The notes beneath the pieces were generated by a model that had not been told where the DNA came from, ran no database searches, and saw nothing but the letters and a program-made list of their open reading frames with translations. Source: Roseovarius arcticus (GTDB lineage: Bacteria; Pseudomonadota; Alphaproteobacteria; Rhodobacterales; Rhodobacteraceae). From it: a stretch of DNA of 64,000 nucleotides. The translations under genes and the position numbers were made by a program. Below are positions 1-64,000 of the stretch, in pieces. Every line of letters begins with the position of its first letter. The first letter of the stretch is position 1. The stretch is from the NCBI RefSeq assembly GCF_006125015.1, contig NZ_SZZN01000001.1, positions 1,736,001 to 1,800,000 on the forward strand. Direction: 5' to 3'.

Positions 1-156
1 AGATCAGAGATCAAGAGCTGGGGCCTGCGACTGATGCGTCGGAAAGGTCGCCGCCGTGCCGTTGTAGCGGTGGCGCGAAAGTTAGCAGTCATCATGCACC
101 GAATATGGGCAGATGGCACCGAATTCCGTCATGAACCATTGAAGGGAGCAGCATGA
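1..156 (+). CDS. IS110-family transposase, C-terminal end (cut by window start)
   Basis: Reading frame 1 is open from the first base to a TGA at 154-156 (51 codons). The translation has the C-terminal signature of IS110/IS1111 transposases ([20 protein letters not shown], then a segment with ARKLAV and MHRIW, ending in a short charged tail). These enzymes are DEDD recombinases that use a bridge RNA. Only the tail lies in the window, so whether the gene is intact cannot be judged. The 83 bp that follow, up to 239, probably hold the end of this element; I see no gene there. Confidence 0.7.
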
Positions 157-239
157 TCTGACCAAATCTTTTCAACGATCATAGGCGGGATCGTCCCTCA
201 CCGGACGAGGTCTGTGGAAGACGCCGAAAAAGCTTGGTG

Positions 240-259
240 TGCCCCCATCGGGTGGTCCA
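240..259 (+). repeat. IS3 terminal inverted repeat, orfB side
   Basis: TGCCCCCATCGGGTGGTCCA matches the reverse complement of 1476-1495 at 15 of 20 positions, with the outer six and inner eight bases identical. It lies just beyond the orfB stop, as expected for the right end of an IS3 element. Confidence 0.8.
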
Positions 260-268
260 GTTTAAATG

Positions 269-1122
269 TTAATGCATGGTCGGTCTCTGGTCTATCGGTA
301 CGATGCTTTTTGGTGCCGGTGGACGATAATCCAAGGCGCTGTGTGGCCTGACTGTGTTGTAGTGCCGGCGCCATCTTTCGATCAGGATCTGAACCTCGCG
401 CAACGTGAAGAAGACCTCCCCGTTCAGCAGCTCGTCGCGGAAGCGGGAGTTGAAGCTCTCGCAGTATCCGTTTTCCCATGGTGAGCCTGGCGCGATGAAA
501 GCGGTTTTCGCGCCAACTGCCCCGATCCAGGCACGCACTTTTTTTTGCGATAAATTCCGCGCCATTATCCGATCTGATATATTCTGGCGGCCCTCTCAGG
601 ATAAACAGATCGGTCAAGGCGTCGACCACGTCTGTTGAATTGAGCTTACGTTTAACTCTGATCACAAGCGCCTCCTTCGTGAACTCATCGATGATATTCA
701 GTGTGCGGTAGACCCGCCCATCGTGTGTGCGATCTTGGACGAAGTCATACGACCAAACGTGGTTTGGGCGCTCAGGCCGCAGCCTCACGCAAGATCCGTC
801 GTTCAGCCAGAGCCGCCCCTTCTTGGGTTGTTTTTGTGGAACTTTCAGCCCTTCGCGCCGCCAAATTCGCTCTACGCGCTTGTGATTCACATGCCATCCG
901 CTGTTGTTCAACATCCCGGTGATCATGCGGTACCCCCTCTCGGCGATGCGAGCATCGCCTGCCGGGCAGCGCATAGCGTCCGAACTCTTCCGTCAGTGCA
1001 ATGATGTCCTCGGTTAGCCGCGCTTCGTCCGGCAAGCCGCAAGGTTCCTTGCGCTGTGTCGAACGATGCTGCCCGAGTGTGCGGCAGACCCGGCGCTCAG
1101 ATACGCCAAGGGTCTGCCGCAC
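269..1122 (-). pseudogene. IS3-family transposase OrfB (rve/DDE integrase), frameshifted
   Basis: The three reading frames together give a normal IS3 OrfB: a helix-turn-helix region (VSERRVCRTLGQHRST), then HVNHKRVERIWRREGLKVPQ, then the integrase core with the first Asp (VWSYDFVQDR), the second Asp (IRSDNGAEFI) and the Glu (PWENGYCESFNSRF). Two lesions break the frame. A 37-bp palindromic insertion at 935-971 falls between the FGRY and GYRM codons. An A8 run near 539-546, where seven A would keep the frame, shifts it again just after EFIAKK. The GTG at 1122 is the first start in the OrfB frame; real synthesis would rely on -1 frameshifting from orfA. Confidence 0.85.
935..971 (+). repeat. 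palindromic micro-element, copy A (37 bp)
   Basis: This segment interrupts IS3 orfB exactly where the family reads FGRY-GYRM. It begins CCCTCTCGGC and ends GCCGGGCAGCG. The middle forms a perfect hairpin (GGCGATG / CATCGCC with a CGAG loop), followed by a second one (CTGC / GCAG around CGG). Copies of the same element lie at 3944-3985 (inverted) and 4405-4444. Its length of 3n+1 puts orfB out of frame. The last base may be assigned to either edge because one C is shared with the flank. Confidence 0.8.
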
Positions 1123-1154
1123 ATGATCAATGCACCGACGGCGGCGGGAAGGGC

Positions 1155-1433
1155 TTAGAAGTTTCCCCGTGCGGCCTCAGTCAAGATCATCTTGTCCAGT
1201 GTCAGATCCGACACCGCACGCCTGAGCCGAGTATTCTCTGTTTCCAGCTCTTTAAGCCGCTTGAGCTGATTGCGGTTCATGCCGCCATATTCTTTGCGCC
1301 ATCGATAATAAGTCTGAACCGTCACACCGATCTGACGCACCGCTTCCGCCGTCGACCGCCCTTGCCCTTGCAGCACTTCAACTTGCCGTAGCTTCAGCAC
1401 AATATCTTCGGGCTTCTCTCGTTTGCCAGCCAT
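1155..1433 (-). CDS. IS3-family transposase OrfA
   Basis: A 92-aa protein with the helix-turn-helix of IS3 OrfA (PEDIVLKLRQVEVLQGQGRS, then QIGVTVQTYYRWRKEYGG), followed by a leucine-zipper segment (LKRLKELETENTRLRRAVSD). It binds the terminal repeats and, once fused to OrfB by frameshifting, forms the transposase. Length and start are normal. It overlaps the -1 frame of orfB, and the slippery heptamer lies four codons before its stop. The gene itself looks intact although its partner is broken. Confidence 0.9.
   Translation of the reverse strand: MAGKREKPEDIVLKLRQVEVLQGQGRSTAEAVRQIGVTVQTYYRWRKEYGGMNRNQLKRLKELETENTRLRRAVSDLTLDKMILTEAARGNF
1161..1167 (-). other. programmed -1 frameshift heptamer G GGA AAC
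   Basis: On the minus strand the orfA codons just before the stop read CGG GGA AAC TTC TAA. The heptamer GGGAAAC is correctly phased for a -1 slip (G GGA AAC to GGG AAA C), which would carry ribosomes past the orfA stop into the orfB frame (KLLSPSRRRR and on). IS3 elements are known to make their OrfAB fusion this way; use of this site is inferred. Confidence 0.65.
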
Positions 1434-1475
1434 CTCGTCGTCCTCCTGAAAACGGGATAATTCTATCCCAAAAGG

Positions 1476-1495
1476 TGGACCACTTCAGTGGGGGC
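1476..1495 (-). repeat. IS3 terminal inverted repeat, orfA side
   Basis: Its reverse complement begins TGCCCC and ends AGTGGTCCA, pairing with 240-259. It lies 42 bp upstream of the orfA start, as expected for the left end of the element. Confidence 0.8.
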
Positions 1496-1780
1496 ATTCC
1501 AACCGAACCGGACCAACAATGACTGCGAAGAGAAGTGTGACCCGGATGAGAGACAACGATTCCTAAAAGACGGAAAACAAAAGATGAAATGAACTTGACC
1601 CAAACGCCCGATTAGAGAAGTGAGGTTTCGCTGAGGTTGTACCATCGGCCACCTTCAGCGTTTTGATGTGCTGACAGACCAGCAAATCCTCTCGTGGCTT
1701 CCACTTGGTTCAGAACACCCATAATAGTATAAGAAATTGACGTTTCGGTCTCACTCCGCGACGCAAGAGGCTAGATCACG
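1496..1780. other. intergenic, no gene seen
   Basis: 285 bp between the IS3 end and the sensor kinase gene. I find no RNA gene, conserved repeat or convincing promoter. An AT-rich stretch at about 1720-1745 could hold the kinase promoter, but no clear -35/-10 pair stands out. Confidence 0.5.
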
Positions 1781-3214
1781 ATGACCGACGACTCTTCCAC
1801 TGCACTGGCGACTATGAACCCAACCGAAATTGTTGCAACCCTGCGCGAAGGTCTCCTTGTCCTGACTGAAGACCTTACCGTCGAATTCGCCAGCGACAGA
1901 TTTCTGAAAATGTTTCAGGTCGACCTCGATGAAACCGTGGGTCGTGCCCTTTCTGATCTGGGTGACGGCCAGTGGAATATTCCGACCATACTGGACCCAT
2001 TAAACGCGATTGTCGCGCAGAACCTGACGTTCCAAGATGTCGAAATCGAACACCATTTTGATCATATCGGGCGTAAGGTGATGCGACTGAATGCGCGCAA
2101 GACAGTAAGGGCGGACAACAGCACAAAGCAAATTCTGCTGGCGATAGACGATGTAACTGAAGCCGCCGATTACTCCCGGGAACTTAGCCGCCAGCGGCTA
2201 TTGGCGGAAAGCATCGTGGACACATTGCGTGAACCGCTCCTGGTTCTGGACGGTGACCTCCAGATCATTGCGGCGAGCCGTGCATTTTATTCGAAATTCG
2301 AGGTGGATGCGAGACAGGCAATTGGCAAAAATTTGACCAGTCTGGGGAATGGACAATGGGCAAATGCCGAACTGATCCGTCTTCTGAAAGATGTCGTTCC
2401 CGAACATTCGACGATAGAAGGCTATGAAATAACGCATGATTTTCCGCATATTGGCACACGAACGGTTATCCTGAACGCCCGTGAGATTTTCAGCGAGGGC
2501 AACAACACCAAGACCTTGCTACTGGCCATAGAGGACGTGACCGAACGGCGCCGCTTGGGAGCCGAGCGTGATCAGGCCCTCGACCGGTCCAATCAGCTTC
2601 TGGAAGAATTGAACCATCGGGTGATGAATTCTCTGTCGGTGATCGGCTCTGTCATCTCGATGGAAGGGCGAACTATGATCGACGATGCCTGCAAGGCGGC
2701 GTTCGTACGCATGCGCACCCGCATCGAAGCCATCGGAACCCTATATCACACCCTCTCGCGCTCGGCGGCGGTTGATAGCGTTAAGGCAAACGACTACCTG
2801 AGCGCAATTGTTCGCGATACGGTGACCGCGCTGGAAGTGTCGCCCGGAGCGATCACCCTTGATCTTTCGATCGACGATTTCTGGCTGTCCACGCGTATCG
2901 CCGTGCCCCTAGGACTGATCACTAACGAATTGGCGACAAACAGTCTGAAGTATGCTTACGAGGGGCGTGATACCGGAATACTCGGGTTGCGAGTTGTCAC
3001 CGTCGAAGGTGGCTTCGAATTCACGATCTGGGATGATGGCCTAGGCATCGATGAAGACGCACATGTGGATTCCGGCCTTGGTCAGAAACTGGTTGAGGCG
3101 TTCGTTCAGCAATTGGGCGGCGCGATGGAGCGCATCAGCGGAAAGGGCGGAACAATACACACTCTGGCAATTCCGCATTCCACACTGCTCCAACTGCAAG
3201 CCAAACGCACATAG
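1781..3214 (+). CDS. double-PAS sensor histidine kinase (HWE/HisKA_2 type)
   Basis: A 477-aa soluble kinase with no membrane segment. Two PAS domains (about residues 15-128 and 145-255) are near duplicates: both carry a G-D/N-GQW motif, an H-F-x-HIG motif and end in an LLAI-D/E-DVTE segment. They resemble the PAS domains of CheB/CheR-type proteins. The phosphoacceptor box EELNHRVMNSLSVI puts His at residue 279, then come the N-box (LITNELATNSLKYAY, 379-393), a G box (WDDGLGI) and a second glycine motif (SGLGQKLVEAF). The H-box type is that of HisKA_2/HWE kinases, which often signal through the general stress response or light. No response regulator is adjacent, and IS remnants flank it on both sides, so its partner is unknown. 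Confidence 0.85.
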   Translation: MTDDSSTALATMNPTEIVATLREGLLVLTEDLTVEFASDRFLKMFQVDLDETVGRALSDLGDGQWNIPTILDPLNAIVAQNLTFQDVEIEHHFDHIGRKVMRLNARKTVRADNSTKQILLAIDDVTEAADYSRELSRQRLLAESIVDTLREPLLVLDGDLQIIAASRAFYSKFEVDARQAIGKNLTSLGNGQWANAELIRLLKDVVPEHSTIEGYEITHDFPHIGTRTVILNAREIFSEGNNTKTLLLAIEDVTERRRLGAERDQALDRSNQLLEELNHRVMNSLSVIGSVISMEGRTMIDDACKAAFVRMRTRIEAIGTLYHTLSRSAAVDSVKANDYLSAIVRDTVTALEVSPGAITLDLSIDDFWLSTRIAVPLGLITNELATNSLKYAYEGRDTGILGLRVVTVEGGFEFTIWDDGLGIDEDAHVDSGLGQKLVEAFVQQLGGAMERISGKGGTIHTLAIPHSTLLQLQAKRT

Positions 3215-3351
3215 GCGACACTCGCCATGACGTAGAAAGCGAGCAGATTTAGGCGATGAGGCAGCATCCCAATGCTAAGATCCATCGCGCGAACCAATCC
3301 AACACGATGGCGAGGCAGTTAAAGTCTCGCCCTGCTGTCGGCTACATGAAA

Positions 3352-3876
3352 CCCGACCGTCGTTGTGGCCTGAACCGCCCCGTCAGCCTGCGGGTCTACC
3401 CCGAACGTCTGGTGGTCGTTGCCGAGGGTCAGATCCTGTGCGAGCATGTGCGAGTGATCGAGCGCAGCCACCAATTGCCGCCACGGACGATCTACGACCG
3501 GCGGCATTATCTGGCGGTCCTCCAGCGCAAGCCAGGGGCATTACGCAACGGCGCGCCCTTTGCGGAATTCCCTCCGGCCTTCAAACAGCTGCAAGACCTC
3601 ATGTTGCGCCGTCCCGGCGGTGATAGGGAAATGGTCGATATCCTGGCGCAGGTCCTGCATCACCATGAACAGGCGGTGATGGTCGCCGTGGAAATGGCGC
3701 TGGCCGAAGGTGTCGCCACAAAAACCCATGTGTTGAACCTTCTGCACCGTCTGATCGACGGAAAGACGATCGGTGGGCCCGACATCGATACGCCGCAGGC
3801 GCTGATACTTCAGCGCAAACCAATGGCAAACATTGAACGCTACGACGGCCTGCGTGCCCGAACCACCGGCCTTTGA
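3352..3876 (+). pseudogene. IS21 transposase IstA, C-terminal fragment
   Basis: The frame from about 3352 to the TGA at 3874-3876 matches the C-terminal third of IstA: a VSLRVYPERLVVVAEGQI segment, then AVLQRKPGALRNGAPF, GGDREMVDIL and ATKTHVLNLLHRLIDG. The helix-turn-helix and the DDE catalytic core, which precede this part in full-length IstA of about 500 aa, are absent. The upstream codons (3256-3350) do not look like IstA. It overlaps the istB start, as is normal for IS21. Confidence 0.85.
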
Positions 3877-3943
3877 TGCCGCGGTGCCGATGCTCGCGCA
3901 GTTGTTGAAGGCTGAACTGGTTGAGCGGGAGGTGCGTTCCATC

Positions 3944-3985
3944 CGTTGCCCGGCAAGGCGCATGCAAACCATGCTGCCGAGAGGG
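3944..3985 (-). repeat. palindromic micro-element, copy C (42 bp, inverted)
   Basis: Read on the minus strand it begins CCCTCTCGGC and ends GCCGGGCAACG, the same boundaries as copies A and B. The inner hairpin is GCATG / CATGC around GTTTG, with GGC / GCC outside. The second hairpin is TTGCC / GGCAA. Its length is a multiple of three, so it adds 14 codons to istB without breaking the frame. The host sequence without it would read RSI-AYHMK, the normal IstB sequence. Confidence 0.8.
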
Positions 3986-4404
3986 GCCTACCATATGAAG
4001 GCCGCTCGCTTCCCGGCCTATAAGGACCTCTCGGGCTTCGACTTCGCGGCCAGTGAGATCAACGAGGCCACTGTAAGGCAGTTGCATCGCTGTGAGTTCA
4101 TGGACGGCGCACAGAACGTTGTCCTGATCGGTGGCCCCGGCACCGGCAAAACCCATGTTGCCACCGCCCTCGGCGTGCAGGCTGTCGAGCATCACCGCCG
4201 CAAGGTCCGCTTCTTCTCGACCATCGAGCTCGTCAAAACGCTCGAACAGGAGAAGGCCAAAGGGAAAGCCGGGCAGCTGGCCGAAAGCCTCGTCCGCCTG
4301 GACCTCGTGATCTTGGACGAACTTGGCTACCTGCCGTTCAGCGCCTCAGGCGGCGCGTTACTCTTCCATCTGCTCAGCAAGCTTTATGAACGCACCAGCG
4401 TTGT

Positions 4405-4444
4405 CCTTCTCGGCAATTGCTGCGCATTCGCCTGCCAGGCAGCG
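4405..4444 (+). repeat. palindromic micro-element, copy B (40 bp)
   Basis: Begins CCTTCTCGGC and ends GCCAGGCAGCG, inserted where IstB normally reads TSVV-ITTN. The middle can fold as GGC-AAT-GC / GC-ATT-GCC with single-base bulges, followed by the CTGC / GCAG hairpin. With length 3n+1 it shifts istB. It lies 420 bp from copy C in the same gene, in the opposite orientation. Confidence 0.8.
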
Positions 4445-4554
4445 CATCACCACGAACCTGAGCTTCAGCGAATGGGCCACGGTCTTCGGAGACCCCAAAA
4501 TGACGACCGCACTCCTCGACCGCCTGACCCTCCGCTGCCACATCCTGGAGACCG

Positions 4555-4713
4555 GAAATGACAGCTTCCGCTTCAAAGCCAGTTCAGCCGCAGCGGCGCA
4601 GAAGCAGAGGGAGGACAATCATGCATTGACCAAAGCCTGACACCCGAAACGTAACTTAAAGGTGGCTCACTTCTCGATGGAAAACCCGGCTCACTTCCGC
4701 GTGGAAATCTACA
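4555..4713 (+). repeat. IS21 right-end segment, copy 1
   Basis: The end of istB plus the 3' terminus. It is closely matched by 17624-17777 in the same orientation, including both GGCTCACTT boxes and the boundary GTGGAAATCTACA, after which the two copies diverge. The pair brackets the amide operon as a direct repeat. Confidence 0.85.
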
Positions 4714-4799
4714 CTGAAGCGCAGGCACCCTAGCCTCACGGCGACCGGACGAGGGTCTCCGGGGCAGCTGACTCACATCTTTCGTGAAAACCCTGAAAG

Positions 4800-5402
4800 C
4801 TAAATATCGCCAATATTGCGCAATATACCATCGGCATTTATGATTGACTGGGCAATCTCGAACGTAGTGGTTCGCTTGGCCATCGCTTGCTTGCGGATCA
4901 CTGCATAGGCTCCTTTTTCATCGATACTGTGGTGTCGCATCAGGATAAATTTCGCATCATTGATCTTTTGCAAATTGCCCAAACGGTCTCGCAATTTGGA
5001 CAGATCTTTCTGAAATCTTATCTGCTCGGCCCAGTAACGCCTTGCCATCAGCATGCCGCTAAGAACACTTGCTGCGCGCACCGGTTTTGTTAGTAACGCA
5101 TGGGCTCCAATCTCGAAAATCGAGTCCAGCGTCGAAGGGTTCTCATAGCCGATCACGGCAATCACCGTGGGCGGCTCGTGCCCACTGCTGTTTAAAAAGG
5201 ACTTGATAACACTGGTTGGTTGATCTGTGACATCGATGAAAACGAGATCAAATTTCTTTTGCAGTACCTCGGGCAGCGGCCAAGCATTCTCAAAGTTGCA
5301 ACCAATCCGATTGAGCTGCTGTAGCAGATCATCCGCGCTGCGGTCCCTCTGGTGAACAACCAGAGTATGAAGGTCCCTCAACTCCTGAATGAAATCACTC
5401 AT
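4800..5402 (-). CDS. amiR: AmiR-type ANTAR antiterminator
   Basis: A 200-aa protein with an N-terminal pseudo-receiver fold (about 10-125) and a C-terminal ANTAR domain (about 135-195; NDAKFILMRHHSIDEKGAYA, then VIRKQAMAKRTTTFEIAQS). In the Pseudomonas ami system AmiR binds nascent leader RNA and prevents termination; AmiC holds it inactive until an amide is bound. Here it is the last gene of the operon, 3 bp after amiC, matching the amiC-amiR order of Pseudomonas. The likely target is the terminator at 13665-13709 in the operon leader. Confidence 0.85.
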   Translation of the reverse strand: MSDFIQELRDLHTLVVHQRDRSADDLLQQLNRIGCNFENAWPLPEVLQKKFDLVFIDVTDQPTSVIKSFLNSSGHEPPTVIAVIGYENPSTLDSIFEIGAHALLTKPVRAASVLSGMLMARRYWAEQIRFQKDLSKLRDRLGNLQKINDAKFILMRHHSIDEKGAYAVIRKQAMAKRTTTFEIAQSIINADGILRNIGDI

Positions 5403-5405
5403 GTA

Positions 5406-6584
5406 TCATAGCGTTGTTTGGATCACCTTCTGTGTTCTAAACTTTCGGTCATGAATCTCAGGATACACCAAATAGGGATCCGGCTTGACCGAGCGGCGAA
5501 GTTTGTTCTCGATGACGAATTCGCCATTCACATCGACCCGTGCGATACGCGACTGAAGGTAGGTGTGATTGTTGTCAGGGTCGATCTTGATCTGCCCTTG
5601 CGGAGCATCAAACGTCAGGCCGAGTAATGCGTCGTGCAGACGCTCCGTATCCATCTCGCCAACATCTTCTAAAACGGCGGCGAACATGTGCATTTGACTG
5701 TACGCCGCCTCGCAACAGCTGGTCACGTCGCTCACAGTACCAAACTTCTCTTTGTATGCCTTCAAGAACTTGCGATTCGCAGGTGAACTTATGGTGCGAA
5801 AATATGGCGCGGCGGTTATATGTCCTACAGCAGCTTCCGGGCCGATCGCAGCTATTTCAGCCTCGTTAGTGGTGAGGCTGGCAATCGGACACATGCGACC
5901 GTCACCACCGGCCGCATGGTATGCACGATAAAAATCAATGCACATCTGCCCTACCACGGTCGAGAATATCGCATCAGGCTTCATATCCAGAATCTCACGA
6001 GCAATATCCGCAAATCCCTCCTCAGTTGTATCAAAACCAAGATAGCGCTCACCTAGAATTTCTCCACCGCCTTGGCGCAACACATTTCGCATCACACGGT
6101 TCGACTCGCGCGGATAGATATAGTCTGACCCCACGAAAAAGATGCGCTTGCCGAATGTGTTCATCAGATAATTTGCCAAAGGCACGCTATTCTGGTTGGG
6201 GGTCGCGCCACCATAGATGACGTTAGGCGAGTATTCGAAGCCTTCATACAAGGTAGGATAGAAAAACAGCGCATTTCGCCGCTCAACTATCGGCAACACC
6301 TCCTTGCGCGAGGACGACATGTAGCAGCCAAAAAGAGCGGTTATCTTATCGTCGACGATGAGCTTTTCAGCCATTTCGCCGTAGTTGGAAACGATTGAGC
6401 CCGGATTATAACTTACGGGTTTGATCATGCGCCCCCGCACACCGCCACGCGCGTTGATTTCATCAATAGCAAGTAGAGTGCCGTTAAGCTGTGATTGCTC
6501 GATAATCGCCGTCACGCCGGTCGTCGAAAAGAGCATTCCGATTTTCCAGCTCTCCTGACTGTTCACTGCATCTATCCCTTTCAA
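5406..6584 (-). CDS. amiC: AmiC-type amide sensor, negative regulator of amidase
   Basis: A 392-aa periplasmic-binding-protein fold without a signal peptide, so cytoplasmic, as for Pseudomonas AmiC. Characteristic motifs include IGMLFSTTGVTAIIEQSQLN, FGCYMSSSRKEVLPIVE, FFYPTLYEGFEYSPN, YGGATPNQNS and GSDYIYPRESN. AmiC binds small amides and releases AmiR. Its start codon overlaps the amiB stop (ATGA type) and amiR follows after 3 bp, so the three are translationally linked. It is a paralogue of the operon's own transport binding protein (12374-13618), which shares the YPTLYEG and YGGA motifs. Confidence 0.88.
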   Translation of the reverse strand: MKGIDAVNSQESWKIGMLFSTTGVTAIIEQSQLNGTLLAIDEINARGGVRGRMIKPVSYNPGSIVSNYGEMAEKLIVDDKITALFGCYMSSSRKEVLPIVERRNALFFYPTLYEGFEYSPNVIYGGATPNQNSVPLANYLMNTFGKRIFFVGSDYIYPRESNRVMRNVLRQGGGEILGERYLGFDTTEEGFADIAREILDMKPDAIFSTVVGQMCIDFYRAYHAAGGDGRMCPIASLTTNEAEIAAIGPEAAVGHITAAPYFRTISSPANRKFLKAYKEKFGTVSDVTSCCEAAYSQMHMFAAVLEDVGEMDTERLHDALLGLTFDAPQGQIKIDPDNNHTYLQSRIARVDVNGEFVIENKLRRSVKPDPYLVYPEIHDRKFRTQKVIQTTL

Positions 6585-7702
6585 ACATGCCCAAAGACAA
6601 TTTTATCGTTGTGCAGGCCTGCGGTCAGCCTAACCAAGCCACCGCTACCGGGCATACCGAATTTATTACTCGGTTCCAGCAGAAATGTCGCCAATGGAAA
6701 TTCCAAATGCCGCCTCATGGCACGTCTTAGTCCACGCGCGCCAAAGCGTTTGTCATATCCCTGCTCTGCCAGGTATCCCCGCACTGCATCGTTGATGCTA
6801 ATGATGACATCATGCTTTCGCAACCTCCGGTTGAGGCTATCCATTTCGACATTAACAAGTTCCGGCATCGTCTCACGGCCAAGCCAGTTGAACGTGTCGA
6901 TATGGTCGATGCGGTTCACAAATTCAGGTGGAAACCGCTCCAGCAGGCACTTCATCACGATATCATGTGCGCGCGTGCGTTTGTCCTTAGCCGGGCTTTT
7001 GAGCCTGGATAGTATTCCAAGCCGCCCTTCCTCCAATTCCATCAGTTCCCGCGCGCCAAGATTGGATGACATGAAGATTATCGCATTGCGGAACGAATAA
7101 GTTCGCTCACCCGACGCTACGGTCAGCAAGCCATTGTCGAACACGTTTAGCAGCGCCAGCACCACCTCGTTGCTGGCCTTTTCCAGTTCGTCCAGCAGCA
7201 CAATACCTGGAAGGTTGCGGGTGCCTTCGATCTTTTCCGCGTCAAGGATAGTCGTACCCTCCTTGGAACCGACATAGCCCGGCGGCGCGCCGGTGAACGA
7301 CGCGGCGTAATGCTCCTGCGCCAGCGTATTCATGTCGATCCGGCACATTGCATCCGCGTCGCCATAAAGTGCTCGCGCGACCGTGCGCACTGTTTCAGTC
7401 TTGCCGACGCCGGTGGGGCCGCAGAACAGAAGCGACGCGAGCGGCTTGCGCGGATCGCCGATGTCGGCCCGCACTACTTTCAAAATTTCCAAAACCTCCT
7501 CAATGGCGCTATCCTGCCCAATGATCGAGCTGCGCAACTCACGTTCGACTACATCCATGTCGAAGGAAAATCGCGAGTTCAGAATGCCGACCCCGGATGT
7601 CCCGTTCGAGTGGCTGATCTGACGGGTATTTTCATCCGACAGCGCACGGTTGGTCTGCGCCTCACGTTGGGTCGCTTGCATTCGGTCACTCAGAAACGGC
7701 AT
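6581..7702 (-). CDS. amiB: AmiB-like AAA+ ATPase
   Basis: A 373-aa AAA+ protein of the ClpA/ClpB D2 type: a short N-terminal region, Walker A (CGPTGVGKTE, about residue 95), Walker B (GIVLLDELEKA), sensor-1 (FRNAIIFMSSNLGA) and a C-terminal small domain (KRFGARGLRRAMRRHLEFPL). In the Pseudomonas amiEBCRS operon amiB encodes a Clp-related ATPase of unclear role, possibly linked to amide transport. The gene lies between amiE and amiC as there. The 75-bp gap to amiE has no strong terminator. Confidence 0.8.
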   Translation of the reverse strand: MPFLSDRMQATQREAQTNRALSDENTRQISHSNGTSGVGILNSRFSFDMDVVERELRSSIIGQDSAIEEVLEILKVVRADIGDPRKPLASLLFCGPTGVGKTETVRTVARALYGDADAMCRIDMNTLAQEHYAASFTGAPPGYVGSKEGTTILDAEKIEGTRNLPGIVLLDELEKASNEVVLALLNVFDNGLLTVASGERTYSFRNAIIFMSSNLGARELMELEEGRLGILSRLKSPAKDKRTRAHDIVMKCLLERFPPEFVNRIDHIDTFNWLGRETMPELVNVEMDSLNRRLRKHDVIISINDAVRGYLAEQGYDKRFGARGLRRAMRRHLEFPLATFLLEPSNKFGMPGSGGLVRLTAGLHNDKIVFGHV

Positions 7703-7777
7703 TTATTGTCCTCGGGAATTGTGTGCGTGAAAGCGCGGCGCGCAAACCGCGCCGCGCCAGAAGTTTGGGACTTTCCG

Positions 7778-8821
7778 TCAACCGGCCTCTTTTTCCTTTG
7801 CGCCAGTTGGTAGATTGCCAACCGGACATTGCGCCGTACCGACGGTCGAGCGAGTGATCTTATGAACATCCTCGCGAGTTTTTTCCGCGTCGTTGACCCA
7901 GTTGCGGTAGAACTCGAACGGGCAATCCGCCACACCCAGATCGCCGTCACCCGAAGCGTGGACGCCAGTATAGCCACGGTGCAGCAGCTTAAAGAGGTGG
8001 TTCTGCGACTGATCGTTCGCCCTCGCGTCGCGAATTTGGGACAACGACATCTGCGCGTATTGGATACCCATTTCCTCGGTCCCACATTCGCCCAGCGTTC
8101 GCCCATCAAAGCCAATTAACGACGAGTGTCCGAAGTAGCAGTACACCCCATCGAACCCTGCCGCGTTGGCAACGGCCACATAGCAGTTGTTGGCCCACGC
8201 CATCGCCTTGGACATCATTATCTGCTGTTCCTTGGCCGGGTACATGTAGCCCTGACAGCGCACTATCAGTTCGGCCCCCTTCATCGCGCAGTCGCGCCAA
8301 ATTTCGGGATAGTTGCCGTCATCGCAGATTATCAGACTGATCTTCATCCCCTTAGGGCCTTCGGCTACGAAGGTCTCGCCACCCGGGCACCAACCCTCGA
8401 TCGGGCACCAAGGAAGAATCTTGCGGTACTTCTGTACGATCTCGCCCTTGTTATTCATCAAGATTAGGGTGTTGTAGGGGTTCTTCTTAGGGTGATCCTC
8501 GTGGCGTTCTCCGGTGATTGAGAATACGCCCCAGACGTTGGCTTTGCGGCACGCACGGGCGAAAATCTCGGTCTCGTCGCCAGGAATGGTGGCGGCGGTC
8601 TCCATCATCTCGCCTGGATCGTACATGATCCCTTGGGTGCTGTACTCGGGGAAAACTACCAGATCCATTCCCGGCAGACCCTGTTTCATGCCGACGACCA
8701 TCTCGGCGATCTTCTCGGCGTTTTCCATCACCTCTGCCTTGGTGTGCAGACGCGGCATCTTGTAGTTTACGACCGCGACGCCGACGGTATCGTCGCTGCT
8801 CGAAATATCTCCATGTCTCAT
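7778..8821 (-). CDS. amiE: aliphatic amidase AmiE
   Basis: A 347-aa nitrilase-superfamily amidase that hydrolyses short aliphatic amides to the acid and ammonia. From the start [10 protein letters not shown] the length matches Pseudomonas AmiE (346 aa), and the catalytic triad is in register: Glu59 (FPEY), Lys134 (QKYRKILPW), Cys166 (IICDDGN). The segment [13 protein letters not shown] is also typical. I chose the ATG at 8821 over one five codons upstream (8836) because of family length and an AGGAC ribosome site just before it. It follows the last transporter gene by 51 bp in the same operon. Confidence 0.95.
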
Positions 8822-8872
8822 GTCCTGTCCTTTCATATTGACGGGGTTGATTGTGGTAAATTGCCTGCGTTT

Positions 8873-9574
8873 TCAGAACGTCAGGTGTTGCTCCACGACG
8901 GAGTCTGTCAGCTCGGAAGAGGTGCCGCTGAGAACAACGCGCCCCTTGTCGAGCACGAGGAAGCGATCAGACGCAGCGCGCGCGAAGGGCACGTTCTGCT
9001 CGACCAGAATGATACCCAGCCCCCGCTCGCGGTTAAGCTGGATGATCGCATCCTCGATCTGTTTGACGATGTTTGGCTGAATGCCTTCAGTCGGCTCGTC
9101 CAGCATCAGGATCTTGGGATCCATCGCCAGAGCGCGCGCAATCGCCAGTTGTTGCTGCTGTCCTCCAGACAGGTCGCCGCCGCGGCGCGAAATGAAATCA
9201 CTCAGCATAGGAAACATATCAAAGAGGTATTCAGGAATTTCGCGCCTGCCATCGGTGCGGGCAAAGGTGCCCATCAAAATATTCTCACGCACAGTGAAAC
9301 GCGGAATGATCTCGCGCCCCTGGGGGATATAACCGATGCCGTGTTTGGCCCGCTGTGGCGTGCTACATTTCAGCAGATCGGCGCCGCCAAACTGCAAACC
9401 GCCTTGGCAACTATCGGTCAGGCCCATGATGCTTTTGAGCAGGGTCGTTTTGCCGACGCCGTTCCGGCCCAGAACCGATAGGAACTCACCCGGCTTCAGA
9501 TCGAACGACACGCCCTGCAGGACGGGACTTTTGCCGTAGTAGGAATAGAGGTTGTTCGCGCTTAGATTTTCCAT
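8873..9574 (-). CDS. Urt/Fmd-type ABC transporter ATPase (UrtE-like)
   Basis: A 233-aa ATPase of the branched-chain/urea class (LivF/UrtE). Walker A is GRNGVGKTT, the signature LSGGQQQQLAIARAL, and Walker B ILMLDEPTEGIQPN; the EGIQPN extension is typical of UrtE. Paired with the UrtD-like ATPase 3 bp upstream. Because amiE, amiB, amiC and amiR follow in the same operon, the substrate is most likely a short-chain amide or urea; formamide and acetamide importers of this class (FmdDEF type) are known. Confidence 0.88.
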   Translation of the reverse strand: MENLSANNLYSYYGKSPVLQGVSFDLKPGEFLSVLGRNGVGKTTLLKSIMGLTDSCQGGLQFGGADLLKCSTPQRAKHGIGYIPQGREIIPRFTVRENILMGTFARTDGRREIPEYLFDMFPMLSDFISRRGGDLSGGQQQQLAIARALAMDPKILMLDEPTEGIQPNIVKQIEDAIIQLNRERGLGIILVEQNVPFARAASDRFLVLDKGRVVLSGTSSELTDSVVEQHLTF

Positions 9575-9577
9575 TGC

Positions 9578-10306
9578 TCAATGCCCCAAATATGCGGTCT
9601 TGACGGCCTCGTTTGCCTCGATCTCTTCTATCGAGCCTTCGGCCAGCTTGGCGCCTTGATTCATCACGATTATCCGGTCGGCGACGGTGCGAACGAAGGA
9701 CATGTCATGCTCAACCACGATCAGCGTGTGATCGGCGCTGAGCGAGCGAAAAATCTTGGCAGTGCGGTCGGTCTCTTGAATGGTCATGCCTGCCGTCGGC
9801 TCGTCCATCAGGATCAGGCGGCTGCCCTGCGCGATCAGCATGGCTATCTCCAGCCATTGCGTCTCGCCGTGCGACAGGTTGCCCGCAGGCACGCCTGCCT
9901 TGTCGGTTAGCCCGACCAATTCGAGGATGTCCCGCATCTTGGTGCCACGTCGCACCGACGGATTGGTCAGCGCATGCCAGATGCCCGGCTTAACTGACTG
10001 GGCGACAGACAGATTTTCGGCGACCGTCAGCTCCTTGTAAACGGACGGCACCTGAAACTTACGCCCGACGCCGAGGCGCGCGCGTTCATACTCCAGCAGT
10101 TTTGATATCTCGACATCGTCCAACCTGACCGAGCCGCCGGTTGGCTGCGTCTTGCCGCAGATCAGGTCCAGCGTTGTGGACTTACCCGCGCCATTTGGCC
10201 CCAGTAGGCACAGGATTTCGCCCTGCTCCACATCGAAGCTCATCCCGTCCACGGCCCTTAGGCCACCGAACGTTACTTGCAGATCTCTAACTTGTAGCTG
10301 CGCCAT
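9578..10306 (-). CDS. Urt/Fmd-type ABC transporter ATPase (UrtD-like)
   Basis: A 242-aa ATPase of the LivG/UrtD class with Walker A (GPNGAGKSTTLD), a short signature (NLSHGETQWLEIAMLIAQ) and Walker B (LILMDEPTAGMT). The signature LSHGETQWLE is characteristic of the urea-transport subgroup. It is 2 bp downstream of the UrtC-like permease and 3 bp upstream of the UrtE-like ATPase. Confidence 0.88.
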   Translation of the reverse strand: MAQLQVRDLQVTFGGLRAVDGMSFDVEQGEILCLLGPNGAGKSTTLDLICGKTQPTGGSVRLDDVEISKLLEYERARLGVGRKFQVPSVYKELTVAENLSVAQSVKPGIWHALTNPSVRRGTKMRDILELVGLTDKAGVPAGNLSHGETQWLEIAMLIAQGSRLILMDEPTAGMTIQETDRTAKIFRSLSADHTLIVVEHDMSFVRTVADRIIVMNQGAKLAEGSIEEIEANEAVKTAYLGH

Positions 10307-10308
10307 GA

Positions 10309-11406
10309 TCAGCTCTCCTGCTTTGAGTTGAGGGGGGCACCGGATTGCGCGGCGTCATCGCACGCAGATGTGCGGCGCAGAGCGCGGAATGTATCGACGA
10401 TGACGCCGTAAATGCCGCGCGGCATGAACATGACCACTAGCAGGAACATCACGCCCAGCATCATGTGCCAGCCCTCGACGAACACGTCCGATAGGCGTCC
10501 CTCGGCGAGGTTGACCAGGATCGCCCCTACAGCTGCTGCCAGCACGGACTCGCGCCCTCCGACCGCACACCAGATTACGATGGCTAGGCTGAACGACACG
10601 CTCATGTAGGTTGGCGATGCAAACTCCAGCACCAGCGCGTAAAGCATGCCAGCCAGTCCAGCGAGACCCGCCGATATGCAGAATATGACCGTCTGATAAT
10701 TGGCAACGTTGTAGCCGAAATAACGGGTGCGGTCCGGGTCTTCGCGTATGGCGCGCAGGATCAGGCCGAACTTGGAATGCGTCAGGTAGAGGCCGAACAT
10801 TAACGCCACCATCAGACACGCCCCGACAAGGTAATAGAACGCCACGCTGTAGATATCGACGGTCCAACCAAACAGAACCAACGGCGCTAACCCCGTCAGT
10901 CCGTTCTGCCCGCCGGTGAAACCTTGCTGTTCAATCACAAGCAACTGGAATGCTACAAGAAAGGCCAGAGTGATGACGGCCACGAACACACCGGCGATCC
11001 GGGCTCGAAACATAAAGACCGCAATCAATCCACCCACCGCCGCCGGAACCAGAAGACCGGCCAGGAGCGTGAATGCGAACGAGTGAAACGGTACCCAAAG
11101 TATCGGGAGCGTATCGACGTTGTTCCAGCCCATGAAATCGGGCAGGCCGTCGCCACTGGCCTTTAGTTTTAGGTGCATCGCCATGGCGTAAGAGCCCATG
11201 CCGAATGTTGCCGCCTGCCCAAGATTGAGCAATCCAGCTGTGCCCCACGATAGCGCCAACGCCATCGACACGATCGCGAGGCTAAGGTAGCGCGAGAAGG
11301 TATTCAGCTCAAACGCGTCGTAGCCGAAAAAAGCGGGTACGCCAAAGAGGATCACCGCAGCGAACACGGCCAGCCCTATAATGTCGTATGAAAGTCGCGA
11401 ATTCAT
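10309..11406 (-). CDS. Urt-type ABC permease (UrtC-like)
   Basis: A 365-aa inner-membrane permease of the LivM/UrtC class with about nine hydrophobic segments, LSWGTAGLLNLGQAATFGMG near the N-terminus and the cytoplasmic EAA-like loop (LRAIREDPDRTRYFGYNVAN). I use the ATG at 11406, which has GAGGAG seven bases before it, rather than the one at 11421 inside the preceding gene's 3' end. With that start the genes overlap only at the ribosome site. Confidence 0.85.
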   Translation of the reverse strand: MNSRLSYDIIGLAVFAAVILFGVPAFFGYDAFELNTFSRYLSLAIVSMALALSWGTAGLLNLGQAATFGMGSYAMAMHLKLKASGDGLPDFMGWNNVDTLPILWVPFHSFAFTLLAGLLVPAAVGGLIAVFMFRARIAGVFVAVITLAFLVAFQLLVIEQQGFTGGQNGLTGLAPLVLFGWTVDIYSVAFYYLVGACLMVALMFGLYLTHSKFGLILRAIREDPDRTRYFGYNVANYQTVIFCISAGLAGLAGMLYALVLEFASPTYMSVSFSLAIVIWCAVGGRESVLAAAVGAILVNLAEGRLSDVFVEGWHMMLGVMFLLVVMFMPRGIYGVIVDTFRALRRTSACDDAAQSGAPLNSKQES

Positions 11407-11417
11407 CAAATTGCTCC

Positions 11418-12287
11418 TCAACGGCGTGTGTCAGAAGGGAAAAGGCCACGTGGACGGAAACGGATCAGGATTATGATGCCAGCCAGCACGGCGATCCGCC
11501 CGAGAGTGTCGTTGATCACGATCGAAAACAGTGCTGTCACTTCGCCAATCAGCATCGCAGCCGCGGCGGTGCCGACCAGACTGCCAAGGCCACCCACGAT
11601 CACCACCAGAAATGCGTCTACAACCAGACCAGTGCCCATAGTAGGAATGGTGCTAAACAGCGGCGTGATAAGTGCGCCTGCGATACCTGCCAGACCTGCG
11701 CCGTAGGCGAACGTGACCGAGTAAACCTTCTTGGCCTCGATCCCGTAGCACTCTGAAATGCCGCGGTTCTGAATGACTGCGCGTAGCTTCATCCCGAATT
11801 CGGTCCGGGTCATTAGCAGCCAGGTGACCGCAACAATGAACAGCGAGAAAGCAATGACGAACAGGCGATAGTTAGACATCACCAGCGCACCTATTTCGAC
11901 ATTGCCCGACAACCATTGTGGCCCGCGCACGAATTTTGACTCTGCACCCACACCTAGCCGGATCGCCTGTTGAAGGATTATTCCGATGCCCCAAGTCGCG
12001 AGGATGGTATCGAGCGGCCGTGTGTATAGTCGCTGCACAATGACCTTTTCGATCACCCAGCCCGCCGCCGCCACCGCCAGAAAAACCAGCGGCAGCGCGG
12101 TGATCACACCCAGCCCGAGGTGCGTTTGCAAGGCCCAGGTGGCATAGGCACCCAGCATGACAAACTCACCATGTGCTAGATTGATCACGCCCATCGTGCC
12201 GTAGATGATGGCAAGACCTAGAGCGATGATCAGCAGAATTGAGGCAATGCTCAGCCCTGCGAAAGCCTGGTTAAAAACTACGTCCAT
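11418..12287 (-). CDS. Urt-type ABC permease (UrtB-like)
   Basis: A 289-aa LivH/UrtB-class permease with eight to nine membrane segments. Landmarks are AIIYGTMGVINLAHGEFVML near the N-terminus, LRAVIQNRGISECYGIEAKK in the ATPase-contact loop, and VVDAFLVVIVGGLGSLVGTA near the C-terminus. It pairs with the UrtC-like permease. An 86-bp gap holding a hairpin separates it from the binding-protein gene upstream. Confidence 0.88.
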   Translation of the reverse strand: MDVVFNQAFAGLSIASILLIIALGLAIIYGTMGVINLAHGEFVMLGAYATWALQTHLGLGVITALPLVFLAVAAAGWVIEKVIVQRLYTRPLDTILATWGIGIILQQAIRLGVGAESKFVRGPQWLSGNVEIGALVMSNYRLFVIAFSLFIVAVTWLLMTRTEFGMKLRAVIQNRGISECYGIEAKKVYSVTFAYGAGLAGIAGALITPLFSTIPTMGTGLVVDAFLVVIVGGLGSLVGTAAAAMLIGEVTALFSIVINDTLGRIAVLAGIIILIRFRPRGLFPSDTRR

Positions 12288-12308
12288 AGGACAGCCCCCT
12301 CCGTCAGC

Positions 12309-12329
12309 CCGGCTCGGTACACGAGCCGG
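12309..12329 (-). terminator. hairpin between binding protein and permease genes
   Basis: An 8-bp perfect stem (CCGGCTCG / CGAGCCGG) with a 5-nt loop lies in the gap after the binding-protein stop. There is no T run on the operon strand, so it is more likely a partial attenuator or RNA-stabilising hairpin than a full terminator. Equivalent hairpins follow the binding-protein genes at 26579, 34206 and 53914. Confidence 0.55.
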
Positions 12330-12373
12330 ACTTTGTTGGTTGTTGAGGTTTCAGATAGCGAAAGTCGTCTGGA

Positions 12374-13618
12374 TCAGGTCTTGACCAGACCCTCCCCGGT
12401 ACAGTCCTGCCCCGGATATGCGGCGTAGGGCTTGGGTGAGATCCGCTCATCCGATTGCAGGATAACCTTTGCCTGCCCATCGGATTGCCATTGGCCGACC
12501 TTAGGCCATAGATGCGTGTGCAGATTTTCGTCGATCAGGATCTCGCCTTGCGGTGCCATCATAGTCATGCCTACCGCCGCATCGCGAATAGCAGTCGGGC
12601 TGATGTTTGCCGGATCGAGTTTGTCCAGCGCGGCCTTGAACTGATACACTTGAAAATAGGCGGCTTCGCTAACGAAGTGCGTGACCTCATCGGCCCCGAA
12701 CCGCGCTTTGTAGTTCTCGACGAACGTCTCGTTTTCGGCCGATTGGTGCCCCATGAAGTACGGCGCGGACGAAAAGTGACCAGCCGCTGCTTCCCCGCCG
12801 ATTGCCTTCACCTCGACTTCGGACCGGGTCAGGCTACAGACTGGCATCTTTTCGGGGTCGAGTTCAGCCGCGTGGTACTGACGGGCAAAGGCCACATCCG
12901 AGTCGCCCACGAGTGTCGTAAAAATCACGTCCGGCTCTTCGGCGCGAATTCGGTTGATGACTGAGCTAAAATCGGAATGGCCCATCGGGACGTATTCCTC
13001 ATGCACGACCTCACCGCCAAGCTGCTCTAGCAGGATACGGCAGTAATTGTTTTCCTCTTTCGGATAAACGTAGTTATTCCCGATCATGTAAAATTTCTTG
13101 CCGAAATTCTCGACCAGCCATGGTAGCAGAATATCCTGCTGCTGGTTGGCCAGCGCGCCGCCGTACATGATATTCCGCGAGCATTCGCGCCCCTCGTATA
13201 GCGTCGGATACCAATAAAGGTTGTTGCGCTGCTCGGCGATTGGCAGGACTGCCTGACGGCTGGACGATGTGTATGAGCCAAAGACGCTAACACATTTGTC
13301 GCGGATCATCAGACGGCGCGCGCGGTCGGCATAGGTCGCCGGATCCGAGGCCGGGTCTTCGATAATCGGGCGCAACTGCTTGCCATGCACACCGCCTGCG
13401 GCGTTGATTTCTTCGATAGCCATTAGGGCCGCGTCATGTAGCGTGTGCTCCACAACAGCCACCGCTCCCGTCAGCGAGAACAATAGCCCCACCGGGATGT
13501 CATCCTCCGCTGCGTAAGCGCGCCTTGCGCCGCTGAGCAGAGCAGGCATTGACAGCCCACCGGCCAATCCCATGGTGCCTGCAGCACCTGCGCGTCCAAG
13601 AAAATCCCGTCTTCTCAT
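12374..13618 (-). CDS. Urt/Fmd-type amide (urea) binding protein, Tat-exported
   Basis: A 414-aa periplasmic solute-binding protein of the UrtA/FmdD class and the first gene of the amide operon. The N-terminus MRRRDFLGRAGAAG has a twin-arginine motif followed by a hydrophobic segment and an AYA cleavage site, so export is probably by Tat. Ligand-domain motifs are GLLFSLTGAVAVVEHTLHDA, FGSYTSSSRQAVLPIAE, YWYPTLYEGRECSRN and NNYVYPKEENN. I take the ATG at 13618, which has GGGGAG seven bases upstream, rather than the ATG at 13633. It shares motifs with AmiC encoded six genes downstream. Confidence 0.88.
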   Translation of the reverse strand: MRRRDFLGRAGAAGTMGLAGGLSMPALLSGARRAYAAEDDIPVGLLFSLTGAVAVVEHTLHDAALMAIEEINAAGGVHGKQLRPIIEDPASDPATYADRARRLMIRDKCVSVFGSYTSSSRQAVLPIAEQRNNLYWYPTLYEGRECSRNIMYGGALANQQQDILLPWLVENFGKKFYMIGNNYVYPKEENNYCRILLEQLGGEVVHEEYVPMGHSDFSSVINRIRAEEPDVIFTTLVGDSDVAFARQYHAAELDPEKMPVCSLTRSEVEVKAIGGEAAAGHFSSAPYFMGHQSAENETFVENYKARFGADEVTHFVSEAAYFQVYQFKAALDKLDPANISPTAIRDAAVGMTMMAPQGEILIDENLHTHLWPKVGQWQSDGQAKVILQSDERISPKPYAAYPGQDCTGEGLVKT

Positions 13619-13664
13619 TGTGTTACTCCCCATTTTTTTTGAACGAGCACATTTCGACTAAACG

Positions 13665-13709
13665 CAAAAAAATAGCCCCCGACCGCAGTTGAATCTGCGA
13701 TTGGGAGCT
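13665..13709 (-). terminator. leader terminator/attenuator of the amide operon (proposed AmiR target)
   Basis: On the minus strand, about 50 bp before the first gene, AGCTCCC pairs with GGGGGCT (one G-U pair), closing over an inner hairpin CGCAG-ATTCAA-CTGCG with a six-base loop. The outer stem is followed by ATTTTTTTG, a good intrinsic terminator. Upstream, GCTC (13730-13733) and GAGC (13715-13718), read on the minus strand, can form an alternative stem. A leader terminator with a hexaloop hairpin upstream of an operon that ends in an ANTAR gene fits antitermination control. The loop lacks the G expected at position 4 of a canonical ANTAR hexaloop. Confidence 0.7.
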
Positions 13710-13917
13710 ACTTTGCTCGTAAATTTATGTGAGCTCGCAATTGAACTCGAAACAATCATTCACGAAAAGAAGATTCCATGCAAGATAATTATCCCATCTC
13801 GCGGCATTTATTGGCGGCATCGGCTGGCACCGCGTGTTCGGCGTCTAGCCTCCTAACGAGTTTTAGCGGGAGATCGCCCCTCCACACTCGCATCTCATTC
13901 TCTATGACAGCTCCATC
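13710..13917. other. leader and promoter region of the amide operon
   Basis: 208 bp upstream of the leader terminator. The amide operon promoter should lie here, reading leftwards. The minus strand contains AT-rich GATAATTAT at about 13785-13793, but I cannot assign a convincing -35. Short open frames on the plus strand here show no family resemblance and are not called. Confidence 0.4.
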
Positions 13918-14475
13918 AGTACGTTCAATTCTTCGCAGCAGATTCCTGACACTCAACACATGCTACATCCCACCGCGCCGTATAAGGTTGCCACGCCGGT
14001 TCAGTTCTCCGGCCATGGCGCGCAGCGTCTGATGACCCTGAGTGCGGACATCCATTTTTACACCGGTCAAATCGATGGCATGTGCTTTAGCGTTTACCTT
14101 GACGGTTGCGCGCAAAGCCGCGCCCCCCCTTGCCCGCAGCCAGCAGCGCCGCTGCGCCGTTGGGATTGCCGAGCTTCACACTGCACGCCTTCGCGGCCGC
14201 AAGGGCCTCTTTCGTCCGCCGGGAGTTCGCCTTGCGTGCATGCTGGGCCACGAGCGCCATGATACCGACAGTCAGATCATTCGCCTCGGGCATATCCACC
14301 GCTAGGAAGCGCACACCGCTGTCGCGCAATGTCAGAGGAAGACAGCGTTGCGGCTTAGCCGGTCGAGCTTGGCGATCACCAACGTAGCCCCCGTGAGCTT
14401 GCCCAGATGCAGGGCCTTAGTGAGTTCGAGGCGCGCATCCTTGCCACCACTTTCGACTTCCGTGAACCGGCCAAT
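13918..14475 (-). pseudogene. serine recombinase (resolvase/invertase family), decayed
   Basis: Three frames together give a resolvase: IGRFTEVES, TLVIAKLDRLSRNAVFL, then RDSGVRFLAVDMPEANDLTV, SRRTKEALAAAK, GNPNGAAAL, and a C-terminal recombinase segment (RTQGHQTLRAMAGELNRRG, then HVLSVRNLLRRI). Lesions: a one-base loss after NAVFL, an extra G in a run of seven near 14124 (six would keep the frame), and an in-frame TAG just before HVLSV. The N-terminal part with the catalytic serine is missing. Such recombinases usually belong to transposons or plasmids; here it is a relic next to a broken IS6 gene. Confidence 0.8.
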
Positions 14476-14658
14476 TGTGCGATGAAAACCAAAAATACCA
14501 AAACGCCAATCTGGAATCGCCGCCGCCCGAAGATGCTGTTTTCGGGGTCTTGTCAGACGAATGCGACCAGTCTCAGCAATGGCAGCAATGCTGTCCCTCA
14601 TGTCGCGCAATGGCCGCGCCACTCGACGAGTGCGGCGGTTCGATTGGCCTTGAAGTTT

Positions 14659-14944
14659 TGGCGATCTCGCCATTGATCTTCACGAAGACCTCGTCCAAAT
14701 GCCACTGCCAAGTCGAATAAGCACGCATCCGGCTAATCCGCTTCCTGCGGATTTCAGCGGCAAATACAGGGCCAAATCGGTTCTACCAGAAGCGGACAGT
14801 TTCGTGGCTGATCTCGATGCCACGCTCGTGCAGGAGATCCTCAACGTTTCGCAGAGATAGTGGAAACCGAATATACAGCATTTCCGTCAGCCGACTGATT
14901 TCGGGGCTGGTCTTTGAGTATCGAAACGGGGAGTGTTTTGTCAT
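14659..14944 (-). pseudogene. IS6-family transposase, N-terminal fragment with stop
   Basis: The frame starts at an ATG at 14944 (MTKHSPFRYSKTSPEI) and reads MLYIRFPLSLRNVEDLLHER, EISHETVRFW, then a TAG where the family has Trp (TGG to TAG), then NRFGPVFAAEIRRKR and WQWHLDEVFVKINGE. The last segment holds the first catalytic Asp of the DDE domain. After about 14660 the sequence no longer matches, so the C-terminal two thirds are gone. The continuation on the same strand belongs to no family I recognise. Confidence 0.8.
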
Positions 14945-15083
14945 CCAGAAAGGCTACGAAACCGCCTCGCCCGCCTCAAGTCGATTTCCTCTGACAATGC
15001 AAAACGCCTTGTATTTACACGAATCGGTCACGGACATATCATCTTGACGCTACGGCAACCTCCGGCGTGAAGGAGCACTTGAG

Positions 15084-17234
15084 ATGCGCAGTCTTTCCAA
15101 AGTTTCGCATAGGGCTGCCGCTATGTTCTTTGCCCTTTCGATTGGCCCTCCCAGTGCGAGCGCGCAAAATGATCCAGTCTGGTATTTTGCCGGCTCAGAT
15201 GGAGTTCCATCGATCTTCTACGCTGATGCGGTGGGCGAGCAACTAACAGTTAGGTGCGGAAGAACCGGTGGCATGTCCAGTAAAGTAAGCCTGAACATCA
15301 TCCTGCCCGACACACTTCAGACAAAGTGGAACGTAGACTCGCGGTTGATCTTCCTGAGATTCGAAACCAGTGCCAACGTGATTAACGGACATCGGCTGGA
15401 AACCATGTTTCGCCCCGGCCAGGAAGCTGAGGTTGAAATACTCGCGACCCCTCTGCCCGATTATGCTGTGGATGATCCCTCCGCCGAATTAACGTTTCGC
15501 GGAGATAGCTATGATGGCGAGGTTCTGGGCCGGATGAGTGCCCTTGGACTTCATGCTCCGATGACCACGCTCGTGCGCACTTGCAACGCCTATCAGGCCT
15601 CGCCCGGTGCGCCTTCGTTTTCGTGTCCTGGGACGCTTTTGATGAAATCCGGCGAACTCGACATCTGCGGGGACGCGGAGGTCGCAAGGCTCGATGGTGA
15701 GGCCTTGGAGCGTTATCTCGCTTTCACCGGAACGCTGACTCCGGACGAAAAGGAAAAGGCTTGGGCCCGCTATCGTTACTGGATCGACGCCCGGTTTGCT
15801 TGCAACAGGGATATGGCTTGCGCGTCAGCTGCGGCATGGGACTATCTCGAGGAATTGCCGCGCGATGAAACTCCCGCCGGACCCCTTGAGCCGGACAGTG
15901 CGGCACTTGAGACGCTCAGAACTGCCCAGGGGCTTGTGGCGGAGGCGGAACGCCATGGTATTCCCTTTCCCGAGCTGCGCGCCATTAAGGGGCGAACGGC
16001 CTACGTTACTCCAGATTGCGACTATTCTTGCGGGGCCAATGTCTTTGCGATTCACGACATTGGGCCAGATGAATCTGTCCCGCTGAATACAGCAACGGAT
16101 CTCGAAGTTGTTGCCGAGATTGGTCCGGTGTATGGATCTGACGTCAAGCTCAATCACTTGCGGCTGGGATTTCCCCTTCCGCCGCGCTTCGCAGAAAGCG
16201 ATGTGCCGGCCATCTCGCGGTCTATCGCGACCATCGATGCTGATGGGCGCGCAATGCAGACCTATTCAGATGCCCCCCGCAGTTGGGCCGATGAAGCCGC
16301 TGCCCGCCAAGAAAACACTGAATATCAGGAAAAACGCGCCAAGGCAGAGGAACGCGCGCGCCTTCAACGGCTTGCGACCCATTTCGCTGATGAGACCGCG
16401 CGGCGCGACCGTCTCGTTGCCGCGGGCCATGTCTATCGCGCGTCTGAGTTCTGGACCGATTTTTACTACCCTGATACGATCCGCGGTATTTTCGAAGGCG
16501 GGCGGCTCGCTCCGGACGCCCCTGCGTTGCGGTCTTTCGTCGGTGGATTTATCGTGGCCTTCAACCGCAACTGCGGCAATTTCATGCCCGCAGACGCTGT
16601 GCCATTCACCGAAACCGCGGTGACGCGTGTGGTTAATGGCCTCGGGTTCGAACTTAGCCGCTCCAGCCAAAGCCGCAGTTTCCGTGTGCAAAAAGAACTT
16701 GCCCCTTATTTCGCACGGCTGACAACGGAAGGGCCAACGCAAACGGAAATAACGGCGGTTCTTGGCACGGTCCAGGACCTCATGGCAGGGCGCATTGATT
16801 TGCAGGGCATGATCGCCCCGGTTGCGGGCAATGCTATTGACGCTCAGCGCATGGTGAATTCCCATTCTTGCCAGGGACCGGCCGTCCGGCAACTTCTGGA
16901 CAACCTGGCAGCCAATGCCAACGGCACACCAACACCGCTTGAGGCGGGCTACACCATACCGGGCGCACCCTCTGAGACCGATCCGGCGCCAGACCCCAAG
17001 CGCGCCAGCAGCCTTGGAGATTCGTGCATGCGCGCCTCTGGCTATGCGTCCGATTCTACGAGCCTTTGCAGTTGCGTCAAAACCGAAGTCGCACCGCAGC
17101 TTGGCGCAACGGCGCGGGAACTTGCACTTGCGGACTACCGCCCGGCAGCCGTCGGCTGGTTCCACGGTGGGGCCGAAGCAGATACCGCAGCGGGCCGTGC
17201 TTTTCAGGCATGTGTGAGCCAACTTGCCCGCTGA
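15084..17234 (+). CDS. large secreted protein of unknown function with an LprI-like segment
   Basis: A 716-aa protein with a signal peptide (cut after SASAQ, about residue 28) and many cysteines. A segment at about 190-275 (ELDICGDAEVARLDGEALER, then ARYRYWIDARFACNRDMAC and WDYLEEL) has the Cys and Asp spacing of LprI/DUF1311 domains. The middle is rich in charged helices (EEAAARQE-like, about 420-470), and the C-terminus carries a small Cys-rich motif (SCMRASGYASDSTSLCSCVK) seen in other secreted alphaproteobacterial proteins. I do not recognise the whole. It stands alone between IS remnants, but its frame is intact, which argues that it is used. Confidence 0.7.
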   Translation: MRSLSKVSHRAAAMFFALSIGPPSASAQNDPVWYFAGSDGVPSIFYADAVGEQLTVRCGRTGGMSSKVSLNIILPDTLQTKWNVDSRLIFLRFETSANVINGHRLETMFRPGQEAEVEILATPLPDYAVDDPSAELTFRGDSYDGEVLGRMSALGLHAPMTTLVRTCNAYQASPGAPSFSCPGTLLMKSGELDICGDAEVARLDGEALERYLAFTGTLTPDEKEKAWARYRYWIDARFACNRDMACASAAAWDYLEELPRDETPAGPLEPDSAALETLRTAQGLVAEAERHGIPFPELRAIKGRTAYVTPDCDYSCGANVFAIHDIGPDESVPLNTATDLEVVAEIGPVYGSDVKLNHLRLGFPLPPRFAESDVPAISRSIATIDADGRAMQTYSDAPRSWADEAAARQENTEYQEKRAKAEERARLQRLATHFADETARRDRLVAAGHVYRASEFWTDFYYPDTIRGIFEGGRLAPDAPALRSFVGGFIVAFNRNCGNFMPADAVPFTETAVTRVVNGLGFELSRSSQSRSFRVQKELAPYFARLTTEGPTQTEITAVLGTVQDLMAGRIDLQGMIAPVAGNAIDAQRMVNSHSCQGPAVRQLLDNLAANANGTPTPLEAGYTIPGAPSETDPAPDPKRASSLGDSCMRASGYASDSTSLCSCVKTEVAPQLGATARELALADYRPAAVGWFHGGAEADTAAGRAFQACVSQLAR

Positions 17235-17623
17235 TGGGTGCCCCGGTTGCCGTCACCCGGATCGGCAGTATCGGAAACGGGGAGGATATTCGCGAAATGG
17301 ACGCTTATGAACCTGCTAAACTACCTTTGATTTTTTGACTCCAGAGTGGAGTAGGTAAAGTTCGTTTTGGAAGTAAAGATTTCGGCGGCGCATCGCGGTG
17401 CGTCCCAGAATTGATGATTAATCAGAGCATCGGAACTGATGGGCCCGCTCGATGAGCGCATCTTCACCAATTGGCCGTCGCTCGTACTTTCCAGAAAAAG
17501 CATGGGTGCGGTGGCGGTCCGATTATTCATCTTTCTCGAAACCACCGCGCCGACAAATTCAAGATATTTGTCTTGGTCCTGAAATGTCAGTGTATGTGCC
17601 AGCCTTTAACCCGGAATATCGAT
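17235..17623. other. intergenic, no gene seen
   Basis: 389 bp between the secreted protein gene and the IS21 fragment. Short frames exist on both strands, but none shows a family signature. The composition is lower in GC than the neighbours, consistent with decayed insert DNA. No RNA gene is seen. Confidence 0.45.
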
Positions 17624-17777
17624 GGGAATCTTTCGCTTCAAAGCCGGTTCAGCCGCAGTGGCCCAGAAGAAGAGGGAGAACAATCATGCATTGCCCAAGC
17701 CTGAAATCCGAAACATAATTTAAAGGTGGCTCACTTCTCGATAGAAAACCCGGCTCACTTCCGTGTGGAAATCTACA
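17624..17777 (+). repeat. IS21 right-end segment, copy 2
   Basis: The last codons of istB (SFRFKAG), the 3' tail and both GGCTCACTT boxes, closely matching 4555-4713 in the same orientation. After 17777 the sequence runs directly into an inverted istB fragment, so two IS21 copies have recombined or one inserted beside the other. Confidence 0.85.
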
Positions 17778-17902
17778 GCCTGAATGCCGAGGACGGTCGC
17801 AACATGTGATTTTCCGGTACCTGACGCTCCGATCAAGACCACATTTTCAGCCCCATCCGTGAGCTCGCAACGATGAAGTTGGCGCAAGAGGGCCTCGTTG
17901 AT
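17775..17902 (-). pseudogene. IstB fragment on the opposite strand
   Basis: About 43 codons of IstB: INEALLRQLHRCELTDGAEN, then VVLIGASGTGKSHVATVLGI, ending at QAV at the junction with the right-end repeat. It includes Walker A but nothing after it. No micro-element is present in this fragment, though the region covers neither insertion point seen in the other istB. Confidence 0.85.
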
Positions 17903-18409
17903 CAGTACTGAACCAGACGATAGGCAAGCCAGCTGTCCCAATACGGCTTCTATCAGGCGCCATCTAAATTTCAAAATTTGAACGATAGAATTTGCCACAC
18001 AAAACGCCACACATCCGGCGAAAAGAAGCTGGGGGAGGTTTGCGTTAAGGCATTGTTTTCGTTATTGTTTGCCAATTTCCCTGAGGAGGCGTGTCGGACT
18101 GTCTCTCCGCCACGCTACGAAGTTGCTGTTTATACAAAGGGAATTGTGATGATGTCCAGCAAGCCGTTGTCCAGGATGGACCACACAAGAAGGGCCTGAG
18201 GACATCAGCCCGTCACGCCGTAGCACGTTGAAATGTAGCGCCAATCGTCCCACGCGTGGGCTCCTCGCGATTCATGTCCCGCCAAGAGTTCCCGCCGACA
18301 ACGTGGCGCGCTTCGCCGTAGGCGACACCGCATTTTTCAATGAAACGGACGCGCAAATCAGTTTTGCCGAAGGTGATGCCGCACTCGAAATTTAGCTATC
18401 CCATCGGGA
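17903..18409. other. unassigned region downstream of hutF
   Basis: 507 bp. On the minus strand a frame of about 60 codons without a start (ending at the TGA at 18213-18215) reads smoothly, with GITFGKTDLRVRFIEKCGVA, YGEARHVVGGNSW and a GTIGATFQ end, which looks like a real protein tail. I cannot name the family. A stop lies between it and hutF, so it is likely a relic. The rest shows no gene or RNA. Confidence 0.4.
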
Positions 18410-19768
18410 TCAAAGCGATGCCATCAAACTGCGCATTGCGGATCGGTAGGCCGATACGATCTCATCGCGTTGGACGTGCCGCCCCGATTGCACCGCATGC
18501 CGCCCGGCAGACCAGACATCGGTCACAACATCGTCTTTCGACGCGAATGCGAGACCATCCAACAACTGATCCTGTCGCAGGGCACACAAGGACGGCGCAG
18601 CACTGTCGATCGCAACCAGATCGGCCCAGCCACCGACCAAGATTTCACCATTGCCACGCCCCAATGCCTGCGCGCCGCCTTTAGCCGCGCCTGTATAAAG
18701 TGTGTCGCCGACCGATCCCTCGCCGACCACCATCACATTGCGCGCAACGTCCCGCAGGCGCTGGGAATATTCCAACATGCGCAGCTCTTCTGTCAGGGAG
18801 ATCAGCACGTTTGAATCGGACCCGATCCCGAATGCTCCACCAGCCTTTAGGTACGCGGGGCCATTGAACGGCCCGTCGCCCAGGTTGGCTTCGGTCACCG
18901 GGCATAGACCGGCAACTGCACCGGATTTCGCCATTTTACGTGTCTCACCCTCGGTCATGTGGGTCGCGTGGATAAGGCACCATTCGGGCGTTACGTTTGC
19001 ATTGGCCAGCAGCCAATCGACGGGCCGCGCACCCAGCCAGCCCTCGATATCGGCCACCTCTTTGGGTTGCTCTGCGATGTGAATATGAACCGGCCCCGAT
19101 CTATGCGCGTTTAGTACTTCCCGAAGGTCATCAGGCGACGTGGCCCGCAAAGAGTGCGGCGCAATCCCTACGCGGCAGTCGGCAGGCAGGTGCGCGACAG
19201 CAACCTTGGCCTGCGCCACCAGCTCGTTGAACCGATCAACTCTATTGCCGAACCGTCCCTGCCCGGTCTCAAGCGGCACGTGCCCGGCGCCGCCGTAGGT
19301 ATATAGAACCGGCAGATGCGTCAGGCCGATCCCCGTTTTTGCTGCAGCGGCGGCGATACGGGCCGAAAGTTCGGCCAGATTATCGTAGGGGGTGCCACCC
19401 GGTTGATGATGCAGATAGTGAAACTCGCCCACGCTGGCATAGCCTGCTTCCTGCATTTCCAGAAAGACGAAGGCCGCAATCGCCTCGATATTCTCAGGCG
19501 TCAGGTGTTCGGTGAAACGATACATCAAATCGCGCCAGGTCCAGAAGCTGTCTTTGCCTGCCATTCTGTATTCGGTCATCCCCGCCATCGCCCGTTGGAA
19601 GCTATGGCTGTGCAGGTTCGCAAGCGCGGGCAATAACGTATCCACCGCGTCGTCCCCTTGCTGGGGATGTTGATCAATTGCTAGCTCAATGATCCGGCCA
19701 TCCAGCACGTCCAAACGGACATTGCTGGCCCACCCTGTTGAAAGCTTGGCCTGTCTTGCAAAAATCAT
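18410..19768 (-). CDS. hutF: formimidoylglutamate deiminase
   Basis: A 452-aa amidohydrolase-superfamily enzyme. It converts N-formimidoyl-L-glutamate to N-formyl-L-glutamate and ammonia, the route used when HutG completes the pathway. Metal and active-site motifs are LPALANLHSHSFQRAMAGMT, HIAEQPKEV, LIHATHMTEGE and FGIGSDSNV. It is divergent from hutI across an 85-bp region carrying the operator, so both arms of the hut cluster can be controlled together. Confidence 0.93.
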   Translation of the reverse strand: MIFARQAKLSTGWASNVRLDVLDGRIIELAIDQHPQQGDDAVDTLLPALANLHSHSFQRAMAGMTEYRMAGKDSFWTWRDLMYRFTEHLTPENIEAIAAFVFLEMQEAGYASVGEFHYLHHQPGGTPYDNLAELSARIAAAAAKTGIGLTHLPVLYTYGGAGHVPLETGQGRFGNRVDRFNELVAQAKVAVAHLPADCRVGIAPHSLRATSPDDLREVLNAHRSGPVHIHIAEQPKEVADIEGWLGARPVDWLLANANVTPEWCLIHATHMTEGETRKMAKSGAVAGLCPVTEANLGDGPFNGPAYLKAGGAFGIGSDSNVLISLTEELRMLEYSQRLRDVARNVMVVGEGSVGDTLYTGAAKGGAQALGRGNGEILVGGWADLVAIDSAAPSLCALRQDQLLDGLAFASKDDVVTDVWSAGRHAVQSGRHVQRDEIVSAYRSAMRSLMASL

Positions 19769-19786
19769 TTAGCGACCCTCTATTTT

Positions 19787-19817
19787 TATGTATAGACATA
19801 TATCATACTTATACATA
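19787..19817. promoter_or_regulatory. hutF-hutI divergent operator (probable HutC site)
   Basis: TATGTATAGACATA at 19787-19800 is a perfect 5+4+5 inverted repeat (TATGT/ACATA). TATACATA at 19810-19817 mirrors the TATGTATA of the first arm. GntR-type HutC repressors bind TGTA-centred AT-rich palindromes of this kind. It sits midway between the divergent hutF and hutI starts and overlaps the AT-rich stretch where both promoters must lie. The link to HutC (24451-25140) is inferred. Confidence 0.65.
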
Positions 19818-19853
19818 CTATAAAAGTGCGTTTTTGGCTGTGGGGGAACACAA

Positions 19854-21065
19854 ATGACTGGGGAAATTAGGGTATTCGTTGATCTGAATGCCGCAACCAT
19901 GGACGAATCAAAGGCCCCTTATGGCATGATCGAGAACGCGGCCATTGCCGTGGTTGGCGATACGATTGCATGGGTGGGGAAAGCTCGCGATTTGCCTGAG
20001 ATGTATAATGTGGTTGAGCCAGAAAGCCTCGGCGGCCGCGTGGTTACGCCCGGTCTCATCGATTGCCACACACATATTGTCCACGGCGGCGACCGTGCCG
20101 TTGAGTTCGAAATGCGTCTGAACGGGGCAAGCTACGAAGAGGTTGCGCGCGCAGGCGGCGGCATCGTCTCGACGGTCAAGGCCACCCGCGCCGCGACCCA
20201 AGACATGCTTCTCGCGGATGCGCTGTGCCGCGTGGACGTTATGATCGCCGAAGGTGTGACCAGCATTGAGATCAAGTCGGGCTATGGCCTTGATATAGAA
20301 ACTGAGCTGCGCATGTTGCGCGTCGCCCGCGCTATCGGGGAAAGCCGCCCTATTCGGGTGAAAACCACTTTCCTTGGGGCCCACGCGACACCCGCCGAAT
20401 ACGCAGACCGGAATGATGCCTATATTGATGACGTTTGCATCCCTGCCCTTCGCGCTGCCCACGACGAGGGTTTGGTTGATGCGGTGGACGGATTCTGCGA
20501 AGGCATCGCGTTCCAGCCCGCCCAAATCGCCCGCGTGTTCGATGTGGCACGTGAACTTGGCCTTCCGGTCAAACTTCATGCAGAGCAGCTGTCCAACCTT
20601 GGGGGCGCGAAACTCGCGGCCAGTTACGGTGCCTTGTCAGCAGATCACATCGAGTATCTGGACGAAGACGGCGTCAAGGCAATGGCAGAGGCGGGAACCG
20701 TCGCTGTTATCCTGCCCGGCGCCTTCTATACTTTGCGCGAAACGCAGGCGCCTCCGATTGATCTATTGCGCAGGCATGGCGTCCCAATGGCGCTGGCGAC
20801 GGACATCAACCCCGGCTCGTCCCCGCTCAATTCCCTGCTGCTGGCGCTCAATATGGGCTGCACCCTGTTTCGGATGACCCCAGAAGAGGCGTTGCGCGGT
20901 GCCACCCGAAACGCCGCCCGCGCCCTTGGCCTGACCGATACCGGACTAATCGCGGCGGGTATGCGCGCCGACATGGCCGTCTGGGACATCAAACACCCCG
21001 CCGAGCTGGCTTACCGCATTGGCTTCAACCCGCTGCATTCCCGCATCTTCGGAGGCACATCGTGA
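19854..21065 (+). CDS. hutI: imidazolonepropionase
   Basis: A 403-aa metal-dependent amidohydrolase that opens the ring of 4-imidazolone-5-propionate to N-formimidoyl-L-glutamate. Metal ligands lie in [19 protein letters not shown], with others in [24 protein letters not shown] and [11 protein letters not shown]. Its stop overlaps the hutH start by four bases. Length and motifs are normal. Confidence 0.95.
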
Positions 21066-22600
21066 CCAAACTTACCCTCACGCCCGGCGCTGTCACGCTG
21101 GACGATCTAGCCACGATTTTCTGGGATGAGGTATCGGTCCGCCTTGATCCCGCCTGCCACCCTGCGATTGAGCTGGCTCAGTCGCGCATTGCAAAGGCGG
21201 TCGCAGGGACCGAGGCCGTCTATGGCGTGAACACTGGGTTCGGCAAACTGGCCTCGGTCAAAATCGAATCCAAAGACACCGCGACGCTGCAGCGCAATCT
21301 GATCTTGTCCCATTGCTGCGGTGTCGGCCCCGCGATCCCTCGCCGCCATGCGCGCTTGCTGATGGCGCTCAAACTTCTCAGCCTTGGCCGCGGCGCATCG
21401 GGTGTGCGGCTTGAGATTGTGACCCTCATCGAAGGAATGCTGGACAAGGGCGTGACCCCGGTCATTCCCGCGCAAGGGTCTGTGGGCGCATCTGGTGATC
21501 TGGCCCCTCTTGCGCATATGGCGGCGGTCATGATGGGCCACGGCGAGGCGGAATTTGGCGGACAGGTCATGTCTGGCGACAAGGCCCTGAAGGCTGCGGG
21601 TCTGGTCGCGGTCGAGCTGGGCCCAAAGGAAGGGCTGGCGCTGATCAACGGCACGCAGTTTTCGACGGCCTTCGCGCTTGCGGGGCTCTTTGGCGCGTGG
21701 CGCAGCGCGCATTGCTCGCTCGTGACATCGGCCCTATCGACGGACGCCATCATGGGGTCCACAGCACCCTTGCAGCCGGAAATCCACACCCTGCGCGGCC
21801 ACCCTGGCCAGATCGAGGCGGGTGCGACTATGCGGGCGCTTTTGGCAGGGTCTGAAATTCGCGACAGCCATATGCTGAATGACGCGCGGGTACAGGACCC
21901 CTATTGCATCCGATGCCAGCCACAGGTGACCGGGGCTGCAATGGACGTGCTGCGCATGGCCGCACGCACGCTCGAGGTCGAAGCGAACGCTGCGACAGAC
22001 AATCCGCTTGTCCTGATCGAGGCGGATATGATCGTGTCGGGCGGCAATTTCCACGCCGAGCCGGTTGGCTTTGCCGCTGATATGATTGCGCTGGCGATTG
22101 CAGAGATCGGGGCCATTGCGCAGCGCCGTGTAGCGCTGATCGTCGATCCGGTTCTCAGCTTTAATTTGCCCCCGTTCCTGACCCCCAATCCGGGCCTGAA
22201 CAGCGGCTATATGATTGCCGAGGTCACCACCGCCGCATTGATGAGCGAAAACAAACATCTGGCAAACCCCTGCGTCACCGACAGCACACCAACGTCGGCC
22301 AACCAGGAGGATCATGTCAGCATGGCCGCACATGGCGCGCGCCGGCTAAGCCAAATGAACGAAAACCTTCAGCGTATTTTGGGCGTGGAGCTTTTGTGCG
22401 CAGCGCAGGGCATTGATTTTCGCGCGCCTCTGACGACCAGCGACACGCTGCAGCGGGTCATAATTCGCGTTCGCAAGGACGTGGCCACACTGGGCGATGA
22501 TCGCTACCTCGCGCCAGATCTGGAGCGTGCGGCCGTGATGATTGCCAGCGGCGATATCATATCGGCAGCTGGCATTCCCATGCCGGACCTGTCCGCATGA
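21062..22600 (+). CDS. hutH: histidine ammonia-lyase
   Basis: A 512-aa histidase that deaminates L-histidine to trans-urocanate. The MIO cofactor triad Ala143-Ser144-Gly145 lies in [24 protein letters not shown] near residue 55 and [14 protein letters not shown] towards the C-terminus are also typical. Start and stop overlap hutI and the hutG relic (ATGA on both sides), so translation is coupled. Confidence 0.96.
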
Positions 22601-22740
22601 GGCCGGTAGAAATCCACCTCAGCGCCGAGGCAGCACCGTGGACCTATGACGATACGAACGCGGTGCGCCTGCGCGCTTGCCTCACAACTATCCTGACAAA
22701 ACTGGCCACACTGGCCCCTACCCTGAAAGGCACATCATGA
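22597..22740 (+). pseudogene. hutG: hutG relic: N-formylglutamate deformylase with in-frame internal deletion
   Basis: A 47-aa frame with ATGA overlaps on both sides (hutH stop, hutU start). The first seven residues (MRPVEIH) look like the HutG start. The rest ([20 protein letters not shown], then [11 protein letters not shown]) looks like the C-terminal end of Rhodobacterales HutG. The roughly 200 central residues with the metal and active site are missing, so it cannot be an enzyme. The frame was kept through the deletion. HutF needs a deformylase to finish the pathway, so a second HutG elsewhere or another amidohydrolase is expected. Confidence 0.75.
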
Positions 22741-24404
22741 GCGATCCGCGCAAAAACACCCGTGACGTTTTTCCCGCCACCGGCACCGAGCTGACAGCCA
22801 AAAGCTGGCTAACCGAAGCGCCGCTGCGGATGCTGATGAACAACCTGCATCCTGACGTCGCCGAAAACCCGCATGAACTTGTGGTCTACGGCGGCATCGG
22901 ACGGGCGGCGCGCACATGGAAGGACTATGATATGATCGTGGCCTCCCTGCGCGAGTTGGACGACGATCAAACGCTGCTCGTCCAGTCGGGCAAACCTGTT
23001 GGCGTCTTTCAAACCCACAAAGATGCTCCGCGCGTCTTGATCGCCAACTCCAACCTCGTGCCGCATTGGGCCACGTGGGATCATTTCAACGAATTGGATA
23101 AAAAAGGTCTGGCTATGTACGGCCAGATGACGGCGGGGTCCTGGATTTACATTGGCAGCCAAGGCATCGTTCAAGGCACCTATGAGACGTTCGTCGAGGC
23201 GGGCCGCCAACACTACGACGGCTCTCTCACAGGCAAATGGATCCTGACGGGCGGACTTGGCGGTATGGGGGGCGCGCAGCCGCTGGCGGCGGTTATGGCT
23301 GGCGCCTGCTGTCTCGCGGTGGAGTGTAACCCTGACAGCATCGATTTCCGCCTGCGCACGAAATACGTCGACGAAAAGGCCGAGACGCTGGACGAAGCCC
23401 TCGAGATGATCAATCGCTGGACCGCAGCGGGCGAGGCAAAATCTGTTGCTCTGCTGGGCAATGCGGCAGATGTGTTCCCCGAGCTGGTCAGGCGCGGCGT
23501 CTGTCCCAATATCGTCACGGATCAGACCTCGGCCCATGATCCGATTAATGGATACCTTCCGCAGGGCTGGACAATGGCGCAGTGGAAAGAAAAGCGCGAG
23601 AGTGCCCCAAAAGAAGTCGAAAAAGCTGCCCGGGCCAGCATGAAAGTGCAGGTCAAAGCGATGGTCGATTTCCATGCAGCTGGAATTCCCACGGTTGATT
23701 ACGGCAACAATATTCGGCAGATGGCGCTCGAAGAGGGGCTGGAAAACGCGTTCGATTTCCCCGGCTTCGTGCCTGCCTATATTCGCCCTCTTTTTTGCCG
23801 GGGGATTGGTCCCTTTCGCTGGGCGGCACTGTCGGGCGATCCCGAAGACATCTACAAAACTGACGCCAAAGTGAAAGAGATCCTGTCCGAGGATACGCAT
23901 CTGCACAATTGGCTGGATATGGCCCGCGAGCGGATCTCGTTTCAAGGATTGCCTGCGCGCATCTGTTGGGTCGGACTGGGCGTACGCCACAAGCTGGGCC
24001 TCGCCTTCAACGAAATGGTGCGCGCCGGAGAGTTGAGCGCGCCGATTGTCATCGGCCGCGATCATCTGGATTCCGGCTCTGTCGCCTCGCCCAACCGCGA
24101 AACCGAAGCCATGAAGGACGGCTCTGATGCGGTGTCAGACTGGCCGCTGCTGAACGCACTGCTTAACACTGCGTCGGGCGCGACGTGGGTATCATTGCAT
24201 CACGGGGGCGGCGTCGGCATGGGGTTCTCGCAGCACTCTGGCATGGTCATCTGCTGTGACGGGACCGAGGACGCGGACCGCCGGATCGCGCGCGTTCTGT
24301 GGAATGATCCCGCCACGGGCGTAATGCGCCACGCCGATGCGGGCTATGAGGATGCGCTGGACTGCGCCCGCGAGAACGGCCTCAACCTGCCTGGCATTCT
24401 TTGA
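22737..24404 (+). CDS. hutU: urocanate hydratase
   Basis: A 555-aa NAD-dependent urocanase that hydrates urocanate to 4-imidazolone-5-propionate. The start [16 protein letters not shown] at 22737 overlaps the hutG relic stop; an ATG 60 bp upstream lies inside the relic and is not used. Typical motifs are [40 protein letters not shown] with the nearby VECNPDSID, and [18 protein letters not shown] near the C-terminus. It is the last gene of the hutI-H-(G)-U operon. Confidence 0.96.
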
Positions 24405-24407
24405 CAA

Positions 24408-24445
24408 TGGCTGTCACCGCCGCAGCCATGCGGCGGTGACAGCCA
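24408..24445. terminator. bidirectional terminator between hutU and hutC
   Basis: A perfect 17-bp stem (TGGCTGTCACCGCCGCA at 24408-24424 and its complement at 24429-24445) with a 4-nt loop, followed by AAATTTT. It lies between the convergent hutU and hutC stops, 3 bp from the first and 5 bp from the second. Confidence 0.85.
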
Positions 24446-24450
24446 AATTT

Positions 24451-25140
24451 TCAATAGCGTGTCGTCAAACGGTATCCGGGGCGATACGAAAAGCGCACAT
24501 AGGTAACAGCCTGCCCTTCCCACCATGTCGACCGTTCGATCGTAAAGACCGGTTCACCAACCGCGCAGGCCAAATAGTCGGCCAACCGTTGATCGGCCAA
24601 TCCGGCCGACAGGCTGATTTCGACTTCTGAAAAAGGTATTGTAGCAAGCAGCCATTCGGTGGGCCCCGCGTGCGAAAAGTCCGCTTCCTCTGCCGTTGGA
24701 AGTGCTGTCAGGCTAATCCACCTATCCTCGTGTTCGTGGGGAACGCCGTCGGCATAATGCATACAATCTAGGTGCACGGCCTTGCCTTCGGCGGGCAATT
24801 TCAGCCGCGCACGCAGCCAATCCGGCGCGACCTCTACAGAGTCACTCACCAGCGAGTACCGATAAGTGGCACCCCTGCTTTCGATTTCGGCGCGAACGAC
24901 GGGGATATCAAAGCGCGCTTGTCGTACAGGGCTCATCCGCACGCGGGTTCCTGCCTTGCGACGCCTTTCAATGAGACCTTCGTCAGCTAATTCGCGCATC
25001 GCCCGGTTAACTGTCGCCCGTGCGCAGCCATATGTTGCCGCCAGTTCCACCTCATTGGGAACCAGATCACCGGGTGCCCATTCGCCTTTGGTAATTTTAG
25101 ACAGAATGTCGGATTTGACGTCTTTGTAGGTCGCCTTCAT
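24451..25140 (-). CDS. hutC: GntR/HutC-family repressor of histidine utilisation
   Basis: A 229-aa regulator. The N-terminal winged helix (LVPNEVELAATYGCARATVN, then RAMRELADEGLIERRRKAGT) is followed by a UTRA ligand domain (about 85-225) ending YVRFSYRPGYRLTTRY. HutC proteins bind hut promoters and are released by urocanate. It is convergent with hutU and divergent from the ABC importer at 25735. The likely operator is at 19787-19817. Confidence 0.9.
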   Translation of the reverse strand: MKATYKDVKSDILSKITKGEWAPGDLVPNEVELAATYGCARATVNRAMRELADEGLIERRRKAGTRVRMSPVRQARFDIPVVRAEIESRGATYRYSLVSDSVEVAPDWLRARLKLPAEGKAVHLDCMHYADGVPHEHEDRWISLTALPTAEEADFSHAGPTEWLLATIPFSEVEISLSAGLADQRLADYLACAVGEPVFTIERSTWWEGQAVTYVRFSYRPGYRLTTRY

Positions 25141-25734
25141 AGCTGATCAACTTTTGGATTATTAGACTTTTTACTCAGCATAAAAGGCTGACTCTGTCGC
25201 GCCCCGGGTCCGCAGCACTCCCTGTTTGCAAAACTCAACTAAGCTAAACGGCTCCATAGCTATGATTTGTTTGACGGCGCGCATCTGTTCCCGCCATCTT
25301 TCTATAAATCTAGACATAATGCAATACGTTAAGACAAAAGGGGTAAATCATGCCACATCCCCCAGCGCACTCAGATGCAGTGGCATCTGTGCCGTCAAAT
25401 TCGTCTGCCTAATCCTGTCGATTGACACCTTTGAGACGCCATAAACGGGCCGGTATTTACATCCTGCTATGATCCTCAAGGTAGACCTTCAAACGCATTG
25501 GAAACACCATCTCACGATATCCCAAAGCCAAATTTTGGATTTAGCTATGAGAACATTGACCATCCCGGTGGGCAAACTACGTCCGTTCACAATTCGGTCC
25601 AAGGTTTGCTTTGTCTATGCTAGACGTGTGTCCGACTTAGTTTAGTACACTGCCAGAACCGACCCCATTATATTGCAAGACGGTGCAGACCGCCGACGCC
25701 CACAGATGCCACAAATTGGCCCAAGGAGTTTACA
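25141..25734. other. intergenic between hutC and the ABC importer, regulatory candidate
   Basis: 594 bp without a supportable gene. Two AT-rich stretches stand out: 25295-25325 (CTATAAATCTAGACATAATG) and a short inverted repeat GTCTA-TGC-TAGAC at 25613-25625. The second lies about 110 bp before the importer start and weakly resembles the TGTATAGACA core of the hut operator. No RNA gene is seen. Confidence 0.4.
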
Positions 25735-26571
25735 GTGCAGAAGCAAACAAGACGAACGGCCCTTCTGGGCCTTTTTGCAGTCCTGCTCGGGCTTGCTATT
25801 CCGGTCGGCGACACGGGTGCACAGGCCCAAGAGCAGGCGGGCAAATCACTGCTCTATGATATTCAGTCGCGCGGCACGCTGCGCGTTGGGATGACTGGCG
25901 ACTATTATCCGATGACGTTCCGCAAACCGGGCGAGACTGACTTTGTTGGTCATCAGGTCGATGCAGCCCGCCAAATGGCGGAGGATCTGGGCGTGGAAGT
26001 GGAGTTTGTTACCACCGACTGGAAAACGATGATCACGGGGTTACAGGCGGGCCGCTACGACATCGCGATGAGCGGAACGTCCATGAGCCTGTCGCGTGCC
26101 AAGGTCGTGGCGATGAGCGATTCTTGGGGCATTAATGGCTTTGTTCCTGTAATCCTCAAAAAGAACGCGGATGAATATAGCAGCTGGAGCGACCTGAACG
26201 ATCCCGCACGTACCGCGGGCGTCACCCTTGGCACCACGATGGAAGATTACATCCGCGCCGAACTGCCCGACGTCCAAATGCGCCGCGTCGAAAGCCCTGG
26301 CACCGGATGGCAAGAGGTATTGGCGGGCCGCTCCGATTACACCGTCACGACGCTAATTGAGGCGTCGGGACTGCAGGAACGCTATCCCGAACTGCAGATG
26401 ATTTTTCCTGACCAGGCGCGTAGCGCATTACCTATGGCCTTCCTGACGCCAATCGAGGATCAGGTTTGGCTGAACTACGTCAATAGCTGGATATTCCTTA
26501 ACAAGACTTCGGGCTATTTCGACCGCCTAAACGAGAAATGGGGCGTCGTCCTGCTGAAGCAGGCCGAGTGA
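25735..26571 (+). CDS. polar amino-acid ABC transporter, binding protein
   Basis: A 278-aa periplasmic binding protein (SBP_bac_3 type), GTG start, signal peptide with an AQAQE cleavage region (about residues 30-33). The lobe motifs LRVGMTGDYYPMTFR, VDAARQMAEDLGVEVEFV and LQAGRYDIAMSGTSMS are typical. The ligand is not evident; the position beside hutC makes histidine or urocanate a reasonable guess. A hairpin follows the gene at 26579-26602. Confidence 0.85.
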   Translation: MQKQTRRTALLGLFAVLLGLAIPVGDTGAQAQEQAGKSLLYDIQSRGTLRVGMTGDYYPMTFRKPGETDFVGHQVDAARQMAEDLGVEVEFVTTDWKTMITGLQAGRYDIAMSGTSMSLSRAKVVAMSDSWGINGFVPVILKKNADEYSSWSDLNDPARTAGVTLGTTMEDYIRAELPDVQMRRVESPGTGWQEVLAGRSDYTVTTLIEASGLQERYPELQMIFPDQARSALPMAFLTPIEDQVWLNYVNSWIFLNKTSGYFDRLNEKWGVVLLKQAE

Positions 26572-26578
26572 CGGCCAT

Positions 26579-26602
26579 GCTGGGGGTGGCAACGTCCCCG
26601 GC
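26579..26602 (+). terminator. hairpin after binding-protein gene
   Basis: GCTGGGG pairs with CCCCGGC (one G-U) around a 10-nt loop, eight bases after the binding-protein stop and before the ATPase gene. No T run follows, so it probably limits read-through or protects the upstream message rather than ending it. Confidence 0.5.
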
Positions 26603-26635
26603 TCGTACCGCACCGAAGGATCGGGACAGACCTAC

Positions 26636-27418
26636 ATGACAAATACCAGCGCTGACATAGGCGGCACTGCGTCCAAGACCGGTTTGCCGATTGTCCAAAT
26701 GACCGGCGTCACCAAGCGGTTTGGTGATTACACCGCGTTGAATAATATCAACTTAAGCGTCCATGCAGGCGAAAAAGTAATCGTATGCGGGCCATCTGGG
26801 TCAGGAAAGTCGACACTGATCCGCTGTATCAATCACCTTGAGGTTCATGACGCGGGCCGGATCGTCGTGGACGGCATTGAGATGTCTGACGACACAAAAA
26901 ACCTGACCGCAATCCGCAGCGAAGTCGGCATGGTGTTTCAGCAATTCAACCTCTTTCCGCACATGACCGTTCTGGACAATCTGGTGCTGGCGCCGATGCG
27001 TGTCCGCAATCTCAACCGCGCGGAGGCGGAGGCTGTCGCCCTGCCCCTTCTGGAACGGGTACGCATACCTGAACAGGCTCACAAATACCCCGCACAGCTA
27101 TCGGGCGGCCAGCAACAGCGCGTCGCCATCGCACGCGCATTGTGCATGAAGCCCCGCATCCTGCTGTTCGATGAGCCGACATCAGCGCTTGACCCCGAGA
27201 TGATAAGCGAGGTTCTGGACGTTATGGTGGAACTTGCGCACGAGGGAATGACAATGATCTGCGTCACGCATGAGATGGGCTTTGCCCGCAAGGTGGCCGA
27301 CACGATGGTCTTTATGGACCGTGGCGAGATCGTGGAAAAGGCCCCGACGGCCCAATTCTTTGCCGCCCCTGAAAACGCGCGCACCCGCCTTTTCCTTGAT
27401 CAGATACTGTCGCATTAA
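26636..27418 (+). CDS. polar amino-acid ABC transporter ATPase
   Basis: A 260-aa ATPase of the GlnQ/HisP class. Walker A is GPSGSGKSTLIRCINHLE, the Q-loop MVFQQFNLFPHMTVLDN, the signature LSGGQQQRVAIARAL and Walker B ILLFDEPTSALDPE. It lies 11 bp before the permease and 64 bp after the binding protein. With only one permease gene in the operon, the importer probably uses a permease homodimer. Confidence 0.93.
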   Translation: MTNTSADIGGTASKTGLPIVQMTGVTKRFGDYTALNNINLSVHAGEKVIVCGPSGSGKSTLIRCINHLEVHDAGRIVVDGIEMSDDTKNLTAIRSEVGMVFQQFNLFPHMTVLDNLVLAPMRVRNLNRAEAEAVALPLLERVRIPEQAHKYPAQLSGGQQQRVAIARALCMKPRILLFDEPTSALDPEMISEVLDVMVELAHEGMTMICVTHEMGFARKVADTMVFMDRGEIVEKAPTAQFFAAPENARTRLFLDQILSH

Positions 27419-27429
27419 AGGACACAACG

Positions 27430-28200
27430 ATGCCCCGCCGCTTGCGTCTTTTTCTAATGCTCAGCTTGGCCCTGCTGCTGCCAGCCTGTGCGGACAGCAC
27501 CTACACTTGGGGCTGGTATGTCGTATCACCATTCGATTCTCGCGGGTGGACCAATCTGCAATTCTTGCTTGGCGGGCTGGGGTTCACGATTGCCGTCGCC
27601 CTCGTGGCTATCACCTTATCAGTCGTTCTAGGCCTTTTCTTGGCCCTGCCCGCCCTGTCGTCCAACCGCATCCTGTCCACACTATCCCGCAGCTGGATCG
27701 AGGTATTCCGGGCCATTCCGATGCTGGTGATGATCCTCTGGGTCTATTACGGAGTTCCGGTTGTGACCGGCTTGCAACTCAACGTGTTCGTGGCGGGCGT
27801 CATCGCGCTTGCCCTATGCGACAGCGCCTTTGAGGCTGAAATCTTCCGCGCCGGGCTACAATCCATCGAGGCGGGCCAGCGCGAGGCAGCAGATGCCCTT
27901 GGCCTTAGCTATCTGGACAAGCTGCGCTTTATCATCTTGCCACAGGCGGTGCGCCGCATCCTTCCGCCCTTGGGCAACCAGTTCATCTATATGCTGAAAA
28001 CCTCGTCGCTTTTGTCAGTAATTGGGCTGTCCGAATTGACCCGGCGGGCCAATGAGCTTGTGGTCGTTGAGTACCGCCCGCTTGAAATCTATTCCTTTTT
28101 GGTGCTGGAATATCTGGTGCTGATCCTTATCGCGTCTTGGGGCGTGCGCAAACTGGAGCGCCGCATGGCCGTCAGCGACCGTGCCGCAGCGCGCATTTAA
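27430..28200 (+). CDS. polar amino-acid ABC permease with N-terminal lipobox-like segment
   Basis: A 256-aa permease (HisM/GlnP class). The conserved cytoplasmic loop is EAGQREAADALGLSYLDKLR and the C-terminal half has KTSSLLSVIGLSELTRRA. About five membrane segments lie between 45 and 245. Unusually, residues 1-20 look like a lipoprotein signal: charged MPRRLR, a hydrophobic stretch and LLLPAC with Cys20, followed by ADSTYTWGW. If processed, the permease would carry a lipid on its periplasmic N-terminus. Otherwise the segment is a first membrane helix. Confidence 0.88.
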   Translation: MPRRLRLFLMLSLALLLPACADSTYTWGWYVVSPFDSRGWTNLQFLLGGLGFTIAVALVAITLSVVLGLFLALPALSSNRILSTLSRSWIEVFRAIPMLVMILWVYYGVPVVTGLQLNVFVAGVIALALCDSAFEAEIFRAGLQSIEAGQREAADALGLSYLDKLRFIILPQAVRRILPPLGNQFIYMLKTSSLLSVIGLSELTRRANELVVVEYRPLEIYSFLVLEYLVLILIASWGVRKLERRMAVSDRAAARI

Positions 28201-28218
28201 TCTAAGGAGTTTGAGCAT

Positions 28219-28563
28219 ATGGACTGGCATCAATTCATGGATGACGCCGAAAAAGAAATCGGCACGCTGGGCCGCGAAATTCCCGACACAGCCAAGGGAT
28301 ATGGCCTGATGGGCAAAGCTGCCAAAACGGATGGCGCGCTGGACGAAAAAACAAAAGAATTCATCGCCTTGGGGATTTCCGTCACCACGCGCTGCCTTAG
28401 CTGCATTGGCTTTCACACCCGGTCATTGGTCCGGCTGGGCGCGACGCGTGAAGAGTTTTGTGAGGCGTTGGCAATGACCACGTACATGGGCGCAGGACCA
28501 TCCTACACCTATAGCGCCAAGGCGCTGAGCGCATTCGACGCTTTCTCGGACAGCCCTAAATAA
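28219..28563 (+). CDS. AhpD-like carboxymuconolactone-decarboxylase family protein
   Basis: A 114-aa helical protein with the redox motif CLSCIGFHTRSLVRLG, i.e. the C-x-x-C and His of AhpD-type alkylhydroperoxidases. TAAG GAG-type ribosome site at 28203-28208. It follows the permease by 18 bp and is probably co-transcribed. Its substrate is unknown; such proteins accompany many catabolic operons and may reduce peroxides or act on a pathway intermediate. Confidence 0.85.
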   Translation: MDWHQFMDDAEKEIGTLGREIPDTAKGYGLMGKAAKTDGALDEKTKEFIALGISVTTRCLSCIGFHTRSLVRLGATREEFCEALAMTTYMGAGPSYTYSAKALSAFDAFSDSPK

Positions 28564-28707
28564 CCGCCTGGGTTAGCGGGCGCGAACCCCCGGCCCGCCC
28601 AATGCCAATAGTGAAATTTCTCTCATCGACTGGATGGGTTGGCGGGTAGGCACAAGGTACGAAAGACGTGCAATCGCCTCATCATCGGAGTCGCACCCGT
28701 CGCAACC

Positions 28708-29538
28708 TCACTCAGACCGTAACTCCAGTATCGCGCGAGCCTCGTTGCAAGTGGCGACCGGTCGATCATACTTTTCGCATAGCTCCACTGCGCGCTGGAC
28801 CAATACTGCGTTCGACGGTGCCAGTGTTTCGCCATTGAGGCGCATGTTGTCCTCAAGCCCAGTGCGCACATGTCCGCCAGCCTTAATAGCCCATTCGTTT
28901 AGCGTAATCTGATCCTTGCCCACCCCGGCCGCGCACCACTCTGCATCTGGCATAAGCCGGGTCACGGTCTCGCAGTAGAAGTCAAATACGCGTCGGTCCA
29001 CCGGCATCGCGTTCTTCACCCCCATAACAAACTGGATGTAGACCTTGCCGAAGATACGGCCATCTGCATTCATCTTTGCTGCTTGAAAGATGTGGCTTAG
29101 ATCGAACGCTTCGATTTCAGGTTTGACGTCATGCGTGCGCATTTCGGCCGCCAGCCAATCCACTAACTCCGGCGGGTTTTCGTAGACCCTTGTCGGGAAG
29201 TTGTTGGACCCTACCGAAAGCGATGCCATGTCTGGTTTAAGCGGCAGCATGCCACCGCGCGTCTGCCCCGCGCCTGACCTTCCGCCCGTAGAGAACTGGA
29301 TGATCATGCCGGGGCAGTGTTTGCGCAGGCCTGCCTGAAGCGCCGCGAACTTTGCGGGGTCAGAGCTGGGCGTCTCATCCTGGTTGCGCACGTGAGCGTG
29401 GCAGATGGCGGCTCCGGCCTCATAGGCTTCATGCGCGCTTTCGATCTGCTCAGACACTGTGATGGGAACGGCCGGATTGTTGGCCTTTGTAGGGACGCTA
29501 CCGGTGATTGCGACGCAAATGATGCAAGGTTTGGTCAT
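28708..29538 (-). CDS. beta-keto acid cleavage enzyme (BKACE/DUF849 family)
   Basis: A 276-aa TIM-barrel protein of the family founded on 3-keto-5-aminohexanoate cleavage enzyme. Zn-binding histidines lie in AAICHAHVRNQDE (His-x-His), with the family motifs FSTGGRSGAGQTR and GVGKDQITLNEWAIKAGGHV. These enzymes condense a beta-keto acid with acetyl-CoA to give acetoacetate and a new acyl-CoA. It is the last gene of the TRAP-Usp-aminotransferase operon, 29 bp after the aminotransferase stop, so the aminotransferase may supply its keto substrate. Confidence 0.88.
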   Translation of the reverse strand: MTKPCIICVAITGSVPTKANNPAVPITVSEQIESAHEAYEAGAAICHAHVRNQDETPSSDPAKFAALQAGLRKHCPGMIIQFSTGGRSGAGQTRGGMLPLKPDMASLSVGSNNFPTRVYENPPELVDWLAAEMRTHDVKPEIEAFDLSHIFQAAKMNADGRIFGKVYIQFVMGVKNAMPVDRRVFDFYCETVTRLMPDAEWCAAGVGKDQITLNEWAIKAGGHVRTGLEDNMRLNGETLAPSNAVLVQRAVELCEKYDRPVATCNEARAILELRSE

Positions 29539-29567
29539 GCTGTTATCCGATACAATGTCGCTAGCGA

Positions 29568-30896
29568 CTATGCCGCGATTGCCCGATCTATTGCACCCGA
29601 CAGCTTGTCTACCAGCTCGCCAATCTGGTCGTCCGAGATGATGAAGGGCGGAGCCAGCAATACGTGATCGCCCTGTTGCCCATCAATGGTGCCGGACATC
29701 GGGTAGCAAATCAATCCGGCGGCAAATGCCTCTTTCTTGATGCGCGCCGCCACGCCGCGGCTTGGATCGAATGTCGCTTTGGTCTCGCGGTCGGCGACCA
29801 GTTCGATCCCGCGAAAGAGGCCGCGCCCGCGAATATCACCGACATGGGCGTGCTGACCCAGCGCAGCTTGCAGCGCGGATTGGAGTTTCTGTCCCTGCGT
29901 TTGCACACGTCCCAGTAGGCCGCGATCCAGCACTTCGTCGAGCACAGCGTTGGCAGCGGTCGCGGCAAGCGCATGACCCATATATGTATGCCCATGTTGG
30001 AAAAAGCCTGAGCCGGACGCGATGGCATCATAAATAGCTGCCGTGGTCATCAAGGCACCGATCGGCTGGTAGCCGGCGCCAAGGCCCTTGGCGATCGTAA
30101 TCATGTCTGGCGCCACATCGTCCTCAATGCAGGCAAACAGATGCCCGGTGCGGCCCATGCCGCACATCACCTCGTCCAAGATCATGAGCACGCCGTAGTA
30201 GTCACAAATCTCGCGGATACGCCGCAGGTAGCCGGGAACAGCGGGCACGGCGCCGAGGGTAGCGCCAACCACAGGCTCCGCGATGAACGCCATGACGGTG
30301 CCCGGTCCCAAACGCAGAATCTCGGTCTCTAATTCGTTCGCGACCCGCAGGCCATAAGCCTCGGGCGTCTCATCCTCGCGGCGATCGCGGTATTCGTAAC
30401 AGGGGCTGACATGCGTCGTATCCGCCAGCAGCGGCGCAAATTGCGCCCGGCGCCATGCGTTGCCACCAGCGGCAAGCGCGCCCAGAGTATTACCGTGATA
30501 GCTTTGACGGCGTGCAATAACGCGGTGCCGCTCTGGCTGGCCAACTTCCAAAAAATACTGCCGGGCCAGTTTGATCGCGGCCTCGACGGCCTCGGACCCG
30601 CCTGACACCAGATACACCCGATCAATGCCATCTGGCGCGTTTGCCACCAGACGATCCGCCAGTCGCTCGGCGGGCTCAGACGTGAAAAATCCGGTATGCG
30701 CAAAGGCAAGTTGGTCGATCTGGGCATGAAGTGCGCTGCGCACGGCCTCGTTCGAATGGCCAAGACACGAAACCGCCGCCCCGCCCGAGCCGTCCAGATA
30801 CCGCCGTCCTTCGGCGTCGATCAGATAGCAGCCCTCACCAGAGACTGCGGTTGGCAGAGTGCCCTTGGTTGACCGCCCAAAGATATGCCCGGCCAT
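29568..30896 (-). CDS. class III PLP-dependent aminotransferase
   Basis: A 442-aa fold-type I transaminase of the omega-amino acid/aspartate-family group. PLP motifs: SGGSEAVEAAIKLARQY, the Asp in LMILDEVMCGMGRTG, and Lys270 in ITIAKGLGAGYQPIG. The substrate cannot be read from the sequence. Neighbours (TRAP importer upstream, BKACE downstream) suggest an imported beta- or omega-amino acid that is turned into a beta-keto acid. Five bp separate it from the usp gene. Confidence 0.9.
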   Translation of the reverse strand: MAGHIFGRSTKGTLPTAVSGEGCYLIDAEGRRYLDGSGGAAVSCLGHSNEAVRSALHAQIDQLAFAHTGFFTSEPAERLADRLVANAPDGIDRVYLVSGGSEAVEAAIKLARQYFLEVGQPERHRVIARRQSYHGNTLGALAAGGNAWRRAQFAPLLADTTHVSPCYEYRDRREDETPEAYGLRVANELETEILRLGPGTVMAFIAEPVVGATLGAVPAVPGYLRRIREICDYYGVLMILDEVMCGMGRTGHLFACIEDDVAPDMITIAKGLGAGYQPIGALMTTAAIYDAIASGSGFFQHGHTYMGHALAATAANAVLDEVLDRGLLGRVQTQGQKLQSALQAALGQHAHVGDIRGRGLFRGIELVADRETKATFDPSRGVAARIKKEAFAAGLICYPMSGTIDGQQGDHVLLAPPFIISDDQIGELVDKLSGAIDRAIAA

Positions 30897-30901
30897 GAGA
30901 T

Positions 30902-31333
30902 CTACGACCTGACAACCAGCACAGAGACCGGCGAGCGGCGCACGATCCGGTCGGCGTTCGATCCCACCAGAAATTCGCGCACGCGGTCGGGTTTGTGCGA
31001 GCCCATGACCACCAGATCACAGGCGGTCTGTTCGATCACGCGCAGGACCTTGCGGTGAATCTTACCGAATGCCAGATGCTGCTTCACGCTGATCTCGCTC
31101 GGGACGTGCTCTTGGACCAGCTTGTCGAGCGCTTTGCTGGCCGCCTCGACGGCCAGTTTTTCATAGTCCGGCGGAAAGAACCCATCCACCAATGGCGTGC
31201 CCATGTCAGGCACGACCGACATGACATGCAACTTGCCGCCAGAGGTGCGAACCAATTCGACGGCCGCTGGCAGCGCATGTTCCCATGATGCCTTTGCGTT
31301 CAGATCGAGGGTCAGAAGAACCGTATTAAACAT
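30902..31333 (-). CDS. universal stress protein UspA family
   Basis: A 143-aa single-domain Usp with an N-terminal VLLTLDLNAK strand and the C-terminal nucleotide motif VVMGSHKPDRVREFLVGSNA, then DRIVRRSPVSVLVVRS (G-2x-G-9x-G-S-type ATP site). Usp genes often sit beside TRAP transporter genes, as with TeaD, where the Usp binds ATP and tunes transport. Eleven bp after the TRAP gene on the same strand. Confidence 0.9.
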   Translation of the reverse strand: MFNTVLLTLDLNAKASWEHALPAAVELVRTSGGKLHVMSVVPDMGTPLVDGFFPPDYEKLAVEAASKALDKLVQEHVPSEISVKQHLAFGKIHRKVLRVIEQTACDLVVMGSHKPDRVREFLVGSNADRIVRRSPVSVLVVRS

Positions 31334-31344
31334 CGTTTCTCTCC

Positions 31345-34116
31345 TCAGGCGTGTGCGGTTTTGCGTGGCGCGCCCGTATCGCGGCCCCGCTGCAAAAAGA
31401 CGATCAGGCCCAGCAATAGGAGCGCTGGAATGAACATCAGGTATTTGCTGGGTTGCGGCACGGGTTTTAATACGCGCACCACCTCTTGGTCCCAGTCCAG
31501 CCCGGCCTCTGCCGCCGGACTGCCAAACGCCACGTCGTCAATGAACATCTTGCCTCCTTCGTCGCGGAAGGTCAGACCGGCGTTCTCCAGCTTTTCCTCG
31601 CCAGTGGCGCCTTCGGTGATCGGGACCAGCGCCACAAACTGAACTGGGTCGCCCAGATCGTTCAAGCCTGCCACACGCACTCGCAGCGTTTGTCCGATAT
31701 CTGTATCGGCAGCGGCCTGCGTAATCGCTGCTGGCTCCTCCTCCAGATAAGGCGCGCTGACCATATCCATCCAGAATCCGGGACGGAACAGAGTGAACGC
31801 TATTAGCAGCAAGGCGATAGTTTCATAGAACCGATTTTTGGCCAGGAACCACCCTTGTGTCGCGGCGGCAAACAATAGCATCGCCACCGTCGCGACAATG
31901 AAGACAAAGATGCCCTGCACCATCGTCACGTTGATCAGCAGCAATTCGGTATTGAAGATGAACAGGAACGGCAGCGCCGCCGTGCGCAAGCTATAGAAGA
32001 ACGCGATCACGCCGGTCTTGATAGGATCACCGCCCGAAACCGCAGCGGCGGCGAAAGAGGCAAGCCCCACAGGCGGCGTCACGTCGGCCATGATACCGAA
32101 GTAAAACACGAACAGGTGCACCGCAATCAGCGGCACGATCAGGCCGTTTTGCTGCCCCAGCGTCACGATGACGGGCGCCAAGAGTGCGGACACGACGATG
32201 TAGTTCGCCGTTGTCGGCAGGCCCATACCCAAGATCAACGACAAGATTGCCGTTAGGAACAGGATGGCAAGGATATTGCCGCCAGACAGGACTTCGACAA
32301 CGTCGGCAAGGGCCGACCCGACGCCCGTCTGGCTGACCGCACCAACGATGATACCAGCAGTAGCCGTGGCAATGCCGATGCCGATCATGTTGCGGGCGCC
32401 AACCACCAGACCCTCTAGCAGATCGGTCGCCCCTTCCTTGACGCGCGCACCCATCTGGCCCTCACCGCGCATCATTGCCATTAGCGGACGCTGCGTAATG
32501 AGGATAAAGATCATATACATCGTCGCCCAAAACGCCGAGAGGCCCGGCGACAGGCGATCCACCATCAGCGCCCATACCAAGACGACGACGGGCAGGATAA
32601 AATGCAGACCCGACCGCACGGTTGGCCCGGGCAGTGGCAGCTTTGTCACCGCCGCGTTGGGATCATCCAGCTTTAGCGGCGCCTCTTTGGATGCGACATA
32701 GAGCAGCCCGACATAGGCCGCCGTCAGCACTGCAAAAATGATATAGGGTGCCGCAACGGGGAAGACGGGACGGATCCAGCCCATACCGTAATAAACAAGG
32801 AACGACAGCGCGCAAACGAACGCAACGCCGAAGACGAAACCGATCAGACGCTGGATGATCGGCTTGGGTTCATACGGGCGCGGCAGGCCCTCCATGCCAG
32901 CCTTCAACGCCTCCAGATGGACGATATAGACCAGCGCGATGTAGGAAATGACAGCAGGCAGAAACGCGTGCTTGACCACGTCGAAATAGGGGATGCCGAC
33001 GTATTCGACCATCAGGAACGCAGCGGCGCCCATAACCGGCGGCATTATCTGACCGTTGACGGATGACGCCACCTCGACCGCGCCGGCCTTTTCCGAGCTG
33101 AAGCCGACCTTTTTCATCAACGGGATGGTAAACGTGCCGGTGGTCACGACGTTCGCGATGCTCGATCCCGAAATCAGGCCCGTCATGGCGGACGATACGA
33201 CAGCGGCCTTGGCAGGCCCGCCCTTCATATGACCCATCAACGAAAAGGCGACCTGAATGAAGTAGTTGCCAGCACCCGCGCGATCCAGCAGCGAGCCGAA
33301 GAGCACGAACAGGAACACGAAACTTGTCGACACGCCCAACGCGATGCCAAAGACGCCCTCGGTCGTAATCCACTGGTGGTTTACGATTTCGGATAGGTTA
33401 TTACCCTTGTGCGCGATGATGCTGGGCATCTGCGGGCCAAGGACGGTGTAGATCAAAAAGAGGCTGGCCACGATCATCAGGGCCGGCCCCAACGCGCGGC
33501 GCGTGGCCTCAAGCAGCAAGATAAGACCAATGACCGACACCACGAAATCCTGAGTAATCGGCGCGCCGACGCGGCCAGAAATATCGCGGTAGTAAACGAA
33601 AAGGTAAAGCGCAGCGGCGGCGCCGACGATGGCCAGCGCCCATTCCCACAGCGGCACCCGGTCCTTTGGGCTGCCGGCGATGACCGCAGCCACGACGGCC
33701 AAACCGACAACGGGGATCCACCATATAGACGTGCCGTCTTTTGAGCTGATGATGAACAGGTAACTCAGCAAGACAGGAATCACGATGCCAAGGCCCAGCT
33801 GGAACTTTGAGCGCGTCGCAGGGAATGCCGCAAAGGTCAGGAAAATCGCGAATGCAAGGTGGATCGAACGGCTTTCGGTGTCGTTAAAGACGCCCCAGCC
33901 GACGATGAACGGGATGGGCGACGCAATCCAAAGCTGAAATAACGACCACGCCAGCGCGATAAGCATCAGGAATGTGCCGACCGGGCCTGCGACATTGCGC
34001 CCGCCAGTGTCGGCGGATGCGACGAGTGCGTCCAGTTCGGATTGGTCCAGACCGCCGCGACCGGCCGCCTCGTTTTCAACGCGCGCAGCCTGATGCTGGT
34101 TCGGATCGTCGGTCAT
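31345..34116 (-). CDS. TAXI-type TRAP transporter, fused small and large permease subunits
   Basis: A 923-aa inner-membrane protein combining the DctQ-like four-helix part (about 40-240) and the DctM-like twelve-helix part (about 250-720), as is usual for TAXI TRAP systems. Landmarks: FVLFGSLLDRAGAGNYFIQV, SGSSIANVVTTGTFTIPLMK, MPPVMGAAAFLMVEYVGIPY and ILGMGLPTTANYIVVSALLA. A soluble C-terminal part (about 800-890, with FGSPAAEAGLDWDQEV resembling a PDZ/DUF3394 segment) precedes a last helix. It imports an organic solute with the binding protein encoded upstream, driven by an ion gradient. Confidence 0.92.
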   Translation of the reverse strand: MTDDPNQHQAARVENEAAGRGGLDQSELDALVASADTGGRNVAGPVGTFLMLIALAWSLFQLWIASPIPFIVGWGVFNDTESRSIHLAFAIFLTFAAFPATRSKFQLGLGIVIPVLLSYLFIISSKDGTSIWWIPVVGLAVVAAVIAGSPKDRVPLWEWALAIVGAAAALYLFVYYRDISGRVGAPITQDFVVSVIGLILLLEATRRALGPALMIVASLFLIYTVLGPQMPSIIAHKGNNLSEIVNHQWITTEGVFGIALGVSTSFVFLFVLFGSLLDRAGAGNYFIQVAFSLMGHMKGGPAKAAVVSSAMTGLISGSSIANVVTTGTFTIPLMKKVGFSSEKAGAVEVASSVNGQIMPPVMGAAAFLMVEYVGIPYFDVVKHAFLPAVISYIALVYIVHLEALKAGMEGLPRPYEPKPIIQRLIGFVFGVAFVCALSFLVYYGMGWIRPVFPVAAPYIIFAVLTAAYVGLLYVASKEAPLKLDDPNAAVTKLPLPGPTVRSGLHFILPVVVLVWALMVDRLSPGLSAFWATMYMIFILITQRPLMAMMRGEGQMGARVKEGATDLLEGLVVGARNMIGIGIATATAGIIVGAVSQTGVGSALADVVEVLSGGNILAILFLTAILSLILGMGLPTTANYIVVSALLAPVIVTLGQQNGLIVPLIAVHLFVFYFGIMADVTPPVGLASFAAAAVSGGDPIKTGVIAFFYSLRTAALPFLFIFNTELLLINVTMVQGIFVFIVATVAMLLFAAATQGWFLAKNRFYETIALLLIAFTLFRPGFWMDMVSAPYLEEEPAAITQAAADTDIGQTLRVRVAGLNDLGDPVQFVALVPITEGATGEEKLENAGLTFRDEGGKMFIDDVAFGSPAAEAGLDWDQEVVRVLKPVPQPSKYLMFIPALLLLGLIVFLQRGRDTGAPRKTAHA

Positions 34117-34205
34117 GTCTGTCCCCCGGTAACCCGCGCAGGGCGGGAAAGAAATTTTCTGAAATTATCGTCGGGTCGGCTCTGTCTGGGCAAAACTCAT
34201 TGCCA

Positions 34206-34230
34206 GTGGCAGCCCTTGCGAGGCTGCCAC
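34206..34230 (-). terminator. hairpin between TAXI binding protein and TRAP permease genes
   Basis: A perfect 9-bp stem (GTGGCAGCC / GGCTGCCAC) with a 7-nt loop in the 134-bp gap after the binding-protein stop. On the operon strand no strong T run follows, so partial attenuation is more likely than full termination. Confidence 0.55.
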
Positions 34231-34250
34231 CGTTATCAATCGGGCGAGGA

Positions 34251-35207
34251 TTACATCCAGCCCATTTCTTTGTAATAGCGCTCTGCGCCCGGGTGCAGCG
34301 GCGCGGACAGGCCATCTTTGATCATCTGCTCTTCTGTCAGATCGGCAAAGGCAGGGTGAAGTTTCTTGAAGCGATCAAAGTTGTCGAACACAGCCTTGAC
34401 CACCTGATAGACTGTCTCCTCATCCACGTCGGCAGAGGTCACGAACGTCGCCTTCACGCCGAACGTCTGCGTATCATCGGGCGAGCCCTCGTACATACCG
34501 CCCGGAATGGTGGCGGCGGCGTAGTAGGGATTATCCGCGATCAGCGCGTCGATCTCTGGTCCGGTGACCGGAACAAGGACAGTCTCGACAGTCGAGGCCG
34601 CTTCCTGAACGGACCCGTTCGGGTGACCGACCGTGTAGATGATTGCATCAACCTTGTTGTCGCCCAAGGCTGCTGCCTGCTCGGCTGGCTTCAGCTCTGA
34701 CGCCAGCGCAAAATCGTCCATCGTCCAGCCCAGTGCATCCATTACGACTTGCATTGTCGCATACTGGCCAGAGCCGGGGTTGCCGATATTGACGCGTTTG
34801 CCCTTCAGGTCGGCAAACTCAGTGATGCCTGCGTCTGCGCGCGCAATCACAGTGAACGGCTCGGAGTGTACTGAAAAGACAGCACGTTCCTTGTCGAACT
34901 TGTTGCCCTCAAAGTCGGACGTTCCGTTATAGGCATGGTACTGCCAGTCGGACTGTGCGACGCCCATCGTCATGTCGCCTGCCATAATGGCGTTGATGTT
35001 CGCGATGGAACCACCTGTCGACGGCGCCGTGCATTTCAGGTTCGTCTCTGCCGTGGTGCGATTGACCAGACGGCAGATCGATTGGCCCACGACGAAGTAG
35101 ACGCCGGTCTGGCCGCCGGTCCCGATCGTGATGAACTTCTCCTGAGCTTGCGCTGCGGTTCCTGCGACCATCGCGCCCACTAAGGCTATGTGTTTGAAAA
35201 TCTTCAC
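34251..35207 (-). CDS. TAXI-family TRAP solute-binding protein
   Basis: A 318-aa periplasmic binding protein with a signal peptide (AGTAAQAQEK, cut about residue 22). TAXI motifs: ITIGTGGQTGVYFVVGQSIC, then RLVNR, and ADLKGKRVNIGNPGSGQYAT. It is the first gene of the operon, preceded by a 439-bp region with a palindromic operator candidate. The ligand is unknown. In TAXI systems it often includes carboxylates or amino acids. Confidence 0.92.
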   Translation of the reverse strand: MKIFKHIALVGAMVAGTAAQAQEKFITIGTGGQTGVYFVVGQSICRLVNRTTAETNLKCTAPSTGGSIANINAIMAGDMTMGVAQSDWQYHAYNGTSDFEGNKFDKERAVFSVHSEPFTVIARADAGITEFADLKGKRVNIGNPGSGQYATMQVVMDALGWTMDDFALASELKPAEQAAALGDNKVDAIIYTVGHPNGSVQEAASTVETVLVPVTGPEIDALIADNPYYAAATIPGGMYEGSPDDTQTFGVKATFVTSADVDEETVYQVVKAVFDNFDRFKKLHPAFADLTEEQMIKDGLSAPLHPGAERYYKEMGWM

Positions 35208-35646
35208 TTACTTCTCCCAGTTTATGATTTTATTCCCCCCTGCTCTGCAGCAGGTTGCGTCTCATTGCGGAGGTGATCCAGCGTTTCTCCCAACGCCTTC
35301 AATTGCTAAACCAGCCATTGTTCTCGGTTTCGATGCACGGTAACAATTTCAATTTGTTACTTAAATGCTCACCGATTAGTCTGACTCTCTCTCCAATTGT
35401 GTGAATGAGTATGATCTAGCGCAATAAACGTGTCAACGGAGCAGGCCGGCCCTGTAAAAGCTGCGATTTTCGCGAGATAGCGGATATTCCCTAGGCGGCT
35501 ACCGTATTGCAATTTGCTACTTTCGCCTCTCGACAAAAAAACCCCGCAACGAGATGTTTCGCCAAATCCAGCCCATCACAGAGTTCCTTGTGGTGCTCTC
35601 AGCGCGGCCTAGATAACATTTCCTCAGCCCATGCATAGCGGAGCGT
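35208..35646. other. divergent control region (TRAP operon / yihY)
   Basis: 439 bp between divergent genes. It holds the operator candidate at 35340-35360 and, near 35504-35520, a partial copy (TTGCAATTTGCTACTTT against TTTCAATTTGTTACTTA). No gene or RNA is seen. Confidence 0.5.
35340..35360. promoter_or_regulatory. palindromic operator candidate GTAACAA-N7-TTGTTAC
   Basis: Two perfect 7-bp arms separated by 7 bp, 133 bp upstream of the TAXI binding-protein start. The arm spacing (14 bp centre to centre) suits a dimeric regulator. No regulator gene is adjacent, so the binding protein is unknown. Confidence 0.55.
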
Positions 35647-36612
35647 ATGGGGATCGCAAATGGGCAAGGCCGAAGCATGAATTCCAAGGCAAGTCAGGAT
35701 ACGGCGCGCGACGTTGTCACGTCTCATGGGGTCCTTACCGAGAATCCCGAGGAATTGTTCCACGGCACAGGATGGCGCGTTGCGCGCGCGGTCTTGCGAG
35801 AGGCGTTATTGAGGCTGTGGAACGACGATGCGTTCGGACTGGCAGGCAACGTTGCCTTCCGCGCCTTGCTGGCGCTCTTTCCATTCTTGATTTTTACGAG
35901 TGCGCTGACTGCGTTTGTCGGGGATCGGTCGATGGCCAATGACCTCGTCGATTTCCTGATTGCAATCGTGCCCTCCCCCCTGATCGAGCCGATTGTATCA
36001 GAGATAGAGCAGGTGATGACCGTTCCGCGCGGCGGCGTCCTCAGCATCGGTATTTTGCTAACGATCTGGTTCGCAGTCGGCGGCGTTGATGGCGTGCGTG
36101 TCGGGCTGAATCGGGCCTATGGAATTCGCGAAACCCGGTCAATTTTGGTGATTTACGGCGTGCAGGTCGCGATGGTCATCCTCGCCAGTCTGGCCCTCGT
36201 CTTGGTCGGCTATCTCTTGGTTCTCGCGCCGCGCGCGGGATCGTGGCTGCACGATCTCATACCCGACTTTGATCCCGCGTCGGTTACGATCAGGTTGATC
36301 CGCTTTCCTGCGTCGGCAACGATCTTTATCGTCGCGCTTTTTGCGGCGCACGTTATCCTTCCAGCGCGCCGAACAATGTTTTCCAACATCTGGCCCGGCG
36401 TGGTTTTCACCGCCGTCGCATGGACGCTTCTTGCCACTGTCTTCTCGTACTACGTGCGGAGCTTTGGCACTTACGCCAGCTACTACGCCGGCCTGGCGGG
36501 GATCATAGCGGCCCTTTACTTCATGTACCTCGCGGCTCTCCTGCTGATCTTTGGGGGCGAGCTAAATCGCGCCCTGCGGATCAGGCGCCTTGCGCGCGCG
36601 CTGAGCGACTAA
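35647..36612 (+). CDS. YihY/BrkB-family inner-membrane protein
   Basis: A 321-aa membrane protein with about six hydrophobic segments. Motifs DDAFGLAGNVAFRALLALFP, TIWFAVGGVDGVRVGLNRAY and FGTYASYYAGLAGIIAALYF are typical of the family once called ribonuclease BN and now thought to be membrane transport or envelope proteins. GGAG lies five bases before the ATG at 35647; a second in-frame ATG at 35677 is possible. The true function is not established for the family. Confidence 0.88.
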   Translation: MGIANGQGRSMNSKASQDTARDVVTSHGVLTENPEELFHGTGWRVARAVLREALLRLWNDDAFGLAGNVAFRALLALFPFLIFTSALTAFVGDRSMANDLVDFLIAIVPSPLIEPIVSEIEQVMTVPRGGVLSIGILLTIWFAVGGVDGVRVGLNRAYGIRETRSILVIYGVQVAMVILASLALVLVGYLLVLAPRAGSWLHDLIPDFDPASVTIRLIRFPASATIFIVALFAAHVILPARRTMFSNIWPGVVFTAVAWTLLATVFSYYVRSFGTYASYYAGLAGIIAALYFMYLAALLLIFGGELNRALRIRRLARALSD

Positions 36613-36687
36613 ATTTATTCAGTCGCAGTGGCGCAGACGGCCAGTTGCCGTTTTTGCGGCATACCGAACCAGTGCCCGCTGCAAAAC

Positions 36688-37362
36688 CTACCGGCAAAAA
36701 TAGACGGCGCCCCCTACCCCGACCAGCGTTACCGCGCCAGTCGCGACAACTGCAGGCGCAGATAGCGCAGTACCAATCGAGGCTCCGGCCGTGCCCAGTG
36801 CACCAGAGATAAAACTACCGGTGCCTTTCATGATCAACGCGCCCGAGCTGTCCCTGATAATCTGCCCCACATCAGCCGTCAGCGCAGAACGCGCCGTCGT
36901 CATTGCAGTGCGGCTCGCGACATCAAGGCCGGTGCGTGCAATCGCCGTGGCTTCGTTCTTTGTGGTATTCACGCGCTCGCAGAATGTCTTTGGGTTCTTA
37001 CAGATCAGATAGGCATTGCGGTCGCCTTCGGAGAACCCGGTATAGGTATCCACGGCCTTATCATAGACAAGGCAAAATGGCTTGCGTTCGGCATCGGTCA
37101 GGTCAGGCGTAAATTCCCTCAGCGTTAGATAGCCGGGGCAATCGACTTCTCCCCAACGCCCAAAGAGCCGTTCGCGGACTGATGTATTTCCCTTCATTTC
37201 CTTTTTCGGGATGATCTGACCGGTGTCGGTCTGTTCGTGCTTTGACACAGTATATTCGATCTGTCGCAGCTCCCCATTTAAGGAGGTTGTGCAACTGGCC
37301 GCCCACGCAGGGGCAAAGGCGACGCACTGGAATAAAAGGATCATGGATACGCGCAGTAACAT
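36688..37362 (-). CDS. secreted or membrane-anchored protein of unknown function
   Basis: A 224-aa protein from the ATG at 37362, which gives a clean signal peptide (MLLRVSMILLFQCVAFAPAW, cut before SCTT). Longer upstream starts would bury this signal, so I reject them. The body has six cysteines (CTTS, DCPG, FCLVYD, ICKNPKTFCERV, and the C-terminal CR) and a C-terminal glycine/alanine-rich hydrophobic stretch (about 185-220), perhaps a membrane hairpin. I do not recognise the family. It is convergent with yihY. Confidence 0.65.
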   Translation of the reverse strand: MLLRVSMILLFQCVAFAPAWAASCTTSLNGELRQIEYTVSKHEQTDTGQIIPKKEMKGNTSVRERLFGRWGEVDCPGYLTLREFTPDLTDAERKPFCLVYDKAVDTYTGFSEGDRNAYLICKNPKTFCERVNTTKNEATAIARTGLDVASRTAMTTARSALTADVGQIIRDSSGALIMKGTGSFISGALGTAGASIGTALSAPAVVATGAVTLVGVGGAVYFCR

Positions 37363-37626
37363 CTCTAGCCTGTTCCTTTTGACAAACACGCAGAATGGTA
37401 GAAGGCCTGCCCGGCAGTGCATGATCTGCGGCTGTGCGATTGTCCATCGCCGCCCATAGCAATAAGCCCACCTGCGCTCAATTGTGATGCGGCTTATGCG
37501 GAATATCGCCCAAAAAGGGACGGCAACGCCGGGGAACCTGTCGAAATTGTAATCTTCAGGCAAACGCGGTGCACAGGTCGCTCCCTATTTCCTCAACAAG
37601 CCGATATTGCATGAAGGAGACTGGAG

Positions 37627-38730
37627 ATGCCGAAATCTGAGCAGAACGTGCTGGTGCTACAGGGCGGCGGCGCGCTTGGCGCCTATCAGGCCGGCGCGTT
37701 TCAGAAGCTGTCCTCGGGCGGGTTCGACCCCCAATGGGTCGCTGGCATTTCGATTGGCTCAATAAATGCCGCAATCATCTGCGGCAATCCCCCCGAAACG
37801 CGCGTCCAGCAGCTTGAGACCCTATGGGAGACGATCAGTTCGTCGATCGCGTTCTCACCTTGGACATGCGGGCCTAACTCCCGTCAGGCCTTTGCAGAAT
37901 TCGCGGCAGCCACTACCATGTCGTACGGCGTGCCGGGTTTTTTCCGGCCGCGCCTTCCGGGGGATTTCTGGCCATTTGGCCAGGTCCCTGCGGTTAGCCT
38001 TTACGACACATCGCCTCTTGTGGAGACTTTGGGCGAGCTGGTTGATTTCGACTACCTGAACGACAAAGGGCCACGCCTAAGCGTCGGCGCCGTTGACATC
38101 GAAACCGGGAATTTTGCCTATTTCGACAATCAAAAGATGCGCATAGACGTCCGGCACATTATGGCCAGCGGCGCATTGCCGCCCGGTTTCCCGCCAATCG
38201 AGATCGACGGGCGTTTCTATTGGGATGGCGGTTTGGTGTCCAACACGCCCCTTCAATATGTGATGGAGAACGCGGGTACCGATCCACTGTGCATTTTTCA
38301 AATCGATCTGTTCGATGCGCGTGGCGAGTTACCCACGGACCTTGCCGACGTACAACAGCGCGAAAAAGACATCAGATTTTCCAGCCGCACGCGTTTGACG
38401 ACAGACAGATACAAACAATTGCACAACATTCACTCCGCGGCCGAGCGTCTTTCAGCCAAGCTTCCCATGGAGTTGCGGTCAGATCCCGATCTTGCATTCT
38501 TGCTTGCCGCTGGGCCGGAATGTCCGGTGGCGCTGGCGCATCTCATCCATCGCAAGGAAGGGTTTGAAAGCAACTCCAAAGATTACGAGTTTTCGCGCCT
38601 TTCAATGTCCGAGCATTGGACATCCGGCGAAGAGGACGTTCAGCGCACCCTGTCGCACAAGGCATGGAAATCTCGCAAGATCGGCAAAGATGGGCTGCAA
38701 ATCTTTGACCTTGCTGTAACTGATAAATAG
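37627..38730 (+). CDS. patatin-like phospholipase/esterase
   Basis: A 367-aa patatin fold with an oxyanion loop LQGGGALGAYQAG, nucleophile Ser42 in GISIGS, and Asp200 in FYWDGGLVSNTP, so the catalytic dyad is complete. The C-terminal region (about 215-330) matches the extension (DUF3734 type) found in proteins near 3-hydroxybutyrate dehydrogenase. No signal peptide. Genome context with adc and bdhA suggests a role in turnover of lipid or polyhydroxybutyrate-derived material, which is an inference. Confidence 0.88.
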   Translation: MPKSEQNVLVLQGGGALGAYQAGAFQKLSSGGFDPQWVAGISIGSINAAIICGNPPETRVQQLETLWETISSSIAFSPWTCGPNSRQAFAEFAAATTMSYGVPGFFRPRLPGDFWPFGQVPAVSLYDTSPLVETLGELVDFDYLNDKGPRLSVGAVDIETGNFAYFDNQKMRIDVRHIMASGALPPGFPPIEIDGRFYWDGGLVSNTPLQYVMENAGTDPLCIFQIDLFDARGELPTDLADVQQREKDIRFSSRTRLTTDRYKQLHNIHSAAERLSAKLPMELRSDPDLAFLLAAGPECPVALAHLIHRKEGFESNSKDYEFSRLSMSEHWTSGEEDVQRTLSHKAWKSRKIGKDGLQIFDLAVTDK

Positions 38731-38742
38731 AGGAAGAGAGCC

Positions 38743-39495
38743 ATGAAGACCGTTGATGTTCGCAAACAGGCATTTGCGATGCCGCTGACCAGCCCTTCCT
38801 ATCCGCGAGGGCCCTACCGGTTCATCAATCGCGAATTTTTAACCATCACATATCGCACCGATATGGAGGCGCTTCGCCGGGTCGTGCCCGAGCCGCTGGA
38901 GATCCCTGAGCCTATCGTCAAATACGAATTCATCCGGATGCCGGATTCCACCGGCTTTGGGGATTATACCGAAAGCGGCCAAGTCATTCCCGTCACGCTG
39001 AACGGCGTGGCTGGCGGTTACGTCCATGCGATGTTTCTCAACGACGAGGCCCCGATCGCCGGCGGTCGCGAGATCTGGGGTTTTCCCAAAAAGCTGGCCG
39101 ATCCGTCGCTGCGCGTCGAAAAGGACACGCTGGTCGGCGTGCTCGACGTCGGCTCCGTCCGGGTGGCGACCGGCACGATGGGCTACAAACACTGCACTTT
39201 GGATCATGCCAAGGTGCTGAATTCACTCGCTGCACCCAGCTTCCTGCTCAAGATCATTCCGCATGTCGATTGCACCCCGCGCATCTGCGAACTGGTCAGA
39301 TACTATACGACCGACGTCACCATAAAAGGCGCTTGGGAAGGTCCGGCCGGACTGGAGCTGCATTCCCACGCGCTTGCCCCTGTCGCGGACCTGCCAGTAC
39401 GCGAGGTGATATCGGCGGTGCATCTGTTGACCGATCTGACACTGGGACTGGGCGAAGTCGTCTACGATTATCTGGCTAAGGAAACCCAAGAATGA
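38743..39495 (+). CDS. adc: acetoacetate decarboxylase
   Basis: A 250-aa enzyme of the ADC family that decarboxylates acetoacetate to acetone and CO2. The active-site pair Lys116-Lys117 lies in [14 protein letters not shown], matching the FPKK motif where the first Lys forms the Schiff base. It follows the patatin gene by 12 bp and overlaps the cytochrome gene (ATGA). Confidence 0.92.
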
Positions 39496-40112
39496 AACCT
39501 TCGACCAAGACTGACTACTCTGCTGGCACCCGCCTCTTTCATGCGTGCCTGGCACTTGCCGTGCTATCGCAGCTGGTGAGCAGCCAGTTCATGCAGGTCC
39601 CCCGTGAGGGCCGTCCCGGCAACTGGGTTTTTGAGGTTCACGAATATAGCGGGCTGTTCGCCATGACGATGGCACTGGGGTTGTGGATTGTCGTCATCAC
39701 CCGCATCGGGGGTACTGATATGGGCCTCCTGCTGCCTTGGTTCAGCGCCGCCCGGCGCGCCGCGTTCTGGGCAGATACCAAGAGGCACTGGAAGATTGCC
39801 CGCACCTTTCGTCTGCCGACATACCGGCAGGACAGCCCATTCGCTGCGGCCATTCACGGGCTCGGGCTGCTGCTGATCACCGCGATGGCCGCGACCGGAA
39901 CGCTCTACTGGCTGGCTGGTGTCGCGGGCTATCAGGACAGGCTGGCCGTCTCGCTTGCGATCGATCTGCATGGCTTCATGGCAAACCTCGTCTGGGCCTA
40001 CCTGATCGGCCATGCCGGAATGGCGCTGATCCATCACTTCACAGGCGGGCAGACCTTGCGCGTCATGTGGTCAACATCCCCTCCCACCTCAGTAAAGGAA
40101 CCAAGCAAATGA
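39492..40112 (+). CDS. cytochrome b561-family membrane protein
   Basis: A 206-aa protein with four membrane segments and candidate haem ligands His17, His50 (FEVHEYSG), His122 (AIHGLG), His160 (DLHGFMAN) and His174 (IGHAGM). Members shuttle electrons between quinone and periplasmic or cytoplasmic partners. It overlaps both adc and bdhA by four bases, so it is translated with them, an unusual position for a b-type cytochrome. Whether it links hydroxybutyrate oxidation to the quinone pool is open. Confidence 0.82.
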
Positions 40113-40891
40113 ACCTCAAGGATAAAGTCTGCATCATCACGGGCGCTGCCAGCGGCATCGGCCATGGCATTGCGGAGCGTTTTATCGCGGATGGCGCCAA
40201 GGTTGTCATCGCCGATCTGAAACTGGATGCGGCGCAGGATGCCGCAGACAAGCTGACCAAGAAAGGCCCCGGCAAGGCGATGGCGGTCGAGATGAACGTG
40301 ACTGACGAGGACCAGGTCAACAAGGGCGTCGCTGCGGTGATCAAGGCGTGGGGCCAGATCGACGTTCTCGTCTCGAACGCTGGCATCCAGATCGTGCATC
40401 CAATACAGGATTTCCCCTTCAGCGAGTGGAAAAAACTGCTGTCGATCCACCTCGACGGCGCGTTTCTGACGACCAAGGCCTGCCTGCCGCATATGTACAA
40501 GGCTGGGTCAGGCTCGGTCATCTTCATGGGCTCGGTCCACTCAAAAGAGGCCTCACCGCTGAAATCGGCATATGTCACGGCCAAGCACGGTCTGCTGGGG
40601 CTCGCGCGCGTGATTTCCAAGGAAGGCGCGAAACATGGCGTGCGCGCCAATGTGATCTGCCCCGGCTTCGTCAAGACACCGCTGGTGGAGAAGCAGATTC
40701 CCGAGCAGGCCAAGGATCTGGGCATCTCCGAAGAGGAGGTCGTCAACAAGGTCATGCTGGGCGAGACCGTCGATCAGGAATTCACCACGATCGAAGATGT
40801 CGCCGAGGTTGCGCATCTCTTTGCCGCCTTCCCCACCAATGCCCTCACCGGACAGTCGCTGGTCGTTAGCCATGGCTGGTACATGAACTAA
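40109..40891 (+). CDS. bdhA: 3-hydroxybutyrate dehydrogenase
   Basis: A 260-aa short-chain dehydrogenase that interconverts 3-hydroxybutyrate and acetoacetate with NAD. The start [18 protein letters not shown] at 40109 overlaps the cytochrome stop; a much longer upstream frame is only a shadow of the cytochrome gene. Catalytic Ser142, Tyr155 and Lys159 (SAYVTAKHG), cofactor motif TGAASGIG, and the C-terminal [11 protein letters not shown] are all present. Confidence 0.95.
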
Positions 40892-41230
40892 ATGCACTGG
40901 GGGATCGCCGTGGCGAACATGGACAAGAGCGATCCCCCGACGCAATGTTGCAGAGCATCGGAGCGAGCTAGCCTTAGCGGTTGGAAAATCAGCTACGGCT
41001 CACGCAAGCGCCAACACCAGACCGCCGCACGCGCCTCTAGGCGTAGTAATCTGGCCCGGCTTACAGCCAGCCACCCAGCGTTGATGTGCCAATTATGATC
41101 GGGCCTCTCCCATGATCTTACTAACTTTGCGGGCATGTAAGCTTCGCACAAACTGCCTGCAAGCGCCCTCCCGTAGGTATGGACATGTAGCAGGAATTGC
41201 CTGCTCTGATCTCATACATTGGAGACTCAC
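40892..41230. other. intergenic with a terminator hairpin
   Basis: 339 bp between bdhA and the repeat-protein gene. Apart from the hairpin at 40899-40938 I see no gene or RNA. The promoter of the next gene should lie in the last 100 bp. Confidence 0.45.
40899..40938 (+). terminator. terminator hairpin after bdhA
   Basis: A perfect 10-bp stem (GGGGGATCGC / GCGATCCCCC) with a 20-nt loop begins eight bases after the bdhA stop. No T run follows, so it may act as a Rho-assisted or RNA-protecting hairpin. Confidence 0.6.
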
Positions 41231-41908
41231 ATGAAAACGCTTTCTCGCACTTCGACACTTCTGATGGCATCGGCTCTGGTATCGGCAATGACGGCAAGCG
41301 CCGGGTTTGCCGACTCTGCAGCCTACGACACCCTGAACGAAACCTTGAACCGCGAGTTGACCGCAGTTGGCGTCGCGGACGCCAATATCGGGCAGCTTAC
41401 GCATGATCAGATCGGCCAGCTGTCAGCGGTCTTCTCTGAAAAAAGTGATCCCACTGTCCAAAAGGAAGAGGCGGAAAAGATCATCAGCGGGTCTGCAACA
41501 AGGCCCGTAAGCCGTGACCAGATGGTAGCCGGTGTTCGCGAAAATGTTGGCGCCGATCTGAAGGCCGCAGGTATCAATGATGTGGACCCTGCATCGCTGA
41601 GCCTTGGGACTGTCGAAAAACTGTCCAAAGTCTTCTCGACGGTGGATGAGCCTTCGCAACACGAGGCTGCGATGGCTGTGCTGAATGACGCCCCCCATAG
41701 CGCCCCAATGATGAATAGCGTTGCTGATTTTCCGTCCAAGGAGGCGATGGAAAAGGTCGTTATGAAAGATATGGAGAGCATCGGCGTCGAAGAGGCGCAT
41801 CCGGGCGAGCTAACCGTCGACCAACTCTCGCAGATATCTAAGGTCTTTCAGGACGAACGAGATCAAGGCGCACGCGCCGAGCAAGTCAAAAAGATCCTTG
41901 CTGAGTAG
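41231..41908 (+). CDS. secreted three-repeat protein of unknown function
   Basis: A 225-aa protein from the ATG at 41231, which has GGAG seven bases before it. Signal peptide MKTLSRTSTLLMASALVSAM, cut near SAGFAD. The mature part is three related units of about 45-50 residues, each with an (A/E)-x-G-(V/I) motif, L-x-x-x-(Q/E)-(I/L)-x-(Q/K)-(L/I)-S-x-VF, and a glutamate-rich tail (QLSAVFSEKSD; KLSKVFSTVDE; QISKVFQDERD). No cysteine in the mature part and no membrane segment. I do not recognise the family. Confidence 0.7.
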   Translation: MKTLSRTSTLLMASALVSAMTASAGFADSAAYDTLNETLNRELTAVGVADANIGQLTHDQIGQLSAVFSEKSDPTVQKEEAEKIISGSATRPVSRDQMVAGVRENVGADLKAAGINDVDPASLSLGTVEKLSKVFSTVDEPSQHEAAMAVLNDAPHSAPMMNSVADFPSKEAMEKVVMKDMESIGVEEAHPGELTVDQLSQISKVFQDERDQGARAEQVKKILAE

Positions 41909-41925
41909 ACCAGCGTTGATCGGTG

Positions 41926-41945
41926 GCGGCAGGGTTTCCTGCCGC
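41926..41945. terminator. terminator hairpin between convergent genes
   Basis: A perfect 8-bp stem (GCGGCAGG / CCTGCCGC) with a GTTT loop between the repeat-protein gene and the convergent sensor kinase. It could serve both strands. Confidence 0.6.
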
Positions 41946-41985
41946 TGCCCCTCGCACCATAAAGCTCAGCTTTTCCGCGTCTGCA

Positions 41986-43362
41986 TCATTGCGAAAACGT
42001 GACAGACACGCGAAGTCCGGGATTATTGTCCGCCAACGTTATATCCGCTTGGTGGCGCGCTGCTATGGCACTGACCAGTGCCAGACCTAGGCCGCTACCG
42101 GGCTTTCTTCGGCTGGGATCGAGACGGTAAAACGGCTCAAACACGGCGGCGCGGGCCGCCTCTGGAATGCCTGGACCACGATCAGCGATAGTCAGGCGGG
42201 CCCTCTCCGCGCCGCGATCAAGCGACAGCCGGATTTCGTTCCCCTCCCCGCCATGTTTCAATGCATTCTCCAGCAGATTAACGACCAGTTGTTGCAGCAT
42301 GGCGCTATCGCCCATGACCGTCATGGTGTCCCCCGCAGCACGATCATAAATCAGCGTCTGGCCCTGATCCTCAGCTATCAGTTGATAAGTTTCGGCCAAA
42401 TCATCCACCAGCCCGCGCAGATCGACCTTGGCAAACTTCACGCCATCGGCGCCCGACTCTATCCGTGCGAGTCGCATGAAGGTGTTAAAAATTGCGCTCA
42501 TCTGTTCCAGCTCGGCCTGCGTGTCTTCGATTTCGGCGCGCGGGTCGTTGCCTGCATCGACCTGCGCCAATGCCCGCCCCAGCCCCAGATAGGCCCGCGC
42601 CAGTGGCGACTTCAGATCATGCGCCACAGCAGCAGCCGTACTGCGCGTTGAGCTCATCAGTTGCGAAAGGCTATCAAGATGGGTGTTCATGCGTCCGGCG
42701 ATCCGGTCAATCTGGTCGTTATGCGGTGACACAGCAATCCGCGCCGACATATCCCCATCAGACACCCGCTGCAGTGCCTTTTCGAGACGCTCCAGTTTGT
42801 GCAGGCTTTCGCGGCTAAGAAGGTACCCCGCGCTAAGCATTGCCAAAACGACGATAAATCCGGTGATCGACAGCGTCCGAAACACCGTGCGATCTGTCAG
42901 AAACATCCGGTCCAGCCGCTGGCCAACGACAACCGTGTAGTCATCTACCCGATCGCTCCGATAAAAATAGTCGATGTCGTGCTCATCCGCCGGGGTCTGG
43001 CTTGCAATTGGCACCAAATCGAGCGCGCCATGGTGCCAACCATCCGCCTTGGGCCGGGCCAGAATATTACCTGCCACCGACTTGCCATCCGCATCGAACA
43101 GGCCAATCGCCCGCTGCCCCTGCGCGGAGAAAGACGCAGCGTTGTCAATCAACTCCATCAAAGGCTCAATTCCTTCGTCGCGATAATCCGCGGCGAACAG
43201 GCTCCAACGCGCTTGAATATCCTCGCGCAATTCGCCCGTCATCGTGCGCTCAACATAGCTGTTCGTCAGAAAACCAACCGTTATCAACACAACCAGAAAA
43301 ACCACCGCCGATTGCAGAACTGCCGTAAACGCAGCGCCTGAGAGGACGTTACCGCGGTCCAT
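41986..43362 (-). CDS. two-component sensor histidine kinase (HAMP-HisKA type)
   Basis: A 458-aa kinase with two membrane helices (about 12-33 and 165-182) flanking a periplasmic domain of about 130 residues. HAMP follows (about 185-235), then the H-box with His248 (AAAVAHDLKSPLARAY), N-box (LVVNLLENALKHG) and G boxes (ADRGPGIP, GSGLGLALVSAIAARH). Its start overlaps the regulator gene by 14 bp. The signal is unknown; the divergent envelope operon suggests membrane or antimicrobial stress. Confidence 0.9.
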   Translation of the reverse strand: MDRGNVLSGAAFTAVLQSAVVFLVVLITVGFLTNSYVERTMTGELREDIQARWSLFAADYRDEGIEPLMELIDNAASFSAQGQRAIGLFDADGKSVAGNILARPKADGWHHGALDLVPIASQTPADEHDIDYFYRSDRVDDYTVVVGQRLDRMFLTDRTVFRTLSITGFIVVLAMLSAGYLLSRESLHKLERLEKALQRVSDGDMSARIAVSPHNDQIDRIAGRMNTHLDSLSQLMSSTRSTAAAVAHDLKSPLARAYLGLGRALAQVDAGNDPRAEIEDTQAELEQMSAIFNTFMRLARIESGADGVKFAKVDLRGLVDDLAETYQLIAEDQGQTLIYDRAAGDTMTVMGDSAMLQQLVVNLLENALKHGGEGNEIRLSLDRGAERARLTIADRGPGIPEAARAAVFEPFYRLDPSRRKPGSGLGLALVSAIAARHQADITLADNNPGLRVSVTFSQ

Positions 43363-44026
43363 GTAGCGAATACCCGGTATTGCGTATCGTGTGGATCAGA
43401 TGGATGTCGAACGGCTTGTCGATCTTTGCACGCAGGCGGCTCATATGCGTCTCAACCACGGTTGTGTTAGGCTCAAAGTTAAAGTTCCAGACCCGTTCTA
43501 GCAACATGGTGCGCGTCACCACGCGGCCCGCATTGCGCATCAGGATTTCCAGCATCGCGAATTCTTTGGCGTGAAGCTCGATCAACGTGCCTTGGCGGGT
43601 CGCGGTGCGCGCCAGCAGATCTAGATGCAAGCCATCAACATCCAGCGCTGTCGTCTCGGCAGTGTCCTGTTGGCGCCGCGTGATCGCGACGATCCGCGCC
43701 AAAAGCTCGGAGAAATGAAACGGTTTGACAAGATAATCATCGCCCCCTGCCGACAGCCCTTCGACGCGGTCATCCACCTGTCCCATCGCCGTCAGGAACA
43801 AGACCGGCAGATCCTTTCCGGCGGCCCTCATCGCCTTGAGCACTGACAGGCCGTCCATACCCGGCATCATCCGGTCCAGAATGGCTATGTCGCAGTCATT
43901 ATATAGGCAATAGCTCAGCGCATCGCGCCCGTCGGTGACGTGATCAACGCTATGCCCACTCTCGACCAGGCCAGAGGTCAGATAGTCGGCCATTTTCTGA
44001 TCGTCCTCGGCGAGCAGGATCTTCAT
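43349..44026 (-). CDS. OmpR-family response regulator
   Basis: A 225-aa regulator with a receiver domain (acidic LLAEDDQ, phosphoacceptor Asp51 in AILDRMMPGMDG, Thr/Lys in LTAMG and LVKPFHFSEL) and a winged-helix DNA-binding domain (about 130-225; LHAKEFAMLEILMRNAGRVV, then RAKIDKPFDIHLIHTIRNTG). It is the first gene of the pair and divergent from hdeD, 168 bp away, making that promoter a likely target. Confidence 0.92.
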   Translation of the reverse strand: MKILLAEDDQKMADYLTSGLVESGHSVDHVTDGRDALSYCLYNDCDIAILDRMMPGMDGLSVLKAMRAAGKDLPVLFLTAMGQVDDRVEGLSAGGDDYLVKPFHFSELLARIVAITRRQQDTAETTALDVDGLHLDLLARTATRQGTLIELHAKEFAMLEILMRNAGRVVTRTMLLERVWNFNFEPNTTVVETHMSRLRAKIDKPFDIHLIHTIRNTGYSLHGPR

Positions 44027-44194
44027 AGGTCGCTCCGCTTTTCCTGGAAGGTTAAGCCAAGTGGCTAGCCTACAGCCAGAAAATCCATCAACCTTGCAAA
44101 AATGTAAGTTTCAAGAGAGCCCCGTGGGTATTGGAGCGCATAGAAAAACCTGTGAGACTATCGCAATGACAAACAACTATCGGAGGCACTGAAA

Positions 44195-44755
44195 ATGAAC
44201 ATCACAAACAATTCGCCTCAACGCGCGGACCTCGGCACGACCGTATCAAACCGACTAAAAGTCGTGGGCGTCGTCTTTGTCGTGATTGGGGTGCTCGCCA
44301 TTCTCCTGCCGGCTTGGGCGACACTTGCGGGCGCGCTTCTTGTTGCGTGGATGCTGACGCTTTGGGGCATTGTGGGTCTGTGGTTCGCTTGGGAAATGCG
44401 CCCGGCCAAGGAATGGCGCTATGCCGCTGTCGGGTTCGGGATCACCCTTGGGCTGGGCCTGGTATTCCTGCTGTTTCCCGGTATCGGAATTCAGACGCTG
44501 ACCATCGTAATGATGGTGGTTTTCCTGATGGAAGGCATCGTGTCGATCCTTCTAGGCTTGCGGTTGAGCGGGCAACGGACAAACTGGGGCTGGATGATTT
44601 TCAGCGGTGCCTGCTCGCTGATCGTCGGGGCCATAATCCTGTTCGGCTGGCCCGAAACTGCGACTTGGACGCTAGGCATGCTGCTTGGGGTGAATTTCCT
44701 GTCGACGGGCATATCTCTTGTCATGCTGGGCAAAGCGGCAAAAGGCACCGTCTGA
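44195..44755 (+). CDS. HdeD-family membrane protein
   Basis: A 186-aa protein with six membrane segments in three paired repeats typical of HdeD/DUF308 (first pair about 25-65, with WGIVGLWFAWE between). In enterobacteria HdeD belongs to acid resistance. GGAGGC lies eight bases before the start. It is the first gene of a compact run of six genes on the plus strand and lies divergent from the two-component pair. Confidence 0.85.
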   Translation: MNITNNSPQRADLGTTVSNRLKVVGVVFVVIGVLAILLPAWATLAGALLVAWMLTLWGIVGLWFAWEMRPAKEWRYAAVGFGITLGLGLVFLLFPGIGIQTLTIVMMVVFLMEGIVSILLGLRLSGQRTNWGWMIFSGACSLIVGAIILFGWPETATWTLGMLLGVNFLSTGISLVMLGKAAKGTV

Positions 44756-44756
44756 G

Positions 44757-45476
44757 ATGGCCAAGGCAGCGGCCATTGCCGGCAAAGCGCAGCCTGTCTG
44801 CCATATATGCGGTCAGACCTTTCCCGCGTCCAAAATGCGGCCGTGGATCTCGGTGCGGCCGGGTGTGTCGGATCTGATCACGCGTGATGCCCCCGGCTGG
44901 TCGGATGGCAAGCTGATCTGCAAGCCCGACCTCATCCGGTTTAGGCGTCAATATGTCGAGCAGCTGCTGGCGGATGAACGCGGCGAACTGGACGAGCTGG
45001 ACCGTCAGGTAATCGAGAGCTTGGAAGCCGGAGAGTTCGTATCGCGAAATCCCGAAGACGAAATTGAGAAAAAGTCCACCTTTGGCGAGCGCGTCGCAGA
45101 CAAGGTCGCGGAATTCGGCGGCAGCTGGACGTTTATCATCTCCTTCGCATCGGTTTTGGTCGCTTGGATCACGCTAAACGTTGTCGCGCTTAGTGCCAAA
45201 CCGTTCGACCCCTACCCGTTCATCCTGCTCAATCTGGTCCTGTCTTGCGTCGCGGCGATGCAGGCTCCTGTCATAATGATGAGCCAGCGCAGGCAGGAAA
45301 CCAAGGACAGGTTTCGCGCCGAGAACGACTACCGCGTCAATCTGAAGGCCGAGCTGGAGATCCGCCAGCTGCATGAAAAAATCGACCATCAGCTTGCCCA
45401 TCAATGGGAGAAACTAGCCGAATTGCAGCAGATTCAGATCGAACTGCTAGAGGAGAACGCGGATGGCCGTCGCTGA
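44757..45476 (+). CDS. DUF1003-family membrane protein
   Basis: A 239-aa protein. The N-terminal part has a CxxC pair (CHICGQTFP), suggesting a small metal-binding knuckle. The DUF1003 core (about 115-200) has two membrane helices (GGSWTFIISFASVLVAWITL; FDPYPFILLNLVLSCVAAMQ) ending in APVIMMSQRRQ, then a charged coiled-coil tail (RQLHEKIDHQLAHQWEKLAE). The start at 44757 is one base after the hdeD stop. Function is unknown across the family. Confidence 0.82.
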   Translation: MAKAAAIAGKAQPVCHICGQTFPASKMRPWISVRPGVSDLITRDAPGWSDGKLICKPDLIRFRRQYVEQLLADERGELDELDRQVIESLEAGEFVSRNPEDEIEKKSTFGERVADKVAEFGGSWTFIISFASVLVAWITLNVVALSAKPFDPYPFILLNLVLSCVAAMQAPVIMMSQRRQETKDRFRAENDYRVNLKAELEIRQLHEKIDHQLAHQWEKLAELQQIQIELLEENADGRR

Positions 45477-48051
45477 AAACATACGTCCTAAAGGCTGGCT
45501 GGTGCGCATCGTTGAACACCCCGCGTTCAAGATCGCGATCCCGCTCATCGTCGTCGCAATTGCCATTTTCGTCCTGCACGAACTAGCCTCACATGTGAAG
45601 TGGATCGACGTTAAGGCAGATCTTGCTGCGGCTTCCCGCGTATCATTGCTGAAGGCGGTCGGCTGCGCAGCGCTCAGTTTTACTGGGATCGCTCTTTATG
45701 ATGCGCTGGCCGTTCGCTCGGTCGCGCGGGGCAGAGTGCCGCTGCGCATCGCGGCAATGGCCGGGTCCGCAGGCTACGCAGTATCGGGCCTACTGGGTGT
45801 GTCCTATCTGACTGGCACCGCGGTTCGCTACCGGGTCTACTCCGCCTTCGGACTGGATCTGGCGCTGATCACAGGCATTATAGCGGTTTCGTGGACGGGA
45901 TTTCTGTCTGGGCTGGCGCTGGTATTTGGTGCCCTTTTGACCTTCCATCCGACGGGCCTCAGTACCGTGCTGCCGATTTCGCCACATGTCGAGACGGCTA
46001 TCGGCATCGCAATTTTGATCGTGCTGGCGTCATATCTCATCTGGCTTGCGACAGGCAAACGCAGGCTGAAGGCGGGCGGCTTCAGGCTGGCCTTGCCGAA
46101 TGCCATCGCGGGGGTGACACTGACCGGTGCGGGCGTTCTGGATCTGACCGGCGCGGCGCTGACGCTCTATGTTCTGATGCCCGGCGATATGGCGCAAAAC
46201 CTGCCGTATTTCTTCACCATTTTCTTTGGCGCCGTCGGTCTTGGGATGCTCAGCCATTCGCCCGGTGGGCTTGGCGTTTTTGAGGCGACAATCATCGCTG
46301 GCTTGGGCGCGGCCGGCCGGTCCGACGTACTGGCCGCGCTTCTTATCTACCGTCTCGTTTACACGATCCTTCCTTTCCTTGTGGCTGTGGCAGGGCTAAG
46401 CCTGACGATGGGATTGGCGCGGCGCAATGCGCTGACCGGCAGGGCGCGCGTTGCTTGGAGCGCCTTTCGCCCGCTTGTGCCACCGCTTGCGTCGGGTATC
46501 GCGCTGCTGGCTGGTGTCATCCTTTTGGTGTCGGGCAACCTGCCGGCCGAGCAATCACATCTCGGCGTTTTGCGCGATATACTTCCGCTGCCCTTCATCG
46601 AGGCCTCGCATCTGATCGGAAGCGTCGTGGGCGTGCTGCTGCTGGTCGTGGCGCGCGGTCTTTACCGCAAACTTTACCGCGCTTGGGTCGCCGCGATGGT
46701 CCTGCTTGCTGTCGGTCTGGTCGCATCCCTTCTCAAGGGGCTGGACTGGCAAGAGTCCCTATCGATGCTCGCGACCTTTGCGGTCCTCGGGCTGTTCCGG
46801 CCTGCATTCTACCGCGCCGAGGGCGCATCACTTCTTCGCCTCGACGCACAGTGGTTAGTGAGTATCATTGCGCTGTCGGGCGCCGTGTTCTGGATCGGCC
46901 TTTTTGCACATTCCCACGTGCCCTATCAAAACGCGCTTTGGTGGGATTTCAGCTGGCATGGGGATGCGCCGCGCTTTCTTCGCGCAAGCCTTGCGGGCGC
47001 TGTGGTCCTCAGCGTAATCGCCTTTAACTCGCTGCTCAGCGCAAAGTCCGCGAGAGCGCCAGCGCAGCCGATTCCGGACGTTGTCCGCGCGATCGTCGCG
47101 AGTAGCGAGGATACCGAAGCCGGCATCGCGCTGACGGGCGACAAGGCGTTCCTGATCTCAGAGGACAAGTGCGCGTTCGTCGCCTACGCCGACACTGGCC
47201 GCTCGCTGATTGCCAACGGTGACCCAATCGGTGACGCGAAATCAGGCAAGCAACTGATCTGGCAACTACGCGAATTGGCAGACCGCCAAGGACGGCGATG
47301 CGCCTTTTATTCAGTGTCGCCGGCCTACCTGCCAATCTATCTGGATCTGGGCCTGACAATCCTGAAAATCGGTGAGGTCGCCCGCGTCGATCTGCAAGGT
47401 TTCAATCTGGACGGCCCGGCCCGCAAGGATCTGCGCCAGGCCCGCAACCGCGCGGCGCGCGATGGATTTGTGTTTGAGGTCATTCCGGCAGCAGACCTCG
47501 CACCCTTGATGGCTGAGTTGCGCGTCATTTCCGATGCCTGGCTCGAGAACAAGCAAGGCGAGGAAAAGGGTTTCTCTCTTGGTGCGTTCGAGGAGGCATA
47601 TATCGCCAATTTCGACGTCGCCGTGCTGCGCGATCCTACGGGCAGGATCGCGGCCTTCGCTAATCTATTTACGGGTGCCAACCTGCACGAGCTATCGCTG
47701 GATTTAATGCGCTACCGGCCAGACGGCCCCGGGTTCGCTATGGATGCGCTTTTTGCCGAACTGATGCTTTGGGGCGCGGCCAAGGGGTATCACCGGTTCT
47801 CGCTGGGCGCCGCACCCTTTTCGGGCATCGAAAGCCGCCAGCTTGCACCGATCTGGAACCGTATCGGAGGCTTCGTCTTTGAGCATGGCGAACACTTCTA
47901 CAATTTCGAAGGGCTGCGCAGCTTTAAGGAGAAATTCAGCCCCGAGTGGACGCCGAACTATCTGGCCTGTCCCGGCGGGCTGGCCGCACCGCAAATCCTT
48001 TATGAGGTGAATGTCCTGATTTCGGGCGGTTTTCGCGGGTTAGGAAAATAG
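45463..48051 (+). CDS. mprF: MprF-like phosphatidylglycerol lysyltransferase/flippase
   Basis: An 862-aa protein. The N-terminal half (about 20-500) has some 13-14 membrane segments of the lysyl-PG synthase transmembrane type (YLTGTAVRYRVYSAFGLDLA; LLSHSPGGLG-like GMLSHSPGGLGVFEATI). The C-terminal half is a cytoplasmic DUF2156/GNAT-like domain (about 530-850; RQARNRAARDGFVFEVIPAA, LGAAPFSGIESRQLAPIWNR). Such proteins add an amino acid from aminoacyl-tRNA to phosphatidylglycerol and flip the product, lowering surface charge. It overlaps the DUF1003 gene by 14 bp. Which amino acid is used cannot be told. Confidence 0.88.
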   Translation: MAVAENIRPKGWLVRIVEHPAFKIAIPLIVVAIAIFVLHELASHVKWIDVKADLAAASRVSLLKAVGCAALSFTGIALYDALAVRSVARGRVPLRIAAMAGSAGYAVSGLLGVSYLTGTAVRYRVYSAFGLDLALITGIIAVSWTGFLSGLALVFGALLTFHPTGLSTVLPISPHVETAIGIAILIVLASYLIWLATGKRRLKAGGFRLALPNAIAGVTLTGAGVLDLTGAALTLYVLMPGDMAQNLPYFFTIFFGAVGLGMLSHSPGGLGVFEATIIAGLGAAGRSDVLAALLIYRLVYTILPFLVAVAGLSLTMGLARRNALTGRARVAWSAFRPLVPPLASGIALLAGVILLVSGNLPAEQSHLGVLRDILPLPFIEASHLIGSVVGVLLLVVARGLYRKLYRAWVAAMVLLAVGLVASLLKGLDWQESLSMLATFAVLGLFRPAFYRAEGASLLRLDAQWLVSIIALSGAVFWIGLFAHSHVPYQNALWWDFSWHGDAPRFLRASLAGAVVLSVIAFNSLLSAKSARAPAQPIPDVVRAIVASSEDTEAGIALTGDKAFLISEDKCAFVAYADTGRSLIANGDPIGDAKSGKQLIWQLRELADRQGRRCAFYSVSPAYLPIYLDLGLTILKIGEVARVDLQGFNLDGPARKDLRQARNRAARDGFVFEVIPAADLAPLMAELRVISDAWLENKQGEEKGFSLGAFEEAYIANFDVAVLRDPTGRIAAFANLFTGANLHELSLDLMRYRPDGPGFAMDALFAELMLWGAAKGYHRFSLGAAPFSGIESRQLAPIWNRIGGFVFEHGEHFYNFEGLRSFKEKFSPEWTPNYLACPGGLAAPQILYEVNVLISGGFRGLGK

Positions 48052-48060
48052 GAGCGTGCC

Positions 48061-48381
48061 ATGATCGTCAATTTTGAGACCCACGCATCGAACGAGCGTA
48101 CTTTCCTCTCTTGGGTGCGAACGGCTGTTGCAATCGTCGGTTTCGGGCTGGCGACAGCCCGGCTGGGCAACCAGCATTCGCCGCTCTGGTCCGAAATCCT
48201 GATGCTGGGCGCCGGCGCGGCCGTCATTATTATCGCATGGATCAGGATGCATCACGTGCGCAAGCGGATCGACCACGCAGACCGTCTGCCTGATGACGGA
48301 GCGGCAGCAGAGCTATTCTTGCTGCTTTTGATTGTCGCCCTCTTCTTGCTTTTAGGGAGCTTCGCAATCCATGTCACGTAG
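48061..48381 (+). CDS. DUF202/YidH-family small membrane protein
   Basis: A 106-aa protein with the family start NERTFLSWVRTAVAIVGFGL and three membrane helices. GGAG lies nine bases upstream of the ATG. Function is unknown; it overlaps the next gene by 11 bp and belongs to the same operon as the MprF-like gene. Confidence 0.82.
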   Translation: MIVNFETHASNERTFLSWVRTAVAIVGFGLATARLGNQHSPLWSEILMLGAGAAVIIIAWIRMHHVRKRIDHADRLPDDGAAAELFLLLLIVALFLLLGSFAIHVT

Positions 48382-49018
48382 GACAGCCAAAACCAGTTCT
48401 GCGATGCATTCCGGCAGGTCCGTCCTCATCCGGCTGCGCTTCACCATCCTGTTTCTGCTCGCGATGCTGATTGCCAATTTACTGGCCGGCAGCCTTTGGC
48501 ATGACTTGCCGGGCGAGGTCCTTGCGAACTGGGGAATCGGACATGACACCGTATTTTCAGGCGAGGTGTTTCGCGTGTTCACCGGTATTTTCCTGTCACA
48601 TGATGCCGACATGCTGGCTCGGCAGCTTGCCTTCGCCGCCGCGGTCATCGGTTATGCCGAATGGACCTACGGAACCGGCACCACCGCCCTTCTATTCTTT
48701 GGCCTAGATTTCGCTGGCAGCTTGATGCTTCTCGCATGTGTAGGATGGGCTGAGGGCTGGGTCGATTTGACGGCTATGAACGACGTGGGCATGTCTATCG
48801 GTGGATTCGGCCTGATCGGCGTCGCAATTGCGGATTTTCAGCGTAAGTGGTTGCTCTTTTTCGCGATACTGCTCGCGATCGCAGTAAAATATGGGCTGGG
48901 GCCTGATGCCCTCGCAGATGGTGGGCATGTACTGGCGCTGCTGCTTGGGTTTGGCGTGAACAGAATTTTGCCGTCTCGGGCACCAATCCGGCTGAGGGGG
49001 GGCCGCCATGCGCGATAG
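48371..49018 (+). CDS. rhomboid-like membrane protein
   Basis: A 215-aa protein with about six membrane segments. A Ser in NDVGMSIGGFGLIG (helix 4 position, G-x-S) and a His in DGGHVLALLLGFG (helix 6, H followed by small residues) match the serine-histidine dyad of rhomboid proteases, although the usual GxSG reads GMSIGG. The canonical WR loop is not obvious. It could be an active intramembrane protease or a pseudoprotease. Both ends overlap neighbouring genes. Confidence 0.6.
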   Translation: MSRRTAKTSSAMHSGRSVLIRLRFTILFLLAMLIANLLAGSLWHDLPGEVLANWGIGHDTVFSGEVFRVFTGIFLSHDADMLARQLAFAAAVIGYAEWTYGTGTTALLFFGLDFAGSLMLLACVGWAEGWVDLTAMNDVGMSIGGFGLIGVAIADFQRKWLLFFAILLAIAVKYGLGPDALADGGHVLALLLGFGVNRILPSRAPIRLRGGRHAR

Positions 49019-50315
49019 GGGCATCACGCCGGGAAAAGCCGTCCCTACCGCAGCAGCGGCAGCCGCGCGGCGCGGGATGCTGCCATCGCTACTAGCATTC
49101 CTTGCCCGGTTCATGGCGCCTGCCCGCATTCCCTATTCGCTGGCCGACCTGATGCAAGCAACCGTTCCCGGATACGACAACATCAGATTTTATGCCGACA
49201 TGTCCCAAGCCGAACTGAACGCGAAACGCCAGCAATTCCTGCCGCAGAGCAGCGGGCCGGATGGACGGGCAAGCTGGCTAGCGCTGTCATCGGGCGGTGC
49301 TGGCGGCGCCTTTGGGGCGGGCATTCTCACCGGTTGGTCTGAACGCGGCGACAGGCCCAAGTTTGATCTGGTGACAGGCGTCAGCGCAGGCGCCTTGATC
49401 GCACCTTTTGCGTTTATCGGATCGAAAGCTGACAGAGAACTGGCAAGCCTTTTTACGGGCGTGTCCGTCGCCAAACTGAACCACAGCCGGTCGCTGCTGT
49501 CCGGCATATTCGGGCAAAGCGCGATTCCTGCCAAACCGCTCAGGACTTTGATTGACGCCCACGTCGACGCCGATCTCATCCAGATAATCGCAGCGCGCCA
49601 CCGCGCCGGGGCGCGGCTGCTGGTGGTAACGACCAACCTCGATGCACAGCGCAGCGTCGTGTGGGATATCGGTGCCATTGCTTGTTCTGATAGGCCGAAC
49701 GGGCTGCAACTGATCGGCGATGTGCTGGAGGCGTCCGCCAGCCTTCCCGCGATATTCCCGCCGGTCAAAATTGCGGTGTCTGGGAATGGTAAGGTGTTTG
49801 ATGAATTGCACGCGGATGGCGGTACTATTCGCCAGATCTACCTTTTGCCAGACGCATTTCTAGATGTCGCCATATCATGCAAAGCACCCCCTGATATCTA
49901 TTGTATCGTAAATTCCGAACTCGCCCCAAGGTTCAGCGTGGTGCCGCAGCAATCCATTCAGATTGCTGAGCGGGCGTTATCCTCGCTTGAGAAATCAGGC
50001 GCGGCGCGCAGTGTCGCAGAGCTAGCCACGTTCGCCCGTCAGGCCAAAGCGACCTTCCGGCTAGCATTCATTGACCGCACAATTCCCGTCGACCGGCGCG
50101 TTCCGTTCGATCCCGGTTTCATGCAGCGCGCCTATGCGCTCGGACAGTCCAAGGGGCGCGCGGGAATTTGGGCATTCGGCCCGCCTGTGGGAACGGATCT
50201 GTTAGAAGACAACGGGGCAAGGTATCGCTGCCTGATTAAGCGGGCGGCGTCGATGTTACCGCGCAGCGCGGCCTTATCAGAAACCCAGCCATCCGTAGGG
50301 GTCGAACATCGGTAA
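49008..50315 (+). CDS. patatin-like phospholipase (second copy)
   Basis: A 435-aa patatin-family hydrolase. The oxyanion loop SSGGAGGAFGAG, Ser126 in GVSAGA and Asp270 in LHADGGTIRQ form a complete dyad. A hydrophobic stretch (about 25-40) near the N-terminus may anchor it to the membrane; no cleavage site is clear. It ends the envelope operon and its 3' end overlaps the convergent stress-protein gene by 39 bp. The context suggests membrane lipid remodelling. Confidence 0.85.
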   Translation: MRDRGITPGKAVPTAAAAAARRGMLPSLLAFLARFMAPARIPYSLADLMQATVPGYDNIRFYADMSQAELNAKRQQFLPQSSGPDGRASWLALSSGGAGGAFGAGILTGWSERGDRPKFDLVTGVSAGALIAPFAFIGSKADRELASLFTGVSVAKLNHSRSLLSGIFGQSAIPAKPLRTLIDAHVDADLIQIIAARHRAGARLLVVTTNLDAQRSVVWDIGAIACSDRPNGLQLIGDVLEASASLPAIFPPVKIAVSGNGKVFDELHADGGTIRQIYLLPDAFLDVAISCKAPPDIYCIVNSELAPRFSVVPQQSIQIAERALSSLEKSGAARSVAELATFARQAKATFRLAFIDRTIPVDRRVPFDPGFMQRAYALGQSKGRAGIWAFGPPVGTDLLEDNGARYRCLIKRAASMLPRSAALSETQPSVGVEHR

Positions 50316-50903
50316 TACATTGCGATCAAACACCTCATACCGCGTCAGCGTGTGTGCAGTAACATCCGCGCCGCCCGCTTGCTTGAGAACATCAATGACC
50401 ATTTCCTCCTCCTCGTCAGACACTTCGACCAGAACCAAAAGCGCGCCCTTCTTGAGTTGTTTCGCCAAAAGATGGGCGTGGTGTTCCCCAATTGCGTGCG
50501 CGATCAGGCCCCCGATGCCGGCCCCGACGGCCGCACCTGCTGCGGCGATCAGGGCAGCAAAGGCCAGTGTGCCGCCCGTCGCAACCACCGCGAGCCCCGC
50601 GCTGGCACCGCCGATATAGACCGGCATCCCGACAGCCAAACGCTTGTCGTTTTCGATCTCCTGGCGATCCTCGTATATTGGCTGGGGCAGATCATCGTCC
50701 TTGGACACGTCGGACGCCGTCTTGAAATGATGGTGCAACTTTCTCTTCACGGCGTCGTGGCTGGCCATCATATTGATCGCCCCGCGCTTGATGCCGCGAT
50801 CCTCAAGGGTCTGCACCGCAGTCTCAAACAGATCGGCATCATGAAAGCTCGCGACGATCTCACGAACTTCATAGCTATGGATGGAATCGTCGCTGAGTGA
50901 CAT
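50277..50903 (-). CDS. general-stress-protein-17M-like membrane protein
   Basis: A 208-aa protein. The N-terminal part (SYEVREIVASFHDADLFETA) resembles the 17M/ferredoxin-fold stress proteins that sense elements of their own sequence. The centre is a glycine-zipper membrane hairpin (GGASAGLAVVATGGTLAFAA, then LIAAAGAAVGAGIGG). The end has a second alpha-beta unit (ALLVLVEVSDEEEEMVIDVL). I use the ATG at 50903 because it is close to an AGAGGA site; one at 50930 is possible. Function is unknown. Confidence 0.7.
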   Translation of the reverse strand: MSLSDDSIHSYEVREIVASFHDADLFETAVQTLEDRGIKRGAINMMASHDAVKRKLHHHFKTASDVSKDDDLPQPIYEDRQEIENDKRLAVGMPVYIGGASAGLAVVATGGTLAFAALIAAAGAAVGAGIGGLIAHAIGEHHAHLLAKQLKKGALLVLVEVSDEEEEMVIDVLKQAGGADVTAHTLTRYEVFDRNVLPMFDPYGWLGF

Positions 50904-51171
50904 AGGACCAATCCTCTGAAAGAACTTCAACGGTCCGTAGTATACAGCGGTGAGTTGATGCTTTGCTGTCTCAAATCATACATCCATGCAAGTTTCAGAC
51001 ACCGCCGCCAGAACGGCTGACTACGGTCACTGCGCGGCAAATTCCCGGGTTAACCGCACCATACCCCTGCCCTAGGCTGGTAGTTGACCAAGCAGACGTT
51101 AAGAAGCACTCTGCACCCATTGCCCGAGGGAAAGAATCCTCTAGCCTGATGGAATCGTCAGGAGGTTCACA

Positions 51172-52212
51172 ATGGCCGCAGACGCAAAGTGCAGAACTAT
51201 TCATACGCCGCTGTGTTCGTTGCTCGGATGTGACGTTCCTATTTTGCTAGCCGGCATGGGCGGCGTCGCCCGTTGGGAGCTATCGGCAGCTGTGGCAAAC
51301 GCGGGAGGGTTTCCGTCACTGGGAATGGTCCGCGAAAGCCCTGAACTCATCACATCCGAAGTTACCGCGCTTCGAGCCGCGACAGATCGTCCATTCGCGG
51401 TGAACCTGATCCCGGCGGCAACCGACCCCGCGCTGCTGGATGCACAAATTACCCGGTGCCTCGAGCTTGGCGTTACAGCCTTTTCGTTCTTTTGGGATGT
51501 GATGCCAAATGTTGTCGGACGCATCAAAAACGAGGGCGCTTTGGTTCTACATCAGGTTGGCACAGCCGATCAGGCCCGCAAGGCCGAAGCCGCCGGCGCC
51601 GATGTCATTATCGCCCAAGGGATCGAGGCCGGCGGCCATGTACATGGCCGGATGGGATCATTTGCATTGGCAGAGGCAATCCTGGCGCGGACGAGATTAC
51701 CAGTCGTTGTGTCAGGGGGCATCTCGACCGGCAGAGGGCTGGCATCGGCGCTCGCGCTTGGGGCGCAAGGCGTTCAATGCGGCACCGCATTTTTGGCTAC
51801 GAACGAGTCGTTCGCGCATACTGATCACAAGCAGCGCGTCGTCGATGCAGACGGCGATGACACGGTGCTGACGGATGTGTTTGTCCTGAACTGGCCCAAA
51901 GGGGCGGCAGTGCGCGTCATAGCCAACAGCGTGACAAGTGCGCTTGATGGCAGGCTTTTGGGCCATGATCCAGACCAACTGCCGCGGGATGTGATCGCTT
52001 GGGACGACGATCAGGGGCGCTACCGGTTCAGCACGGATTCGCCGCTGCGCACGACGACCGGTGATCTGGAAGCTATGCCCAATTATGCAGGGCAAGGGGC
52101 CGGACTAATCGCGGATGTTGTTCCGGCTGGTGTGCGCATTGAGCAGATAATGCGGCAGGCCTCGTTTTGCCTGAACGGCAAGCCGGAATTTTCAGAAAGG
52201 GGCCAACTTTGA
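51172..52212 (+). CDS. nitronate monooxygenase family flavoprotein
   Basis: A 346-aa FMN-dependent TIM barrel of the 2-nitropropane dioxygenase family: PILLAGMGGVARWELSAAVA near the N-terminus, GADVIIAQGIEAGGHVHG in the phosphate-binding region (the His is the proposed base), and VSGGISTGRGLASALALGAQ. AGGAGG is placed seven bases before the ATG. It would oxidise nitronates such as propionate-3-nitronate. Some relatives act on other substrates, so the class is surer than the substrate. Confidence 0.88.
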   Translation: MAADAKCRTIHTPLCSLLGCDVPILLAGMGGVARWELSAAVANAGGFPSLGMVRESPELITSEVTALRAATDRPFAVNLIPAATDPALLDAQITRCLELGVTAFSFFWDVMPNVVGRIKNEGALVLHQVGTADQARKAEAAGADVIIAQGIEAGGHVHGRMGSFALAEAILARTRLPVVVSGGISTGRGLASALALGAQGVQCGTAFLATNESFAHTDHKQRVVDADGDDTVLTDVFVLNWPKGAAVRVIANSVTSALDGRLLGHDPDQLPRDVIAWDDDQGRYRFSTDSPLRTTTGDLEAMPNYAGQGAGLIADVVPAGVRIEQIMRQASFCLNGKPEFSERGQL

Positions 52213-52904
52213 CCGATGATAAAGCCGAGAAAACGTCAGCGGGTTCCTATGCATCGCCGCCCTGCCTAGCGCATGAAATTGACCCGACCTATTTTGACGC
52301 ATCAAACGTCGATCCAGAGCAGGCGCGTGACGTCGCACGCTGGCGCAAGGGCAAGCGGGAGGAGCTGAGGGCCGCCCGCAAGACACTTCGCGTCGAAGAA
52401 CATGCCTCGGTTTCGGCCCGAATAGCAGACGCGTTAGAGAACGTTCTGAGCAGCAAGTTCAATGGTGCAAAAGGGCTTACGCTCTCTATGTACTGGCCCA
52501 TTAAAGGTGAGCCGGATTTACGCTCCCTCATGGCCAAGCTTCACAGCGCAGGCGTGGTGATCGCGCTGCCGATCGTTGAGATCAAAGCGGCACCGCTCGT
52601 CTTTCGCCTCTGGACGCCCGAGACGAAAATGGTCCGGGGCGATTGGAACATTCCCGTTCCGCCCGCTGACGCGAGGATTCTCACCCCGGACATATCGCTG
52701 GCGCCCCTCGTCGGCTGGGATGATAAGGCGTACCGGCTGGGCTATGGTGGCGGCTATTTCGACCGGACGCTGGCATCGCTAGACCCGCGGCCGTTCAAGA
52801 TCGGCATCGGGTATGGATCGGCCAAACTTGCGACGATTTTCCCGCAGCCCCATGACATCGCCATGGACCTGATTTTGACAGAGGACGGTGTCCAGGCCCT
52901 ATGA
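52209..52904 (+). CDS. 5-formyltetrahydrofolate cyclo-ligase
   Basis: A 231-aa enzyme converting 5-formyl-THF to 5,10-methenyl-THF with ATP. I take the TTG at 52209, which overlaps the previous stop by four bases, over a frame that would start inside the previous gene. The ARWRKGKREELRAARKTLRV opening, SMYWPIKGEPDLRSLMAKLH and the ligand motif YRLGYGGGYFDRTLASL are all typical. No 6S RNA is evident beside it, unlike in many gammaproteobacteria. Confidence 0.85.
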   Translation: MTDDKAEKTSAGSYASPPCLAHEIDPTYFDASNVDPEQARDVARWRKGKREELRAARKTLRVEEHASVSARIADALENVLSSKFNGAKGLTLSMYWPIKGEPDLRSLMAKLHSAGVVIALPIVEIKAAPLVFRLWTPETKMVRGDWNIPVPPADARILTPDISLAPLVGWDDKAYRLGYGGGYFDRTLASLDPRPFKIGIGYGSAKLATIFPQPHDIAMDLILTEDGVQAL

Positions 52905-53092
52905 TGCCAGTGGTCCGCGATATGGCCCAACGCAGCCTAAGGTTTTTGGCGCCAGATGACCCGGATCGTCGTTTGTCTCACGGCGACAACGACAGACTGA
53001 ATATGGTCTAGACTCGGGTGCGATGAAGCCCCATCGTTCCGCCAACCGGCGCGCTTTGCACAGCCGGACATGAATACCAACAGGAGACCGCA

Positions 53093-53902
53093 ATGAATAA
53101 TTACATCAAGACTGCAATCGCCGCCGCCGTCGCCGCCGTCATCGGCAGTAGCGCATTTGCCGACACTCTGCAGGACATCAAAGATGCAGGCAAAATCGTT
53201 GTCGGCGTCAAGCAGGACTACAAGCCTTGGGGCTACCTTACCTCGGACGGCGAGCTGAAAGGCCTCGAAATTGACCTGGCGCGCGACGTGGCCAAACGCC
53301 TCGGCGTCGAAGTTGAGCTGGTGCCTGTCGTCGCATCCAATCGCATGGAATTTCTGCAGCAGGGCCGCATCAACCTGATCATCGCGACCATGGGCGACAA
53401 TCCCCAGCGCCGCGAAGTCGTCGGCATGATCGAGCCCGCCTATTATGCGGGCGGCACGAACGTGATCGCCCCCAAGGCCGCCGGGCTGAACACTTGGGAG
53501 GACCTGCGCGGCAAGGATGTTTGCGCGCTACAAGGCTCCTACTACAACAAGCGGGTGACGCAGCTCTACGGGCCGAACCTCGTGGCATTCGCAGGCATCC
53601 CAGAGGTGTCATCGGCGCTGCAAAACGGCAGCTGCGTGGCGTTTCTGTATGACAACACATGGATTGAATCGCAGATTGCCTCAGACGATCAGTGGGCCGA
53701 TTACGTGATGCCCTTTGAGACCGAGGACCCGCAGGCATGGGCCATTGCCGTCCCGCTGGACGATCTGGATAGCGCCTATGGCAAACAGATGAGCGAGATC
53801 GTCACCGATTGGCACAAATCCGGCTACCTGCTAGAGCGCAACGCCGAGAACGGCATCGCCCCCAGCCCCTTCTTGCAGGAGCAGCACGATAAACTGCAAT
53901 AA
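53093..53902 (+). CDS. polar amino-acid ABC transporter, binding protein
   Basis: A 269-aa periplasmic binding protein with a signal peptide (AIAAAVAAVIGSSAFA, cut before DTLQD). SBP_bac_3 motifs are IVVGVKQDYKPWGYLTSDGE, LEIDLARDVAKRLGVEVELV and GRINLIIATMGD. It is the first gene of a four-gene importer operon, separated from the permeases by a 69-bp gap with a hairpin. Ligand is unknown. Confidence 0.9.
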   Translation: MNNYIKTAIAAAVAAVIGSSAFADTLQDIKDAGKIVVGVKQDYKPWGYLTSDGELKGLEIDLARDVAKRLGVEVELVPVVASNRMEFLQQGRINLIIATMGDNPQRREVVGMIEPAYYAGGTNVIAPKAAGLNTWEDLRGKDVCALQGSYYNKRVTQLYGPNLVAFAGIPEVSSALQNGSCVAFLYDNTWIESQIASDDQWADYVMPFETEDPQAWAIAVPLDDLDSAYGKQMSEIVTDWHKSGYLLERNAENGIAPSPFLQEQHDKLQ

Positions 53903-53913
53903 ACCCAGACCCC

Positions 53914-53938
53914 GGCCCGGCAGCGATCCTGCCGGGCC
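53914..53938 (+). terminator. hairpin between binding protein and permease genes
   Basis: A perfect 9-bp stem (GGCCCGGCA / TGCCGGGCC) with a 7-nt loop, 11 bp after the binding-protein stop. A weak T-containing stretch (AAATCTCCTT) follows. It probably attenuates transcription into the permease genes so that more binding protein is made. Confidence 0.65.
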
Positions 53939-53971
53939 AAATCTCCTTAGTTTGATAGGCCGCACACACGC

Positions 53972-54715
53972 ATGGAATTTGCGAATACGTTGATAGATTG
54001 GCTGCGGCCTGATTGGTTTTTGAACCTTGTCGTCATCAGTGACGATTATAATCGCGCCCGCTATCTTGCGGGTCTGTGGATGACGGTCAAACTGTCGGTG
54101 CTGTCGATCTTCTTTTCCCTGATCATCGGTATTCTTGGCGCTGCTGTTCAGGGTGCACCATCGCGCGCGCTGCGCGTCTTGGTCGGTGCATTCGTCGCGT
54201 TTTTTCGGAACACACCGCCGCTGGTGCAGCTCTATTTCTTTTATTTCGCCATCGGCACCATTCTGCGCATCACTGGCGAGAATGGCCTGCCTCAGCCACT
54301 GATCAGCAATTTTGGCTGGGCAATTATCGCACTGTCGCTCTTTGCCGGTGCGCTCAATGTCGAGATCTTTCGCGCGGGCATTGAGGCTGTGCCGCGCTCA
54401 ACTGTCGAGGCGGCCGAAGCGCTCGGATACACCCGCCTGCAAATCTACCGCGACATCGTATTGCCGCTGGCGATCCGCATTTCCCTGCCTGCGCTGGGGA
54501 CGAACCTGGTCAATCTCGTAAAGACTACGACGCTTGCCTACGCGATTGCCGTGCCTGAGCTGCTATATATCTCGGCCCAGATATGGTCCGAGGATCTGAA
54601 CGTGCGCGAGATGATGAATGTGCTTCTGGTCTCCTACGTCGGCCTCGTCGCGATCCTCGTGTGGGTACTGCACCGCTGGGAAAAAACGCTGCGCATACCG
54701 GGGTACGGAGAATGA
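53972..54715 (+). CDS. polar amino-acid ABC permease 1
   Basis: A 247-aa HisQ/GlnP-class permease with five membrane segments. The RARYLAGLWMTVKLSVLSIF opening, FFRNTPPLVQLYFFYFAIGT and the cytoplasmic loop VPRSTVEAAEALGYTRLQIY are typical. Its stop overlaps the start of the next permease (ATGA), and the two form the heterodimeric membrane part of the importer. Confidence 0.9.
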   Translation: MEFANTLIDWLRPDWFLNLVVISDDYNRARYLAGLWMTVKLSVLSIFFSLIIGILGAAVQGAPSRALRVLVGAFVAFFRNTPPLVQLYFFYFAIGTILRITGENGLPQPLISNFGWAIIALSLFAGALNVEIFRAGIEAVPRSTVEAAEALGYTRLQIYRDIVLPLAIRISLPALGTNLVNLVKTTTLAYAIAVPELLYISAQIWSEDLNVREMMNVLLVSYVGLVAILVWVLHRWEKTLRIPGYGE

Positions 54716-55578
54716 CGATGCGCCCAACCCCTCCGGTTCGCGGCCATATGGCTGTGCTGCACCTCATGCGTATCCGCAGCGATGCGCTGCCGCTGGCCGA
54801 CCGGATGCTCAACGTTTGGACATTTGCCGCGCTGATGCTGGCCTTTGCCGCCGTGCTGATCGCGCCCGCTTTTGCCCAAGTCGCCGCACCCGAAAAGCGC
54901 AGCATCACCGCGATCTTGCTAGAGTGGACGCCGACGCTAGCAGGCGGTTTTGGCTTTAACGTGCTGATCTCGATCATGTCGATGGCCATCGGCACAATTT
55001 TGGGCGTTGGACTTGGCGTGCTGCAAGTGTCGCCTATCAGGCCGATCCGCAGTGTTGCATGGCTGATCACGCAGTTCTTTCGCAACTCGCCTTGGCTGGT
55101 GCTGCTATTTTACTGCATCCTCCTGATACCGTTCCAGATCGAAATCTTTGGAACGAAAATCCCCTTCCCCGGCTGGATCAAGGCGGTGATTGGCCTGTCG
55201 CTGCCCGTTATGGCCTACATGTCCGAATACATGCGCGGCGCAATCCTCTCTATCCCGACCGGCCAATGGGAATCGGCGGAATCGCTGGGCTTTTCACGCC
55301 GCCAAATCATGACGGGGATCATCCTGCCCCAGACTGTGAAACGCGTGCTGCCAAGCTGGATGAACCTCTACGCCGTCCTCACCATGGCGACCCCGCTGGT
55401 GTCGATCATCGGCGTGAGCGACGTGATGGCGCTAACGCGCGCGGCCCTCAGCGCCGAAGGGCGCGTCGACCTGCTGATCCCGATGTATCTATATATCCTC
55501 AGCTGGTTCTTCATATATTGCTACCCGATCAGCGCGGTAACCCGGCTGCTTGAGCGTAAATATTCGGTAAAACTATGA
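54712..55578 (+). CDS. polar amino-acid ABC permease 2
   Basis: A 288-aa permease with an extended N-terminal domain (about 1-60) before the membrane core. I take the ATG at 54712, which overlaps the previous stop, rather than a longer frame inside the previous gene. The core has FFRNSPWLVLLFYCILLIPF and the loop IPTGQWESAESLGFSRRQIM. It overlaps the ATPase gene by four bases. Confidence 0.88.
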   Translation: MTMRPTPPVRGHMAVLHLMRIRSDALPLADRMLNVWTFAALMLAFAAVLIAPAFAQVAAPEKRSITAILLEWTPTLAGGFGFNVLISIMSMAIGTILGVGLGVLQVSPIRPIRSVAWLITQFFRNSPWLVLLFYCILLIPFQIEIFGTKIPFPGWIKAVIGLSLPVMAYMSEYMRGAILSIPTGQWESAESLGFSRRQIMTGIILPQTVKRVLPSWMNLYAVLTMATPLVSIIGVSDVMALTRAALSAEGRVDLLIPMYLYILSWFFIYCYPISAVTRLLERKYSVKL

Positions 55579-56336
55579 GCGAGGCCGCCATGACCTGGAC
55601 CCCTGATCAGCCCATCGTATCATTGCGCGACGTGCGTAAATCCTTTGGCACGGTCGAGGTGCTGAGCGGCATCACCCTCGACGTGATGAAGGGTGAGGTG
55701 ATCTGCATAATCGGCCCCTCCGGGTCCGGAAAATCGACATTGATCCGCTGCATCAATGCGCTGAATGACATTCAGGCAGGCTCCATCACCGTCGAGGGGC
55801 TGGAGGTGAACGATCCCAAGCTGGACAAGCTGTCGCTGCGCAAGAAGGTCGGGATGGTGTTCCAGCAGTACAACCTATTCCCGCACAAAACCGTGCTGCA
55901 AAACGTGATGATGGCCCCCATCAAAGTGCTACGCCAGAACCGCGACGAGGTCGAACAGCGCGCCCGCGCTCTGATCGCCAAGGTGCGCCTGAACGGCAAA
56001 GAGGATGCATATCCCGGCGAATTATCCGGCGGCCAACAACAGCGCGTCGCTATTGCGCGGTCCCTCGCCATGAACCCCGATGTGATGCTGTTCGACGAGG
56101 TGACAGCGGCCCTAGACCCAGAGACGGTCAAGGAAGTGCTGACCACGATCAAGGATCTGGCCGCCGAAGGCATGACCTGCATCCTCGTCACGCACGAGAT
56201 GGGATTTGCCCGCGAGATTGCCGATTGCGTCTATTTCACCGACCGCGGCGTGATCGTGGAATCCGGCCCACCTGCGACATTCTTTGACAATGCCCAGGAC
56301 CCGCGCACACAGCAATTCCTCAGCCAGATCCTTTAA
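55575..56336 (+). CDS. polar amino-acid ABC transporter ATPase
   Basis: A 253-aa GlnQ-class ATPase: Walker A GPSGSGKSTLIRCINALN, Q-loop MVFQQYNLFPHKTVLQN, signature LSGGQQQRVAIARSL, and Walker B VMLFDEVTAALDPE. The usual DEPTSALD reads DEVTAALD here, with Val in place of Pro, which other GlnQ relatives also show. Last gene of the operon. Confidence 0.92.
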   Translation: MSEAAMTWTPDQPIVSLRDVRKSFGTVEVLSGITLDVMKGEVICIIGPSGSGKSTLIRCINALNDIQAGSITVEGLEVNDPKLDKLSLRKKVGMVFQQYNLFPHKTVLQNVMMAPIKVLRQNRDEVEQRARALIAKVRLNGKEDAYPGELSGGQQQRVAIARSLAMNPDVMLFDEVTAALDPETVKEVLTTIKDLAAEGMTCILVTHEMGFAREIADCVYFTDRGVIVESGPPATFFDNAQDPRTQQFLSQIL

Positions 56337-56440
56337 GACGTTCCTATCGCACACTGGCCCGGCTCCGATAGCCTTGTTACTATTCAAGCGAGCAACCGTC
56401 TGGCTATGCCGCAGCGGTTTCGGCCACCATTGCCTGTGGA

Positions 56441-57049
56441 TCAGTATTCGACGCCTAGTTGGGCCTTCACGCCGTCGTGGAAGGGATGCTTGATCAGGCT
56501 CATCTCAGTCACCAAATCGGCGGCCTCGATCAGCTCAGGCTTGGCATTCCGGCCGGTCAGGCAAACGTGGGTCATAGGCGGTTTTTGCGTTAGCAGAAAT
56601 TGTACAACCTCGTCGATATCCAGATAGTCATAACGCAGCGCAATGTTGATCTCATCCAGCAAAACGAACTGGATGTCGGGGTCCAGAATCTGCTCCTGCG
56701 CGATTTTCCAGCCGTTTTGGGCCGCGGCAACGTCGCGTTCGCGGTCCTGCGTCTCCCATGTGAAGCCCTCGCCTGACACAAAGAAGCGGCACTCATCGGC
56801 AAAGCGTGTTCGCAAGAACGTTTTTTCGCCAGTTTGCCAATTGCCCTTGATAAATTGCACGACGGCGCAGGGCATACCGTGACCGATGCACCGCATGATC
56901 ATGCCAAAGCCCGACGACGACTTACCTTTGCCATCGCCGGTATGGACCATAATCAGGCCCTTTTCCTCGGTCTTGTGCTTCATCAAGGCGTCGCGCTGTG
57001 CCTTGAGGCGCTTCATCTTTTCGTTGTGGCGGGCGTTTACGTCGTCCAT
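56441..57049 (-). CDS. cobO: cob(I)yrinic acid a,c-diamide adenosyltransferase
   Basis: A 202-aa CobO/BtuR/CobA-type enzyme that transfers the adenosyl group of ATP to cobalt in B12 synthesis. P-loop MVHTGDGKGKSSSGFGMIMR, VLLDEINIALRYDYLDIDEV and the HVCLTGRNAKPELIEAADLV segment mark the family. No other cobalamin gene is adjacent, and no B12 riboswitch is visible in the 82-bp gap upstream. Confidence 0.93.
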   Translation of the reverse strand: MDDVNARHNEKMKRLKAQRDALMKHKTEEKGLIMVHTGDGKGKSSSGFGMIMRCIGHGMPCAVVQFIKGNWQTGEKTFLRTRFADECRFFVSGEGFTWETQDRERDVAAAQNGWKIAQEQILDPDIQFVLLDEINIALRYDYLDIDEVVQFLLTQKPPMTHVCLTGRNAKPELIEAADLVTEMSLIKHPFHDGVKAQLGVEY

Positions 57050-57131
57050 GGGGCGGCCTCCTTGCGCATATTAGCGCTCAGGTTGCACTTGCCACGCGCC
57101 GCGTCAATCACGGGGCGCGCGGCAGGCCGCT

Positions 57132-58724
57132 TTAGGCGAACCACCAGCGGTGATAACCGCGCGCACCGTCCAGTTCCCACACGGCGGCGATGCTGTCTTC
57201 GTGCATGACGTTGTCGCGCCGTGCCGACATCCGTTCGCGGAAGAAGGGCACAATCGTGCCGCCATCGTCGCGGCACAGCAACTGCATCTCGGCATACATC
57301 TCGGCGCGCAGGGCATCGTCGGTCTCGGCCTTGGCCTTCAGCAACAACTCATTAAAACGCTCGTTTTCCCAGTGGCTCTCGTTCCAGTCGGCGCCGGACT
57401 TATAGGCTTGGCTGAACATGATGTCGGGCGTCGGACGCGCCGCCCATGAGACCACGCAGAACGGCTTTTTCAGCCAGACATTCGACCAATAGCCGTCCAC
57501 CGGCTCTTGATTGACCTTGATGTCGAGGCCGGCAGGCTTGGCCTGTTCTGCAAAGAGGCTGCACATGTTGGTGGCCCCGGACAGGATCGCGTCATTCACC
57601 GAAATCTCGACAGACAGACGATCATGGCCTGCCTTTTTCAAATGAAACTTTGCCTTGTCCAAGTCCTGCTCGCGTTGGGGCAGATCAGCATAATAAGGCA
57701 TGGTGGGCGCGATGGGTTGATCGTTGCCAATCGTGCCGTAGCCAAACAGGATCTTTTCCACGATTTCCTGCCGGTTGATCGAATATTTCAGCGCAAGGCG
57801 CACATTCACATCGTCAAACGGGGCAACGTCACAGAACATCGGCATCGTGATATGTGTGCCCGACGGCACATTATCCAGGATAACCCCCGGCGCCTGCGCG
57901 AGGCGGCTGGCCGTCTTTAGATCGACGTCTGTGACGGCATCAACGTCGCCGGTCACAATTGCCGCCTGCCGGGCGTTTGGATCATTCAGCACGGTCATCT
58001 TGACCTCATCAAACCACGCGCCCTCGTCCGCACGGTGCCAGCCGTCGTGGCGAACAAAATCGGCGCGAATACCGGGCGCGAAATCTGTCACCTTGTAGGG
58101 TCCGCAGCCGATGCCATTTGCCCAATCTATGCCGCCATCGGGTTTCGCGGGCTGAACGGTCAAGTGATAGTCTGACAAAAGGTAGGGCAGATCGGCGTTG
58201 CCGCTATCCAGTTCAAACACCACAGCGTGATCGCCGTCGGCGCGAATATCTGTAATCCCTTCCATCAAAGGCTTGGCTGCCGATGCGGAGCCTTCGGCGC
58301 GGTGGTAATTCATCGATGCAATCACGTCCGCAGACGTCACTTTGCGCCCATCATGGAAGGTAGCGTTTGTCGCCAATTCAAACCGCCACTGGGTTGCGTC
58401 GTCCTTTGTCGCCTCCCATGCGGTAGCAAGGTCTGGGCCCAGCTCATTCGTATTGGTGATCTCGGTCAGGTAGGACCGCACCACGTGATTGACTTGGATC
58501 ATCATAATCGTCTCGGTCGTGGCCGGATCCCAGCCATCGGTCGAGCTGCCATCATGCACGCCCACGCGAAACACACCGCCGCGCCTGGGCGCCGCCATCG
58601 CTGGCTTGGCCCAACCAAGCGGCATCGCCGCGCCCAAACCGGCCGCTGCGCCCCCGGCCAGAATCCTGCGGCGGCTGGGTCCTGATTTTGGTGTTTTGCG
58701 TGCGGAGGGCTGGGTGCGGGTCAT
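57132..58724 (-). CDS. oligopeptide-type ABC binding protein, Tat-exported
   Basis: A 530-aa SBP_bac_5 family periplasmic protein. The N-terminus has a twin-arginine motif (SRRRILAGGAAAGLGAAMPL) and an AAPRRGG processing region. Typical segments are TSADVIASMNYHR, VRLALKYSINRQEIVEKILF and WNESHWENERFNELLLKAKA. I use the ATG at 58724 because of an AAGGA site before it. No permease or ATPase genes are adjacent, so it is an orphan or works with a transporter elsewhere. Confidence 0.88.
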   Translation of the reverse strand: MTRTQPSARKTPKSGPSRRRILAGGAAAGLGAAMPLGWAKPAMAAPRRGGVFRVGVHDGSSTDGWDPATTETIMMIQVNHVVRSYLTEITNTNELGPDLATAWEATKDDATQWRFELATNATFHDGRKVTSADVIASMNYHRAEGSASAAKPLMEGITDIRADGDHAVVFELDSGNADLPYLLSDYHLTVQPAKPDGGIDWANGIGCGPYKVTDFAPGIRADFVRHDGWHRADEGAWFDEVKMTVLNDPNARQAAIVTGDVDAVTDVDLKTASRLAQAPGVILDNVPSGTHITMPMFCDVAPFDDVNVRLALKYSINRQEIVEKILFGYGTIGNDQPIAPTMPYYADLPQREQDLDKAKFHLKKAGHDRLSVEISVNDAILSGATNMCSLFAEQAKPAGLDIKVNQEPVDGYWSNVWLKKPFCVVSWAARPTPDIMFSQAYKSGADWNESHWENERFNELLLKAKAETDDALRAEMYAEMQLLCRDDGGTIVPFFRERMSARRDNVMHEDSIAAVWELDGARGYHRWWFA

Positions 58725-58751
58725 AGTATCATCCTTGGTATTTGCTGCCAT

Positions 58752-59000
58752 TGCAGGTGCAACTTAGTGCCGAGGGGGCGCACGTCCACCGCCTCTTGCA
58801 GATGCGCGGACCCGCGGCAGCACTACACGACAAACGACACCTGCCTCATTTTTGGGCGCATCTCAGTGAACGCCTAATTATTAAGCGCTCCCTCATAAAT
58901 TGCCTGCCGATTTCCCGCCCTCGACTTACGCTGCAGTGCAGAAACGACCAGCCTGCCCGCATGTGCCACGCCAGAGCACGCCTAAAAGGAGAGGACTTTC
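58752..59000. other. intergenic upstream of glnK
   Basis: 249 bp between divergent genes. The glnK promoter should be here, presumably nitrogen-controlled, but I see no unambiguous NtrC or sigma-54 site. No gene or RNA is seen. Confidence 0.4.
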
Positions 59001-59339
59001 GTGAGACTGATCATAGCGACGATCAAGCCATTCAAGCTGGACGAGGTGCGCGAAGCGCTGACCGCCGTCGGCGTGCGCGGCATGATGGTGACCGAGACCA
59101 AGGGTTTCGGCAATCAATCGGGCCACACTGAGATTTACCGAGGCGCCGAATACGCCGTCAATTACGTGCCCAAAATGAAGCTTGAGATCGCCGTGGCCTC
59201 ATCCATGGCCGACCAAGTGTGCGAAACAATCATAAAAGTCGCGCGCACAGGCAAGATTGGCGACGGCAAAATTTTCGTGCTGGATCTGGTCCACGCCGCC
59301 CGCGTGCGCACCGGTGAGACAGGCGAGGACGCGCTTTGA
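59001..59339 (+). CDS. glnK: nitrogen regulatory PII protein GlnK
   Basis: A 112-aa PII protein with GTG start and GGAGAGG upstream. T-loop YRGAEYAVNYVPK with the uridylylation site Tyr51, and the ATP/2-oxoglutarate loop TGKIGDGKIFVLD. Coupled to amtB, so it is the GlnK that gates the ammonium channel and reports nitrogen state. Confidence 0.95.
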   Translation: MRLIIATIKPFKLDEVREALTAVGVRGMMVTETKGFGNQSGHTEIYRGAEYAVNYVPKMKLEIAVASSMADQVCETIIKVARTGKIGDGKIFVLDLVHAARVRTGETGEDAL

Positions 59340-59380
59340 TGTGCGCCGCCCATGACATTTCAATTCAAACGGACGGGACT

Positions 59381-60712
59381 ATGAACAAGACATTCACCAG
59401 CAAGCTGGCCCTCGCCGCCGCGTTGATCGCGCTGCCGCAGATTGGCCTTGCCCAAGAGGCGGACACCACGCCGACCAACGCCGATATCGGTTTTATCTTC
59501 ACCTCCTTCATGTTTCTCGTGTCAGGCTTTCTGGTCTTTTTCATGGCCGCAGGGTTTGCCATGTTGGAGGCAGGCCTCGTACGCGGCAAGAACGTGACGA
59601 TGCAACTGCTGAAGAACATCTCGCTCTTCGCGCTGGCGTCGATTTTCTACTACATCATCGGCTACAACCTCATGTATCCAGGCGACGGCTGGACGATCAC
59701 GGGCGTCCTTGGCGCGTTCTCGATGGCGGGACTGGAGCCTGTGGGCCTTGAGGGCGCAGAGCCGGACCTGAGCTATGCATCGGTCGGATCGGACTTTTTC
59801 TTTCAGTTGGTGTTCTGCGCCGCGACCGCGTCGATCGTGTCAGGCGCACTGGCCGAGCGGATCAAACTGTGGCCCTTCCTCGCGTTTACCATCGTGCTAA
59901 CGGCTGTGATCTATCCTGTTCAGGCCAGCTGGAAATGGGGCGGCGGATTCCTTGACGCCATGGGCTTTCAAGATTTCGCCGGCTCGACCGTCGTTCATTC
60001 GGTGGGCGGCTGGGCCGCACTTACCGGCGCGATCATCCTCGGCCCGCGTCTGGGCAAATACGCCAAGGACGGGCGCGTCACGCCCTTCCCCGGCTCCAAT
60101 CTGGCGCTTGCTACACTTGGTACGTTCATCCTGTGGCTGGGTTGGTTCGGCTTTAACGGCGGATCGCAGCTTTATATGGATACCGCAGGCAACGTAGCTG
60201 ATATCAGCCGCATCTTTGCCAACACCAACGCCGCCGCAGCGGCGGGCGCGGTGGCGACGTTGATCCTGACGCAGCTAATGTACAAGAAGCCTGACCTGAC
60301 CATGGTGCTGAACGGTGCGCTGGCTGGCCTAGTGTCGATCACCGCCGAGCCGCTGATGCCCACTTTGGGCCAAGCGACGCTGATCGGCGCCGTGGGCGGT
60401 ATCATCGTGGTCTTCGCAGTGCCAATGCTCGACAAACTGCGTATCGACGATGTGGTTGGCGCGATCCCGGTTCACCTCTTTGCAGGTATCTGGGGCACCA
60501 TCGCCGTCGTGTTTACCAATGACTCAGCAAGCATCGCGGTGCAGCTCATCTCGATCGGGACAGTTGGTGCGTTCGTTGTGGTCGCATCAGGTGCCGTGTG
60601 GCTGGTGATAAAGGCCACCATGGGCCTGCGCGTCACCGAGGAAGCCGAGATGCAAGGCCTCGACATGGCCGAGCTGGGGATGGAAGCCTACCCCGAGTTC
60701 AACCGCGCCTAA
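59381..60712 (+). CDS. amtB: ammonium transporter Amt
   Basis: A 443-aa Amt/Mep/Rh channel with a signal peptide (AALIALPQIGLAQE) and eleven membrane segments. Landmarks: FFMAAGFAMLEAGLVRGKNV, DFAGSTVVHSVGGWAALTGA, WLGWFGFNGGSQL and DVVGAIPVHLFAGIWGTIAV, which hold the pore His pair. I use the ATG at 59381, which starts the signal peptide, not an upstream frame inside the glnK end. Confidence 0.95.
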   Translation: MNKTFTSKLALAAALIALPQIGLAQEADTTPTNADIGFIFTSFMFLVSGFLVFFMAAGFAMLEAGLVRGKNVTMQLLKNISLFALASIFYYIIGYNLMYPGDGWTITGVLGAFSMAGLEPVGLEGAEPDLSYASVGSDFFFQLVFCAATASIVSGALAERIKLWPFLAFTIVLTAVIYPVQASWKWGGGFLDAMGFQDFAGSTVVHSVGGWAALTGAIILGPRLGKYAKDGRVTPFPGSNLALATLGTFILWLGWFGFNGGSQLYMDTAGNVADISRIFANTNAAAAAGAVATLILTQLMYKKPDLTMVLNGALAGLVSITAEPLMPTLGQATLIGAVGGIIVVFAVPMLDKLRIDDVVGAIPVHLFAGIWGTIAVVFTNDSASIAVQLISIGTVGAFVVVASGAVWLVIKATMGLRVTEEAEMQGLDMAELGMEAYPEFNRA

Positions 60713-60731
60713 AGCGGCTTGCTATTGAGAA

Positions 60732-60764
60732 AATAGCGCCCGGCAGGAATTGCCGGGCGCTATT
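60732..60764 (+). terminator. terminator hairpin after amtB
   Basis: A perfect 14-bp stem (AATAGCGCCCGGCA / TGCCGGGCGCTATT) with a GGAAT loop, 19 bp after the amtB stop. The arms start and end in AT-rich bases but no T run follows. Confidence 0.75.
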
Positions 60765-60810
60765 GCGTAAAGCGCCCTAAAAAATTATCGCACACCCCCT
60801 GCGCAGAGGT

Positions 60811-60839
60811 TTGCAATCGCGCCGCGCCGCGCCTATATT
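60811..60839 (+). promoter_or_regulatory. ssrA promoter (sigma-70 type)
   Basis: TTGCAA (60811-60816) and TATATT (60834-60839) are separated by 17 bp of GC-rich sequence, a near-consensus housekeeping promoter, about 20 bp before the first bases of the tmRNA acceptor piece. Start of transcription expected near 60846. Confidence 0.75.
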
Positions 60840-60847
60840 CAAACTGT

Positions 60848-61158
60848 CTCCTCGGAGACTATGGACATAAACGCGCTCGTAATACGCGGATCGGACCCGG
60901 GGGCGGTACCCGGCGACTCCACCAACAACCCTTCATTTGAGGGCGGATCGGGGTCGAAACAGGATCGACGAACGTCTAAAGGGGTATTGCTTTGTTTCGG
61001 CTGGGTGCCACCGTATCGGCCCAAAAAGTACAATTGCAAATGACAATCGTGCTCCGGTAGCTCTGGCCGCGTAAGCGGTTCGAGAGATCGAAACCTAAGC
61101 CCTTGCGCCTAGCAGCGTAAGGCGGGGTCCGCAGGCACCTGGCAACAGAAGCCTGCAC
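60848..61158 (+). ncRNA. ssrA: circularly permuted two-piece tmRNA
   Basis: tmRNA rescues stalled ribosomes and tags their products for ClpXP. The gene has the alphaproteobacterial permuted order. The acceptor piece comes first: T-arm 60897-60913 with a 7-nt loop, acceptor strand CGACTCC 60914-60920, A, then CCA 60922-60924. A 25-nt spacer is removed. The coding piece starts at GGGGTCG (60950-60956), which pairs with CGACTCC. The tag frame runs GCA (61036) to TAA (61072-61074) and reads ANDNRAPVALAA, the tag known from Rhodobacter relatives. CGGAC (60892-60896) pairs with GTCCG (61127-61131). The exact 3' end near 61156 is uncertain. Confidence 0.95.
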
Positions 61159-61326
61159 TTTATCCCCCCTTCTTTATTGTCTGCGCGGCGTGTCCATTGA
61201 CAAGTGCCGAATATTGACAGCTTAGCGCCAGTTAGGGCACAATTAGGCTATGGGGACCGCCGCGACTGCCCCGTGAGGCTTTGGCCCAAATGTCGCATCC
61301 TGAACCTGTTTGCTCAGAGGATGCTC

Positions 61327-61632
61327 ATGCCAGCCCCAAATGAAATCACCCCCGCACAACTGCTGCACCTTATCGGCACACCTACCTGCCCCGTCCTGAT
61401 CGACGTTTGCCTGCCCGGCGACTTCGACGCAGATTCGCGCCTGATCACCGGCGCTGCGCGCCATTCGCACACCGCCGCTGCCGGCCTTCTGGCCCTGCCG
61501 ATTAGTCTGCCGCGCCAATATCGCAGCGATCACCAGCAGTTGGAGGCGGGAATAGCGCTCTATGATGCGCTATACCGCTGGGCTCGCGACGGTCAGGACG
61601 AGGGCCACGACTGGCCCCTCAAAGATGCCTGA
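61327..61632 (+). pseudogene. chrB relic: sulfurtransferase/chromate-resistance protein with internal deletion
   Basis: A 101-aa frame from the ATG at 61327 (AGAGG six bases upstream). Residues 1-48 match the rhodanese-like N-terminus (PAPNEITPAQLLHLIGTPTC, then VLIDVCLPGDF). The rest matches the C-terminal end of ChrB-type proteins (LEAGIALYDALYRWARDGQD, EGHDWP). Full-length relatives have about 270 residues; the central part is missing, joined in frame. The rhodanese catalytic Cys is not present. The stop overlaps the chrA start region, so the relic may still help translate chrA. Confidence 0.65.
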
Positions 61633-62881
61633 GATGCAGGTATCGACACGCGACTTCATCGCCGCCTTCGGGCGCATCGGGCTGCTGTCATTTGGCGGGC
61701 CAGCCGCTCAGATATCGCTGATGCAGCAAGAGCTGGTCGAGCGACGCGGTTGGCTGGAGCAGCGCCAGTTCCTCGGCGCACTCAGCTTTTGCATGCTGCT
61801 GCCCGGCCCCGAAGCGATGCAGCTGGCCACCTATGCCGGCTGGCGCCTGCGCGGCACGTTAGGCGGCCTGATCGCCGGGCTGCTGTTTGTCGTGCCGGGG
61901 GCGGCCATTATCCTCGCGCTGGCGCTCGCCTACGCGTATTGGGGCAACGTGCCGCTGGTGCAGGCGCTGTTCCTAGGGGTCAAGGCCGCCGTCCTCGTGA
62001 TCGTAGCGCAGGCGCTTTGGCGTTTGTCACGCCGCGCCCTGGCTGGACGCGCGCATTGGGTTATAGCAGCGCTGTCCTTTGCCGCGATCTATGCGGGCTC
62101 CGTCCCCTTCCCCACCATCATCGCTGCTGCCGCCCTCTGGGGCATCTGGGCCGCGCGCGGCGATCCGGCGGCGGATGCACCGCCCGCGCGCCCCGGGCAG
62201 ACGGTGCGCACGCTGCGCACTGTCGCGGTCTGGTCCTCGCTATGGGCCGCGCCAATCGCACTGGCCTATGCGATGGGGGCCACGTTCCTCACCCAGATTG
62301 CCGTCTTCTTTAGCACATTGGCGGTCGTCACTTTCGGCGGTGCCTACGCGGTGCTGGCCTACATGACGCAGGCGGTCACGCAGACCCATGGCTGGCTAAC
62401 CACCGGCCAGATGATCGACGCGCTAGGCTTGGCCGAAACGACGCCCGGCCCCCTGATATTGGTCACGCAATTCGTGGCCATGCTGGCAGGCTTTGCCAAG
62501 GGTGGCACGGGTCTGGCGCTATTGGCCGGCGCGCTGACGCTGTGGGTAACGTTCATCCCCTGCTTTTTGTGGATCTTTACCGGCGCGCCCTATCTGGAAC
62601 GCCTGCTCGCCCAGCCGCGCCTGCGCGGCGCGCTCGCGGCCATATCTGCCGCCGTGGTCGGCGTCATCGCCAATCTGTCGATATGGTTCGCACTGCACGT
62701 CCTTTTCGACCAAATCTTGCGCGGTCCGCTGGGTGCATACCCTGTTCCAGCCACGCTCGACGCGATCGCGGCGGCACTGACGGCCCTCGCCGCAATCCTG
62801 ATGCTGGTCCTGCGCATACCAATGTTGCCTGCGCTGGCATTAATGGCGGCAGCAGGCGCACTATCGCAACTGGCAGTCTAA
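61625..62881 (+). CDS. chrA: chromate transporter ChrA
   Basis: A 418-aa long-chain ChrA with two homologous halves, each opening with the family motif (LLSFGGPAAQISLMQQELVE; VTFGGAYAVLAYMTQAV). LLPGPEAMQLATYAGWRLRG and GLAETTPGPLILVTQFVAML are the paired signature sequences. The start at 61625 overlaps the chrB relic by 8 bp; the ATG at 61634 is also possible. It exports chromate, driven by the proton gradient. About 10-11 membrane segments. Confidence 0.92.
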   Translation: MPEMQVSTRDFIAAFGRIGLLSFGGPAAQISLMQQELVERRGWLEQRQFLGALSFCMLLPGPEAMQLATYAGWRLRGTLGGLIAGLLFVVPGAAIILALALAYAYWGNVPLVQALFLGVKAAVLVIVAQALWRLSRRALAGRAHWVIAALSFAAIYAGSVPFPTIIAAAALWGIWAARGDPAADAPPARPGQTVRTLRTVAVWSSLWAAPIALAYAMGATFLTQIAVFFSTLAVVTFGGAYAVLAYMTQAVTQTHGWLTTGQMIDALGLAETTPGPLILVTQFVAMLAGFAKGGTGLALLAGALTLWVTFIPCFLWIFTGAPYLERLLAQPRLRGALAAISAAVVGVIANLSIWFALHVLFDQILRGPLGAYPVPATLDAIAAALTALAAILMLVLRIPMLPALALMAAAGALSQLAV

Positions 62882-62949
62882 GTGTGTGCAAGGCCTTTTA
62901 CTTCCCTTCGAATCCCCTATTGTGATTCGCGACATAACGAGGGCTCAGC

Positions 62950-63399
62950 ATGTCTCGCACGATCGACTACGGCAATCTGATGCACCGGGCCATGCGCGGC
63001 CTGATCCAAGAGGTGCTGGAGGACGTTGACGAGCATGGCCTGCCGGGTGCGCACCACTTCTTTATCACCTTCGATACGAACCATCCTGAGGCCGCACTGG
63101 CCGACTGGCTAAAGCAGCGCTATCCTGACGAAATGACCGTCGTGATGCAGCACTGGTACGACAATCTAGAGGTCAGCGATGAGGGCTTTGGCATCACACT
63201 GAATTTCGGCGATGCGCCCGAAAACCTTTATGTGCCCTACGACGCGATCAAAACCTTCGTTGACCCCTCAGTCGAATTCGGCCTGCGCTTTGAAACGCAG
63301 GAAAAGGATGACGACGATGGCGATGATGATGGCGGCAGCGACGACGATGCCAAGCCGAACGCCGATATCGTCAGCCTCGACAGCTTTCGCAAGCACTGA
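62950..63399 (+). CDS. sspB: SspB-family ClpXP adaptor (alpha type)
   Basis: A 149-aa protein with the SspB fold (about 1-112; GAHHFFITFDTNHPEAALAD, MQHWYDNLEVSDEGFGITLN, VPYDAIKTFVDPSVEFGLRF), then an acidic linker (DDDDGDDDGGSDDD) and a C-terminal ClpX-binding tail (IVSLDSFRKH). It delivers ssrA-tagged proteins to ClpXP. The gene that makes the tag lies 1.8 kb upstream, so both partners are encoded close together. Confidence 0.92.
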   Translation: MSRTIDYGNLMHRAMRGLIQEVLEDVDEHGLPGAHHFFITFDTNHPEAALADWLKQRYPDEMTVVMQHWYDNLEVSDEGFGITLNFGDAPENLYVPYDAIKTFVDPSVEFGLRFETQEKDDDDGDDDGGSDDDAKPNADIVSLDSFRKH

Positions 63400-63472
63400 C
63401 GCCCGCCCTACCGCATTGAAATTCCTGCGCCGTTGAGTCAGACAGAGGCAAACCTGACCAAGGAGCACCCCA

Positions 63473-64000
<528 letters not shown>

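Follow-up and report, generated by a model that had tools for sequence, protein, structure and literature searches.

The 64,000-nucleotide stretch of Roseovarius arcticus DNA analysed here (“the window”) carries three short hairpin elements, each lying inside a transposase gene. The first (copy 1; 37 bp, 935..971, plus strand) is antisense within OrfB of an IS3-family insertion sequence (IS) at 235..1501 on the minus strand, whose ends read as TGGTGTGCCCCC...GGGGGCATTCCA, and it shifts the reading frame. The same IS has a match to the rve domain at 540-773 and an ORF at 1155..1433 (minus strand) that we named OrfA by reading. The other two elements interrupt istB: copy 2 (42 bp, 3944..3985, minus strand) is antisense and in frame, and copy 3 (40 bp, 4405..4444, plus strand) is sense and frameshifting. 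Between them lies the middle piece of istB (3986..4404, plus strand), with a Pfam IstB_IS21 match of E 6.7e-42 over 3986-4402; after copy 3 comes the end piece (4445..4640, plus strand), through which ORF 4323-4640 continues and which is matched by an empty homologue. An ORF at 3256..3876 (plus strand) is probably a remnant of istA, the IS21 transposase gene, with a weak Mu-transpos_C_2 match below the cut-off. An earlier note on this DNA had described the three segments, and both the positions and the ends that it gave were verified.

The earlier note had also proposed that removal of each segment restores the host protein. This holds for copies 1 and 3, and indirectly for copy 2. For copy 1, the R. 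arcticus genome also contains this IS3 in an empty version (L339), in which ...GGTACC is joined directly to CGTAGCG...; aligned over 1266 positions, it differs from the window IS3 by 7 mismatches and 38 gap positions, which account for the 37-bp segment plus a single additional position. For copy 3, an empty IstB homologue (L248) aligns over 198 bases with no gap and 84% identity. For copy 2, by reading, L248 has a different 37-bp copy at the same IstB site, and L244 provides the empty counterpart. Empty relatives are common, contradicting the possibility that intact relatives of these ISs normally contain the segments. Four further copies of the window IS3 in the same genome are 99.3–99.7% identical to it, each with the identical 37 bp. 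Since five IS3 copies have the segment and one allele is empty, the IS has multiplied with the element inside it. The view that the segments are separate insertions, not carried in one IS, is thus right for the three window copies but fails genome-wide for copy 1.

Taken singly, the ends of the element are not rare in the window: the right end, with one mismatch allowed, has 10 matches (6.45 expected), and the left end has 41 (40.58 expected). The paired-end pattern has six matches in the 4.22 Mb R. arcticus genome, and the reversed-pattern control has none. These copies, and others across the genus and family, contradict the notion that the window holds the only ones. The segments belong to a family of short mobile elements with hundreds of copies, far more than the first three. 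Each element consists of CCCTCTC, a covarying stem-loop, and CTGCCGGGCARYG, with a length of mostly 37–45 bp. In 186 de-duplicated copies, the left end CCCTCTC is present in 171 and the right end GCARYG in 165. The modelled stem has 9 bp, mostly beginning G-C, G-C, C-G, and is followed by the GCARYG tail. The stem-loop is conserved in pairing, not in sequence. Among 74 distinct rows, from an alignment that includes 13 short antisense partial matches, 95.1% of stem cells are paired, and there are 77 double-changed cells versus 10.8 in shuffles, with 0 of 500 shuffles reaching 77 and slid controls reaching at most 18. The 65 distinct full-length rows alone have 724 of 765 cells paired and 72 double-changed (shuffled mean 10.8, maximum 21). 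The folding energies of the three window copies are not clearly better than those of shuffled sequences (z 0.00, −1.52, and 0.58), and an Rfam scan of ten loci gave no match to the element, the sole match being a nearby RNase P. The suggestion that the segments are mobilisable, too short to code, and served by a protein from elsewhere is supported, and it extends to all of these copies.

The element is found chiefly in the Rhodobacteraceae, whose members are largely marine. Of 84 genomes in the genus, 49 have a match to a covariance model of the element (29 at E<=1e-5), as do 128 of 394 genomes in the family; in 190 class-wide genomes there are two matches, both within Rhodobacteraceae. The element is not strictly confined to the family, as copies occur in Labrenzia, one Rhizobiaceae assembly, and Shinella plasmids. 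A phage origin was rejected: at E<=1, none of 50,697 phage records matched, and IMG/VR has two exact-pattern matches.

The element inserts cleanly at C^GAYG and leaves the target unduplicated. The earlier note had written the insertion points as N/CAT and N/GAT; 186 de-duplicated sites are better described by C^GAYG, with information mainly from −1 to +5 and counts of C in 148, G in 138, and A in 111 of the 186 (the logo leaves out large-repeat copies, 8 of 194, as well as loci L197 and L310). Among fetched loci, 164 of 257 distinct combinations of element and flank have a loose empty-site match; 10 of the 164 are in the large repeat, and a small number pair with different repeats that are themselves occupied. 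A strict set, which leaves out the large-repeat copies, L197, and L310, comprises 76 de-duplicated ungapped pairs, with mismatch rates at the junction like those of the flanks. In a constraint test of insertions at a shared site, most pairs had dS >1 and some flanks were frameshifted. By heuristic frames, 91 insertions have the same orientation as the gene and 81 the opposite (n = 172; 11 of 255 combinations were dropped for short flanks, and L197 and L310 were left out). Because both orientations occur, the element acts as DNA, which rules out an RNA intron or a ribosomal bypass element. The element combines a hairpin, a short target adjacent to it, and a lack of duplication, as expected of HUH-type single-strand transposition.

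Most insertions are in or near transposase genes. Eight of nine distinct sites in the R. arcticus genome (E<=0.002) are inside such genes, two of these by reading only. In a pattern scan, transposase sequence lies <=600 nt from at least 98 of 126 listed insertions (a lower bound, as family labels are incomplete) and <=90 nt from 69; for background C^GAYG sites in a sample of the R. arcticus genome, transposase sequence lies <=600 nt away at 60 of 1946. By reading, nine of the 28 unlabelled insertions are in a large intergenic repeat; two more fall in RelE-like loci, which leaves 17 others. One copy lies beside a tRNA gene. The host transposases span many IS families (L194, being too short, was left out of part of the comparisons). 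Several junction fragments scanned singly matched no family, partly from wrong frames. In the R. arcticus sample, ~10.6% of the DNA is non-coding and 1.6% is transposase-like, so intergenic sites should be favoured if tolerance were the only factor, and hitchhiking would have to account for the transposase excess.

The reading that we favour, with a probability of roughly 0.6, is that of a non-autonomous, REP-like hairpin of ~40 bp, found mainly in transposase genes and moved in trans as single-stranded DNA. The single-stranded hairpin would be cut and joined by a strand-transfer enzyme encoded by the host or the family. This enzyme would recognise the constant ends together with the tetranucleotide C[AG]TC of the complementary strand, perhaps in the manner of HUH transposases, which rely on a tetranucleotide beside a hairpin. 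Insertions into transposase genes would do little harm, and the IS, using transposase from intact copies, would then copy the element within genomes and between species. Transposase genes would dominate because of this low cost and this copying. Several points count against the favoured reading: the search turned up no mover, the window copies fold no clearly better than shuffled sequences, non-coding DNA outweighs transposase-like DNA, some copies lie outside the Rhodobacteraceae, and only one IS was seen to have multiplied with its element in the R. arcticus genome.

A tentative alternative, to which we give considerably less weight, is that the element actively targets transposase genes. 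Transposase genes of many IS families might be the preferred target of a Rhodobacteraceae system that inserts the 40-bp hairpin, and codons for conserved acidic residues might often be hit; the element might then be a hyperparasite that homes to and travels on ISs, or it might serve a host defence in which transposons are disabled by a hairpin placed in their transposase genes. The proportion of sites with transposases, both in R. arcticus and in the listed scan insertions, fits this idea, as does the position of some insertions at codons of conserved acidic residues (LLI^DSTG, LA^DGAYD, LI^DETW, HG^DDT, and S^DNGTE), which we take to be catalytic. However, GAY is itself an Asp codon, so matches on Asp codons are expected; moreover, the target information spans only about six bases, and copies are also found in the two RelE-like loci, beside the tRNA gene, and, by reading, in the intergenic repeat (9 of 126).

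The search for a mover bears on the remaining alternatives. We define element-rich genomes as those with three or more elements (23 of the 84 genus genomes); Y1, Y2, and IS110 transposases are absent from 21, 16, and 6 of these, respectively, and none tracks the element. The earlier note had pointed to a REP-associated or IS200-like Y1 transposase, as for REP elements moved by RAYT in enterobacteria and Pseudomonas. The similar hairpin size, the lack of target duplication, and the short motif beside the insertion point would fit, but Y1_Tnp (PF01797, E<=0.001) is absent from the R. arcticus genome. It occurs, as damaged or partial copies only, in 2 of 23 element-rich genomes, versus 12 of 61 others (Fisher P 0.33). 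A near-full Y1 (>=130 bits) is present in five genomes, which carry 0, 0, 0, 0, and 1 elements, and no element-rich genus genome has one. Together with the lack of a GTAG tag and the location mostly inside genes, this makes the Y1 explanation improbable, and a Y1 transposase as the present mover in R. arcticus is largely refuted. A possible lead, given C^GAYG, is the CnGA foot of the atypical structures that flank genes for class 3 Y1 proteins, as described in PMC6006769.

IS110-type (DEDD) and IS91-type (Y2) transposases can act without target duplication. Y2_Tnp is somewhat more common in element-rich genomes (7 of 23 versus 7 of 61; Fisher P 0.051). At E<=1e-10, however, Y2 is missing from R. 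arcticus as well as from the 16 element-rich genomes, and three of the six without IS110 have 12–14 elements (two others are only ~65% complete). Movement by either type is very unlikely, and all three transposases are rejected as required movers.

No coding parent IS with the same ends was seen in the fetched loci or, by eye, in five element-rich genomes. In the fetched loci, ten pairs of left and right ends lie 45–4500 bp apart; in nine of these, by reading, the right end is that of a complete but diverged copy, and the remaining pair is L317. In the five of ten element-rich genomes with fully listed ends (G000, G006, G104, G053, and G058), there are two pairs: one 219 bp apart in G058, in which the right end is that of a complete copy, and one ~5.8 kb apart in G104. 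The least probable reading is that the element is not itself mobile and derives from an old insertion that recombination carried from one IS copy to another. It would suit the one insertion common to five IS3 copies and, among related IS5-type genes, the recurrence of similar copies at LLI^DSTG (a comparison that leaves out L197 and L310). The abundance of unrelated sites already contradicts it: 186 distinct sites remain after similar flanks were collapsed, they lie in transposases of many families, and unrelated sites in Roseobacter sp. H9 hold copies that are one base apart.

Several known systems resemble the element. In PMC6006769, REP hairpins measure 21–65 nt and are adjoined by tetranucleotide guides. 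Like the element, GTAG REP/REPIN sequences associated with RAYT (PMC3116915, PMC6006769) are short, non-autonomous hairpins in many copies, with a tetranucleotide by the hairpin. Unlike them, the element has no unpaired GTAG or GTGG end tag, has no Y1 gene or repeat-flanked RAYT in its own genome, and is found mostly inside transposase genes rather than mainly between genes. The CGTC-tagged REP super-family of alphaproteobacteria, which includes Rickettsia RPE, is reported in PMC3733652 to lack a dedicated transposase. That paper gives most weight to units between genes and to genes for replication or repair, and its main text contains neither “Rhodobacter” nor “Roseobacter”. The element is likewise an alphaproteobacterial short hairpin, with C[AG]TC adjoining it on the complementary strand. 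By contrast, its C[AG]TC varies, belongs to the target, and is present in empty sites; its stem mostly starts with GGC, whereas the CGTC REP stem of 8–9 bp begins with A-T pairs (AT); and it has long constant ends in place of a CCA tail.

Like a MITE, the element is non-autonomous, multi-copy, and spread between genomes; unlike a MITE, it has no terminal inverted repeats at its ends, no target duplication at its clean empty sites, and no parent in the loci and genomes inspected. The small dispersed repeats of Nostoc are cyanobacterial, structured, and 21–27 nt long, with no known transposase; the element is similarly very small and structured, with no transposase seen. We know of no concentration of the Nostoc repeats in transposase genes. 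In agreement with the earlier note, we found no description of the element in the literature searched, which consisted mostly of papers outside subscription; the matches listed in a search with the letters of the element were all unrelated by title.

The element would be among the smallest mobile DNA known, living on other mobile elements. It gives this class a widespread member whose target is sharply defined, whose empty sites can be seen, and whose tie to transposase genes is strong. It also makes the movement of palindromic repeats that lack a transposase testable, a question left open for the CGTC repeats in PMC3733652. Genomes with recent insertions offer material for seeking the enzyme. 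If the bias toward transposase genes is active, it would represent a new way for a mobile element to parasitise other mobile elements, or for a host to disarm them.

The three segments of about 40 bp that the earlier note described are present in the window at 935-971 (plus strand, copy 1, within OrfB of an IS3), 3944-3985 (minus strand, copy 2) and 4405-4444 (plus strand, copy 3), the latter two within an istB gene of IS21. Searching the genome (4.22 Mb) with a pattern joining both ends yields six matches, whereas the reversed control yields none. Five of the six repeat the 37 bp of copy 1 exactly, and copy 3 is picked up too once the left end of the pattern is slightly shortened. We aligned copies from relatives, found by pattern, and built a covariance model from them; with E-values that are rough, it gives 23 matches in this genome at E≤5 and 11 at E≤1e-3.

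The element begins with CCCTCTC, continues into a stem-loop and ends in CTGCCGGGCARYG. Its length is 34–45 bp, most commonly 41, 43, 39 or 37. Across 74 distinct aligned rows, 13 of them antisense partial matches, 95.1% of stem cells are paired and 77 are double-changed, compared with 10.8 in shuffles and at most 18 in control versions in which the stem was slid. When the rows are restricted to the 65 distinct full-length ones, double changes are seen in 72 of 765 cells, and shuffles reach no more than 21. The alignment was fitted to the model, a procedure that favors the structure. A small 3' hairpin has zero double changes in the alignment and so lacks covariation support, and the folding energies of single copies are unremarkable.

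Within the genus, 49 of 84 genomes have matches to the model at E≤0.1 (29 of these at ≤1e-5); among Rhodobacteraceae, 128 of 394 match at 1e-5. Of 190 genomes sampled across the class, two match at 1e-6, both Rhodobacteraceae. A scan of named genomes yielded at least 120 stretches; among the 80 titles listed, nearly all are Rhodobacterales by name, the exceptions being one Labrenzia and one Rhizobiaceae assembly. Plasmid matches (96 of 72,556 records) are mostly from the Roseobacter group by name, with two from Shinella. IMG/VR has two matches, and the phage records searched have none.

Insertion of the element neither duplicates nor replaces target bases. There are 257 distinct combinations of element and flank; for 164 of them the fetched loci contain an empty site under a loose definition, in some cases only in other copies of a repeat. 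A stricter definition leaves 76 ungapped pairs after de-duplication, in which the mismatch rate at the junction (two bases before and four after) is 0.16–0.30, within the 0.08–0.33 range of the flanks. Across 186 de-duplicated sites, information lies mainly at −1 to +5 and corresponds to C^GAYG (^, insertion point), a preference that is also present, but weaker, in empty sites. Where the joined frame is open (172 insertions), 91 lie in the orientation of the gene and 81 in the opposite one, with frames picked by a heuristic that is sometimes wrong. The occurrence of the element in either orientation rules out an intron or translational bypass.

Because a short target adjoins the hairpin and nothing is duplicated, the element is most likely moved by single-strand, HUH-like chemistry. 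Of the 23 genomes in the genus that carry at least three elements, 2 have any Y1_Tnp match, versus 12 of the 61 others; for Y2_Tnp the figures are 7 of 23 and 7 of 61. The element counts take in matches as weak as E 0.1 and come in part from draft genomes. The five genomes with a near-full Y1 have 0, 0, 0, 0 and 1 elements, and neither Y1_Tnp nor Y2_Tnp has a match in the R. arcticus genome. IS110 is absent from 6 of the 23 element-rich genomes. An IS110-type transposase gene lies directly before the window start (G000:C1:1735134-1735568, in the R. arcticus genome). A larger element bounded by these ends was not found among the fetched loci or, by eye, among the ends compared in five of ten element-rich genomes.

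Our literature searches found no description of the element. REPs of the GTAG type depend on an association with RAYTs (PMC3116915, PMC6006769), and the CGTC REPs of alphaproteobacteria likewise lack a dedicated transposase, although their tag, stem, tail and habit all differ from those of the element (PMC3733652). RepRanger (PMC12306157) mentions neither Roseobacter nor Roseovarius.

Several other settings were seen. A larger intergenic repeat, very roughly 150–200 bp, often holds the hairpin at one fixed point (AATCGCCAGCCC...GGGCGGYC / GGCGAT-GCGCGGCGG-hairpin-TTGATTCCGCGCG) and apparently exists without it too; it occurs at loci L039, L040, L041, L101, L126, L127, L130, L131, L068, L102, L030, L042, L208, L226 and L237, and had no Rfam match in the part of the set scanned. 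At locus L064, a copy at 1501-1540 ends 28 bp upstream of tRNA-Ile, which is followed by tRNA-Ala, an order resembling the 16S-23S rRNA spacer. Insertions at L197 and L310, one of them in an IMG/VR contig, adjoin a frame matching the RelE family (toxin-antitoxin). Between and beside the two ISs of the window (1781-3214 and 4800-7702) are ORFs that, by reading, resemble a PAS-type sensor kinase, an AmiR-like regulator, an amide/urea ABC substrate-binding protein and a ClpA-like AAA ATPase.

Transposase genes are the main setting. R. arcticus has nine distinct sites at E≤0.002, eight of which were placed inside transposase genes: one in the IS3 transposase (five copies), two in istB, two in a single gene that has an rve_3 domain, another in a gene of IS110 type and two at LLI^DSTG of IS5-type genes, assigned by reading (the flank of L082 has no Pfam match). 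The ninth is L084 (26.6 bits). Sampled evenly over 240 kb, this genome is 1.6% transposase-like DNA and ~10.6% non-coding. Among the matches listed, there are 126 insertions (124 from the named-genome scan and two from IMG/VR); 98 of them show similarity to a transposase no more than 600 nt from the junction and 69 no more than 90 nt from it, and in 41 the similarity is on both sides. For C^GAYG sites of the R. arcticus sample, the corresponding figure, obtained with a broader query set, is 60 of 1946; this background comes from one genome, and its sites within related ISs do not count as independent. The remaining 28 insertions include nine in the larger intergenic repeat, by reading, and two RelE-like cases. 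The family tallies for 125 junction fragments, in which one fragment may count for several families, cover IS3, IS481, IS5, IS21, IS630, IS1182, IS30, IS66 and IS256 models. The same LLI^DSTG codon is occupied in IS5-type genes of different genomes (L062, L072, L231, L293, L143, L157), which could reflect either common descent or repeated insertion.

The IS3 with copy 1 (window 235-1501) has four further element-bearing copies in the genome, 99.3–99.7% identical to it, and one element-free copy, L339, whose alignment over 1266 positions shows 7 mismatches and 38 gap positions. The junction reads GGTACC^CGTAGCG when empty and GGTACC-[37 bp]-CATAGCG when occupied. Therefore, this IS3 multiplied after the element inserted, despite its broken OrfB; transposase could come in trans from an intact copy. 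One occupied copy, L117, has an apparent 4-base flank repeat, CCGT, as expected for a transposed IS. The other copies for which both ends are visible show no flank repeat; for L116, another copy, the left end was not found. The three copies in the window are separate insertions, as the earlier note proposed, but in the wider genome copy 1 travels inside this multiplied IS3 and is found in five IS3 copies.

Two explanations for the transposase bias remain. Insertions may be harmless in such genes and then be propagated by the IS, both inside a genome and from one genome to another, and the five IS3 copies show that such hitchhiking can happen. Alternatively, insertion itself may favor transposase genes. 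Tolerance by itself would favor intergenic DNA, so the bias points to either strong hitchhiking or targeting.
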